From positions 326,632 to 367,965 of the forward strand of contig JALHRL010000001.1 of assembly GCA_022841465.1 (NCBI GenBank): a stretch of 41,334 bases of DNA. The letters run 5' to 3'. The position numbers and the translations under genes were made by a program. Positions 1 through 41,334 of the stretch are shown one piece after another. Origin of the DNA: Bacteroidia bacterium (GTDB lineage Bacteria; Bacteroidota; Bacteroidia; B-17B0; Aurantibacillaceae). The notes under the pieces are model-generated. The model saw only the letters and a program-made list of their open reading frames with translations, was not told the origin of the DNA and searched no databases. Each line of letters opens with the position of its first letter. Position 1 is the first letter of the stretch.

Positions 1-774
1 CCCGTTTCTTTAGGTGATATTGATAATGATGGAAGTTGCGATGTGGTTTTTGGCGGAGGCGGGCAAATAACCGCACTTACAGGTGCCGGGGCATTAAAAT
101 GGAGTTATACTGTGCCAAACGGTGGATACACGTTTAGAGGTGTTGCCTTGGCAGATATAACCAACGATTCTTACTTAGATGTTATTTTTGGAACGTATAA
201 CACGGGGGTATTGTATGCCTTAAATGGAAATAACGGCAGTTTAATTTGGAATTTAGATTTAAGAGCGCATTATGGTGATCCACTTTTCCAATTAAACCAC
301 GCTCCGGTGGTGGCCGATTTTGATAACGATGATACGCTTGATGTATTTGTTGTTGGAGGATATGGAATATATTCTGCCACTAACATGACCGGTAACTTTG
401 GAAGAGCATACATGGTTTCCGCGGGTAAAGGAAATGGCCCTAATTGGTTAATGTTTCAAAGAGATATTAGAAGACAATCCTCTTTGTGTTTTAGTACCGC
501 AACAAACATTAAAGATGAAAACGTTTTTAATAATGAATCTTTAACTATTTCTCCAAACCCAAGCAATTCAAATATTAAGTTTAGTTTAAAAAACAAAGGC
601 AATTATAATTTAAGAATTTATAATTCAAGTGGAAAGTTGGTTCACGAATCAAATTATATATCTACTGAAAATATTAAGCTAAACATAAACGATTGGCCAA
701 GTGGAATTTATTTTTCGGTTCTTAAAGATGAAAAAGGGGTTAGTAGCCAAAAGAAATTTGTAGTTACAGATTAA
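1..774 (+). CDS. Secreted FG-GAP/VCBS repeat protein with T9SS sorting domain (5' partial)
   Basis: The reading frame is open from base 1, so the gene begins outside the window and only its C-terminal part is seen. Three Asp-rich calcium-loop repeats are visible (DIDNDGSCDVVFG from base 22, then ADITNDSYLDVIFG and ADFDNDDTLDVFVVGG), typical of FG-GAP/VCBS beta-propeller blades. The last 75 residues or so look like a Bacteroidota type IX secretion C-terminal sorting domain: an 'SPNPSNSNIKFSL' start, a 'YNSSGKLV' strand and a 'WPSGIYFSVLKD' strand. The protein is therefore probably exported by T9SS and attached to or released from the cell surface. Its substrate or partner cannot be told. The internal ATG at base 43 is not the true start because the repeat extends upstream of it. 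Confidence 0.85.
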   Translation, partial: PVSLGDIDNDGSCDVVFGGGGQITALTGAGALKWSYTVPNGGYTFRGVALADITNDSYLDVIFGTYNTGVLYALNGNNGSLIWNLDLRAHYGDPLFQLNHAPVVADFDNDDTLDVFVVGGYGIYSATNMTGNFGRAYMVSAGKGNGPNWLMFQRDIRRQSSLCFSTATNIKDENVFNNESLTISPNPSNSNIKFSLKNKGNYNLRIYNSSGKLVHESNYISTENIKLNINDWPSGIYFSVLKDEKGVSSQKKFVVTD

Positions 775-808
775 TTATTAACCATACATCCAATTAAAAA
801 ATTATATC

Positions 809-1873
809 TTGAAAAGCGAGCTTATAAAAATAACTGATAAGCTTCCGTTAATTATTTTTTACCAAGGTAATTATGAAGATGCTCCCACAGAAAGTATAAT
901 TGGCATTGTTGAGAATAACGAAAAGCTAATCAGCAAAAAAGGGCAACTTCGTAAACTAATGTTTTTGTGCGTTGAAGCAATTCAAAACATACAAAGATAT
1001 AGTGCACACAAAGATTCAAACGTAGATTCTTCTTTAATTTTTTCAGACGGAAACACTTATCAGGTTTTAACTCAAAATTTAATTTCTAATGAAAATATTT
1101 CGGAGTTAAAAGCCAGATTGGATGCAGTTGTTTCTAAAACAAAAGAAGAACTAGATTTAATTTATATTACCCAAATAGATTCGGATGAAAAAACAACAAA
1201 AGGCGCGGGGCTAGGATTAATTGAAATGGCCCGAAAATCGGATAATAATTTATTCTATCATTTTGAAAATTTTGACGATCAACATTCGTTGTTTAATTTA
1301 TGCTTTGCCATTCCGATTGAAAAAGAAAACTTTCAATCTGTAGATTTTGCCAACGCCATAAACATTCAAAAAGCGCTCAATCAACTTTTTAAAAACAACA
1401 AGAGCAGTTTGTTTTACGGGGGCGATTTCTCTAATAATTTTATCTTATCTATTATTAACTTACTGTTAACTAAAAGCACTCAAGAAAGAAGAAATGCCAA
1501 TAAAAAAACACATCATATTTTAATTGAATTAATACAAAACATAAAGCGACATTCTAAATCCGATAATCAAAACAAACCACCCAAGCTAATTATAGAATGG
1601 GGAGTAAACAACACCTTCATTACAACGCATAATTTAGCACCCATTAACAATGTTCAGGAATTACAGAAAAAAGTTGTAGATTTAAATGCGCTTAATAAAG
1701 AAGAACTAATTCAAGAAAGTAAGGATATTTTAACAGATCTAGAAGCTACAAACGGATTAGGTTTGGTTGATATTGCAAATCTCATATATCCTAACAGAAT
1801 GGAAATAAAAACAAACGAGATAGACGATAAAAGCGCAGAATTATTATTTACCATTAAAGTAAACAATGAGTAA
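809..1873 (+). CDS. Tandem SiaB-like kinase (two HATPase-type domains)
   Basis: This 354-residue protein contains two copies of a SiaB/DUF6272-like GHKL-ATPase module. Copy 1 has an N-box (E56-A-I-Q-N60, followed by IQRYS) and a G-box (GAGLGL at 132-137). Copy 2 has E240-L-I-Q-N244 followed by IKRHS, and NGLGLVDIA near 315-323. In Pseudomonas, SiaB is a single-domain kinase that phosphorylates SiaC, so the duplication is unusual. The start is a TTG at 809; no ATG gives the full first domain. The next gene, a SiaC homologue, overlaps it by 8 bases, so the two are surely co-translated. A convergent SpoIIE phosphatase completes the module. Kinase activity is inferred from homology only. Confidence 0.8.
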   Translation: MKSELIKITDKLPLIIFYQGNYEDAPTESIIGIVENNEKLISKKGQLRKLMFLCVEAIQNIQRYSAHKDSNVDSSLIFSDGNTYQVLTQNLISNENISELKARLDAVVSKTKEELDLIYITQIDSDEKTTKGAGLGLIEMARKSDNNLFYHFENFDDQHSLFNLCFAIPIEKENFQSVDFANAINIQKALNQLFKNNKSSLFYGGDFSNNFILSIINLLLTKSTQERRNANKKTHHILIELIQNIKRHSKSDNQNKPPKLIIEWGVNNTFITTHNLAPINNVQELQKKVVDLNALNKEELIQESKDILTDLEATNGLGLVDIANLIYPNRMEIKTNEIDDKSAELLFTIKVNNE

Positions 1874-2249
1874 CACCATTAATATTGCAGCTCAAGAAGA
1901 CACTCCAATGGTTATAAACGAACCTTTAGGAGATGCAAATAAAATAATTATTGCCGGTGTTTCTATGCCTGAAAACACACTGGATTTTTATGTTCCGCTA
2001 TTAGAGCAATTAATTGATTTATGTGCTGCTTCCAAAAAAAACGTGCTTGATTTTCATTTAGAATACATGAACTCTATGTCTAACAAACAAGTAGTTAAAA
2101 TAATAAGCTCTTTAGCAAAAAACGACCCGGAGCTTCAGGTAATTTGGAAATATTCCGCTGGAGACGATTTAATTAAACTTAAAGGAGAAGAAATGAAGTC
2201 TTTGTTAAGCAACATCTCTTTTACTATTGAAGAAGCACCTAAACTTTAA
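1866..2249 (+). CDS. SiaC-family regulatory phosphoprotein (DUF1987)
   Basis: At 127 residues it has the usual SiaC length. It carries the family's features: an early 'TPMVINEP' strand, 'AGVSMPENTLDFY' (the conserved S-x-PEN motif) and 'FHLEYMNSMSNK', which aligns with the loop holding the phospho-acceptor (a Thr in Pseudomonas SiaC). Ser70 is the likely acceptor here, with Ser72 the alternative; this is inferred from recalled family alignment. SiaC proteins are switched by a SiaB kinase and a SiaA PP2C-type phosphatase, and when unphosphorylated bind a partner (a diguanylate cyclase in Pseudomonas). No cyclase gene is nearby, so the target is unknown. The 3' end overlaps the convergent phosphatase gene by 11 bases. 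Confidence 0.85.
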   Translation: MSNTINIAAQEDTPMVINEPLGDANKIIIAGVSMPENTLDFYVPLLEQLIDLCAASKKNVLDFHLEYMNSMSNKQVVKIISSLAKNDPELQVIWKYSAGDDLIKLKGEEMKSLLSNISFTIEEAPKL

Positions 2250-4002
2250 AACCAATAACAAGAACATCGTCTGTTTGCTCCTTCGCGCCTTTCCATTTTA
2301 TAAACTCTTCTTTCAATTCGTTCTCGGCATTAGCCAATTCTTTATTCTTTGATATTTTTGCTAAAAGATTTTCAAAACGCCTTAAGTTATATTTTTCAGG
2401 TTTTTGATTTTCTCCGTTAAACTGATCGCAGAATCCGTCACTCATTAAATAAAAACAATCTTCTTTTTTAAATTCAACCATTACATCTTCGTATGATGTG
2501 TTATTGTTTTTATTTGTACTGAACGTGGGTAAATAATGTAATACCTCGCCGTTAGAGTGTTTATAAATCCCATGTCCGTTAGAAGCAAAAATAGCTTTAC
2601 CATCTTCTTTACCCAAACAAAAAACAGTTAGCTCAATTCCGTACTCCATCAAGTTCTGGTTAGAAAATGCAATGTTTAATTGATTATTTAATTCTTTTAT
2701 AATTTCACTGGGAATAATTAGTTTCTTTTTCTCAACAATATCTTCAATAATGCCATGGCCTAAAATTGTAAGTAATGCGCCGGGCACACCGTGTCCTGTA
2801 CAATCTGCAGAAACAATAATTTTAGTACCGTTAATTTCATTAAACCAATAAAAATCGCCCGATAGAAAATCTTTCGGTTGATAAAACACAAATGAATTAG
2901 GGAAAAGTTTTTTAATATTCTCCTTATTCATTAATAAATTGGATTGTATTACCGATGCATATTTTATACTACTAATAATTCTATTATTAATTTTTGTTAT
3001 TTGTGTGTTTTTCGCACTTAATTCTTTATTAAATTTCTTTTTCTCGTTTAGATAATAAAACATAAAGCCAATAAGTAAAAGAGCCACTATAACCATTAAT
3101 ACCATAAAAGTGATTACCTTTTTAGCTTGAGCAAGTTCTTTTTCCTGCACTTTTAAAAAATCTTCTTTTAATGCTAACTGTGTTTCGGCGCTTTTTATTT
3201 GATTTAAAAGCAATTGATAATTAGGGTCGTTTATATTGTATTGCGCAAGCAACTGCTTTGATTTTTCAATTTCATTTTTTATATCGTTAACCGTTGATGA
3301 GGTATCACTTATAGCATTGCTTAATGCAATTAATACTTCATTAGCGCGTTTGTTTTCAGTTGCGGTGTTGATATTATTCGGTTGTGTTTCTTTAATTTCA
3401 ACTTCTTTGTTTGCTGACTTAACAGAGGTTACAGCAATACGTGGCAAGTTTGTACTAACAATATTTTGCTTTGAGCTATTATTTAAACTAACGGCTTTTT
3501 CTATTAAAATTTTATTGGATTGAATAACATCTTGATTTCCTCCTTTTGCACTTGATTCTGAAAAACTATACGATAAAATGCCTGATTCATTAATCGTTAA
3601 CTCACCAAGTTCATTAGCTGAGTTATCTTCTTTTCTTATTATAAATGAAATTAAAGAAAAAGATGATTTTATCCCTGCGTCCTTATAGTTTAACTTATAA
3701 TTAACGGTTGAATATCCGCTTTTTGAAATACTAATCTGATATTCACCCGGACCGGAAATGGAAAAAGTATATACACCACTTATATCGGTATGAACAACAA
3801 CATTATTGTTCTCTCCTCTAACATTAACCTTTACACCACTAAGTGGACCTTCAAAACCAAGATTTTTACTGGCCTTTTTCATTAGCATCAGTTTCTCTCC
3901 ATAAAAAGCATAAATACTACCGGACAACTGAATGGTTTGAGCATTAACACTAAGGATTGATAAGAGTATGAGAACGAAAATATTTTTAATGAAACGTAGC
4001 AT
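2239..4002 (-). CDS. Membrane-anchored SpoIIE/PP2C-type phosphatase with N-terminal carboxypeptidase-regulatory-like domain
   Basis: Domain order in 587 residues: signal peptide (1-21, ending VNAQ); a beta-rich carboxypeptidase regulatory-like domain (about 22-120, 'SGVKVNVRG ... DISGVYTFSI'); a low-complexity stretch with coiled coil (about 215-295); one membrane helix (297-317); and a cytoplasmic SpoIIE-type phosphatase (about 345-587). Metal-site motifs are present: SGDFYWF (D383), SADCTGHG (D400), a 'LMSDGFCDQ' segment and a C-terminal 'TDDVLVIG'. The protein probably dephosphorylates Ser/Thr on the SiaC-type protein encoded opposite it, matching the SiaA role. The exported N-terminal domain could be the sensor. 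Pairing with the neighbouring kinase and phosphoprotein is inferred from location and family knowledge. Confidence 0.85.
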   Translation of the reverse strand: MLRFIKNIFVLILLSILSVNAQTIQLSGSIYAFYGEKLMLMKKASKNLGFEGPLSGVKVNVRGENNNVVVHTDISGVYTFSISGPGEYQISISKSGYSTVNYKLNYKDAGIKSSFSLISFIIRKEDNSANELGELTINESGILSYSFSESSAKGGNQDVIQSNKILIEKAVSLNNSSKQNIVSTNLPRIAVTSVKSANKEVEIKETQPNNINTATENKRANEVLIALSNAISDTSSTVNDIKNEIEKSKQLLAQYNINDPNYQLLLNQIKSAETQLALKEDFLKVQEKELAQAKKVITFMVLMVIVALLLIGFMFYYLNEKKKFNKELSAKNTQITKINNRIISSIKYASVIQSNLLMNKENIKKLFPNSFVFYQPKDFLSGDFYWFNEINGTKIIVSADCTGHGVPGALLTILGHGIIEDIVEKKKLIIPSEIIKELNNQLNIAFSNQNLMEYGIELTVFCLGKEDGKAIFASNGHGIYKHSNGEVLHYLPTFSTNKNNNTSYEDVMVEFKKEDCFYLMSDGFCDQFNGENQKPEKYNLRRFENLLAKISKNKELANAENELKEEFIKWKGAKEQTDDVLVIGFKV

Positions 4003-4073
4003 AAAATGAATTGGTATAAATGTAAGTATCTTAACGCTTAGTTACAACTGCTTTATAATGCAACTAAAAAGCT

Positions 4074-6563
4074 TTAGTGGGCTTTGTAATTATATTTTAA
4101 TGATGCAAATTTTAGTATTTCTAAAACTATTAATAATGTAGTTGCACCAAGTAATGATATTAAAAAATGAGCGTATCCCGGAAAACTAAAGCCAAATATT
4201 TGTTGTAACGCAGGAATATTTAAGATTAATAAAAGTAAAATTGTAACAGCAGGTAGTAAAATGTAAATGAGTTTATTGCCTGATAAAATTATTGAAATTG
4301 CTGATTTCGTTTTTGATAATTCAGAAAGGATTAAAAATACATTTCCAATAATTAATGCCGAAAAAGTAATTGCGCGCACTTCGCTTTCGGTATGCCCTTC
4401 TTTTACAGAAAGAAAAAATACTACAAACACCATTAGCAATAACAGAATCCCTTTCATAGCACTTGCCATCATTTTCTTTGCACCAAAAAACAATTCATTT
4501 ACATCCCTTGGTTTTCTTTGCATTATTCCTTTTTCCTCTCCGCTAGATTCGAATACCACCGAACAAACAGGGTCAATAATTAATTCTAAAAAAACAACAT
4601 GCAGTGGCATTAAAAATAAGGGCAACTCTGAAAAGATGGCCGGCACCAAAGCCAAACCTATAATTGGAATATGAATGGCCACAATATATGACATGGCTTT
4701 TTGTAAATTATCAAATATTTTTCTACCGGAGCGAATTGCAGAAACAATAGAAGCAAAATTATCATCTAATAAAACCAGCGAAGAAGCTTCTCGCGCCACA
4801 TCCGTTCCTTTTTTACCCATTGCAATTCCAATATCTGCTGCCTTTAATGCCGGTGCATCATTTACACCATCACCCGTCATAGCTACTATTTCGTTATTTT
4901 CTTTTAGCGCTTTCACTATTCTTAATTTTTGTTCCGGCAGTACTCGCGCAAAAATGGAAGTATGTTTAATTTTAAGTTTTAGGCTTTCATCATCCATTAA
5001 ATTTAAATCATCACCGCTTAAAATCGAATCGTTATTACTAAGCCCAATTCTTTTTCCAATACTTGCAGCAGTAACTGGAAAATCACCGGTAATCATAATT
5101 ACTCTAACGCCAGCTTCTAAACACTCTTTAACAGCCTCGGGTACTTCGGGCCTTATAGGATCTTCTAGTGCAAGCAATCCTAAAAATTTAAAATCAAAAT
5201 CTTCTTGATTTTCCGGAATATTATTTTGTAAAACATCTGCATTTGCAATTCCAATAACTCTAAAGCCTTTCTCCGCATAATTGTTTAATTCAGTATAACG
5301 AGCTTCCAGCTCCTGCTTTGATAACTTACACAATTTAAAAATAGTTTCGGGTGCACCTTTGGCATATGCACGTAATTTTAATGAATTTTCATCCTTCATT
5401 ACATTTGTCATGGCCAATAAGTTTTTACTAAATGGGTACCCTTTAAGGAGTGTTTCATTATATTTCTTATTACCATTTATTTTAGCAGCCGCATCTTCAA
5501 TAGCTTTTTCCATGGGATCAATTATTCTTTCGGAACAAGCTAACAGGGAAGTTTTAATTAATTCTTCAATTTTGTTTTTTTCAAAATTACCGGCTAATGA
5601 AATGGATTCTTTACCATTGTGCACTTCTACCACTTCCATTTTATTTTGTGTAATAGTTCCGGTTTTATCACTACATAAAACTGTTGCAGCGCCTAAGGTT
5701 TCTATAGCTGTTGGGTTTCGTGTTAACACATTAACTTTTGATAAACGCCAGGCACCTATAGCTAAAAAAACGGTTAATACTACCGGAAATTCTTCAGGAA
5801 GTAAGGCCATAGAAACAGAAATTCCATTTAACAACGATTGTAAAAAATTGCCTCTGGTAAAATAGAAAAGTAAAATTACACCAAGACTAATTACAATGCC
5901 TGCAATAAATAAATTTCGTATAAGCAATTTCATTTCCTTTTGAAGTCGCGTTTGATCTCTCTTTATTTCTTTTAAGCTAGATCCAATTTTCCCAAACTCC
6001 GTTTTTTCGCCTGTATGAGTTATTTTAATTAAAGCTTGCCCGCTTACAACAAGTGTTCCACTAAATACCTTCCCTATTTTATCGGTAGAATTAGCCTTTT
6101 TTAAAACAGCAACAGATTCACCGGTTAATAATGATTCATCAATATTTAAATAACTACATTCCATTATAATGCCATCTGCGGGAACTCTATCCCCTTCATT
6201 TAATATTACTAAATCTTCAACCACCACTTCTCTTCCGGGAATGCGAATCTGTTCACCATCCCTAACAACCAAGGCACGCGGCGACGAAAGTTGCTTTAAT
6301 GCATCTAGTGCTTTTTCTGTTTTATTGCTTTGATAAAATGTTATAAAAATGATAATTAAAAAAGTACTACCAAGCGCTATCCCTTCTTTATAGTCTCCCA
6401 AAACAGCATACAATAATCCACCGCCTATTAATAAAATAAACATAGGTTCTTTCATAACTTCTAAAGCTACTTTAAAAACACTACGTGGTTTGGCGGAACT
6501 TAATTCGTTGTAACCATCCTTTAATAATTTTTGTTTTGCTTCTATGGATGTTAACCCGTTCAT
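4074..6563 (-). CDS. Cation-translocating P-type ATPase (P2-type, Ca2+-like)
   Basis: The 829-residue protein has all core P-type ATPase motifs: TGES at 147-150 (actuator domain), PEEFP at 256-260 in membrane helix M4, the phosphorylated Asp in DKTGT (D299), KGAPE in the nucleotide domain, MITGD and the MTGDGVNDAPALKAADIGIAMG hinge. The C-terminal membrane bundle contains 'LELIIDPVCS' in M6. PEEFP rather than PEGLP is common in Bacteroidota members annotated as calcium or general cation pumps, so the ion is not certain. An N-terminal cation-ATPase domain starts at residue 1 (LTSIEAKQKLLKDGYNEL). It sits alone between the signalling module and the sulfur island, with 71 bases to the phosphatase gene. 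Nothing in the context points to a specific ion. Confidence 0.9.
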   Translation of the reverse strand: MNGLTSIEAKQKLLKDGYNELSSAKPRSVFKVALEVMKEPMFILLIGGGLLYAVLGDYKEGIALGSTFLIIIFITFYQSNKTEKALDALKQLSSPRALVVRDGEQIRIPGREVVVEDLVILNEGDRVPADGIIMECSYLNIDESLLTGESVAVLKKANSTDKIGKVFSGTLVVSGQALIKITHTGEKTEFGKIGSSLKEIKRDQTRLQKEMKLLIRNLFIAGIVISLGVILLFYFTRGNFLQSLLNGISVSMALLPEEFPVVLTVFLAIGAWRLSKVNVLTRNPTAIETLGAATVLCSDKTGTITQNKMEVVEVHNGKESISLAGNFEKNKIEELIKTSLLACSERIIDPMEKAIEDAAAKINGNKKYNETLLKGYPFSKNLLAMTNVMKDENSLKLRAYAKGAPETIFKLCKLSKQELEARYTELNNYAEKGFRVIGIANADVLQNNIPENQEDFDFKFLGLLALEDPIRPEVPEAVKECLEAGVRVIMITGDFPVTAASIGKRIGLSNNDSILSGDDLNLMDDESLKLKIKHTSIFARVLPEQKLRIVKALKENNEIVAMTGDGVNDAPALKAADIGIAMGKKGTDVAREASSLVLLDDNFASIVSAIRSGRKIFDNLQKAMSYIVAIHIPIIGLALVPAIFSELPLFLMPLHVVFLELIIDPVCSVVFESSGEEKGIMQRKPRDVNELFFGAKKMMASAMKGILLLLMVFVVFFLSVKEGHTESEVRAITFSALIIGNVFLILSELSKTKSAISIILSGNKLIYILLPAVTILLLLILNIPALQQIFGFSFPGYAHFLISLLGATTLLIVLEILKFASLKYNYKAH

Positions 6564-6649
6564 AAAGTGAATTTACAATTTTTAAACATTGCATTTTAAA
6601 CCAGTTTCAAATAATTATAACTGATTTAATTGAGTATAAAGTTTGATTA

Positions 6650-6665
6650 TGTAACAAATGTAACT
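6650..6665. promoter_or_regulatory. Operator 1: 16-bp TGTAAC dyad upstream of tauE-like gene
   Basis: The sequence TGTAACAAATGTAACT matches the consensus TGTAACA-NN-TGTWACN shared by six intergenic sites in the sulfur island. The left arm is perfect and the right arm has two mismatches from a perfect dyad. Its centre (6657.5) lies 29.5 bases upstream of a likely -7 element (6687-6694) and about 60 bases from the ATG at 6717. The arrangement suggests a Crp/Fnr-family activator site near -41. Binding is inferred. Confidence 0.65.
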
Positions 6666-6686
6666 AACTTAAGCGGGTAGATTGGC

Positions 6687-6694
6687 GAACTTTG
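6687..6694 (+). promoter_or_regulatory. Probable -7 promoter element of the tauE-like gene
   Basis: GAACTTTG resembles the Bacteroidota -7 element TAnnTTTG (first base differs). It lies 21 bases downstream of operator 1 and 22 bases before the ATG. No clear TTTG -33 element is seen, as expected for an activator-dependent promoter. Confidence 0.4.
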
Positions 6695-6716
6695 TATTCT
6701 AAATTTTAATCTACAA

Positions 6717-7535
6717 ATGGAAATATTTGGATACATATCATCAATCATCATTGGAGTTTCACTTGGCTTAATAGGTGGAGGAGGATCAATTTTAACGGTA
6801 CCTGTTTTGGTATATTTATTTGGCGTAGAGCCTATGATGGCAACAGCATATTCTTTATTTATAGTGGGAACAAGCAGCTTAATTGGCGCTTTTCCAAAAT
6901 ACAAACAAGGATTAATTAGTTTAAAAACTGCAATTGTTTTTGGAATTCCATCTATTATTGCAGTATTTGCAACACGAAAATTTATTGTTCCTGCAATTCC
7001 TGCTGAAATATTTTCAGTTGGAGATTTTATAGTTACAAAATCTATTTTAATGATGATTTTATTTGCCATTTTAATGGTTGCCGCTTCTGTTTCTATGATT
7101 CGCGATAAAAAGAAAAAAGACGCGGAAGAATCAATAGAACAAAAATTTAATTATCCTTTAATTATTGTAGAAGGCAGTGTTGTGGGTGTGCTTACAGGCT
7201 TAGTTGGCGCAGGTGGTGGTTTTTTAATTATACCCGCCTTGGTTATGTTAAGTAAGCTTCCTATGAAAATGGCTGTTGGGACTTCTTTACTGATTATTGC
7301 AGCTAAATCATTAATTGGATTCTTAGGTGATTTATCATCTAATGCATCAAATATGGATTGGAAATTATTAGGCCTGGTAACCGGCCTTGCAATTGCTGGT
7401 ATTTTTATTGGCAACATCCTTTCTAAGAAAATAGATGGCAATAAACTTAAAAAAGGCTTTGGCTGGTTTGTTTTAGTGATGGGTGTTTACATCATCCTTA
7501 ACGAACTCTTCTTAAAGTCGGGCGGAGGCCATTAA
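6717..7535 (+). CDS. TauE/SafE (TSUP) family sulfite/organosulfonate exporter
   Basis: A 272-residue polytopic membrane protein with the two-fold TSUP repeat. The first half begins with 'IIGVSLGLIGGGGSILTVPVLVYLFG' and the second with 'VEGSVVGVLTGLVGAGGGFLIIPALVML'; both show the Gly-rich signature and a Pro in the helix. About eight membrane segments are visible, with a charged loop (RDKKKKDAEE) near the middle. TSUP proteins move sulfite, sulfonates or related anions across the inner membrane. Here the gene stands directly before a CstB-like persulfide dioxygenase, whose product is sulfite or thiosulfate, so sulfite export is the likely role. The family knowledge is established; the exact substrate is inferred from neighbours. 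It has its own operator and probable promoter. Confidence 0.85.
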   Translation: MEIFGYISSIIIGVSLGLIGGGGSILTVPVLVYLFGVEPMMATAYSLFIVGTSSLIGAFPKYKQGLISLKTAIVFGIPSIIAVFATRKFIVPAIPAEIFSVGDFIVTKSILMMILFAILMVAASVSMIRDKKKKDAEESIEQKFNYPLIIVEGSVVGVLTGLVGAGGGFLIIPALVMLSKLPMKMAVGTSLLIIAAKSLIGFLGDLSSNASNMDWKLLGLVTGLAIAGIFIGNILSKKIDGNKLKKGFGWFVLVMGVYIILNELFLKSGGGH

Positions 7536-7536
7536 T

Positions 7537-7552
7537 GTAACAATTGTTACGA
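7537..7552. promoter_or_regulatory. Operator 2: perfect GTAACAATTGTTAC dyad
   Basis: TGTAACAATTGTTACG contains a perfect 14-bp palindrome at 7538-7551. It is the distal one of two sites in front of the first CstB-like gene; the two centres are 38 bases apart. It begins 2 bases after the tauE stop codon. Confidence 0.65.
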
Positions 7553-7574
7553 TTCCCCATATAAACCTTTTACA

Positions 7575-7590
7575 TGTAACAGGTGTTACA
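7575..7590. promoter_or_regulatory. Operator 3: perfect TGTAACA-GG-TGTTACA dyad
   Basis: This is the best copy of the island motif: 7-bp arms form a perfect inverted repeat around GG. Its centre (7582.5) is 29.5 bases upstream of the -7 element at 7612, which puts it near -41 from the expected start site. That is the class II Crp-type activator position. Confidence 0.75.
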
Positions 7591-7611
7591 CATTATCAGT
7601 AAAGCTTACAG

Positions 7612-7619
7612 TAATTTTG
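7612..7619 (+). promoter_or_regulatory. -7 promoter element of first CstB-like gene
   Basis: TAATTTTG matches TAnnTTTG exactly. No TTTG -33 element stands 19-20 bases upstream; operator 3 overlaps that area instead, consistent with activation by a bound regulator. An AT-rich 5' leader of about 35 bases follows before the ATG at 7658. Confidence 0.6.
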
Positions 7620-7657
7620 TATAAAGAAATTAAATAAAAAATAAAATAAATAACAAT

Positions 7658-9070
7658 ATGAAAATAGAACAAATTTATACCGGATGTTTAGCGCAAGGCG
7701 CATACTACATTACCTCAAATGGTGAAGCTGCAATAATTGATCCGCTTCGTGAAGTTCAACCTTACATCGATCGTGCAAATAAAGATGGAGTTAAAATAAA
7801 ATACGTTTTTGAAACTCATTTTCATGCCGATTTTGTATCGGGACATATTGATTTAAGTAAAAAAACCGATGCTCCCATTGTATATGGACCCAATGCTAAC
7901 CCTGAATTTAAAGCAATAATTGCTCAAGATGGGGAAGAGTTTAAATTAGGAAAAGTTACAATTAAAGTTTTACATACCCCTGGGCACACTATGGAAAGCA
8001 CCTGCTTTTTATTAAAAGATGAGAATGGAAAAGATCATGCATTGTTTAGTGGTGATACTTTATTTTTAGGAGACGTAGGTCGTCCTGATTTAGCACAAAA
8101 AGCAGCCTCTATGACACAGGAAGAGTTAGCGGGTTTATTGTACGAATCTTTAAATAATAAAATTATGCCTTTGGCTGATGACGTAATTGTTTATCCAGCC
8201 CATGGTGCAGGAAGTGCTTGCGGAAAAAACATGATGAAAGAAACAGTTGACACATTGGGTAATCAAAAGAAAATGAATTACGCCTTAAATCAACCGAATA
8301 AAGATGCGTTTATAAAGGCAGTTACTGATGGTTTAATGCCTCCACCGGCTTACTTTCCAATGAATGTTGCCATGAATAAAAAAGGGTATGAAAGTTTTGA
8401 TACTGTTTTAAATAACGGAATGAAAGCATTATCGGTAAATGAGTTTGAAGCTGCCGCTGAAACTACTGAAGCATTAATGTTGGATACACGCCCCGCTGCA
8501 GATTTTGCTAAAGGTTTTATTCCACGCTCAATTAACATTGGCATTAATGGCGATTTTGCTCCATGGGTGGGCGCTTTAATTAAAGATGTAAAGCAACCCA
8601 TTTTATTAATTGCTGAACTTGGAATGGAAGAAGAAACAGTTACCCGCTTAAGCAGGGTTGGATTTGATAATGTAATTGGTCATTTAAAAGGAAGTTTTGA
8701 TGCTTGGAAAAATTCGGGTAAAGAAATAGATACTGTGAATAGAATTACTGCTGCTCAATTTGCAAAAGAGTTGGATGTAAAAAGTAGCAATGTAGTTGAT
8801 GTTAGACGCGAAAGTGAATATCGTGCTGAACACGTGGAAGAAGCATACAACAAACCCTTAGATCAAATTAATAGTTGGTTTGCTGAAATGAATAATGATA
8901 ATCCGTTTTATATCCATTGCGCCGGTGGTTACCGCAGTATGATTGCGGCAAGTATTTTAAAATCACGCGGTGTACACAACTTTAAAGAAATTGAAGGTGG
9001 CTTTAAAGCAATTGCCGAGTCGGGCGTGCCTAAAACAGATTACGTTTGCCAAAGTAAACTACAAAAATAA
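7658..9070 (+). CDS. CstB-like persulfide dioxygenase-rhodanese fusion, copy 1
   Basis: Domain order in 470 residues: metallo-beta-lactamase-fold persulfide dioxygenase (about 1-250), a degenerate rhodanese domain (about 260-360) and an active rhodanese domain (about 370-470). The iron site is seen as H54-F-H56-A-D58, H110 in HTPGHT, D133 in FSGDTLF and H182 in YPAHGAGSACG. The last rhodanese carries the catalytic Cys421 in HCAGGYRS; the middle one has no Cys in the equivalent loop (LLIAELGMEEE). This MBL-inactive-RHD-active-RHD layout is that of Staphylococcus CstB, which turns low-molecular-weight persulfide into thiosulfate via sulfite. It sits in the cytoplasm, as no signal peptide is present. 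A lipoprotein rhodanese gene follows 5 bases later. A paralogue lies at 12190-13611. Confidence 0.88.
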   Translation: MKIEQIYTGCLAQGAYYITSNGEAAIIDPLREVQPYIDRANKDGVKIKYVFETHFHADFVSGHIDLSKKTDAPIVYGPNANPEFKAIIAQDGEEFKLGKVTIKVLHTPGHTMESTCFLLKDENGKDHALFSGDTLFLGDVGRPDLAQKAASMTQEELAGLLYESLNNKIMPLADDVIVYPAHGAGSACGKNMMKETVDTLGNQKKMNYALNQPNKDAFIKAVTDGLMPPPAYFPMNVAMNKKGYESFDTVLNNGMKALSVNEFEAAAETTEALMLDTRPAADFAKGFIPRSINIGINGDFAPWVGALIKDVKQPILLIAELGMEEETVTRLSRVGFDNVIGHLKGSFDAWKNSGKEIDTVNRITAAQFAKELDVKSSNVVDVRRESEYRAEHVEEAYNKPLDQINSWFAEMNNDNPFYIHCAGGYRSMIAASILKSRGVHNFKEIEGGFKAIAESGVPKTDYVCQSKLQK

Positions 9071-9075
9071 ATAGC

Positions 9076-9462
9076 ATGCAATATAAATTAAAAGTAATAA
9101 AACTACTTTTTCTGTTTATTTCTCTGCTAACCATTAGCAGTTGTACTTCTCAAACAGAAAAAGTTAAAACAGACAATAACACAAACATTAAAAAAGAAAA
9201 TAACATGAAAAACACCAAAGAAATAATTGTAGACGTACGTACTCCTGAAGAGTGGGAGTTTGATGGTCATGCTGATTGTTCAGTTAATTATCCTCTTGAC
9301 CAAATAGAAAACAAAATAGAGGAGTTAAAAGCCTATGAACATGTAGTGCTTGTTTGCCGCAGCGGTAACAGGGCCGGTCATGCAAAAAGAATGCTGGAAT
9401 CGGCAGGAATTAAAAATGTTGAAAATATGGGTGCCTGGCAAAATATAGGTTGCGCAAATTAA
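9076..9462 (+). CDS. Rhodanese-domain lipoprotein
   Basis: The 128-residue product starts with a lipoprotein signal peptide (hydrophobic 8-20, lipobox TISSC with Cys23) and continues into a single rhodanese domain (about 45-128). The active-site loop is CRSGNR with Cys94. Rhodaneses move sulfane sulfur between donors such as thiosulfate and thiol acceptors. The lipid anchor places this one in the periplasm or on the outer membrane, unlike the cytoplasmic rhodanese at 13727. It lies 5 bases after the CstB-like gene, so co-transcription is likely, and is closed by a strong hairpin terminator. A start at Met44 (base 9205) would give a cytoplasmic form; I prefer the upstream start because the signal peptide is convincing. 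Confidence 0.85.
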   Translation: MQYKLKVIKLLFLFISLLTISSCTSQTEKVKTDNNTNIKKENNMKNTKEIIVDVRTPEEWEFDGHADCSVNYPLDQIENKIEELKAYEHVVLVCRSGNRAGHAKRMLESAGIKNVENMGAWQNIGCAN

Positions 9463-9480
9463 GAAACTAATGGTAAAACA

Positions 9481-9510
9481 AAAAAGTCCTGAAATAATCA
9501 GGGCTTTTTT
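9481..9510 (+). terminator. Rho-independent terminator after lipoprotein rhodanese
   Basis: A 12-bp stem (AAAAAGTCCTGA with TCAGGGCTTTTT, one G-T pair) closes a 5-base loop and ends in six T. It separates the CstB/rhodanese unit from the Kelch-like gene. Confidence 0.85.
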
Positions 9511-9513
9511 ATT

Positions 9514-9529
9514 TGTAACGTTTGTTACC
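9514..9529. promoter_or_regulatory. Operator 4: TGTAAC-GTTT-GTTACC dyad
   Basis: A 5-bp perfect inverted repeat (GTAAC/GTTAC) with 4-base spacer, matching the island motif. Its centre (9521.5) lies 30.5 bases upstream of TAATTTTA at 9552 and ties the T9SS Kelch-like gene to the same regulon. Confidence 0.6.
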
Positions 9530-9551
9530 ATTTATCCCTCCCCTTTATATT

Positions 9552-9559
9552 TAATTTTA
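9552..9559 (+). promoter_or_regulatory. Probable -7 element of Kelch-like gene
   Basis: TAATTTTA fits TAnnTTTG except the last base and has the same spacing to operator 4 (22 bases from the site's end) as seen at the other operator-bearing promoters. Confidence 0.4.
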
Positions 9560-9575
9560 AATAAATTAATTTACT

Positions 9576-11189
9576 ATGAGATCAACATTAAAATATTTAG
9601 CAGCAATATTGTTTAGTTTTAATTTGTCTGCGCAACTAATTCCGTTTAATTATCAGGTAAAGCTGACTCCAAAGAACATTACAAATTTACCTGGAGTGCA
9701 TTCATTTGCTTTTGCACAATCAGCCGGAAATTGGTTAGTGATAGGAGGAAGGTTAGATGGTTTACACGCAAGACAGCCGTTTAACGCTTTTCCGGCAGCA
9801 AGTAATAATACAAACATCTACGTTGTAGATGTTAATACGCAACAATTTTGGTCTGCAAGTGTTAACAGTTTACCTAATGGCTTAAAGGAGCAATTACAAT
9901 CAACTAATATGAATTTTTATCAAGATAAAGATTCACTATACATAATTGGCGGGTATGGTTATAGTAATTCTGCTCAAGATCATATCACTTATCCTAATCT
10001 TACCTCAATTAACGTACCCGGTTTAATAAATGCAATTAAAAACAGTAATCCAATCCTTGGTTTTTTTAAACAAATAACAGATCAAAATTTTGCTGTAAAT
10101 GGGGGGCAACTCGGAAAAATAGGAAATGAATTTTATTTGGTTGGAGGTCATCGTTTTGATGGGCGTTACAATCCAATGGGTAATCCTACCTATACTCAAA
10201 CTTATGTAAGTGGAATAAAAAAGTTCACCTTAAATAACTCAGGGTCTCAATTAAGCTATGCAAATTATACGGTAGTAACAGATCAAGTTCATTTGCATCG
10301 CCGAGATTATAATTTAGTGCCTCAGGTTTTTCCAAATGGAGAACAAGGTTATACAATATCTTCAGGTGTTTTTCAAATTGGTATTGATTTACCATTTTTA
10401 TATCCGGTTGATGTAAAAGCAGGCGGTTATTTTCCTGTCACAAATTTTAATCAATACCTCAGTAATTATCATTCAGCCAAAGTTGCCTTGTATGATAGCA
10501 TAAATAACACCATGCATTCTATATTTTTTGGAGGCATGAGTCAATATAAGTACGTAAATAATATCTTAACGCAAGATAACACAGTTCCATTTGTAAAAAC
10601 AATTAGCAGAGTTTCAAGAAATGGTAATGGAAACTTACAAGAAAATGTTTTTATTAATGAAATGCCGGCACTAATAGGTGCAAGTGCAGAATTTATTCCT
10701 AATCATTCAATTCCGCATTATAGTAATGAGGTATTAAAACTTTCAACCATAAATGCTGACTCAATACTCATAGGTCATATTTTTGGAGGTATTTATACTA
10801 TCGATGCAAGTGCATTTACAAATAACAATACAGGAGCCACAAATGCACATAATACAATTTATGAAGTGTGGATTGTAAAAAACACAAGTGGATCTTCAGG
10901 ATTAAAACCTATTAATGGTAAAAACCCACTAATTGCGCAATTGTATCCAAATCCATCTAAAAAAGATATAAAACTAAAAATCACCTTGCCTTATAATGGC
11001 GAATTAGATGTATTTGTAACAGATATTTCAGGTAAAATAATTTGGGATAAAAATTATACTTTGCTTTTAAAAGGCGAACAAATAATCGACTTAACAGATA
11101 AAATAAACTTAAATAAAGGAGTTTATAATTTCAATTTTACTTTTGATGGAAAATTCTCTACTATAGAAAAAATTATTATAGTTGATTAA
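9576..11189 (+). CDS. Secreted Kelch-like beta-propeller protein with T9SS sorting domain
   Basis: A signal peptide (1-19, ending LSAQ) is followed by Kelch-like blades: repeated 'WLVIGGRLDG', 'SLYIIGGYGYS', 'FYLVGGHRFDGRYNP' and 'SIFFGGMSQYKYV', each a GG pair in a beta strand. The last 80 residues or so (LYPNPSKKDIKLKI ... ISGKIIWDKNY ... LNKGVYNFNF) form a type IX secretion sorting domain. The protein is therefore exported to the surface or medium. Kelch folds bind ligands or act as enzymes, and no catalytic residue can be named. It lies between sulfur genes and has its own copy of the island operator, so it may have a job in extracellular sulfur-compound handling; that link is inference. 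Confidence 0.8.
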   Translation: MRSTLKYLAAILFSFNLSAQLIPFNYQVKLTPKNITNLPGVHSFAFAQSAGNWLVIGGRLDGLHARQPFNAFPAASNNTNIYVVDVNTQQFWSASVNSLPNGLKEQLQSTNMNFYQDKDSLYIIGGYGYSNSAQDHITYPNLTSINVPGLINAIKNSNPILGFFKQITDQNFAVNGGQLGKIGNEFYLVGGHRFDGRYNPMGNPTYTQTYVSGIKKFTLNNSGSQLSYANYTVVTDQVHLHRRDYNLVPQVFPNGEQGYTISSGVFQIGIDLPFLYPVDVKAGGYFPVTNFNQYLSNYHSAKVALYDSINNTMHSIFFGGMSQYKYVNNILTQDNTVPFVKTISRVSRNGNGNLQENVFINEMPALIGASAEFIPNHSIPHYSNEVLKLSTINADSILIGHIFGGIYTIDASAFTNNNTGATNAHNTIYEVWIVKNTSGSSGLKPINGKNPLIAQLYPNPSKKDIKLKITLPYNGELDVFVTDISGKIIWDKNYTLLLKGEQIIDLTDKINLNKGVYNFNFTFDGKFSTIEKIIIVD

Positions 11190-11216
11190 TAAAAAACATC
11201 TTAAAACATTCTTAGG

Positions 11217-11903
11217 TTAATTAAACTTAAGCATGTACTGATAGTTTAAAGTAGTGGTATCTTGAATAAGTAAATTAAAACCTACTTCTTTCATTTCACT
11301 GATAATAGTTTCAGCATTTAATTTCATTTCATCAGGAGGACCGTGCTTAAAGTTCCCTTTTTTAAAATCAACAATTACTAATTCGCCATTAGGTTTCAAA
11401 CCTTTTTTAATTAGCGAAAAATATTCCTTTCTGTTTTCTATATGATGATAAACATCAACCATAAAAACAACATCTGCTTCTTGATCCAAAACAGGAGGCT
11501 TCTCGTATTCCGCCTTACGTGTAATAATGTTACCTTTTTTCTCTTTTGCAATGCGAGTATTTAAATATTCAATAAATCGTTCATCTGCATCAGCTGCTAT
11601 TAATTTAGCACTTGGCTCATTTATTCTAAACTCAAAATAACCTGTACCTGCACCAATGTCTATAACCGTTTTGTTTTTTAAATCTCCAAGAAATGCAATT
11701 ACCGAATCTGGCTTTTGCCATTCATCTCTTTCGGCCGATTCGAAACGGGTTACTAAATCTTCAAATGAGCTTTTATTCATGTGATGGTTTGCGTGTTGAT
11801 GCTTACCGAAGTTTTTATTATTAATGGTATCATCAGAGCAAGATGCTATTATAAAAATAACTCCACCAACAAAAAATCTGAAATATTTAAATTTAATTAT
11901 CAT
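11217..11903 (-). CDS. Lipoprotein-type class I SAM methyltransferase
   Basis: The first 22 residues look like a lipoprotein signal (hydrophobic 9-20, lipobox IIASC, Cys22), followed by a His-rich linker (KHQHANHHMN). The rest is a Rossmann-type methyltransferase: motif I 'VIDIGAGTGYFE', acidic loop 'LIAADADERF', motif II 'ADVVFMVDVYHHIE' and 'LKPNGELVIVDFKKG'. The domain is complete, ending with a typical C-terminal strand. Export is odd since SAM is cytoplasmic; either the enzyme is tethered in the periplasm with another role, or the real start lies downstream (for instance Met42, after the His-rich linker). It is divergent from the sulfur genes and shares an upstream region containing operator 5. 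The methyl acceptor is unknown. Confidence 0.75.
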   Translation of the reverse strand: MIIKFKYFRFFVGGVIFIIASCSDDTINNKNFGKHQHANHHMNKSSFEDLVTRFESAERDEWQKPDSVIAFLGDLKNKTVIDIGAGTGYFEFRINEPSAKLIAADADERFIEYLNTRIAKEKKGNIITRKAEYEKPPVLDQEADVVFMVDVYHHIENRKEYFSLIKKGLKPNGELVIVDFKKGNFKHGPPDEMKLNAETIISEMKEVGFNLLIQDTTTLNYQYMLKFN

Positions 11904-11938
11904 TTAACGAAAGTAAATGTTTCAAATGATTTCTATTA

Positions 11939-11954
11939 TGTAACATTTGTAACT
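11939..11954. promoter_or_regulatory. Operator 5: TGTAACA-TT-TGTAACT in divergent intergenic region
   Basis: The site has the same arm pattern as operator 1. It lies 35 bases upstream of the minus-strand methyltransferase start and 85 bases before the small plus-strand gene at 12040. I do not see a well-spaced -7 element for the plus strand, so which side it controls is open. Confidence 0.55.
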
Positions 11955-12039
11955 TTTCAATAAAACAGTTTTAAAAACTGATTTACATCATACTTTATTC
12001 AATACTAAATTAAGAACTTTACAAAGTAAATTATTTTAT

Positions 12040-12165
12040 ATGACAACAACCATTTTTATTATTGTATTGCTACATCTTATTGCAGGTTTTGGTTATATTT
12101 TATACAAACTCCAGCCTCAGAAAAAGAAAGTAGAAAATCATGCTCGAAAAACGGTCAAAAATTAA
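12040..12165 (+). CDS. 41-residue single-pass membrane peptide
   Basis: The ATG at 12040 opens a 41-codon frame ending at TAA 12163-12165. Residues 4-22 form one hydrophobic helix (TIFIIVLLHLIAGFGYILY), followed by a basic tail rich in Lys, Gln and Arg. It would sit in the inner membrane with the tail in the cytoplasm. It lies 24 bases before the second CstB-like gene and downstream of operator 5, so it is probably co-transcribed with that gene. I recognise no family. Its position, start codon and clean helix-plus-basic-tail pattern support a real gene, but chance coding cannot be excluded. Confidence 0.5.
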   Translation: MTTTIFIIVLLHLIAGFGYILYKLQPQKKKVENHARKTVKN

Positions 12166-12189
12166 ATAAACATTTAAAAAACATATCCA

Positions 12190-13611
12190 ATGAAAGTAGA
12201 ACAAATTTATACCGGATGTCTTGCTGAAGCAGCATACTATATTGAAAGTGAAGGCGAAGTTGCAATTATTGATCCATTAAGAGAAGTAGAACCCTACATT
12301 AAAAAAGCAAAGGAAAACAATACGAAAATAAAGTATGTTTTTGAAACACATTTTCATGCGGATTTTGTAAGTGGTCATATGGATTTGGCGAAGAAAACTG
12401 ATGCAGTTATTGTTTACGGACCAACTAAAATGGAAACAGGCTTTAAGGCTTTAATAGCACAAGATAACGAAGAGTTTAAATTAGGTAAGGTAACCATAAA
12501 GGTTATCCACACACCAGGCCACACCATGGAAAGTTCATGCTTTCTTTTAAAAGATGAAAACGGAAAGGAAGTAGCATTGTTTTCGGGAGATACTTTATTT
12601 ATTGGTGATGTAGGTAGGCCAGACTTGGCGCAACATGTAATTGCCGATTTAACCGAAGAAAAACTTGCCGGCCATTTATTTGAATCGTTGCGCAATAAAA
12701 TTATGCCTTTAAACAATGATATTATTGTTTACCCGGCTCATGGTGCCGGTAGTGCATGCGGAAAAAATTTGAGTAAAGAAACATTTGATACTTTAGGAAA
12801 TCAAAAGAAAACGAATTACGCGCTAAATCCATCATTAACCAAAGATGAATTCATTAAGCAAGTATTAAGCGGCTTAATGCCTCCTCCTGCATACTTCCCG
12901 CAAAATGTATTATTAAATATTAAAGGATATGAAAGCTTTGATAGTGTAATGCAAAAAGGAACCAGGGCACTAAGCGCTAATGAATTTGAGGTGGCAGCAA
13001 ATGAAACGCATGCGGTAATTGTTGATACAAGGCAAGCCGACGAATTTCACAAGGAGTTTATCCCTAATTCAATTAATATCGGCATAGACGGAAGTTTTGC
13101 TGTTTGGGTTGGTACGTTGGTGCCTGATGTTAAACAACCTTTGTTGTTGGTTGTTGAAGAGGGAAGAGAGGAAGAAGTAATTACTCGTTTAGCCCGCGTT
13201 GGTTATGACAACCCAATTGGTTATTTAAAAGGAGGATTTAAGGCATGGAAAATTGCGGGAAAGGAAACAGATTTTATTTGGTCGATATCGCCCGAAACTT
13301 TTTCTGATTTAAATTCGAAGAGTAGATTAAATATTTTGGATGTTAGAAAAGAAAGCGAATATAAAAGTGAGCATATTGTTGATGCAATTAACGCTCCTTT
13401 AGATTATATTAATGATAGTATGATGAAAGTAGATAAAAGTAAAACTTATTATGTTCATTGTGCAGGAGGTTATCGCTCTATGACATTTATTTCCATCTTG
13501 CAAGCCAGAGGGTACAGAAATTTAACCAATATTTCAGGAGGATTTAACGCTATAAAAGAAATAGGCACCTTTAAGTTAACTGAATTTGTTTGCCCTACAA
13601 CCATGCTTTAA
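12190..13611 (+). CDS. CstB-like persulfide dioxygenase-rhodanese fusion, copy 2
   Basis: The 473-residue protein is a close paralogue of the one at 7658: the opening residues are nearly identical (VEQIYTGCLAEAAYYIES) and the order is the same, with an MBL-fold dioxygenase, inactive rhodanese and active rhodanese. Metal ligands are H54, H56 and D58 in THFHAD, then HTPGHT, FSGDTLF and YPAHGAGSACG. The active rhodanese has Cys424 in HCAGGYRS; the middle domain again lacks Cys (LLVVEEGREEE). The protein is cytoplasmic. The two copies diverge mostly in the rhodanese half, so their sulfur acceptors or regulation may differ. A hairpin terminator follows. Confidence 0.88.
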   Translation: MKVEQIYTGCLAEAAYYIESEGEVAIIDPLREVEPYIKKAKENNTKIKYVFETHFHADFVSGHMDLAKKTDAVIVYGPTKMETGFKALIAQDNEEFKLGKVTIKVIHTPGHTMESSCFLLKDENGKEVALFSGDTLFIGDVGRPDLAQHVIADLTEEKLAGHLFESLRNKIMPLNNDIIVYPAHGAGSACGKNLSKETFDTLGNQKKTNYALNPSLTKDEFIKQVLSGLMPPPAYFPQNVLLNIKGYESFDSVMQKGTRALSANEFEVAANETHAVIVDTRQADEFHKEFIPNSINIGIDGSFAVWVGTLVPDVKQPLLLVVEEGREEEVITRLARVGYDNPIGYLKGGFKAWKIAGKETDFIWSISPETFSDLNSKSRLNILDVRKESEYKSEHIVDAINAPLDYINDSMMKVDKSKTYYVHCAGGYRSMTFISILQARGYRNLTNISGGFNAIKEIGTFKLTEFVCPTTML

Positions 13612-13629
13612 CAAATTGTAACACCCTTC

Positions 13630-13657
13630 AAAAGCGGCACTGGTGGCCGCTTTTGTT
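13630..13657 (+). terminator. Rho-independent terminator after CstB-like copy 2
   Basis: A perfect 9-bp stem (AAAAGCGGC with GCCGCTTTT) with a 7-base loop, followed by a T-rich stretch. It isolates the upstream gene from the operon beginning at 13727. Confidence 0.8.
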
Positions 13658-13661
13658 GCTT

Positions 13662-13677
13662 TGTAACATTTGTAACC
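13662..13677. promoter_or_regulatory. Operator 6: TGTAACA-TT-TGTAACC dyad
   Basis: This is a copy of the island motif whose centre (13669.5) is 30.5 bases upstream of the -7 element at 13700. It precedes the long operon running from the rhodanese gene to the SoxB-like gene. Confidence 0.65.
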
Positions 13678-13699
13678 ATTAAATTCCTATCTTGTATAG

Positions 13700-13707
13700 T
13701 AAATTTG
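13700..13707 (+). promoter_or_regulatory. -7 promoter element of the rhodanese-YeeE-TsdA-SoxB operon
   Basis: TAAATTTG matches TAnnTTTG exactly, 22 bases after operator 6 and 19 bases before the ATG at 13727. No TTTG -33 element is seen, as at the other activator-type promoters of the island. Confidence 0.6.
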
Positions 13708-13726
13708 TTAAAAAGATAGGAAGATT

Positions 13727-14038
13727 ATGATTTCACTAATAAAAAATTTACTGGGCATTAAATCGCCTGATTTAAAACAACTGATAAACGATGGTGCAGT
13801 TGTAGTTGATGTAAGAAGTAAAGCTGAATTTAATTCAGGGCATGTTAAAGGTTCTATAAATATTCCACTTGAACAAGTTGGCAATAGCATTGATAAATTT
13901 AAAAAACACAATCATGTAATTGTTTGTTGCAGAAGCGGAAATAGAAGTGGAATGGCCAAACGAATTCTACAAGCAAAAGGAGTTTCTAATGTTACCAATG
14001 GTGGTAGCTGGCAAAATGTAAATCAATTTTTAAACTAA
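13727..14038 (+). CDS. Cytoplasmic single-domain rhodanese
   Basis: A 103-residue protein made of one rhodanese domain without a signal peptide. The active-site loop is CCRSGNRSG, with Cys68 the expected persulfide-forming residue and Cys67 next to it; 'VVDVRSKAEFNSGHVKGSINIP' is the usual CH2A region. It would carry sulfane sulfur in the cytoplasm, perhaps receiving it from the YeeE-type transporter and passing it to the CstB-like enzymes. It is first in a tight operon (1 base to the UspA gene). Small rhodaneses next to YeeE genes are common, which supports a relay role; the direction of transfer is inferred. Confidence 0.9.
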   Translation: MISLIKNLLGIKSPDLKQLINDGAVVVDVRSKAEFNSGHVKGSINIPLEQVGNSIDKFKKHNHVIVCCRSGNRSGMAKRILQAKGVSNVTNGGSWQNVNQFLN

Positions 14039-14039
14039 T

Positions 14040-14876
14040 ATGGAAAAATTAAAAATTCTAATCCCAACAGATTTTTCTGTTCAAGCTGAGTATGCTTACC
14101 TTATGGTAAAAAAACTGGAGGAAAAAGTTCCGGTAGAAATACATTTCTTGCATGTGCTTGCAGTTCCGGACACGATAACTATGGATGAAAATGGAAAAAT
14201 AGAAACCTGTGGTGATATTAGTGTTAGTAGTATTCAATCCCAAAAAGACATTGCAGTAAGAAAACTTGAAAGTTTAAAAACACTTTACGGTAATGCAATT
14301 CATACTCATTTTGCGCTTGGTAAAATTACAAATACCATTACTTCTTATGCCGAAAAGAATAGTTTTGATTTAATTGTAATGGGAACTAAAGGTGCTTGGG
14401 GAATTAAAGAAAAACTTTCGGGCTCAGAAACGCAAATGATTGCAAGAGTTTCTAAAACCCCTTTGCTTTCTCTTATGTGCGACAGATCAGATTTAGTAAT
14501 TGAAAATATTTTACTAGTTCATGATTTCTCAGTTCCTAAGTTTGAAAACTTGGGATTGCTTCATAAATTAATTAAAGCATTTAATACCAAAACACATTTA
14601 TTGCAAATTATATCTAACCAAACAGAAGCAGAGAAAGAAGCTTTACTGCAATTGATGGATAAGTTTGCAAACTTAAATTATATAACAAATTATGAGAAGC
14701 ATACTTTAAATGATAATGATATTGAAAACGGTGTTATACATTTTAATCAAATGAAAGAAATGGATGTAGTGTGCATTGGTACGCATGGCAAAGGCGGGTT
14801 ATTTCATAAAAGCGCCACCGAAAAGTTAATTAATCATTTATTTAAACCAATTATTTCATACCATTTAAATCAATAA
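14040..14876 (+). CDS. Tandem universal stress protein (UspA family)
   Basis: The 278-residue protein has two Usp domains. The first (about 3-150) ends with an ATP-site pattern GTKGAWGIKEKLSGSET; the second (about 155-278) ends with GTHGKGGLFHKSATEK, both fitting the G-x2-G-x9-G/S signature. Such double Usps in Bacteroidota bind ATP and respond to stress, but the exact role is seldom known. It begins 1 base after the rhodanese stop and is followed after 4 bases by the first YeeE half, so it is certainly part of the sulfur operon. It could modulate transport or sense energy state; this is inference. Confidence 0.88.
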   Translation: MEKLKILIPTDFSVQAEYAYLMVKKLEEKVPVEIHFLHVLAVPDTITMDENGKIETCGDISVSSIQSQKDIAVRKLESLKTLYGNAIHTHFALGKITNTITSYAEKNSFDLIVMGTKGAWGIKEKLSGSETQMIARVSKTPLLSLMCDRSDLVIENILLVHDFSVPKFENLGLLHKLIKAFNTKTHLLQIISNQTEAEKEALLQLMDKFANLNYITNYEKHTLNDNDIENGVIHFNQMKEMDVVCIGTHGKGGLFHKSATEKLINHLFKPIISYHLNQ

Positions 14877-14880
14877 AAGA

Positions 14881-15438
14881 ATGATAGAATTTATTAGTCA
14901 ACCCTGGACCTGGTGGGTTTCAGGAATATTAATTTCAGCAACCATGTTTGCTTTAATTTTCTTCGGGCAGTCTTTCGGCTTCTCGTCAAATTTACGAACC
15001 ATTTGTTCTGCCGCAGGTGGAGGAAAATTGGTGAAGTTTTTCGATTTTAATTGGAAAACACAAATATGGAACCTTGTATTTTTAATTGGAGCAATATTAG
15101 GCGGCTTTATTGCAAAAACATATTTGTCAGATGGACAACCTGTGGCAATTTCACAAAATACAATTAATGATTTAGCGAAGCTAGGAATATCGGCTCCAAA
15201 ATCAGCGCAACCCGATGAATTATTTAGCCTTGATGCCCTCTTAAGTTTTAAAGGATTTTTGATTCTTGCCTTAGGCGGATTAATGGTGGGCTTTGGTTCT
15301 CGCTATGCAGGAGGTTGTACTTCAGGGCATGCCATCAGCGGATTATCAGATTTGCAATTACCATCCCTAATTGCTGTAATTGGATTTTTTATTGGCGGCT
15401 TAATTATGACGTTTGTTTTAATTCCTTTAATATTTTAA
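14881..15438 (+). CDS. YeeE/YedE-family transporter, N-terminal half protein
   Basis: This 185-residue membrane protein has about four or five helices and the family motif 'GFGSRYAGGCTSGHAISG' holding Cys146; Cys42 lies in another helix. The one-piece E. coli-type YeeE (TsuA) takes up thiosulfate through a relay of conserved membrane cysteines. In many bacteria the function is split into two small proteins, and the second half is the next gene. A hydrophilic insert (about 85-115, with 'SDGQPVAISQNTINDL') should face the periplasm or cytoplasm. It follows the Usp gene by 4 bases. Likely substrate: thiosulfate or another sulfane-sulfur anion, by family and context. Confidence 0.85.
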   Translation: MIEFISQPWTWWVSGILISATMFALIFFGQSFGFSSNLRTICSAAGGGKLVKFFDFNWKTQIWNLVFLIGAILGGFIAKTYLSDGQPVAISQNTINDLAKLGISAPKSAQPDELFSLDALLSFKGFLILALGGLMVGFGSRYAGGCTSGHAISGLSDLQLPSLIAVIGFFIGGLIMTFVLIPLIF

Positions 15439-15448
15439 ACTATGAAAT

Positions 15449-15486
15449 AGCCATGTACCTAACAAACTAAATAAAAATACATGGCT
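15449..15486. repeat. Inverted repeat between the two YeeE halves
   Basis: AGCCATGTA (15449-15457) and TACATGGCT (15478-15486) form a perfect 9-bp dyad with a 20-base AT-rich spacer. It lies 10 bases after the first YeeE stop codon and 32 bases before the second start. No T-run follows, so it is not a standard terminator. It may be an mRNA processing or stabilising hairpin that sets the ratio of operon parts, or a binding site. Confidence 0.6.
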
Positions 15487-15518
15487 TATATCATATAATA
15501 ACTAAAAAATAATCTAAT

Positions 15519-15932
15519 ATGAAATTTATAAAATTTTTAATACTTGGTACTTTATTCGGAATTGTAATGGCAAAGTCAGAAGCCTTTTCATGGTTCCGAA
15601 TTCAAGAGATGTTTCGCTTTCAAGCTTTTCACATGTATGGAATTATTGGCACAGCCGTAACACTGGGTGTTATTGGTGTGGCGCTAATTAAAAAGTTTAA
15701 CCTTCGTGATTTTAAAGGGAACCCCATTGTTTTTTATCCTAAAGATAAAAGCATTTCACGCTACTTAATAGGTGGAACTATTTTTGGATTAGGCTGGGCA
15801 TTAAGCGGCGCTTGCCCTGGGCCCATGGTAGTAAATATTGGATACGGTTATTTAACCATGGCTGTTGTATTTGTATTTGCATTAATTGGAACCTACTTAT
15901 ACGGAATTATAAAAGATAAACTTCCTCATTAA
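15519..15932 (+). CDS. YeeE/YedE-family transporter, C-terminal half protein
   Basis: A 137-residue membrane protein with about four helices and the second YeeE motif, 'IFGLGWALSGACPGPMVV', with Cys99. With Cys42 and Cys146 of the partner this gives three membrane cysteines, the number reported for the one-piece thiosulfate transporter. A charged loop (KKFNLRDFKGNPIVFYPKDKSISR) separates the helix pairs. The gap of 80 bases from the partner gene contains the inverted repeat; the next gene, TsdA-like, follows after 14 bases. It is expected to form a heteromer with the other half in the inner membrane. Confidence 0.85.
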   Translation: MKFIKFLILGTLFGIVMAKSEAFSWFRIQEMFRFQAFHMYGIIGTAVTLGVIGVALIKKFNLRDFKGNPIVFYPKDKSISRYLIGGTIFGLGWALSGACPGPMVVNIGYGYLTMAVVFVFALIGTYLYGIIKDKLPH

Positions 15933-15946
15933 GAAAAGAGTGTATA

Positions 15947-17053
15947 ATGAATTCACAAGAAGAAAATAATAAAAATGATAATCCGCTTGCACCCGTTGTG
16001 GTGAAGCTTACTAACATAATTGCAATTTTAGTTGTGTTTATTATTGTGTTGCTTGTGCTTTTTGCCATATATGTTCCTGCCCCAAAACAAAAACCAGTTA
16101 CTGAAGTTCCGGTGCCCGACGAAAATGGTTTATTTACCGAAGCGGCTAAACAAACTGCGTTAACACAAAAAGAAAATGAAAAATATTGGCATGCTCCTTC
16201 TGAAACATCATTAAACGATAATCCTAAAAAGGAAGAAATAAATTATGGAAAAGATTTAATTGCCCACACTGCCGAATATTTTGGCCCTAAAGGAAAAGTA
16301 TACAGTAACGCTACCAATGGTATGAATTGTCAAAATTGTCATTTAGATGCAGGTACAAAAGTATTCGGAAATAATTACAGTGCGGTGGCTTCTACTTATC
16401 CAAAATTCAGAGCACGTTCCGGTTCAATAGAAAATATTTATAAACGCGTTAATGATTGTTTTGAAAGAAGCTTAAATGGCAAGGCACTTGATTCTTCTTC
16501 AAAAGAAATGAAAGCAATTGTTTCGTATATCTATTGGTTAGGAAAAGATGTAAAGAAAGAAGTGAAACCGGAAGGATCCGGATTTAAAGACCTTGCTTTT
16601 TTAGACAGAGCCGCCGACCCTGAAAAAGGAAAAATTGTTTACGTTGAAAAATGCCAAAGTTGTCATCAAGCCAATGGTGAAGGAATGATGAATGGCGATA
16701 AAACGGTTTACACGTACCCGCCACTTTGGGGCTCTAACAGTTATAATGATGGTGCAGGATTATATCGTATTAGCAACTTTGCAAAGTTTGTAAAATATAA
16801 TATGCCTTTAGGTGTTTCGTATAATGCCACGCAATTAAGTGATGAAGAGGCTTGGGATGTTGCTGCTTTTGTAAACACTCAGCCACGTCCTAAAAAAGAC
16901 ATCACAAAAGATTGGCCAAACATTGCAGAGAAACCAATTGATCATCCGTTTGGTCCTTTTGCTGATGGCTTTGATGAAATACAACATAAATTCGGCCCGT
17001 TTAAGCCCATAAAAGTAAAACGTGAAGCCATGAAAAAAGTAAAATCTGCATAA
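15947..17053 (+). CDS. tsdA: Membrane-anchored dihaem cytochrome c, TsdA-like thiosulfate dehydrogenase/tetrathionate reductase
   Basis: A single N-terminal membrane helix (about 20-42, then a Pro-rich linker) anchors a 368-residue periplasmic dihaem protein. Haem sites are C128-Q-N-C131-H132 and C236-Q-S-C239-H240. The diagnostic TsdA segment 'KRVNDCFERSLNGKALD' supplies Cys171, the unusual thiolate ligand of the active-site haem. The second haem's distal region reads K283-Y-N285-M286-PLG. TsdA enzymes join two thiosulfates to tetrathionate, or run in reverse. The K-x-N-M pattern recalls Campylobacter TsdA, which works well as a tetrathionate reductase; I rely on memory for that. Canonical TsdA is soluble, so the anchor is notable. 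Its genes on either side (YeeE, DsrE-like) fit sulfur metabolism. Confidence 0.85.
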   Translation: MNSQEENNKNDNPLAPVVVKLTNIIAILVVFIIVLLVLFAIYVPAPKQKPVTEVPVPDENGLFTEAAKQTALTQKENEKYWHAPSETSLNDNPKKEEINYGKDLIAHTAEYFGPKGKVYSNATNGMNCQNCHLDAGTKVFGNNYSAVASTYPKFRARSGSIENIYKRVNDCFERSLNGKALDSSSKEMKAIVSYIYWLGKDVKKEVKPEGSGFKDLAFLDRAADPEKGKIVYVEKCQSCHQANGEGMMNGDKTVYTYPPLWGSNSYNDGAGLYRISNFAKFVKYNMPLGVSYNATQLSDEEAWDVAAFVNTQPRPKKDITKDWPNIAEKPIDHPFGPFADGFDEIQHKFGPFKPIKVKREAMKKVKSA

Positions 17054-17064
17054 TAAATTATAAT

Positions 17065-17502
17065 ATGAAAAAATTAAAACAATTTTCTTTACTGTTTCTT
17101 TTCTCTTTCTTATTTCAAAGCATAAGCATTGCGCAAGTTAAAGAAGAGGAAAAGCCGGAGCATAAAATTATTTTTCAATTAACAAGCGGTGATACAACAG
17201 CTCACAAACAATTAATGAAACAATTCAACAATATTCTATCTGTTTCACCTACCACAAAAATTGAAGTGGTATGTCACGGTGCAGGTTTAGATATGTTGGT
17301 TACCGATAAAACAATTGTAGCCGACAAAATAAAAGCCTTAAAGGAGAAAGGTATTGTGTTTAACGCATGTGAGTTTTCTATTAAAGAAAGAAAAGTTGAT
17401 AGGAATAAAATTATTACTGAGGCAACCTATGTTTCGGCGGGAATTATAGAAATTGTAAGCAAGCAAGAACAAGGCTGGAGTTATATTAAAGCAGGAAATT
17501 AA
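17065..17502 (+). CDS. Exported DsrE/DsrF-like sulfur carrier protein
   Basis: After a signal peptide (1-23, ending SIAQ) comes a DsrE-fold domain of about 115 residues: 'KIIFQLTSGDTTAHKQLMKQFNNIL', 'KIEVVCHGAGLDML' with Cys70 and 'GIVFNACEFSIKER' with Cys102. Cys102 sits where DsrE-family proteins carry the sulfur-binding Cys. Cytoplasmic DsrE/TusA-type proteins hand sulfane sulfur between enzymes; a periplasmic version could accept sulfur from TsdA or the SoxB-like enzyme. It lies 11 bases after the TsdA-like gene and 8 before the porin. The carrier role is inferred from fold, cysteine and context. Confidence 0.8.
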   Translation: MKKLKQFSLLFLFSFLFQSISIAQVKEEEKPEHKIIFQLTSGDTTAHKQLMKQFNNILSVSPTTKIEVVCHGAGLDMLVTDKTIVADKIKALKEKGIVFNACEFSIKERKVDRNKIITEATYVSAGIIEIVSKQEQGWSYIKAGN

Positions 17503-17510
17503 ATTATAAA

Positions 17511-18926
17511 ATGAAAAAGTTTTTAGCAGTTACGCTAATCATATTTATATCGCAATTAAAAGCGCAAGAGAATCAACACAATCTTCATGTTGATAATCAT
17601 CATATTTCTTTAAAACCGAAAGACAGTATGTGCTTAAAAGATTGTTTTTTGCAAGCGCATTGGGAAGCGCATGCACGAACTTTTTTTATGAACACCTTAA
17701 ACGAAGGAAATTTAAAAGATGATTATGCTTTAGCTTCTGGAGCCGGAATTGGACTGCTCACAAAACCCATTTACGGATTTCAGGTAGGTGTAAGTGGTTT
17801 TTTTATTTTTAATATGATGTCTTCGTCATTAAACATACCCGATTCACTTACCTATAGTAGTAATAGATACGAAATTGGTTTATTTGATATTGAAAACCCA
17901 ACCAATAAAAGAGATTTAGATAGGTTAGAAGAATTGTATGTGAAATATAATTTATCAAAAAGCGCCATAACAGTTGGTAAAATAAATATTAATACACCGT
18001 TCTTAAATCCACAAGACGGTAGAATGCGCCCTACTATTGAAGAAGGAGTTTGGGTAAATATAAATGAATCATCTAAATTCGGAATAAATGGAGGTTGGAT
18101 TTGGGAAATTTCTCCACGCTCTACCGTAAAATGGTTTTCAATGGGAAAATCTATTGGTATTAATCCGTCTGGTGTTAATACCGACGGCACTAAAGCAGAT
18201 TATCACGAAGAAATTTTAACCAATGGAATGGCCATAGGGAACATTTATTTTAAGCCAAATAACCAATTAAAAATAAATATTTGGAATGGCTTACTGCAAA
18301 ATGTAATGAATACTGCCATGATAGAAGTGAACACTAATCAAAAATTAAACGAAAACACTAGGTTGTACCAAGGCTTAATTTACCTGCATCAAGATGCAAT
18401 TAACAATGGCGGTAACGAAGACCAAACAAAAACTTATATTGATAAAGGAGCACAATCGAATGTAATAAGTGCTCAATTTGGGGTTAAAAATAAGAAAATT
18501 AATACTTCAATAAATTACACGCATATAACCGGCGATGGAAGATATTTAATGCCACGAGAGTGGGGGAAAGAACCTTTTTACACGTTTATGCCCAGAGAAA
18601 GAAATGAGGGCTTAGGGAATGTGCATGCATTGTTAGTGAAGTCAACGCTGCATTCATTTAATGATAAATTAAAAACCGGATTAGCTTATGGTTATTACAG
18701 TTTACCCGATGTTAAAAATTATCGTTTAAACAAATACGGAATGCCTTCTTATCATCAAGTAAATTTTGATGCGGGTTACACTTTTACTAATTTCTTAAAA
18801 GGAATGGAAATTAGAACATTAGTGGCATACAAAATTAATAACGGAGAAACATATGGCAATTTAAAATATATTTACAACAAGGTAAATATGGTTAATTTTA
18901 ACCTTATAGTTGATTTTAAAATTTAA
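17511..18926 (+). CDS. OprD-like outer-membrane porin
   Basis: A signal peptide (1-18, ending LKAQ) precedes a 450-residue beta-barrel. The 'HARTFFMNTLNEGNLKDDYA' and 'LASGAGIGLLTKPIYGFQVGVSGFF' segments resemble the start of the OprD barrel; 'VTVGKININTPFLN'-type strands follow, and the protein ends in alternating hydrophobic strands closing with 'FNLIVDFKI'. OprD-type porins admit specific small anions or nutrients. Within this operon the likely cargo is a sulfur oxyanion such as thiosulfate or tetrathionate. A Cys pair near the N-terminus (SMCLKDCF) is unusual for a barrel and may form a disulfide. Substrate assignment is by context only. Confidence 0.75.
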   Translation: MKKFLAVTLIIFISQLKAQENQHNLHVDNHHISLKPKDSMCLKDCFLQAHWEAHARTFFMNTLNEGNLKDDYALASGAGIGLLTKPIYGFQVGVSGFFIFNMMSSSLNIPDSLTYSSNRYEIGLFDIENPTNKRDLDRLEELYVKYNLSKSAITVGKININTPFLNPQDGRMRPTIEEGVWVNINESSKFGINGGWIWEISPRSTVKWFSMGKSIGINPSGVNTDGTKADYHEEILTNGMAIGNIYFKPNNQLKINIWNGLLQNVMNTAMIEVNTNQKLNENTRLYQGLIYLHQDAINNGGNEDQTKTYIDKGAQSNVISAQFGVKNKKINTSINYTHITGDGRYLMPREWGKEPFYTFMPRERNEGLGNVHALLVKSTLHSFNDKLKTGLAYGYYSLPDVKNYRLNKYGMPSYHQVNFDAGYTFTNFLKGMEIRTLVAYKINNGETYGNLKYIYNKVNMVNFNLIVDFKI

Positions 18927-18944
18927 GCACAATAAAAAAACGTA

Positions 18945-20663
18945 ATGAAAGATAATAAAGCAAAAGAAATGAAAGCAGAGAACAGAAGAGATTTTTTAAA
19001 AAAATCAACACTTGCAGGTTTAGCAGTAATGCTTAATCCGGTTACAAATATAGCAGGTACGGCAGAAAATTCTGTTTCTGAAGCAGAAGAAAATAGTAAC
19101 GCTTCCAATAAAAATAAAATAACATTTTTAATTACAACCGATATACATGCTCAGTTATTTACGCACGATGAATTTTTTTGGGAAAACAACCAAGGTGTAT
19201 ACAAAAAGCGTGGTGGCTTAGCTGTATTAAAAACCATGATTGATTCTTTCAGAAAAAAGAATCCGGAAAACACCATTGTTTACGATGGCGGTGATTATTT
19301 TCACGGGCACGCCATTGCATCCTTAACAGAAGGGGAGGCTTTAATTCCTTTGTTTAATAAGCTAGGATACGATTTAATGTTGCCCGGAAATTGGGAAGTG
19401 GTTTACAAAAAGAAAAAAATGTTATTTGATATGGGACATGCTAACGCAGCAAAAATTTGCGCAAACATGTGGCATAATTCAAATGATGAATACAATGGTG
19501 AATTAGTATATCAACCCTACTGGACAAAATTTGTTGCAGGAGTAAAAATTGGAGTAATTGGTTATACCGATCATTTAATTCCAAAACGACAGTCGCCTGC
19601 CTATAGCGAAGGCTTACGTTTTGATCATGCAGATAAAAACATAGCGAAATATGTAAAATTATTGCGTGAAGTGGAAGGTTGCGCAGTTGTTATTGTTGCA
19701 ACACACATGGGTTTAGCGCAACAAGTTGGTTTAGCAAATAATCCGGCTGCAGAAGGAGTGGATATTATAATTGGTGCTGATACACACGAACGCGTGCGCG
19801 TACCCATTCAAGGGAAATATACTAAGGTAATTGAGTGTGGTGCCTTTGGTTCGTTTTTAGGAAAACTGGATTTACATATTGAAAATGGAAAGTTAACCAA
19901 TATGGATTATCAGTTACTGGATGTTGACCCACAAAAGTATCCTGCCAATAAGGAAATGCAAGCAATGGTAAATAAGGCTTACGAACCATTTAAGGCGGAA
20001 ATGCAAACAGTAATAGGCACAAGTAAAACGCCCTTGGTAAGATATTTTGTAATGGAAACACCCATGGATAATTTAATTACCGATGCTATTAAATGGAAAT
20101 TTAAACCGGATATTGCTTTATCAAACGGATTTAGATTTTGCCAACCCTTGGCTGTAGATTCTAAAACCGGACTTGCAACAATTACAAAAGAATTTTTATG
20201 GAATATGCTTCCAGTAAATAGCGAAGCAAAAACTGCAGTTGTAAGCGGACAACAAATTTGGGATTGGTTAGAAAAAGAATTACAAAATGCGTTTGCAAAA
20301 GATCCATCTAAACGTTTTGGAGGCTGGTTTGTAAGATACAATGGAATGGAAGTTAACTTTACTATAGGGAATGAACTTGGAAAAAGAGTGAATTGGGTAA
20401 AAGTAGCAGGCCAACCACTAGATTTAGCAAAGGAATACAGTGTAGTTGCTTGTGAGCGCGAGGGAGATCCGGATGATACCTTGTGCAGAATTGAGCACGT
20501 AAAAAACCCAAAGAAAACTCCCTATTTACTTCACGATGTAATAATAGAATATTTAAAGCAGCATTCTCCGGTTTCTCCAAAACTGGAAGGAAGAGCAACG
20601 GCAACAGACGAACCACAAACATTGCTTACGCAGTTAAAAGGCACAAGCTACGAATTCAGATAA
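18945..20663 (+). CDS. Tat-exported SoxB-like thiosulfohydrolase family protein
   Basis: The 572-residue length fits SoxB. A Tat signal is visible (N-R14-R15-D-F-L-K-K then a hydrophobic stretch to about 40). The metallophosphatase core shows D66-I-H68 (TTDIHAQL), DGGD (114-117), GNWEVVY (N149) in place of the usual GNHD, 'THMG' and 'GADTHERV'. SoxB proteins characteristically have GHWEFTYG here, so the Trp-Glu after the Asn favours SoxB over ordinary 5'-nucleotidase. A 5'-nucleotidase C-terminal domain follows (about 330-560). SoxB releases sulfate from a thiosulfonate bound to SoxYZ, but no SoxYZ is in the window, so the natural substrate carrier is open. It follows the porin by 18 bases. 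Confidence 0.75.
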   Translation: MKDNKAKEMKAENRRDFLKKSTLAGLAVMLNPVTNIAGTAENSVSEAEENSNASNKNKITFLITTDIHAQLFTHDEFFWENNQGVYKKRGGLAVLKTMIDSFRKKNPENTIVYDGGDYFHGHAIASLTEGEALIPLFNKLGYDLMLPGNWEVVYKKKKMLFDMGHANAAKICANMWHNSNDEYNGELVYQPYWTKFVAGVKIGVIGYTDHLIPKRQSPAYSEGLRFDHADKNIAKYVKLLREVEGCAVVIVATHMGLAQQVGLANNPAAEGVDIIIGADTHERVRVPIQGKYTKVIECGAFGSFLGKLDLHIENGKLTNMDYQLLDVDPQKYPANKEMQAMVNKAYEPFKAEMQTVIGTSKTPLVRYFVMETPMDNLITDAIKWKFKPDIALSNGFRFCQPLAVDSKTGLATITKEFLWNMLPVNSEAKTAVVSGQQIWDWLEKELQNAFAKDPSKRFGGWFVRYNGMEVNFTIGNELGKRVNWVKVAGQPLDLAKEYSVVACEREGDPDDTLCRIEHVKNPKKTPYLLHDVIIEYLKQHSPVSPKLEGRATATDEPQTLLTQLKGTSYEFR

Positions 20664-20667
20664 ATTA

Positions 20668-20699
20668 TTTGTTTGCTATTGCATTAATAAATAACTTTA
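20668..20699 (+). promoter_or_regulatory. Possible promoter of the Crp/Fnr gene
   Basis: TTTGTTTG (20668-20675) upstream and TAACTTTA (20692-20699) fit the Bacteroidota -33/-7 pattern with a 16- or 20-base spacer, 17 bases before the ATG. No TGTAAC dyad is here, so autoregulation is not evident. Confidence 0.35.
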
Positions 20700-20715
20700 A
20701 GCTATCTGAATTACA

Positions 20716-21348
20716 ATGGAATCAACAAAAGATAAGTTAAAACAATTTCTAGAAATTAAACTGATAGATGAAATTCTGGAAGTTGGGAAATCTATGTCGT
20801 TTAAAGAAGGAGATGTAATTATAGATTACAACAAACACATTAAATTTATGCCGCTTATTTTAAGCGGCACCATTAGAGTAATGCGTAAAGACGAAGAGGG
20901 GAACGAAATTTTATTGTATTATTTAGGATCTAATGAGAGTTGCGCCATGGCTTATACCTGTTGTATGGAAGCCAGAAAAAGCGAAATAAAAGCCATTGCA
21001 GAAGATAATGTAGAATTAATTGCAATACCGCATGAAAAACTAGACGAATGGTTGGTTAAATACCCAAGTTGGAAGAGTTATATATTTAATAGTTTTACGC
21101 AACGCTTTAATGAGTTATTAAAATCACTGGAAAGCATTGCTTTTCATAAATTAGATCAACGCCTAATAAACTACCTCAGCAACAAAGCAAAAGTAAGTGG
21201 TAAAACTTCCATACAGTTGTCTCATAATCAAATTGCCGAAGAAATGGGAACAAGCAGGGTGGTGATTTCGAGATTGCTTAAACAATTGGAAAACGACAAA
21301 AAATTAGTGCTTTATAGAAACGAAATTAAACTACTAAGTGGTTTTTAA
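20716..21348 (+). CDS. Crp/Fnr-family transcription regulator with Cys-rich sensor region
   Basis: The 210-residue protein has an N-terminal cyclic-nucleotide-binding-type beta roll (about 25-115), a dimerisation helix and a C-terminal winged helix-turn-helix (about 169-191, 'LSHNQIAEEMGTSRVVISRLLKQLEN'). There are three cysteines together (C76, C82, C83 in 'ESCAMAYTCCME'), but no N-terminal FNR Fe-S cluster pattern, so a persulfide or redox signal is conceivable. In the recognition helix Arg181 and Arg186 align with Crp Arg180 and Arg185, but Crp Glu181 is replaced by Val182. That fits a target that keeps the first G but not the second, as TGTAAC does compared with TGTGA. It ends the sulfur operon and is the obvious candidate to bind the six dyads; inference only. 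Confidence 0.85.
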   Translation: MESTKDKLKQFLEIKLIDEILEVGKSMSFKEGDVIIDYNKHIKFMPLILSGTIRVMRKDEEGNEILLYYLGSNESCAMAYTCCMEARKSEIKAIAEDNVELIAIPHEKLDEWLVKYPSWKSYIFNSFTQRFNELLKSLESIAFHKLDQRLINYLSNKAKVSGKTSIQLSHNQIAEEMGTSRVVISRLLKQLENDKKLVLYRNEIKLLSGF

Positions 21349-22076
21349 TTTGAACTCGATTCTGAATTTTTTCGTTCTTGTTTTTTCGTTCCAATTTTAA
21401 AGGCTATACCGCCAAAAAACAAGGCGCCTCTATCCCAACCAAACTCCCCATTAATACCAATAAACTTTACCGGAAAATATCGGAAACCAACAGTTGCAGA
21501 AAAATAAGGTCCCCAGCCCGATTTCCAGGAATATGTATTAACAGGCAACTGTCTTTGAGGATATGTTGAAGCATAACCAATCTCAAAGCTATATCTGGTA
21601 AGGCCTAAGGCTCCACCAATATATGGATCTATTTTCGCATCTTTATCCATTTCAAAATGGTAATTTGCTCTTCCACCTATTGCCATAGCGCTCAAATCAA
21701 AAACATAGGTATCCACAAAACCTTCTTCCACAGAAGTTACAGGATGAATTTCTTTATACGTATTTGTTGCCGTAATGTTCATGCTCCAATAAGAAATACA
21801 AGCACCAACACCAAAATTTTCGTCAATTCCATATTCTAATTTCCCGTTGTACAATCCTTTACTGGATGTACTAAAATCATAATTGTCAATTTCCCGCGCA
21901 TTAATTTTATAATACGTTTTAATTGCTGAACGAATAAGCGCCGGCGTTAACTTGGGTCCACCAATATTTCCGTTTACAACAATATCTCCTTGCTTAAAAG
22001 ATTGAGAGAAAACCGAAAAGTTTAAAGTGATTAGAAAGATTATTAAACTAAAATTTATTTTACTGTGGCATACCAT
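21345..22076 (-). CDS. Outer-membrane beta-barrel protein
   Basis: From the ATG at 22076 the 243-residue product has a classical signal peptide (MVCHSKINFSLIIFL ... VFSQ) followed by an OmpA/PorT-like small barrel. Glycine-rich amphipathic strands alternate: 'LEYGIDENFGVGACISYWSM', 'IGGRANYHF', 'IDPYIGGALGLTRYSFEIG', 'WGPYFSATVGFRYFP' and 'FIGINGEFGWDRGALFFGGIAFKIG'. A start 84 bases upstream (22160) is open but would put a hydrophilic tail before the signal peptide, so I reject it. It overlaps the upstream cytochrome gene by 17 bases and converges with the Crp gene by a 4-base overlap. Its function is unknown; membership in the sulfur system is possible by proximity only. Confidence 0.75.
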   Translation of the reverse strand: MVCHSKINFSLIIFLITLNFSVFSQSFKQGDIVVNGNIGGPKLTPALIRSAIKTYYKINAREIDNYDFSTSSKGLYNGKLEYGIDENFGVGACISYWSMNITATNTYKEIHPVTSVEEGFVDTYVFDLSAMAIGGRANYHFEMDKDAKIDPYIGGALGLTRYSFEIGYASTYPQRQLPVNTYSWKSGWGPYFSATVGFRYFPVKFIGINGEFGWDRGALFFGGIAFKIGTKKQERKNSESSSN

Positions 22077-22701
22077 TGTTAAACCATTTTTCAATTTTTG
22101 CAATATCGCAATCAGATAATTTTCCTCCGCCTTGTGGCATTCGTTTTTGTGTTTGAGCAACGGTGTGTTTAATGGCAGGAAGAAATTTCCCGCTATTTAA
22201 ACTTGCCGCAACACCGGTGTAACTATTTAAAACATGCCCGGAAAAATGACCCGTTGGGTGACAACCCGCACAATTTAAATCAATAATACTTTTAATATTC
22301 CCGCTAAAAGTTAAAAATGAAATTGTATCGCAGTTACTTGTTCCGCAACTTGAAAACTCTGCTCCAAAGTTTATCCAGCTTTTAATATACTCTACTTCCT
22401 TTTTTGTAAGCGGTGTCATATTTTTTGGCATTTTTGGGTTTGAGCCCTTTATGGATAGGTATAGTTTACTCTGTCCTGCCTTGCCAGGTTTTACTGCTTG
22501 CATCACACCTTCATAATTGGTAAAATCATATCCCGATGCTTTTGCCGTTGGGTTATGGCATCCAAGATTTGTACACTTGCTTATTAAAATGGGTTGAATG
22601 TTTTGCTGATAACAAATACCGGCTATATATTTATCTTTTCTACAAGAAAATATAATTGCAAAAAACAAAACAAAAACAATAATTAAAGAAGTTCTTTTCA
22701 T
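22060..22701 (-). CDS. Dihaem-type lipoprotein (c-type cytochrome-like)
   Basis: A lipobox (FAIIFSC, Cys20) follows a hydrophobic leader. Two similar modules of about 90 residues each carry a haem-binding motif: a stretched C43-TNLG-C48-H49 (CX4CH) and a normal C144-AG-C147-H148. Each is followed by an 'MP' element (KMPKNMTPL near 90-97, RMPQGGGKLSD near 188-197) that usually supplies the distal Met and leads into a final helix (YIKSWINFGAEF, IEKWFNNGMP). This is the Planctomycete-type cytochrome c domain arrangement found widely in Bacteroidota. The lipid anchor places it at the periplasmic side of a membrane. It may donate or accept electrons, perhaps for the TsdA-like enzyme; this link is speculative. 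It overlaps the next gene by 17 bases. Confidence 0.75.
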   Translation of the reverse strand: MKRTSLIIVFVLFFAIIFSCRKDKYIAGICYQQNIQPILISKCTNLGCHNPTAKASGYDFTNYEGVMQAVKPGKAGQSKLYLSIKGSNPKMPKNMTPLTKKEVEYIKSWINFGAEFSSCGTSNCDTISFLTFSGNIKSIIDLNCAGCHPTGHFSGHVLNSYTGVAASLNSGKFLPAIKHTVAQTQKRMPQGGGKLSDCDIAKIEKWFNNGMPQ

Positions 22702-22738
22702 AACACGAATTACACTTAAATATATAAAAAATAAATCA

Positions 22739-23479
22739 TTACTTGGCTTTTGGTATCGGATCTATTTGTTTTTTTAGCCATTTTTTAATGTCGTTAAGTT
22801 CATTGCCTGTTAAGGCATGCGGCATTTCGTAATTCTTATAATTAATTTCTTTGTTTCCCTTTTCTTTTAAGTAGGAAACCGCTTTTTCAGCTTCTTTAAT
22901 ATCAATTACATTATCAGAATTACCATGTGCAATAAAATAATGCACTTTGTTAATTGAACTCCAATCTGCTTTAGTTGGCTTTACTTCTTCAGGTAACATT
23001 CCGCTTAAAATTAAAACACCTTTTATTTTTTTGGGAGCGTTAAGAGCTAAGTCATATGCCATTATTGCGCCTTGGCTGTACCCCATAATAAATACTTTTG
23101 TACTGTCTGATTTATATGCTTTGCAGGCGTTACTTATAAATGAAAGAATTTTTAATCTACTTTCTTTCATTTCTTTAAAATTATGTTTCAGCTGTTTGTT
23201 TGGTAAAAATTCGAGGCCATACCACGAATATCCAATTTCTTTTCCCTTAAAGGGCGCCCTAACAGAAAAAACAATATATCGGTCGTCTAAGGCATTGGCT
23301 ATATCAAACAAATCAGTTTCATTGCTTCCATATCCATGCAGTAAAATAATAACAGGTGCTTTAGCTGCTCCCTTTGCAGGCATTTTTATTTGGTAAACTA
23401 AATCGGTATTTACTTTTTGAGCAACTAATACAAATGAAATTTGCACAAGAAGGAGTAGTATGTATAATGCTTTTTTCAT
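22739..23479 (-). CDS. Exported alpha/beta hydrolase (phospholipase/carboxylesterase family)
   Basis: A signal peptide (1-20, ending LVAQ) precedes a compact alpha/beta hydrolase of about 225 residues. The oxyanion-hole segment is LLHGYGSNETDL; the nucleophile elbow is GYSQGA with Ser135; the Asp is likely D189 in HGNSDNVI and the His H221 in MPHALTG. Such esterase/phospholipase family proteins cleave short acyl esters; the exported form points to a periplasmic substrate. The gene lies 37 bases ahead of the dihaem lipoprotein and 10 bases after RNase R, so it may be co-transcribed with either, but no functional link is apparent. Confidence 0.85.
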   Translation of the reverse strand: MKKALYILLLLVQISFVLVAQKVNTDLVYQIKMPAKGAAKAPVIILLHGYGSNETDLFDIANALDDRYIVFSVRAPFKGKEIGYSWYGLEFLPNKQLKHNFKEMKESRLKILSFISNACKAYKSDSTKVFIMGYSQGAIMAYDLALNAPKKIKGVLILSGMLPEEVKPTKADWSSINKVHYFIAHGNSDNVIDIKEAEKAVSYLKEKGNKEINYKNYEMPHALTGNELNDIKKWLKKQIDPIPKAK

Positions 23480-23489
23480 TCAATAAAAT

Positions 23490-25688
23490 TTAACGACCTC
23501 TTCTTGTTTTATTATTAACTAAAGGTTTTTTACTTTCACTTGTTTCTGCAAACTCCATATTTAGTTGTTTCTTTAACAAATCAGCATTTACAATTATAAC
23601 TTTTACGGTATCGCCTAAAGCATATGTTTTTCCGGAATTTGCACCTACATAGCGGAAATTATCTTCATCAAAATGATACCTATCACCTTTTAAATCTCTG
23701 CTGCGAATCATGCCTTCACATTTGTTTTCAATAATCTCTACATAAATTCCCCACTCTGTTACACCGCTAATTACTCCGTCAAATTCCTGCCCAATTTTAT
23801 CAGACATAAATTCAACTTGTTTAAACTTAACAGATGCTCTTTCTGCTTCAGCGGCCATACGTTCCATATCACTGCTGTGTTTACATAAATTTTCTAGTTC
23901 TTTTTGATTGGAATACGTTTCTTTATTCAACCTGGCTTCCAGTAAGCGATGTACCATTACGTCCGGATATCTTCTAATGGGGGATGTAAAATGTGTATAA
24001 TAATCAAAGCCTAAGCCGTAGTGCCCGTTGTGATCGGTAGTGTAAATTGCCTTAGGCATACTACGTATTGCTAAAATTTCAATTATGCTTTGCTCTTTTT
24101 TCCCTTTAATATCTTTTAATAGTTTATTAATACTATCTACCGATTTCTTTTTGCTGCCAACATCTACTTTATAGCCAAAACGTGCAACAAATCCGGTAAG
24201 TTGATTCATTTTTTCTTCGCTAGGCACATCGTGAATTCTGTATACACATAAGTTAGATGGGTTGCTTCCTTTTTTACTGTTTTGATTTACCGCTCCTTTT
24301 GGTTTTCCTAAAAACTCGGCAACTTTACGGTTGGCTAATAACATAAAATCTTCAATTAATTTATGTGCATCTTTTTGAGTTTTAAAAAATACGCCCAGAG
24401 GTTTTCCATCTTCATCTAAATTAAACTTTACTTCGGCCTTATCAAAAAACAAGGAACCTTTTTCTGTTCTATCTTTACGTAAAATTTTTGCAAGTCTATC
24501 TAATACCATTACTTCCTCTTTGTAATCTCCATCTTTTCCTTCTATCATTTCCTGCACTTCTTCGTAGGTAAATCTTCTATCGCTGTTTATAATGGTTTTA
24601 CCAAACCACTCATTTAAAATTTGTCCTTCGTTTGTTATTTCAAACACGGCACTAAATGTATACTTTTCTTCTCTAGGCCTTAATGAACAAACAAAATTAC
24701 TCAGCACTTCTGGCAACATTGGTATACAACGATCTACTAAATAAACCGAAGTGGCTCTGTTAACAGCCTCTTTGTCTAACACTGTACCCGGTTTTAAATA
24801 ATGGGTAACATCTGCAATATGAACACCTACTTCCCAATTTCCATTATCTAGTTTTAATAAGGATAAGGCATCGTCAAAATCTTTTGCGTCAAAGGGGTCA
24901 ATTGTAAAAGTAGTAATGTCTCTAAAATCTCTTCTTCGTTTTATTTCTGTTTCTTCTATTTTTAAATTCAGGTTACGTGCATAATATTCTACTTCGTCTG
25001 AAAATTTTTCGGGTAAACCAAACTCCGACATTATCGCGTGCATTTCGGTTTTATGTTCGCCCGGATAACCAAATACTTCTGCTACTTCTGCAGTTGGGTT
25101 TTGGTCGCCTTGTTTCCATTCTAAGAATTTAACCAGTACTTTTTGCCCGTCTTTAGCATCGTTAATGCGGGTTAAATTGACAAAAAAATCAACATGAATT
25201 TTTGTGTTATCCGGAATTACAAATGCAAATTTTTGTGATAATTTAAGCGTACCTACAAATTGAGTTTTTGCTCTTTGTAAAACCTCTACCACTTCTCCTT
25301 CTTTTCTTTTACCGCTTTTTCTGTTAGAAAGTACAATCTTTACTAAATCGCCTTGCAATGCATCTTTTGTTTTTCGGAATGGAATAAAAACGTCATTTTC
25401 TCTATCTTCAATAACCACAAAAGCGGTACCCATGGAGGTAAAATCAATAGTTCCCGATAAATACTGTTGTGTTTGTTTAATGGTAAATTTGCCCACTTCT
25501 TTTTCAATTACAAAACCATTTTGTTTAAGTGCTTGTAAAGTTTCAATTAACTGCAACCTGTCAGAGTCTGAATTAATTTCCATTGCAGCTCCAATTTGTT
25601 TGTAATTAAAAGATTTTTCGGAGTTGTGTTGTAAAAAGGCAAGCACCTCTTCAAATAGAAATTTTTTAGGTTTTTTGTTTTTTGACAT
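23490..25688 (-). CDS. rnr: Ribonuclease R
   Basis: The 732-residue 3'-to-5' exoribonuclease has the RNase R order: N-terminal winged helix (about 7-70), two cold-shock domains (about 70-215), the RNB catalytic domain (about 240-580, with 'IDPFDAKDFDDALSL' supplying the metal-binding Asp cluster and 'HIADVTHYLKPG' and 'FTSPIRRYPDVMVHRLL' as the usual blocks) and a C-terminal S1 domain (about 630-715, 'FDGVISGVTEWGIYVEI'). A basic tail (NNKTRRGR) follows. The function, degrading structured RNA in the cytoplasm, is well established for the family. No oddities are seen; the next gene upstream (purN) is 56 bases away. Confidence 0.95.
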   Translation of the reverse strand: MSKNKKPKKFLFEEVLAFLQHNSEKSFNYKQIGAAMEINSDSDRLQLIETLQALKQNGFVIEKEVGKFTIKQTQQYLSGTIDFTSMGTAFVVIEDRENDVFIPFRKTKDALQGDLVKIVLSNRKSGKRKEGEVVEVLQRAKTQFVGTLKLSQKFAFVIPDNTKIHVDFFVNLTRINDAKDGQKVLVKFLEWKQGDQNPTAEVAEVFGYPGEHKTEMHAIMSEFGLPEKFSDEVEYYARNLNLKIEETEIKRRRDFRDITTFTIDPFDAKDFDDALSLLKLDNGNWEVGVHIADVTHYLKPGTVLDKEAVNRATSVYLVDRCIPMLPEVLSNFVCSLRPREEKYTFSAVFEITNEGQILNEWFGKTIINSDRRFTYEEVQEMIEGKDGDYKEEVMVLDRLAKILRKDRTEKGSLFFDKAEVKFNLDEDGKPLGVFFKTQKDAHKLIEDFMLLANRKVAEFLGKPKGAVNQNSKKGSNPSNLCVYRIHDVPSEEKMNQLTGFVARFGYKVDVGSKKKSVDSINKLLKDIKGKKEQSIIEILAIRSMPKAIYTTDHNGHYGLGFDYYTHFTSPIRRYPDVMVHRLLEARLNKETYSNQKELENLCKHSSDMERMAAEAERASVKFKQVEFMSDKIGQEFDGVISGVTEWGIYVEIIENKCEGMIRSRDLKGDRYHFDEDNFRYVGANSGKTYALGDTVKVIIVNADLLKKQLNMEFAETSESKKPLVNNKTRRGR

Positions 25689-25744
25689 ATTACCTAAAGA
25701 TAAAGTAAAAATTGTACAATTAATGGGGATTTTTTTAACCGAAA

Positions 25745-26308
25745 TTAAAGTAAACGCTCCACAGCTAAAGGATAATACTTGTACTCCAACTCGTGTATTT
25801 TAGTAGCCAAAGATTGAGGGGTTTCATCTTCACTTAAATTAACTTTTTCTTGAAGTATTATTTTTCCTTTATCGTATTCTTCATTCACAAAATGAACCGT
25901 TATTCCACTTTGCTTTTCTTTATTATTAATAACGGCTTTATGCACATTCATTCCATACATGCCGCTTCCACCGTACAATGGCAAAAGAGAGGGGTGAATG
26001 TTTACTATTTTTTCCGGAAAAGCTTTAACCAATTTTTCCGGAATTTTTAATAAAAAACCTGCTAAAATAATTAAGTCTATTTTTTCGGTTTTTAAAAAAT
26101 CAATTATTTGATCGGTGTAACTGTGCAATGCTTCTTTGCTTATTATTTGCACTGTTTTTTTGTGTTTTTCGGCTCTTGCAATTACTCCGGCATCATCTTT
26201 ATTGGTAATTACCAGTTTTATTTTAATACGAGAATCGTTTTTAAAGTAATTAATAAGGTTTTCGGCATTTGAACCTTCTCCACTTGCAAATATGGCCGCG
26301 TTTATCAT
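25745..26308 (-). CDS. purN: Phosphoribosylglycinamide formyltransferase
   Basis: A 187-residue cytosolic enzyme transferring formyl from 10-formyl-THF to GAR in purine synthesis. The GAR-phosphate loop is ASGEGSNAENLI near the N-terminus; catalytic residues appear as N103, H105 (NIHPSLLP) and D146 (EEYDKG), the triad known for PurN. It has the normal length. It is divergent from lgt and 56 bases upstream of rnr, a grouping common in Bacteroidota. No other purine gene is next to it. Confidence 0.93.
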   Translation of the reverse strand: MINAAIFASGEGSNAENLINYFKNDSRIKIKLVITNKDDAGVIARAEKHKKTVQIISKEALHSYTDQIIDFLKTEKIDLIILAGFLLKIPEKLVKAFPEKIVNIHPSLLPLYGGSGMYGMNVHKAVINNKEKQSGITVHFVNEEYDKGKIILQEKVNLSEDETPQSLATKIHELEYKYYPLAVERLL

Positions 26309-26379
26309 GGCGCAAAATTAAGGATTAAATATGGAAACGAATATTTCAATTAATTAAATTGGGTTGAAATAAGAAATAT

Positions 26380-26387
26380 TACATTTG
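26380..26387 (+). promoter_or_regulatory. Near-leaderless promoter element of lgt
   Basis: TACATTTG matches TAnnTTTG exactly and ends only 4 bases before the lgt ATG at 26392. If used, transcription would start at or next to the ATG and the mRNA would be leaderless or nearly so. The -33 region (TTGG/GTTG around 26359-26365) is weak. Confidence 0.4.
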
Positions 26388-26391
26388 TACA

Positions 26392-27237
26392 ATGATATTG
26401 AATTATATAGAATGGAATCCGAGCCCGGAAATATTTACCATTCCCGGTATCGACTGGCCATTGCGGTGGTACGGTTTGTTATGGGCAACTGCATTGTTGG
26501 CGAGTCATTTTATTATGAACCGCATTTTTAAACAAGAAGGAAGAACAAACAAACAACTTGATTCTTTAACCTTGTATATTATTTTAGGAACTATTATTGG
26601 AGCAAGGCTTGGGCATTGCTTATTTTATGGCCCTTTATGGGATGTTTTTGATGGTCAGGGGAATTTAATTGAAGAAGGCTATTTATCGCACCCTTTAAAC
26701 ATGTTAAAAGTGTATGAAGGCGGTTTAGCAAGTCATGGTGGTGCTATAGGTATTATAGTAGGCGCATTAATGTACTCCAGAAAGGAAAAAGAAAATATTT
26801 TTTGGTTATTTGACAGATTAGCGGTGGTTGTTCCTTTGGCAGCTTGTTTTATTAGGCTGGGGAATTTAATGAACAGTGAAATAATTGGGATTCCAACAAC
26901 ATTACCATTTGGCTTTATCTTTAGGCAAATTGATGATATACCAAGGCATCCTGCTCAATTGTATGAAGCAATATTTTGCGCACTTCTTTTTATACTGATG
27001 TATTGGTTATGGAAAAACAAAAGAAATGAAAAGGGACGTGGATTTATGTTAGGGGTAATGTGTGTTTTATTATTTACAGAGCGCTTTTTTGACGAGATGG
27101 TGAAAGAAAATCAATCGGCCTTTGAAAATAGCCTTCCTTTTAACATGGGGCAAATATTAAGTATTCCTTTTGTATTAATGGGAATATGGTTAATATGGCG
27201 TTCTAAATCGCAACCAAAAACCGAAAACGAATTATAA
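26392..27237 (+). CDS. lgt: Prolipoprotein diacylglyceryl transferase
   Basis: This 281-residue inner-membrane enzyme with about seven helices moves a diacylglyceryl group from phosphatidylglycerol to the lipobox Cys of prolipoproteins. Family blocks are visible: 'WPLRWYGLLWA', 'GARLGHCLFY' (H75), 'EGGLASHGGAIG' and 'RLGNLMNSEIIG' (R155, N158, E163), plus the C-terminal 'RFFDEMVKENQ'. It is needed for the many lipoproteins in this window. It ends against a strong bidirectional terminator shared with dnaA. No unusual features. Confidence 0.95.
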   Translation: MILNYIEWNPSPEIFTIPGIDWPLRWYGLLWATALLASHFIMNRIFKQEGRTNKQLDSLTLYIILGTIIGARLGHCLFYGPLWDVFDGQGNLIEEGYLSHPLNMLKVYEGGLASHGGAIGIIVGALMYSRKEKENIFWLFDRLAVVVPLAACFIRLGNLMNSEIIGIPTTLPFGFIFRQIDDIPRHPAQLYEAIFCALLFILMYWLWKNKRNEKGRGFMLGVMCVLLFTERFFDEMVKENQSAFENSLPFNMGQILSIPFVLMGIWLIWRSKSQPKTENEL

Positions 27238-27266
27238 AAAAACCCCCGAAATTTCGGGGGTTTTTT
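27236..27266. terminator. Bidirectional terminator between lgt and dnaA
   Basis: A near-perfect palindrome with A-run, CCCCCGAAATTTCGGGGG core and T-run. It serves both convergent genes. Confidence 0.9.
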
Positions 27267-27267
27267 G

Positions 27268-28704
27268 TTAGCTGGTAATACTAATCTTTTTCTCTAATTC
27301 TTCTATATAAGCTTTAAAACGTTTATCGGTATCCATTAAATTGTTTACCGTACGGCAAGCATGTAATACTGTTGCATGATCTTTACCACCGCAATGCATT
27401 CCTATGGTTGCTAAAGATGACTTGGTCATGTTTTTCGCAAAATACATTGCAATTTGACGTGCCTGAACAACTTCGCGTTTACGGGTTTTTGATTTCATGG
27501 TATCAATTGCTAAATCAAAATAATCGCAAACTACTTTTTGTATATAATCTATTGAAACTTCGCGAGCGGTACTCTTCACAAACTTATCAATCATTGCCTT
27601 CGCTAAATCAAGTGTAATTGTTTTCTTGTTTAAACTTGATTGGGCAAGTAATGAAATTAATGCGCCTTCTAATTCGCGAACGTTAGAGGTAATGCTATAT
27701 GCTAAATATTCAATCACTTCTTTAGGTAACTGAATACCTTCGTTGTAAACCTTTTTTTCTAAAACTGCAATTCTGGTTTCTAATCCCGGAGATTGTAAAT
27801 CTGCACTTAAGCCCCATTTGAAACGAGACAATAAACGTTGTTCAATTCCTTGGATATCTACAGGAGCTCTATCGGCTGTTAAAATAATTTGTTTGCCTAA
27901 TTGGTGCAAATGGTTAAAGATATGGAAGAACACATCTTGTGTTTTGTCTTTTCCGGCAAAATATTGTACATCATCAATAATCAATACGTCAATCATTTGG
28001 TAAAAATGAATGAAATCGTTTTGGTTATTGTTTTTAATTGACTCAATAAACTGAGTAATAAATTTTTCTGATTGAACGTATAATACTGTTTTGTTCGGGA
28101 AGTTCTTTTTTACTTCTATTCCAATAGCTTGCGCTAAGTGGGTTTTACCTAAGCCAACTCCTCCGTATAATAATAATGGGTTAAAGGCATTTCCTCCGGG
28201 TTTTTGTGCTACTGCAAATCCGGCACTTCTTGCAAGGCGATTACAATCACCTTCAACAAAATTATCGAAACTATAGTTAGGGTTTAACTGAGATTCTACT
28301 TGAACCTTTTTTAAACCCGGAATAATAAATGGATTTTTAATAGTGCTGTTGCTAATGTCAATTGGCATTGAAACAGCAGGGTTTTTTAAATTGGTGTTAA
28401 TGTTGGGTAATTTAAAGGTAATGGGTGTTTCGGTTTTTCCTGACGCATTATCCATTATAATATTGTACTCCAATTTCCCTTCAGGGCCTAATTCTTTTCT
28501 TATTACTTTTTTAATAAGAGAGATGTAATGTTCTTCAATCCATTCATAAAAAAACTGAGAGGGAACTTGTATGGTTAATACGTCATCATTTAATTTAACC
28601 GCTTTAATTGGTTCAAACCATGTTTTAAAATTTTGAGGACTAACATTGTCTTTAATAATTTGTAAGCAACCGGCCCATACTTGTTCTGCTGTTTTTTCTT
28701 TCAT
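27268..28704 (-). CDS. dnaA: Chromosomal replication initiator DnaA
   Basis: The 478-residue initiator has an N-terminal helicase-loading domain (1-80, 'VWAGCLQIIKDNVSPQNFKTWFEPI'), a variable linker (about 85-145), an AAA+ ATPase (Walker A GGVGLGKTH near 181-189, Walker B IDDVQYF, sensor region 'RLLSRFKWGL') and a C-terminal DNA-binding domain with the signature 'CGGKDHATVLHAC'. It binds DnaA boxes and opens the origin. I see no cluster of TTATCCACA-type boxes in the flanking intergenic DNA, so the origin need not be adjacent. No dnaN follows; dnaA stands alone, as often in Bacteroidota. Confidence 0.96.
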   Translation of the reverse strand: MKEKTAEQVWAGCLQIIKDNVSPQNFKTWFEPIKAVKLNDDVLTIQVPSQFFYEWIEEHYISLIKKVIRKELGPEGKLEYNIIMDNASGKTETPITFKLPNINTNLKNPAVSMPIDISNSTIKNPFIIPGLKKVQVESQLNPNYSFDNFVEGDCNRLARSAGFAVAQKPGGNAFNPLLLYGGVGLGKTHLAQAIGIEVKKNFPNKTVLYVQSEKFITQFIESIKNNNQNDFIHFYQMIDVLIIDDVQYFAGKDKTQDVFFHIFNHLHQLGKQIILTADRAPVDIQGIEQRLLSRFKWGLSADLQSPGLETRIAVLEKKVYNEGIQLPKEVIEYLAYSITSNVRELEGALISLLAQSSLNKKTITLDLAKAMIDKFVKSTAREVSIDYIQKVVCDYFDLAIDTMKSKTRKREVVQARQIAMYFAKNMTKSSLATIGMHCGGKDHATVLHACRTVNNLMDTDKRFKAYIEELEKKISITS

Positions 28705-28881
28705 TATAATTGCCCTTTCACTAAAATTTAAATAGTTATTAGAATATGTTGTTTATAGTAATTAACTGTTACGTGTTTGTAAATATACTTGTATTATTTG
28801 TTTTGGCAACAAAAAAATAAAAAATTTTTTTTCGGAAAATTTTCTAGAAAAATTTGCTTGTTTAAATTATTTTTTTACCCC
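28705..28881. other. AT-rich intergenic region upstream of dnaA
   Basis: This 177-base gap is the dnaA promoter region on the minus strand; a possible -7 element on that strand is TATATTTA (complement of 28780-28787). It also contains a small palindrome TTTTCTAGAAAA and long A/T runs near 28807-28880. I find no consensus DnaA boxes and no coding potential. Confidence 0.5.
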
Positions 28882-29826
28882 CTAATAAATTTTGCAAATG
28901 CTGTTATTTTGAAGCAAACTTTTTTTACCTAAATGAAAATGCAGATCTATTCTTCCAATCCAAATACCTGCCCAGCCAACTTGCGTTATCTGAACCTTCT
29001 TACCCTCTGCATTAACCGTAAAATCAGGCTCTTGGAGGAAGGTGTGGGTATGACCACCAATTATTAAATCAATATTTTTTGATTTATTTGCGAATTGAAT
29101 ATCGGAAATTTTATCGGTACTATACTTGTATCCTAAATGCGATAAGCAAATAACAAAATCACATTTTTTTTGATGCTTTAAAATTTCCGAAATTTTATTT
29201 GCATGTTCAATTGTATTTTCGTATACTAAGCCTTGACGATTTTTTGGCGCAATTAATCCGTCTAAATCTATTCCAACACCTAACACCCCAATTTTTAAAT
29301 TCCCACGCTTAAAAACCTTATAGGGTTTAATTTTCTCATGTTTTTTTAAATCAGTATTTTCAAAATTATAATTGCAGTTTAAAAAATCGAATTTTGCATG
29401 CGGCATTTGTTTTATCAAATTTTCAATTCCTAAATCAAAATCGTGATTCCCAAAAGTGGTGGCATCGTATTGCATTAAACTCATTAATTTATACTCTAGT
29501 TCTCCTTGAAAATAATTAAAATACGGAGTTCCCTGAAATACATCTCCTGCATCCAATAATAATACGTGATTACCTTCGTTTCTTATTTTTTCAATAAGGG
29601 CAGCTCTTTTAGAAAACCCACCTTCTCCCGGGTATTTAGCATCATTTTCCGGAAAGGGTTCTATTCTGCTATGCTGATCGTTGGTGTATAAAATGGTTAA
29701 TACTTCTACTTCTTTTTTATTATAAAAGTTGTTACTTCCAAGCAAAGGCAATCCTCTTAAAGCAGCTGCTGTGCCAAATGTATATTTAATAAAATCTCTT
29801 CTATTTACTAATTTCCAATCTTCCAT
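28882..29826 (-). CDS. Metallophosphatase half of a split 5'-nucleotidase
   Basis: The 314-residue protein is the catalytic domain of the 5'-nucleotidase/UshA family alone. Metal-site blocks: D50-Q-H52 (YTNDQHSR), DAGD (92-95), GNHD (126-129), SHLG and GGHTH. A twin-arginine-like leader (NRRDFIKYTFGTAAALRG) at 8-24 suggests Tat export. The usual C-terminal substrate-recognition domain is absent and is encoded separately by the overlapping upstream gene (29801-30544). The two proteins presumably work as a complex in the periplasm on nucleotides or sugar phosphates. The split itself is observed; complex formation is inferred. Confidence 0.88.
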   Translation of the reverse strand: MEDWKLVNRRDFIKYTFGTAAALRGLPLLGSNNFYNKKEVEVLTILYTNDQHSRIEPFPENDAKYPGEGGFSKRAALIEKIRNEGNHVLLLDAGDVFQGTPYFNYFQGELEYKLMSLMQYDATTFGNHDFDLGIENLIKQMPHAKFDFLNCNYNFENTDLKKHEKIKPYKVFKRGNLKIGVLGVGIDLDGLIAPKNRQGLVYENTIEHANKISEILKHQKKCDFVICLSHLGYKYSTDKISDIQFANKSKNIDLIIGGHTHTFLQEPDFTVNAEGKKVQITQVGWAGIWIGRIDLHFHLGKKSLLQNNSICKIY

Positions 29827-30544
29827 CTGTAAAAGGAATTATTTTTTTCCCGGTATAATTTAAGTGCATACAATAATTAATAATGGCGTCTCTTATTTTG
29901 AAATTTATTTTTTCTGAACTAAAAGCTTTTTTTCCAAAGCTAAAATTATCGCCTCCTAATGCAAGATAATCGGAAGTAATTAATGTGTATTTCTTTTCTT
30001 TTACAATAATTTCTCCATTCACTTTTGCTTCAATAATTATATTATTCTTTGCATGAATTATACCACCTAAAAAAGCATGTTTTTTATCAATAATTATATT
30101 TATTATTTCTAATAATTCAGTACCACTTATTTCTAAAATTTCAATTTCATTATCAAAGGGCATTAATTCAAATATGGCGTTTACATTTACTACCCCTTTA
30201 TTAATATTGGCTCTTAAGCCTCCTCGATTCATTAAAATAAAGCCTTTCAGCGTTTTTCCTTTTATACTATCAACAGCCCATTTTATGGCATCACACACAA
30301 AATTTCCTAAGGTTGTTTCATCTCCGTCTTTGGTTAAACTGCTTTCGCATTCTACCAATTCTTGCTCCATTTTAGTGGCTAAAACTTGTTTAAAAGGATT
30401 TATTAAACTGTCATAATGTAAGCTTGTTTTTTCGTCTTTTAATTTAAAATGTTTTGCTTCTGTTTTATCAATGCATTTTTGAGTTTTGCACGAAATAAAA
30501 TTCAATGTAAACAGTACAATAATTATATTTAATTTGCGTAACAT
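29801..30544 (-). CDS. 5'-nucleotidase C-terminal domain lipoprotein (partner half)
   Basis: A lipoprotein signal (lipobox NFISC, Cys19) precedes about 215 residues of the 5'-nucleotidase C-terminal domain: 'TTLGNFVCDAIKWA', 'LMNRGGLRANINKGVVNVN', 'LMPFDNEIEILEISGTEL' and 'YTLITSDYLALGGDNF', the blocks that bind the nucleoside part in full-length enzymes. No catalytic metal site is present. Its gene is first in the pair and overlaps the metallophosphatase gene by 26 bases, so translation is coupled. The lipid anchor would hold the complex to a membrane while the catalytic half comes by Tat. Confidence 0.88.
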   Translation of the reverse strand: MLRKLNIIIVLFTLNFISCKTQKCIDKTEAKHFKLKDEKTSLHYDSLINPFKQVLATKMEQELVECESSLTKDGDETTLGNFVCDAIKWAVDSIKGKTLKGFILMNRGGLRANINKGVVNVNAIFELMPFDNEIEILEISGTELLEIINIIIDKKHAFLGGIIHAKNNIIIEAKVNGEIIVKEKKYTLITSDYLALGGDNFSFGKKAFSSEKINFKIRDAIINYCMHLNYTGKKIIPFTDGRLEISK

Positions 30545-30622
30545 ATATTTACATTTGCTAAGATAACATTCTTACAATTTAAATAAATGAAAAATAAAAT
30601 TGTTAACCTTAAATTTAATTAA

Positions 30623-31030
30623 ATGCTTGTTTCTGAAATAAAAATTAGAGTTAGATATGGCGAAACCGATCAAATGGGTTATGCTTATTATGGTATTTAT
30701 GCACAGTATTATGAAGTGGGTAGGGTAGAAACCATGCGGACGTTGGGCTTTTCATACAAAGACGTTGAAAATAAAGGGATAATGATGCCTGTTTTAGAGT
30801 ATAATATTAAATACAAAAAACCCGCTTATTACGATGATGAATTAACGTTAGTTACCAAGCTAACGGAAATTCCGGGCGGTGTTAAGCTAACATTTGCAAC
30901 AGCGTGTTATAATCAAAATAAAGAGTTGTTAAACAGTGGTTTTGTAACACTTGCCATTATTGATAAAAACACCAATAAACCGTGCCGTTTACCGGATTGG
31001 TTTTTAGATGAATTAAAAAAGTTTTTTTAA
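30623..31030 (+). CDS. YbgC/4HBT-family acyl-CoA thioesterase
   Basis: A 135-residue hot-dog-fold protein with the 4HBT signature 'RYGETDQMGYAYYGIYAQYYEVGR' broken here for reading: the catalytic Asp is in ETDQMGY, about residue 16. Thioesterases of this type hydrolyse short or aromatic acyl-CoA; YbgC is linked to the Tol-Pal envelope system in proteobacteria. The length is usual. It is divergent from the 5'-nucleotidase pair and 55 bases upstream of a DegT aminotransferase, with no functional tie evident. Confidence 0.88.
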   Translation: MLVSEIKIRVRYGETDQMGYAYYGIYAQYYEVGRVETMRTLGFSYKDVENKGIMMPVLEYNIKYKKPAYYDDELTLVTKLTEIPGGVKLTFATACYNQNKELLNSGFVTLAIIDKNTNKPCRLPDWFLDELKKFF

Positions 31031-31085
31031 GGATTTATCATTAATTTCTACAATTTATTTAAGTATATTAGCTAAATTTTTTTAA

Positions 31086-32225
31086 ATGGTTACCGAACAG
31101 AAAATTCAAATGGTTGACTTAAAAAGTCAATACGAAAAAATTAAACAAGAGGTTGATAAAGGCATTCAAGATGTTATAAATAACACGGCATTTATTAATG
31201 GCCCTGCTGTAAAAGAATTTCAAAAAGACTTAGAGGATTACTTAAAGGTCAAACACGTAATTCCTTGTGCTAACGGAACGGATGCGCTTCAAATTGCCAT
31301 GATGGCATTAGGTTTAAAACCGGGGGATGAAGTAATTACCGCCAATTTTACTTATGTGGCAACAGCTGAAGTAATTGGATTACTTGGTTTAACACCTGTA
31401 TTGGTAGACGTTAACAAAAATACCTTTGATATTAATATTGAAGCGATAGAAAAAAACATTACTCCCAAAACAAAAGCTATTGTTCCGGTACATTTATACG
31501 GACAGTGTTGCGATATGGAGAAAATTATGGCCCTTGCTAAAAAACATAATTTATTCGTAATAGAAGATGTTGCCCAAGCATTAGGCGCTGATTATATTTT
31601 TACGGATGGTACACGAAAAAAAGCAGGAACAATTGGAACGGTTGGTTGCACTTCTTTTTTCCCAAGTAAAAATTTAGGTTGTTATGGAGATGGTGGTGCT
31701 ATTTACACGAATGATGATGAACTGGCCGCAAAATTAAGAATGGTAGCGCATCACGGACAAAGTAAACAATACGTGCATGATGTTGTTGGTGTTAATTCGC
31801 GACTAGACTCAATACAAGCGGCAGTTTTAAAGGTGAAATTAAAACACCTTGATACTTATGCAGCTGCTAGAAATAGAGCTGCAGATTTTTATGACAAAGC
31901 TTTTGCCGGTTGTAAAAAATTAATTACGCCTGCACGTGCTAAAAATTCAACGCACGTGTTTCATCAGTATACTCTGCAACTTGTGGGAATTAATCGAGAT
32001 GCTTTACGTGAATTTTTATCCTCTAAAAATATTCCGAGTATGATTTATTATCCGATTCCACTTCACATGCAAAATGCATTTAAAAGTGATAGATATAAAT
32101 CCGGAGATTTTCCGGTAACTGAAAAATTATGTGCAAATGTAATTTCATTACCCATGCATACCGAATTAAATGAAGAAACTTTAAAATACATTACAGATGG
32201 TGTATTAGAATTTTGTAATAAATAA
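31086..32225 (+). CDS. DegT/DnrJ/EryC1/StrS-family sugar aminotransferase
   Basis: The 379-residue PLP enzyme shows 'NGTDALQIAMMALGLKPGDEV', the PLP-ring Asp region 'VIEDVAQALGA' and the Schiff-base Lys195 in 'FFPSKNLGCYGDGGA'. These enzymes transaminate nucleotide-linked keto-sugars for surface polysaccharide. Start choice: ATG at 31086, with a second ATG at Met9 (31110) giving the common 'MVDLKSQY' family start. Downstream genes make UDP-glucuronate and UDP-xylose (32233, 33564) with short gaps (7 and 8 bases), so the three likely form one nucleotide-sugar operon. The precise sugar is unknown. Confidence 0.9.
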   Translation: MVTEQKIQMVDLKSQYEKIKQEVDKGIQDVINNTAFINGPAVKEFQKDLEDYLKVKHVIPCANGTDALQIAMMALGLKPGDEVITANFTYVATAEVIGLLGLTPVLVDVNKNTFDINIEAIEKNITPKTKAIVPVHLYGQCCDMEKIMALAKKHNLFVIEDVAQALGADYIFTDGTRKKAGTIGTVGCTSFFPSKNLGCYGDGGAIYTNDDELAAKLRMVAHHGQSKQYVHDVVGVNSRLDSIQAAVLKVKLKHLDTYAAARNRAADFYDKAFAGCKKLITPARAKNSTHVFHQYTLQLVGINRDALREFLSSKNIPSMIYYPIPLHMQNAFKSDRYKSGDFPVTEKLCANVISLPMHTELNEETLKYITDGVLEFCNK

Positions 32226-32232
32226 TATTGAA

Positions 32233-33555
32233 ATGAAAATTGCAGTTATAGGTACAGGTTATGTTGGATTAGTTACAGGAACTTGTTTTGCCGAAGTTGG
32301 TGTAGATGTTACTTGTGTTGATATTGACGAGAAAAAAATAGAAAATCTTAAAAAAGGCATTCTCCCCATTTACGAGCCGGGTTTGGAAGAAATGGTTTTA
32401 AGAAATACAACTAAAAACCGTTTACATTTTTCTACTTCCTTAAAAGACAGCATTCAAAACGCAGAAGTTGTTTTTATTGCGGTTGGTACTCCACCCGATG
32501 AAGATGGATCTGCCGATTTAAAATATGTTTTAGGTGTTGCATCTTCTATTGGAGAACACATGGCGCACCCCTTAGTTGTTGTTACAAAATCTACCGTACC
32601 TGTTAGCACAGCAGAAAAAGTAAGAAAAGCAGTGCAAACACAGTTAGATAAACGAAATTCTAAATTAGATTTTTATGTTGCATCTAATCCTGAATTTTTA
32701 AAAGAAGGAGCCGCAATAGAAGATTTTATGAAGCCGGATAGAATTGTTGTTGGAACCGATAGAACAGAAGCAGAAGAAATTATGCGCAAATTGTACAAAC
32801 CATTTTTAATGAATGGTCATCCTATTATTTTTATGGATATTCCTTCTGCTGAAATGACAAAGTATGCTGCTAATGCAATGCTTGCTACAAAAATTAGTTT
32901 CATGAATGATGTTGCCAATTTATGCGAAATAATGGGCGCTGATGTAAACATGGTTCGTAAAGGAATTGGTAGCGATGGGCGAATTGGTCCGAAGTTTATT
33001 TATCCGGGCGTTGGTTATGGGGGAAGCTGTTTCCCAAAAGATGTAAAAGCATTAATTAAAACAGCAAAAGAACATAAATACGATATGCGTATTTTAAATG
33101 CGGTTGAAAACGTAAACGAAGCACAAAAAGAAGTTTTATTTAATAAAGTTAGAACTCATTATAATAATAATTTAAAAGGAAAAACATTTGCTCTTTGGGG
33201 ATTATCCTTTAAACCTAAAACGGATGATATGCGTGAAGCACCATCCTTGGTTATTATAGAGAAATTATTAGCTGCCGGTGCCAGCGTGGTTGCTTATGAT
33301 CCTGTAGCCATGCACGAAGCAAAAAGAATTTTAGGTGATACTATCTCATATTGTACAGATATGTATGATACCTTAAACAATGCCGATGCATTATTAATTG
33401 TAACTGAATGGCCTGAATTTAGAGTGCCTGATTTTGAAGAATTGAATAAGCGCTTAAAAGCAAAAGTTTTATTTGATGGTAGAAATATTTTTGACGCTAA
33501 AGACATGAAAGAATTGGGTTACGATTATTATTGTATTGGAATAAAAACAAAATAA
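32233..33555 (+). CDS. ugd: UDP-glucose 6-dehydrogenase
   Basis: The 440-residue enzyme oxidises UDP-glucose twice with NAD to UDP-glucuronate. Visible blocks: Rossmann '[12 protein letters not shown]' at 5-16, '[13 protein letters not shown]', '[20 protein letters not shown]' and the catalytic Cys266 in '[10 protein letters not shown]'; a third Rossmann-like C-terminal domain holds '[18 protein letters not shown]'. Its product is the direct substrate of the next gene's decarboxylase, which begins 8 bases later. It belongs to the nucleotide-sugar operon with the upstream DegT aminotransferase. Confidence 0.95.
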
Positions 33556-33563
33556 AAAAGTTT

Positions 33564-34541
33564 ATGAAAAGAGTTTTAATAACCGGTGCGGCAGGATTTT
33601 TAGGTTCGCATTTATGTGATAAATTTATTAATAACGGTTATCAGGTTGTTGGGATGGACAATTTAATAACCGGCGATTTAAAAAACATTGAACACTTATT
33701 TAAATTAAAGGAATTTGAATTTTACCATCACGATGTTTCAAAATTTATTCATGTTCCGGGTAACATCGATTATATTTTACACTTTGCTTCACCGGCCTCA
33801 CCAATTGATTATTTAAAAATTCCAATACAAACGCTAAAGGTTTCTTCATTAGGAACTCACAACGTATTAGGTTTGGCACGTGTGAAGAAAGCACGCGTAT
33901 TAGTGGCATCAACCAGCGAAGTTTATGGCGATCCTCACGTTCATCCGCAAACCGAAGATTATTGGGGGAATGTAAACCCGGTTGGTCCTCGTGGCTGCTA
34001 CGACGAAGCAAAACGTTTTATGGAAGCCTTAACAATGGCTTACCACAATACACATAATTTAGAAACAAGAATAGTAAGAATATTTAACACCTATGGACCA
34101 CGAATGCGTTTAAATGATGGGCGTGTTTTACCTGCGTTTATTGGCCAAGCTTTAAGAGGCGAAGATTTAACCATGTTTGGAGACGGAAGTCAAACTCGTA
34201 GTTTTTGTTTTGTAGATGATTTAGTGGAAGGCATTTACCGATTGTTATTAAGTGATTACCACCTGCCGGTAAACATTGGAAACCCACAAGAAATTACCAT
34301 TAAAGAATTTGGTGAAGAAATTTTAAAGTTAACCGGAGCCAACCAAAAATTAATTTCACTTCCGTTGCCAAAAGATGATCCTAAGCAAAGAAGACCGGAT
34401 ATAAGCCTCGCTAAAAAAATATTAAACTGGGAACCAAAAGTTGAGCGCGCCGAAGGATTAAAAATCACTTACGAATATTTTAAAACCTTAACAAAAGAAG
34501 ATCTTTATAAAACAGAGCACAGAGAATTTGCAAATAAATAA
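33564..34541 (+). CDS. UDP-glucuronate decarboxylase (UDP-xylose synthase, SDR family)
   Basis: From ATG 33564 the 325-residue protein begins with '[17 protein letters not shown]', the SDR NAD-binding loop. '[20 protein letters not shown]' and Y146-xxx-K150 (GCYDEAKR) are hallmarks of UDP-glucuronate decarboxylase (UXS). It converts UDP-glucuronate to UDP-xylose in the cytosol. An ATG at 33531 lies in frame but would add 11 residues ahead of the Rossmann strand and overlap ugd, so I choose 33564. It stands directly after ugd, which makes its substrate. Confidence 0.93.
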
Positions 34542-34983
34542 ATTGGAACAAAACAATTACATCCACATAACAAATCATCCTTTAACCGATATTCATTATT
34601 TTAAGGATATAAAACTTGTTGTTTCTGTTTTAAGAAAAGAAGCTCCTATTAATTTTGAGAACACCCTTTCGAACTACAAAATTATTTTTGAAATTACAAA
34701 AGGCGATGACATTGTAGTTTTATTTGATACGCGAAATTTAAGTTTTGAAAATGTACCCAAAGAAGTTTTAAATTGTATGGCTAAAAATGAATACAATGTA
34801 AATCAGAAAAAATTTGCAGTTATTTACGAAGGCTTGGGGCAAAAGTTAATGGGTGGCTTATACACAACGTTATACAAACCTTATTCTAGTACTAAACTTT
34901 TTTCGGAAGTGAAAGAAGCTTTTGAATGGTTGGGTGTTTCTAATCCTCAACCCTTAATTAAAATAAGTGGAATTACATTATAA
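34528..34983 (+). CDS. Unrecognised protein, possible STAS/SpoIIAA-like fold
   Basis: I do not recognise a named family with confidence. The protein is about 146-151 residues, soluble, with no signal peptide or membrane helix. Alternating short strands and helices ('[30 protein letters not shown]', written here only to show the pattern in two parts: [14 protein letters not shown] and [16 protein letters not shown]) and a final '[13 protein letters not shown]' helix resemble the STAS/SpoIIAA-like folds of Bacteroidota. The start is a TTG: 34528 overlaps UXS by 14 bases, and TTG 34543 just after the UXS stop is equally possible. Its last 17 bases overlap the acylphosphatase gene. A regulatory or binding role is a guess. 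Confidence 0.55.
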
Positions 34984-35239
34984 TATTATTGTTAAAGGAA
35001 AAGTTCAGGGGGTATACTATCGTGCAAACGCACAAGTAAAAGCCAATGAATTAAAATTAAGTGGTTATGTAAGAAATTTACACAATGGGGATGTATTAAT
35101 AGAAGCGGAGGGTCATCCTGAAAATTTAAGCAGGTTTATAGATTGGTGTTATTTAGGTTCACCTCGCTCTAAGGTTTCGGAAGTAATAAGTGAAGAAGGT
35201 GATTTACGAGGCTTTAAAACTTTTGAAGTAAAAAAATAA
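34967..35239 (+). CDS. acyP: Acylphosphatase
   Basis: The 90-residue protein has the two acylphosphatase signatures: 'VKGKVQGVYYRANAQVKA' with Arg19 binding phosphate, and 'GYVRNLHNGDVLIEAEG' with Asn37 positioning water. It hydrolyses acyl phosphates in the cytosol. The start is a GTG at 34967 inside the upstream gene (17-base overlap), which gives the normal N-terminal strand; no ATG stands before the first signature. A hairpin terminator follows directly. Confidence 0.92.
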   Translation: MELHYNIIVKGKVQGVYYRANAQVKANELKLSGYVRNLHNGDVLIEAEGHPENLSRFIDWCYLGSPRSKVSEVISEEGDLRGFKTFEVKK

Positions 35240-35268
35240 AAAAGCCACCTTGTTCGGGTGGCTTTTGT
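35238..35268. terminator. Terminator between acylphosphatase and mdh
   Basis: GCCACC and GGTGGC form a 6-bp GC-rich stem, extended by the flanking A-run and T-run, around a 7-base loop. It can work for both convergent genes. Confidence 0.85.
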
Positions 35269-35287
35269 TATACTTCTTATTTAATCT

Positions 35288-36223
35288 TTAAGCTTTCATT
35301 TCACTTAAAACATTATTCATGTTTCTTACTGCTTCAGCACTTTTGTTAAACAAAGCTTGCTCCTCAGCAGTTAATTTGTAGTCAACAATTTTCTCCCAAC
35401 CATTTCTTCCAATAACTACGGGTACACCTAAGCAAATATCTTTTTGTCCGTATTCACCGTCTAAATAAACGCAACATGGGTAAATTTTCTTTTGATCGTT
35501 TAATATCGAATCAACTAAAGCGGCAACTGAAGCCCCAGGAGCATACCAGGCAGAAGTGCCCAACATTCCGGTTAAAGTTGCACCACCAACCATTGTATCT
35601 GCTGCTACTTTTTTTAAAACATCATCAGCTAAAAACTGGCTAACAGGCACACCATTGTATGTAGCTAAACGTGTTAAAGGAATCATGGTAGTGTCTCCAT
35701 GTCCGCCAATAACAGTTCCTGAAATATCACTTGCAGGAGCGTTTAATGCCATTGATAAATAACATTTGAAACGTGAACTATCTAAAATTCCACCCATTCC
35801 AATAATTCTGTTTTTAGGTAATTTGCTTTCTTTTAAAGCAAGGTATGTCATTGTATCCATTGGATTACTTACCACAATTATAATTGCTTTAGGAGAGTGT
35901 TTTAAAATATTTTCTGTAACACCTTTTACAATACCTGCATTTATTCCAATTAATTCTTCACGCGTCATGCCCGGCTTACGCGGAATTCCGCTTGTAATTA
36001 CAACTACATCGCTATTTGCAGTTTTACTATAATCATTTGTACTACCGCTAATGCGTGTATTAAATTTATTTAAAGTAGCTGTTTGCATTAAGTCTAATGC
36101 TTTTCCTTCAGCAAAATTTTCTTTAATGTCTAATATTACTACTTCGCTTGCAATTCTGTTAAGTGCAATATACTCTGCACACGATGCACCTACGTTTCCG
36201 GCGCCAACTACTGTTACTTTCAT
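35288..36223 (-). CDS. mdh: Malate dehydrogenase
   Basis: The 311-residue NAD enzyme oxidises malate to oxaloacetate in the TCA cycle. N-terminal 'VTVVGAGNVGASCAEY' binds NAD. Substrate and catalytic residues are R82 (GIPRKPG), R88, D148 and R151 (ILDSSRF), and H175 (GGHGDTTM). R82 in the mobile loop marks malate rather than lactate specificity. The sequence is of the LDH-like MDH type usual in Bacteroidota. It stands alone and is closed by a terminator shared with acyP. Confidence 0.93.
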   Translation of the reverse strand: MKVTVVGAGNVGASCAEYIALNRIASEVVILDIKENFAEGKALDLMQTATLNKFNTRISGSTNDYSKTANSDVVVITSGIPRKPGMTREELIGINAGIVKGVTENILKHSPKAIIIVVSNPMDTMTYLALKESKLPKNRIIGMGGILDSSRFKCYLSMALNAPASDISGTVIGGHGDTTMIPLTRLATYNGVPVSQFLADDVLKKVAADTMVGGATLTGMLGTSAWYAPGASVAALVDSILNDQKKIYPCCVYLDGEYGQKDICLGVPVVIGRNGWEKIVDYKLTAEEQALFNKSAEAVRNMNNVLSEMKA

Positions 36224-36328
36224 GATATTTGTTTTGAATTAGTGTAATGATTTATGCTATAAATTTATAAATAAAATCAAGGAAATGATGCAAAAAATGA
36301 AAATATTAAAAGCTTCACTTAGTATCTT

Positions 36329-36757
36329 TTAGTTTCCTGCGCAACCCGTATAATTAATGTTGTCTATTGTAAAATTTGCTTTTTTACTCCATTTTTCGCC
36401 ACTTCCGGGATGTGTGCAGGGCTTATTTTCAATTTTTATTTGAATGGAGTGCTCGCCTTCTTCACCACTTTCGTTAAAATCTTTGGCAAAGCTTAAAGAA
36501 TCAAAATTGTGTTTCCATACTAAGGTATCTTTATCTGGAAAAGAAAACACAGCCCTGTTTGTATAAATTTCGGCGTACATAAAAGGTTCTGTAAATGAAG
36601 CCTTCAGTAAAAGTTTAACAGTTTCTTCATTGTCGCTTTCTGCCAATGCTTCAATTACATCATATTTGTTTAAAGGAATTTCAACGTCCGCATCTTTTGG
36701 AACGTTACACGAAGTCAAAACACCGATAAGTACTATAACATTCAAAAATTTCATCAT
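36329..36757 (-). CDS. Small lipoprotein of unknown function
   Basis: A 142-residue protein with a clear lipobox (GVLTSC, Cys17). The mature part is acidic and beta-rich: '[27 protein letters not shown]' is split by family-like Thr/Tyr strands, and a pair of late cysteines ('[13 protein letters not shown]', 'INYTGCAGN') may form a disulfide near the C-terminus, loosely like COG3650-type envelope proteins. Its ATG overlaps the transketolase C-half stop by 4 bases (ATGA), so it is translated from that operon. No function can be given. Confidence 0.7.
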
Positions 36758-37719
36758 TTCCTTTTTATTACTTTTTCTGCTGCCTGAATTATATTCGCAG
36801 CATCTAAACCATACTTCACCATTAATTCGTCAGGTGTACCGCTTTCGCCAAAACTATCGTTAACGGCAACATATTCTTGCGGAACCGGTAAGCTGCGTGA
36901 TAAAAATTGTGTTACGCTATCCCCCAAACCGCCATTCATTTGATGCTCTTCTGCAGTTACTACGCACTTGGTTTTGGTTACCGATTTTAAAATGGCATCT
37001 GTATCTAAAGGTTTTATTGTATGAATGTTTATTAAATCAACGCTTATTCCTTTTTTCTCCAGTGCATCAGCTGCTTCAATGGCTTTCCAAACCAAATGTC
37101 CGGTTGCAATAATTGTTACATCTTTTCCTTCGTTCAAATGAACTGCTTTGCCAATTTCAAATTTTTGATCGGCAGGTGTAAAATTACCTACAGCAGGGCG
37201 GCCAAAGCGCAAATAAACCGGGCCGTGGTGTGCTGCAATTGCTAAAGTAGCAGCCTTAGTTTGATTGTAATCACAAGGATTAATTACAACCATCCCCGGT
37301 AACATTTTCATTAAACCAATATCTTCTAATATTTGATGTGTAGCACCATCTTCGCCTAATGTTAAACCGGCATGCGAAGCACAAATTTTTACGTTTTTAT
37401 GAGAGTACGCAATGCTTTGTCTTATTTGATCATACACCCTTCCTGTACTAAAGTTTGCAAAGGTCCCTGTAAAAGGAATTTTACCGCCAATGGTTAAACC
37501 GGCTGCAATTCCCATCATATTTGCTTCGGCAATACCTACCTGAAAAAAACGTTCCGGATGTGCTTTTTGAAAAGCGTCCATCTTTAACGATCCGGTTAAA
37601 TCGGCACATAATGCAACTACATTTGGATTGCTTTTTCCTAATTCACTTAAACCCGCACCAAATCCAGAGCGTGTATCTTTTTTTTCTGTAAAGCTGAATT
37701 TATTTAATAAAGGTGTCAT
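36754..37719 (-). CDS. Transketolase, C-terminal subunit of a split enzyme
   Basis: The 321-residue protein contains only the pyrimidine-binding and C-terminal domains: '[23 protein letters not shown]' (Glu that activates TPP), '[22 protein letters not shown]' and '[22 protein letters not shown]'. The partner half is encoded at 39116-39964; together they equal a full transketolase, which exchanges two-carbon units in the non-oxidative pentose phosphate path. The two halves are separated by a vWA-protein gene, which is odd. The gene starts 1 base after the vWA stop, so coupling is tight. Confidence 0.9.
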
Positions 37720-39096
37720 TTAATAAAGCTGAATATTTGATGTTGTGTTACTTTTTATTTCAAAATTTCTTTCAATTGTTCTGATGGTTTCCGTTAAGTT
37801 ACCATACCTGAAAACAACTTTGTATTTGCCCGGTTGTAAATATATTATTTCATTTACTAAAGTAGAATTTAAGTTATACACCCATTCCACATTTTTTCCA
37901 TCATCTGTATAAATACTTCCATGCCCTGTACCTAATTTTTTAACATAGGCCGTGCCGGCAGTTGGAATAGTAATAGAATTGGTTGCCCCTTCTTTTATTT
38001 CAACGCCTTTCATTTTTATTCTGGGAAGAGTTAAAATTTCCAAATCATATTTACCTACAATTAATTTTTCTGTTTTACCAAATTCTTGAACAAGCAAAGT
38101 ATTTTCTTCATTGATTTTTCTAATTACAGTTGCCGGAAAGTTTTTTCCAATAGGGCCGCTTAAATCTAATTTTAAAAAGCCCTGTGGTGCATCTAACGGA
38201 ATGGTATTGTGTTTTCCTCTAACAATACTAATGTTTTTCTTCTCCACCGGCGGCACAGTGTGCACATATAAATCGTATTTTAAATCAGGGTCTAATACCA
38301 ATGTGTCCGGGTTTCCTTTTACATTAATGGTATGCACATAATTGTATTTAATTTTATTGGTACCCGCTTCGTAAAAAGTCATGTTAACAGCTGTTTCGGT
38401 TGGCTTTTTTGTAATATCCAGCAAATCTACCTGAATGGTTGTTTGGGTAATGGCTTCCGTAATAACCAACTTTAGTACATCTTTAAAATTAGCTTCATTA
38501 CTTACATCGTAAAATTTGCCCATGCATCCAAACACATCTGCAAACTTTACATCTAAACCAACTCCAATTACAAATGGCTTTAAAAATATTCCTTTCTTCT
38601 GCATTTCAATAGAAACCTGGCAGGGGTTACCTCCACACTCTTCAATACCATCGGTAATAAGTATCACAATGTTTCTACAGTTAGAACAAGGAGTAAAATC
38701 TGCAGTACACTCTCCCAAGCTATAAGCAATGGGTGTTGTGCCCATTGGCTCCAATTTTTTTATTCTGTCTTTTATTTTTTGCGAATTTGTTTTTACGGGA
38801 GCAAAGGGCACTTCCAATTTTGTGTCTTTACAATTTCTGTCGGGTTGAAAAAAAGTGGTGTGTCCGTAACAACGTAAAGCAACTTCTAAATTGGGTTCGT
38901 TTTTCAAACTGTCTAAAAACTCGCCCATTACTTTTTTTGCAACATCTATTTTTACATTGCTGCTCCACGGAGCATACATGCTATAGCTATCATCAAAAAT
39001 AAAAAGTATGCGATTGGTTACTTGTGATTTAAGATTTAAGTTCGTAGAAGTTAGAAATAAAATAAGTAAAAGAGATTTTTTTATTGAATTCCGCAT
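37720..39096 (-). CDS. Secreted von Willebrand factor A domain protein
   Basis: A signal peptide (1-24, ending NLKSQ) precedes a vWA domain (about 28-215) with a MIDAS motif DDSYS and later Thr/Asp residues ('GTTPIAYSLGEC', 'ILITDGIEECGGNPC'). Several Cys (C62, C75 region and CGGNPC) suggest disulfides. The rest (about 220-458) shows repeated short beta domains of PEGA/carboxypeptidase-regulatory type ('LYVHTVPPVEKKNISIVRGKHN', split in reading; 'GKYDLEILTLPRI'; 'LQPGKYKVVFRYGN'). The protein likely acts in the periplasm or outside, in metal-dependent protein binding. Its gene stands between the transketolase halves; no link to sugar metabolism is evident. Confidence 0.82.
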   Translation of the reverse strand: MRNSIKKSLLLILFLTSTNLNLKSQVTNRILFIFDDSYSMYAPWSSNVKIDVAKKVMGEFLDSLKNEPNLEVALRCYGHTTFFQPDRNCKDTKLEVPFAPVKTNSQKIKDRIKKLEPMGTTPIAYSLGECTADFTPCSNCRNIVILITDGIEECGGNPCQVSIEMQKKGIFLKPFVIGVGLDVKFADVFGCMGKFYDVSNEANFKDVLKLVITEAITQTTIQVDLLDITKKPTETAVNMTFYEAGTNKIKYNYVHTINVKGNPDTLVLDPDLKYDLYVHTVPPVEKKNISIVRGKHNTIPLDAPQGFLKLDLSGPIGKNFPATVIRKINEENTLLVQEFGKTEKLIVGKYDLEILTLPRIKMKGVEIKEGATNSITIPTAGTAYVKKLGTGHGSIYTDDGKNVEWVYNLNSTLVNEIIYLQPGKYKVVFRYGNLTETIRTIERNFEIKSNTTSNIQLY

Positions 39097-39115
39097 TACT
39101 TCTTAAATCTTACTT

Positions 39116-39964
39116 TTAATAATCTCCAACTGTTTCAGGTAATTGTGCCAATGCTTTTTGCAACTGTTCATCGTTAGGAGCCGAACCGTGCCATTTATGA
39201 GTTCCCATCATATAATCTACACCCATTCCCATTTCTGTTCGCATTAAAATCACAATGGGTTTCCCTTTTCCTAAATAAATTTTCGCGTTGTTTAATCCTT
39301 TAATTACCGCTTCTAAATTATTTCCATTCTCAATTTCTAAAGTTGTCCAGCCAAATGCTTCAAACTTTGCTTTCAAATTTCCTAATGATAAAACATTATC
39401 TACATCTCCATCTATTTGTCGTCCGTTATAATCTATTGTTGCAATGTAATTATCAATTTTGTTGGCGGCAGCATACATGGCAGCTTCCCATATTTGCCCT
39501 TCTTGTAATTCTCCATCACCGTGTAAAGAAAATATTATTCCTGAATCGTTGTTTAACTTTTTAGTAATGGCTGCTCCAATTGCCACGCTCATTCCTTGCC
39601 CTAATGAGCCGGATGCAATTCTTATTCCCGGTAATCCTTCGTGTGTTGTTGGATGCCCTTGTAAACGGGTGTTTAGTTTTCGAAAAGTATTTAATTCCTT
39701 AACCGGGAAAAATCCTGAACGTGAAAGCACACTGTAATAAACGGGGCTAATATGACCATTACTTAAGAAAAATAAATCCTCGCCTTTTCCATCCATGCTA
39801 AATTTAGAAGCATCGTACTTCAACACTGATTTATAAAGTGCAACAAAATATTCTACACAACCTAGCGATCCGCCGGGGTGCCCTGAACTAACAGCGTGCA
39901 CCATTCTAACAATATCTCTGCGCACCTGTGTGCATAGTAACTCTAAATCCTTTAAATTGTCCAT
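39116..39964 (-). CDS. Transketolase, N-terminal (TPP-binding) subunit of a split enzyme
   Basis: The 282-residue protein is the TPP pyrophosphate-binding domain. Motifs: 'SGHPGGSLGCVEYFVALY', 'ASGSLGQGMSVAIGAA', the metal/TPP motif 'HGDGELQEGQIWEAA' and 'DYNGRQIDG'. It needs the C-terminal half (36754-37719) for activity. The vWA gene lies 19 bases downstream, then the C-half. Split transketolases are common in many bacteria, but usually with adjacent genes. Confidence 0.9.
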   Translation of the reverse strand: MDNLKDLELLCTQVRRDIVRMVHAVSSGHPGGSLGCVEYFVALYKSVLKYDASKFSMDGKGEDLFFLSNGHISPVYYSVLSRSGFFPVKELNTFRKLNTRLQGHPTTHEGLPGIRIASGSLGQGMSVAIGAAITKKLNNDSGIIFSLHGDGELQEGQIWEAAMYAAANKIDNYIATIDYNGRQIDGDVDNVLSLGNLKAKFEAFGWTTLEIENGNNLEAVIKGLNNAKIYLGKGKPIVILMRTEMGMGVDYMMGTHKWHGSAPNDEQLQKALAQLPETVGDY

Positions 39965-40068
39965 TCTTATAAAATAACGGTAAAAATACTATAAAGTAAC
40001 TGCCCGTGAATGTTTGTTAAAAACAAAAAATTCTGTTGAAAACTAACAGCATTAATTTAGCTACCCCT

Positions 40069-40099
40069 TTTGAAAGCCTTGCCATTATTGGTATATTTG
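40069..40099 (+). promoter_or_regulatory. Consensus Bacteroidota promoter of ychF
   Basis: TTTG (40069-40072), 19 bases, then TATATTTG (40092-40099) fits the TTTG/TAnnTTTG consensus exactly. The ATG at 40119 lies about 15 bases after the expected start of transcription. Confidence 0.75.
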
Positions 40100-40118
40100 C
40101 GGGTTACAAAAAAAATAT

Positions 40119-41219
40119 ATGGCACTAAAGTGTGGAATTGTAGGATTACCCAATGTAGGTAAATCAACTTTATTTAATTGCTTAAGCAATGCAAAGGCGC
40201 AGGCGGCAAACTTTCCGTTTTGCACCATTGAACCAAATGTGGGAACAATTACTGTGCCCGATGAACGATTAAATAAACTTGCAGAATTGGTTAGCCCTGA
40301 AAGAATAATGCCAACTACTGTTGAAATTGTAGATATTGCAGGTTTGGTAAAAGGTGCAAGCAAAGGCGAAGGCTTAGGAAACAAATTTTTGGCAAACATC
40401 AGGGAGTGTAATGCTATTCTGCATGTTTTACGCTGTTTTGATGATCCCAATGTGGTGCATGTTGATGGTAGTGTTGATCCGGTGCGTGATAAAGAAATTA
40501 TTGATACCGAACTTCAGTTGAAGGATTTAGAAAGCATTGAAACTAAAATTAAAAAATACGAGAAGTTAGCTAAAACAGGAACTGACAAAGAAGCGGTAAA
40601 AATTTTCAACACTTTAATGAAGTTTAAAGAAACTTTGGAAAGCGGCAAATCTGCACGCGCTTGTCAGGTTGATGAAAATGAATTAGAATATGTTACCGAT
40701 TTACATTTACTTACCATTAAGCCCGTAATGTATGTTTGTAATGTAGATGAGGCTTCTGCAAAATCGGGTAATAAATTTGTAGATGCGGTGCGTGAGGCTG
40801 TAAAAAATGAAAGCGCTGAAATTTTAGTAATTACAGCACAAATGGAAAGTGAAATAGCTGCTTTGGAAACCTATGAAGAAAAACAAATGTTTTTAGCCGA
40901 TTTAGGATTAGATGAACCTGGTGTAAATAAATTAATTAAAGCAGCTTACAAATTATTGAATTTACAAACGTATTTTACTGCAGGAGTAAAAGAGGTGCGA
41001 GCGTGGACTATTGAAAAAGGTTATAAAGCACCGCAAGCAGCAGGAGTAATACACACCGATTTTGAAAAAGGTTTTATTAAAGCAGAAGTAATGAGTTACA
41101 ACGATTTTGTTCATTATGGTACAGAAGCAGCTTGCAGAGATAACGGTAAACTAAGAATTGAAGGGAAAGAATACGTGGTAAATGATGGCGATGTAATGCA
41201 TTTTAGGTTTAATGTGTAA
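40119..41219 (+). CDS. ychF: Redox-regulated ATPase YchF (Obg family)
   Basis: The 366-residue protein has the P-loop GLPNVGKST (7-15), 'FPFCTIEPNVG', 'VDIAGLVKGASKGEGLGN' and the altered G4 motif NVDE (MYVCNVDE) in place of NKxD, which explains preference for ATP over GTP. A coiled-coil insertion ('KDLESIETKIKKYEKLAK') and a C-terminal TGS domain ('RAWTIEKGYKAPQAAGVIH') complete the normal layout. It binds ribosomes and affects stress responses; the function is well known but broad. No irregularities. Confidence 0.95.
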   Translation: MALKCGIVGLPNVGKSTLFNCLSNAKAQAANFPFCTIEPNVGTITVPDERLNKLAELVSPERIMPTTVEIVDIAGLVKGASKGEGLGNKFLANIRECNAILHVLRCFDDPNVVHVDGSVDPVRDKEIIDTELQLKDLESIETKIKKYEKLAKTGTDKEAVKIFNTLMKFKETLESGKSARACQVDENELEYVTDLHLLTIKPVMYVCNVDEASAKSGNKFVDAVREAVKNESAEILVITAQMESEIAALETYEEKQMFLADLGLDEPGVNKLIKAAYKLLNLQTYFTAGVKEVRAWTIEKGYKAPQAAGVIHTDFEKGFIKAEVMSYNDFVHYGTEAACRDNGKLRIEGKEYVVNDGDVMHFRFNV

Positions 41220-41270
41220 CAACCGGTTTTTAACCACATAGGGTCATAGAAAAGTATGGAAAGAAAATGA

Positions 41271-41323
41271 ATTAAGAAACACACATAAGAAAAATTTGCA
41301 TTGCAAATTCCTGTGTGCTTAAT
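41271..41323. repeat. Palindromic intergenic element after ychF
   Basis: Nested inverted repeats: ATTAAG (41271-41276) with CTTAAT (41318-41323), CACACA (41280-41285) with TGTGTG (41312-41317), and AATTTGCA with TGCAAATT around 41293-41309. Upstream text ('accacatagggtcatag', 41233-41249) looks like the start of a repeat family. No coding potential is seen from 41220 to the window end. Confidence 0.5.
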
Positions 41324-41334
41324 ATAGTTCGTAA

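Follow-up and report, generated by a model that had tools for sequence, protein, structure and literature searches.

The closest described relative of the cassette analysed here is the SiaABCD system of Pseudomonas aeruginosa, whose output is the cyclase SiaD. SiaC proteins have been suggested to modulate "adjacent proteins" (PMC8457831), but the one SiaC target described in the literature consulted is a diguanylate cyclase. A comparable arrangement, with a kinase, its STAS-like substrate and a PP2C phosphatase, is found in the SpoIIAB/RsbW - SpoIIAA/RsbV partner switches. In the MlaB-MlaF pair, a STAS protein is bound to an ABC ATPase, which is a precedent for STAS-like regulation of an ABC transporter; Mla is not known to have a kinase/phosphatase cycle.

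The window, i.e. the whole stretch of 41,334 nucleotides of a Bacteroidia genome that was analysed, contains a three-gene cassette that shares with SiaABCD a SiaB-fold kinase, a putative SiaC phosphosite at the equal position and a membrane PP2C phosphatase related over linker and catalytic domain. Unlike in SiaABCD, the kinase is duplicated and fused, Ser stands in place of Thr, the phosphatase is convergent, with another outer domain and no HAMP match, and the SiaD output is missing, with 0 GGDEF matches in the window genome. The equivalog models NF038263-NF038265 give scores below their thresholds (SiaA 137.2 vs. 700, SiaB 79.8 vs. 225, SiaC 37.4 vs. 150). The kinase domain fold is also that of SpoIIAB/RsbW; unlike in these systems, the SiaC protein matches PF09345 and has no Pfam STAS match at E 1, the kinase is tandem, and no sigma factor has been linked so far.

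Genes and domains of the cassette

The cassette starts with a gene for a tandem SiaB-type (DUF6272) serine/threonine kinase of 354 aa (809..1873, plus strand, TTG start), identified by ORF, Pfam, NCBIfam, PDB and model. It is followed by a gene for a SiaC-family (PF09345) phosphoprotein of 127 aa (1866..2249, plus strand; ORF, Pfam, PDB) and, convergent to the latter, by one for a SiaA-type membrane PP2C/SpoIIE phosphatase of 587 aa (2239..4002, minus strand; ORF, Pfam, NCBIfam, PDB). The kinase and SiaC ORFs overlap by 8 nt, the tails of the SiaC and phosphatase genes by 11 nt. A SiaC-type gene between a tandem kinase and a convergent phosphatase is what a preceding sequence-only reading had claimed, and the three ORFs were found exactly so, with matching domains. 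A genome-wide search returned 7 SiaC genes, and a second cassette of similar kind is present in the same genome.

DUF6272 (PF19788) matches the kinase in two stretches (E 2.1e-43, 147.7 bits vs. a cut-off of 26.6), the SiaB_fam_kinase model (NF038262) scores 151 bits against a cut-off of 85, and SiaB (6kko) is found by sequence at E 1e-4. The predicted model of the 354 aa shows two domains (pLDDT 88.1, pTM 0.86) with the SiaB fold (6kko_A, Z 14.9, rmsd 2.5, 164 aligned); the earlier claim of a Sia-like switch with a fused two-domain kinase is supported. By HMM limits, domain 1 covers aa 14-165 (848..1303, plus strand), with the N-box E56/Q59/N60 and the G-box G132-A-G-L-G136; domain 2 covers aa 200-349 (1406..1855, plus strand), with the N-box E240/Q243/N244 and the G-box TNGLGL, in which the first Gly is replaced. 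The catalytic N-box Glu and Asn are thus kept in both domains (E56/N60 and E240/N244). In the 14 tandem kinases that a protein-similarity search yielded, E56, Q59, N60, N90, G132, G134 and G136 are invariant in domain 1, and E240, Q243, N244, N275, G316 and G318 in domain 2. In a set of 77 kinases among the matches listed (the window kinase and 76 unfused genes, 355-400 aa, from peptide-pattern loci), E56, Q59, N60, N90 and G136 as well as E240, N244 and N275 are invariant, which is partly built in, as the two peptide patterns that picked these loci cover N-box and G-box. That the fused kinase may act as an internal dimer is compatible with its confident two-domain model and with the 2 SiaB:2 SiaC complex of Pseudomonas (PMC7647112).

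The SiaC protein matches PF09345 with E 1.5e-18 (67.1 bits vs. a curated cut-off of 24.5), and by sequence it finds 6k4f at E 0.02 only. Its Ser70 (codon 2073..2075, plus strand) falls into the alignment column of Thr68 of Pseudomonas SiaC, which supports Ser70, one of two serines named for mutation in the earlier reading, as the phosphosite position. Throughout 159 compared SiaC domains, one of them a 66-aa fragment and some of them parts of fusions, this column holds Thr (117) or Ser (42). Since both N-boxes of the kinase keep Glu and Asn and Ser70 stands at the Thr68 position, the cassette likely runs a working phosphorylation cycle. In a SiaC tree, built from a short alignment and flagged by the program for long branches that meet, the window SiaC sits on a long divergent branch; its clade groups with four other tandem-linked SiaC proteins (100/97) and is separate from the C10 clade (98/92). 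In view of these separate clades, the idea that the window cassette arose recently from the C10 cassette by local duplication was rejected. On viral contigs, 10 pattern matches to the window SiaC were obtained, with no relative among them.

The phosphatase has a SpoIIE match (E 2.6e-14, 54 bits vs. a cut-off of 25), and the PP2C domain of SiaA (6k4e) is found by sequence at E 2.7e-22 with the metal-binding Asp motifs aligned. Its hydropathy points to a hydrophobic N-terminus, likely a signal peptide or anchor, at about aa 1-21 (3940..4002, minus strand), and to one strong hydrophobic, transmembrane segment at about aa 295-316 (3055..3120, minus strand), so the exported domain that had been proposed is likely. 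In between lies a CarboxypepD_reg-like stretch, presumably a periplasmic sensor (aa 53-108; 3679..3846, minus strand), which at 29.0 bits is short of the Pfam cut-off of 32.3. The SpoIIE/PP2C catalytic domain, assigned by Pfam and PDB, covers aa 395-586 by its Pfam limits (2245..2820, minus strand) and the motifs DCTGHG (400), SDGF (521) and TDDV (577), with GDFY (382) just ahead of the Pfam match. HAMP is absent from the Pfam matches to E 1, and the alignment to the SiaA model of NCBIfam begins only at residue 325.

Spread of the switch and the missing cyclase

Tandem kinases accompanied by SiaC are widespread among the Bacteroidota. All 89 SiaC-bearing genomes of 149 sampled from the class fall within the 90 genomes with DUF6272. 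ORF calling in the first 88 regions yielded 90 SiaC genes from 83 of them; L051 is a kinase-only site, and no SiaC gene was called in L130, L172, L173 and L174. In these regions, SiaC is the next gene after all 19 two-domain kinase genes, and a phosphatase adjoins the kinase-SiaC pair in all 19 as well (16 convergent, 2 codirectional, 1 upstream). Looser surroundings are seen in the named loci among the matches listed, where 83 tandem kinase genes comprise 57 with SiaC next, 5 fused to SiaC, 4 at the locus end and 17 with something else next, and only 23 of 78 unfused tandem kinases have a phosphatase within the span from one gene upstream to three genes downstream. At least five natural fusions of tandem kinase and SiaC exist, and for one of them (L236) a model was predicted with pLDDT 89.3 and pTM 0.80. 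The highest number of SiaC genes per genome, among the matches listed, is 15 (G027).

That no diguanylate cyclase accompanies the cassette had already been noted; the absence extends to the whole window genome, where GGDEF gave 0 matches in a search that was positive in 8 of 14 control genomes, and nearly to the whole class, with GGDEF in 2 of the 149 sampled genomes. Hence neither the missing cyclase nor the tandem kinase is special to this site, and the sequence-only reading understated their spread. As many SiaC genes per genome go along with almost no GGDEF (2/149), most of these switches must act on something other than a cyclase.

Candidate outputs

A survey of the neighbours of SiaC in other genomes, which had been proposed as a check, showed that a gene named c2 often adjoins SiaC. 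It encodes a TerB-ABC transporter of the ABCG type, in which, unlike in MlaB-MlaF, ATPase and permease are fused and a cytoplasmic TerB-containing N-terminal module is present; a lipoprotein (c3) and often also a small secreted protein are encoded together with it. At E 1e-10, c2 occurs in 81 of the 89 SiaC genomes vs. 2 of the 60 others, and c3, at E 1e-6, in 83 of 89 vs. 1 of 60; c2 is missing from 8 SiaC genomes and c3 from 6. In four families that are mixed for SiaC, c2 and c3 track SiaC in 16 of 16 genomes. Two genomes (G045, G123) have c2 without SiaC, and in both a c3-like gene lies beside c2. The PF18962 secretion tag failed as a phylogenetic control, being present in 145 of 149 genomes. 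At least 33 of 104 c2 sites (31 genomes, 19 families) have SiaC within 6 kb, compared with 0.63 expected for assumed 3.5-Mb genomes; as SiaC-linked regions supplied the seeds for both the c2 and the c3 profile, linked copies are more readily picked up, and 19 of the 33 close sites are such seeds while 14 are not. The BLAST cluster c2 includes some shorter ABC proteins, for which membership in the N-terminal profile is not implied. Furthermore, a protein that fuses a c2-like N-terminal module to SiaC sits between SiaC and c2 in three genomes, two from the genus of the window (G063, G131) and one from another family (G243), and in two Cesiribacter loci (L229, Cesiribacter sp. SM1; L265, Cesiribacter andamanensis AMV16) a row phosphatase-SiaB-SiaC-c2-c3 lies close beyond the phosphatase of a tandem kinase. 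Nafulsella turpanensis ZLM-10 (L260) likewise has a tandem kinase, a phosphatase, c3 and c2 at short distance from one another. Residues 181-225 of the c2 module give a weak profile match (E 0.12) to 5yyx, the Mek1 FHA-domain entry. For the target of SiaC in Bacteroidota, which the sequence-only reading had left open, co-occurrence, neighbourhood and, for the c2-like module, fusion make the transporter with its lipoprotein a likely candidate; for the window cassette itself, we only infer it.

In the window genome, c2 and c3 lie in one cluster (L273), and the sole c2 match is on another contig, so the cassette is not adjacent to c2. As there are 7 SiaC proteins and one c2 in this genome, several SiaC proteins must share c2 or have other targets. 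Moreover, in the named tandem-kinase loci among the matches listed (3-21 kb of DNA each), c2 is found in only 4 of 80 and c3 in 5 of 80; since c2 is so rare there, the tandem cassettes have no special tie to it. Both counts speak for a correct switch core in which the window SiaC has another target than c2, e.g. a short membrane protein with a coiled coil, like c34, or a distantly encoded protein, and this is a serious possibility that falls somewhat short of probable. In two SiaC genomes without c2, G129 (f38) and G162 (f62), a coiled-coil membrane protein is encoded directly 3' of SiaC, and that of G129 contains VSDRLQ, which resembles S82-D83-R84-Y85-Q86, the part of SiaD that binds SiaC (PMC8457831). 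However, c34 occurs in only 3 of the 88 regions with the strict motif in 1 of 4 members, phmmer of c34 against PDB returned coiled coils and other chains and no SiaD, and no c34-type gene was seen near the window cassette. The S-D-R-x-Q motif was discarded as a general target finder, with 3 matches in 1468 ORFs of the 88 regions, one of them c34.

A switch of the sigma-factor type, in which the tandem kinase would also sequester a sigma factor that SiaC releases, is improbable: the kinase model does resemble SpoIIAB (Z 9.1) and RsbW (Z 8.5), but SiaB is far closer (Z 14.9). SiaC is described as resembling anti-sigma antagonists (PMC7647112), and by eye only, a sigma-like ORF was spotted close to c2 in L276 and close to SiaC in L311; among the largest recurrent neighbour clusters, likewise read by eye, no gene was conspicuously sigma-like. 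SiaC of Pseudomonas is a known cyclase activator (PMC8457831), which would speak for a hidden c-di-GMP output via a diverged or unrecognised cyclase; with no GGDEF match in the window genome and none in 88 of the 89 SiaC genomes (of 149 sampled), we give this very little credence. Equally hard to credit is a degenerate remnant without function. Its case is that, of the 24 other genomes searched from the genus, only 2 contain the window-type kinase; against it, all three genes are open with their catalytic motifs kept and the gene order is the same in three genomes at 44-54% kinase identity.

Proposed switch and its meaning

Our tentative reading, which we consider quite possible while short of probable, is a partner switch of the SiaABC type whose output is not a cyclase, and for which the c2 transporter module is the best-supported target in the class. 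The tandem kinase would phosphorylate SiaC on Ser70, and a signal reaching the outward-facing region of the phosphatase would switch on its cytoplasmic PP2C domain, which may then take the phosphate off SiaC. The phospho-state of SiaC would decide between retention by the kinase and docking on a target, in the class presumably the cytoplasmic TerB-containing N-terminal module of the ABCG-type transporter c2. That c2 is the target of the window cassette, rather than of a paralogue, would follow by extension from the class.

It is conceivable, though somewhat doubtful, that the SiaC switches of Bacteroidia are largely transporter switches, in which one phospho-form of SiaC docks on the TerB and possibly FHA-like module of c2 and gates the export of a lipoprotein-linked surface product. 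In that case, several sensors of the window genome would feed into one transporter through its SiaC paralogues. An FHA-like module, as hinted at by the weak 5yyx match, would even permit direct reading of phospho-SiaC. The link to the transporter makes one non-cyclase output of SiaC directly testable, and if it is true, surface sensors would gain a phosphorylation-based connection to envelope transport in organisms that are mostly without c-di-GMP synthases.

The cassette and its tandem kinase

The kinase, SiaC and phosphatase genes that the sequence-only reading placed at 809-4002 are all present in the window DNA. The kinase gene (809-1873, + strand) encodes 354 amino acids with two DUF6272/SiaB domains by Pfam and shares 8 nt with the gene of the 127-aa SiaC, with which the 3' end of the convergent gene for the 587-aa SpoIIE/PP2C phosphatase in turn shares 11 nt. 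Such tail-to-tail overlaps, of 4 or 11 nt, are found in the window (2239-2249) and in 11 of 16 convergent tandem cassettes. The gene 5' of the cassette is interrupted by unread bases (N; X in translation) immediately ahead of the first base of the window (G000:C1, before 326632). The phosphatase matches the catalytic region of SiaA (6k4e, E 2.7e-22) and keeps the Asp motifs. In its N-terminal half a hydrophobic start is followed by a CarboxypepD_reg-like stretch, which scores below the cut-off of Pfam, and by one membrane segment in the hydropathy profile, so it is plausible that the protein senses a signal outside the cytoplasm. Of the two proposed SiaC phosphosites, Ser70 stands in the Thr68 column, which holds Thr in 117 and Ser in 42 of 159 SiaC domains, and Ser72 lies two residues past it.

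In 14 tandem kinases collected by protein similarity, E56, Q59, N60, N90 and three G-box Gly of domain 1 are invariant, as are E240, Q243, N244, N275, G316 and G318 of domain 2; the first G-box Gly is lost in the window-type domain 2. E56, Q59, N60, N90, G136, E240, N244 and N275 are also invariant in 77 tandem kinases, which comprise the window kinase and 76 from the named Bacteroidota loci listed, whose locus-finding patterns cover an N-box and a G-box. E56 and E240 align, one residue off in chain numbering, with Glu61, the predicted catalytic residue of Pseudomonas SiaB (PMC7647112). The structural model of the window kinase is confident (pLDDT 88.1, pTM 0.86) and its nearest fold is SiaB (6kko_A, Z 14.9, 164 residues, 2.5 Å). 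Judged by conserved residues and model, both active sites are probably kept. The suggestion that the fused kinase acts as an internal dimer is reasonable by analogy, because SiaB and SiaC of Pseudomonas form a 2:2 complex (PMC7647112).

Sia genes across the genome and the class

The window genome contains seven SiaC genes, six DUF6272 domains in four genes and 43 SpoIIE domains; as the latter far outnumber the SiaC genes, many of these phosphatases probably act on other substrates. A second cassette, on contig C10, repeats the arrangement of tandem kinase, SiaC and convergent phosphatase, here with TPR in the sensor half. In the set on C8 a Reg_prop/Y_Y_Y phosphatase lies one gene away, and on C32 the gene after SiaC encodes a phosphatase that has TPR and PAS. 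A solitary SiaB-type kinase gene (G000:C2:148083-148658, locus L051) comes after a gene that by eye looks nucleoside-kinase-like; the 19 kb read around it contain no SiaC match, and its substrate may be encoded elsewhere.

In the first 88 regions all 19 two-domain kinase genes have SiaC next and a phosphatase adjoining, 16 of these convergent. The 80 named Bacteroidota loci listed hold 83 tandem kinase genes, of which five are fused to SiaC, 57 have SiaC next, 17 have another gene next and four lie at the end of their locus; a phosphatase is near 23 of the 78 unfused genes, convergent and two genes on in 14. Thus, tandem kinases are commonly paired with SiaC, and their phosphatase partner often lies elsewhere. 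Natural one-chain fusions with SiaC occur for tandem kinases at L226, L230, L231, L234 and L236, and for a single SiaB kinase at L171:9539-10465 (- strand). A search of 24 further genomes from the genus found orthologues of the window kinase in two, at 54% and 44% identity, and the SiaC of these two form one clade with that of the window (support 100/100); all 19 tandem-kinase-linked SiaC fall inside one 28-row clade (97/99), together with nine others. CheR-like, CheB-like and mostly GAF-like genes, named from reading the sequence with a Pfam check only for the GAF of L190, adjoin SpoIIE phosphatase, SiaB and SiaC at L168, L187, L190, L127, L131, L277 and L278.

The absence of a diguanylate cyclase extends well beyond the window: no GGDEF was found in a search of its genome, and among 149 genomes of the class, with SiaC in 89 and DUF6272 in 90 (including all 89), GGDEF occurs in two and together with SiaC only in G107. 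In the other 88 SiaC genomes, c-di-GMP made by a GGDEF enzyme is therefore a very unlikely output.

An ABC transporter as candidate output

A survey of SiaC neighbours, as proposed in the sequence-only reading, covered 90 SiaC genes in 83 regions; a transporter (c2), a lipoprotein (c3) and small secreted proteins recur there as a cluster. The c2 protein (~1020 aa) has an ABC ATPase, an ABC2 membrane domain and, in 17 of 22 members, an N-terminal TerB match (E 0.1 or better; best 5.7e-7); c3 (~300 aa) has an invariant Cys in 22 members. Across the 149 genomes c2 is found in 81 of 89 with SiaC versus 2 of 60 without, and c3 in 83 versus 1. Because genomes are related, families were also compared internally, and in the four mixed for SiaC (f3, f5, f15, f19) c2 and c3 track it in 16 of 16 genomes (10 with, 6 without). 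At least 33 of 104 c2 sites lie no more than 6 kb from a listed SiaC, versus 0.63 expected, and these are spread over 31 genomes and 19 families; 19 of the 33 also seeded the c2 profile and 14 did not. The genes run codirectionally as SiaC, c2, c3 at L127, L129, L187 and L190 and as SiaC, c3, c2 at L176 and L180, and the Cesiribacter loci L229 and L265 have, a short way past the phosphatase of the tandem kinase, a row of phosphatase, SiaB, SiaC, c2 and c3.

Domains joined in one chain usually mark proteins acting together, and no single observation speaks more strongly for the transporter module as putative SiaC target than fusions of this kind. In G063 and G131, of the window's genus, the order is SiaB, SiaC, a 374/377-aa protein, c2, a secreted protein and c3; in the middle protein, where Pfam itself calls no TerB, an N-terminal module resembling that of c2 (residues ~5-243; 71.4 and 49.4 bits) precedes a SiaC domain (255-366; 99.8 and 95.0 bits; Pfam 1.1e-28 and 5e-26). 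Among the best matches listed from 395 genomes only these two match the fusion at full length. Pursuing a partial match led to G243 (family f20), with phosphatase, SiaB, SiaB, SiaC, a 367-aa fusion-like protein (SiaC 128.3 bits; c2-like module weaker, 25.0 bits) and c2.

For the window cassette itself c2 is an inferred target, since the sole c2 match of its genome, in a cluster of c3, two small proteins and c2 on C27 (G000:C27, L273:6315-11313, + strand), adjoins none of its SiaC genes, among the 80 named loci listed for tandem kinases only 4 contain c2, and eight SiaC genomes have no c2. Moreover, two genomes that lack SiaC (G045, G123) carry c2 beside a c3-like gene, and in G129 and G162, both without c2, a coiled-coil membrane protein follows SiaC instead. 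At L139:5366-5926, L168:10532-10993 and 11028-11495, and L169:10741-11325 (all + strand) SiaC is followed by short coiled-coil proteins that carry a hydrophobic segment at the C-terminus; one, in G129, has an S-D-R-x-Q stretch resembling that through which SiaD binds SiaC (PMC8457831).

Within the open-access literature DUF1987 is mentioned in one paper and DUF6272 or the 'SiaB family protein kinase' in none; of the titles and abstracts listed for SiaC/SiaB or SpoIIE partner switching in Bacteroidota, for TerB-FHA-ABC transporters and for STAS partner switching with an ABC transporter, none concerns this system, which is weak evidence as most subscription papers lie outside. The window cassette is a real switch of a kind already known, and what is new is its setting, namely the tandem kinase, the lack of a GGDEF cyclase and, likely, a transporter as output.
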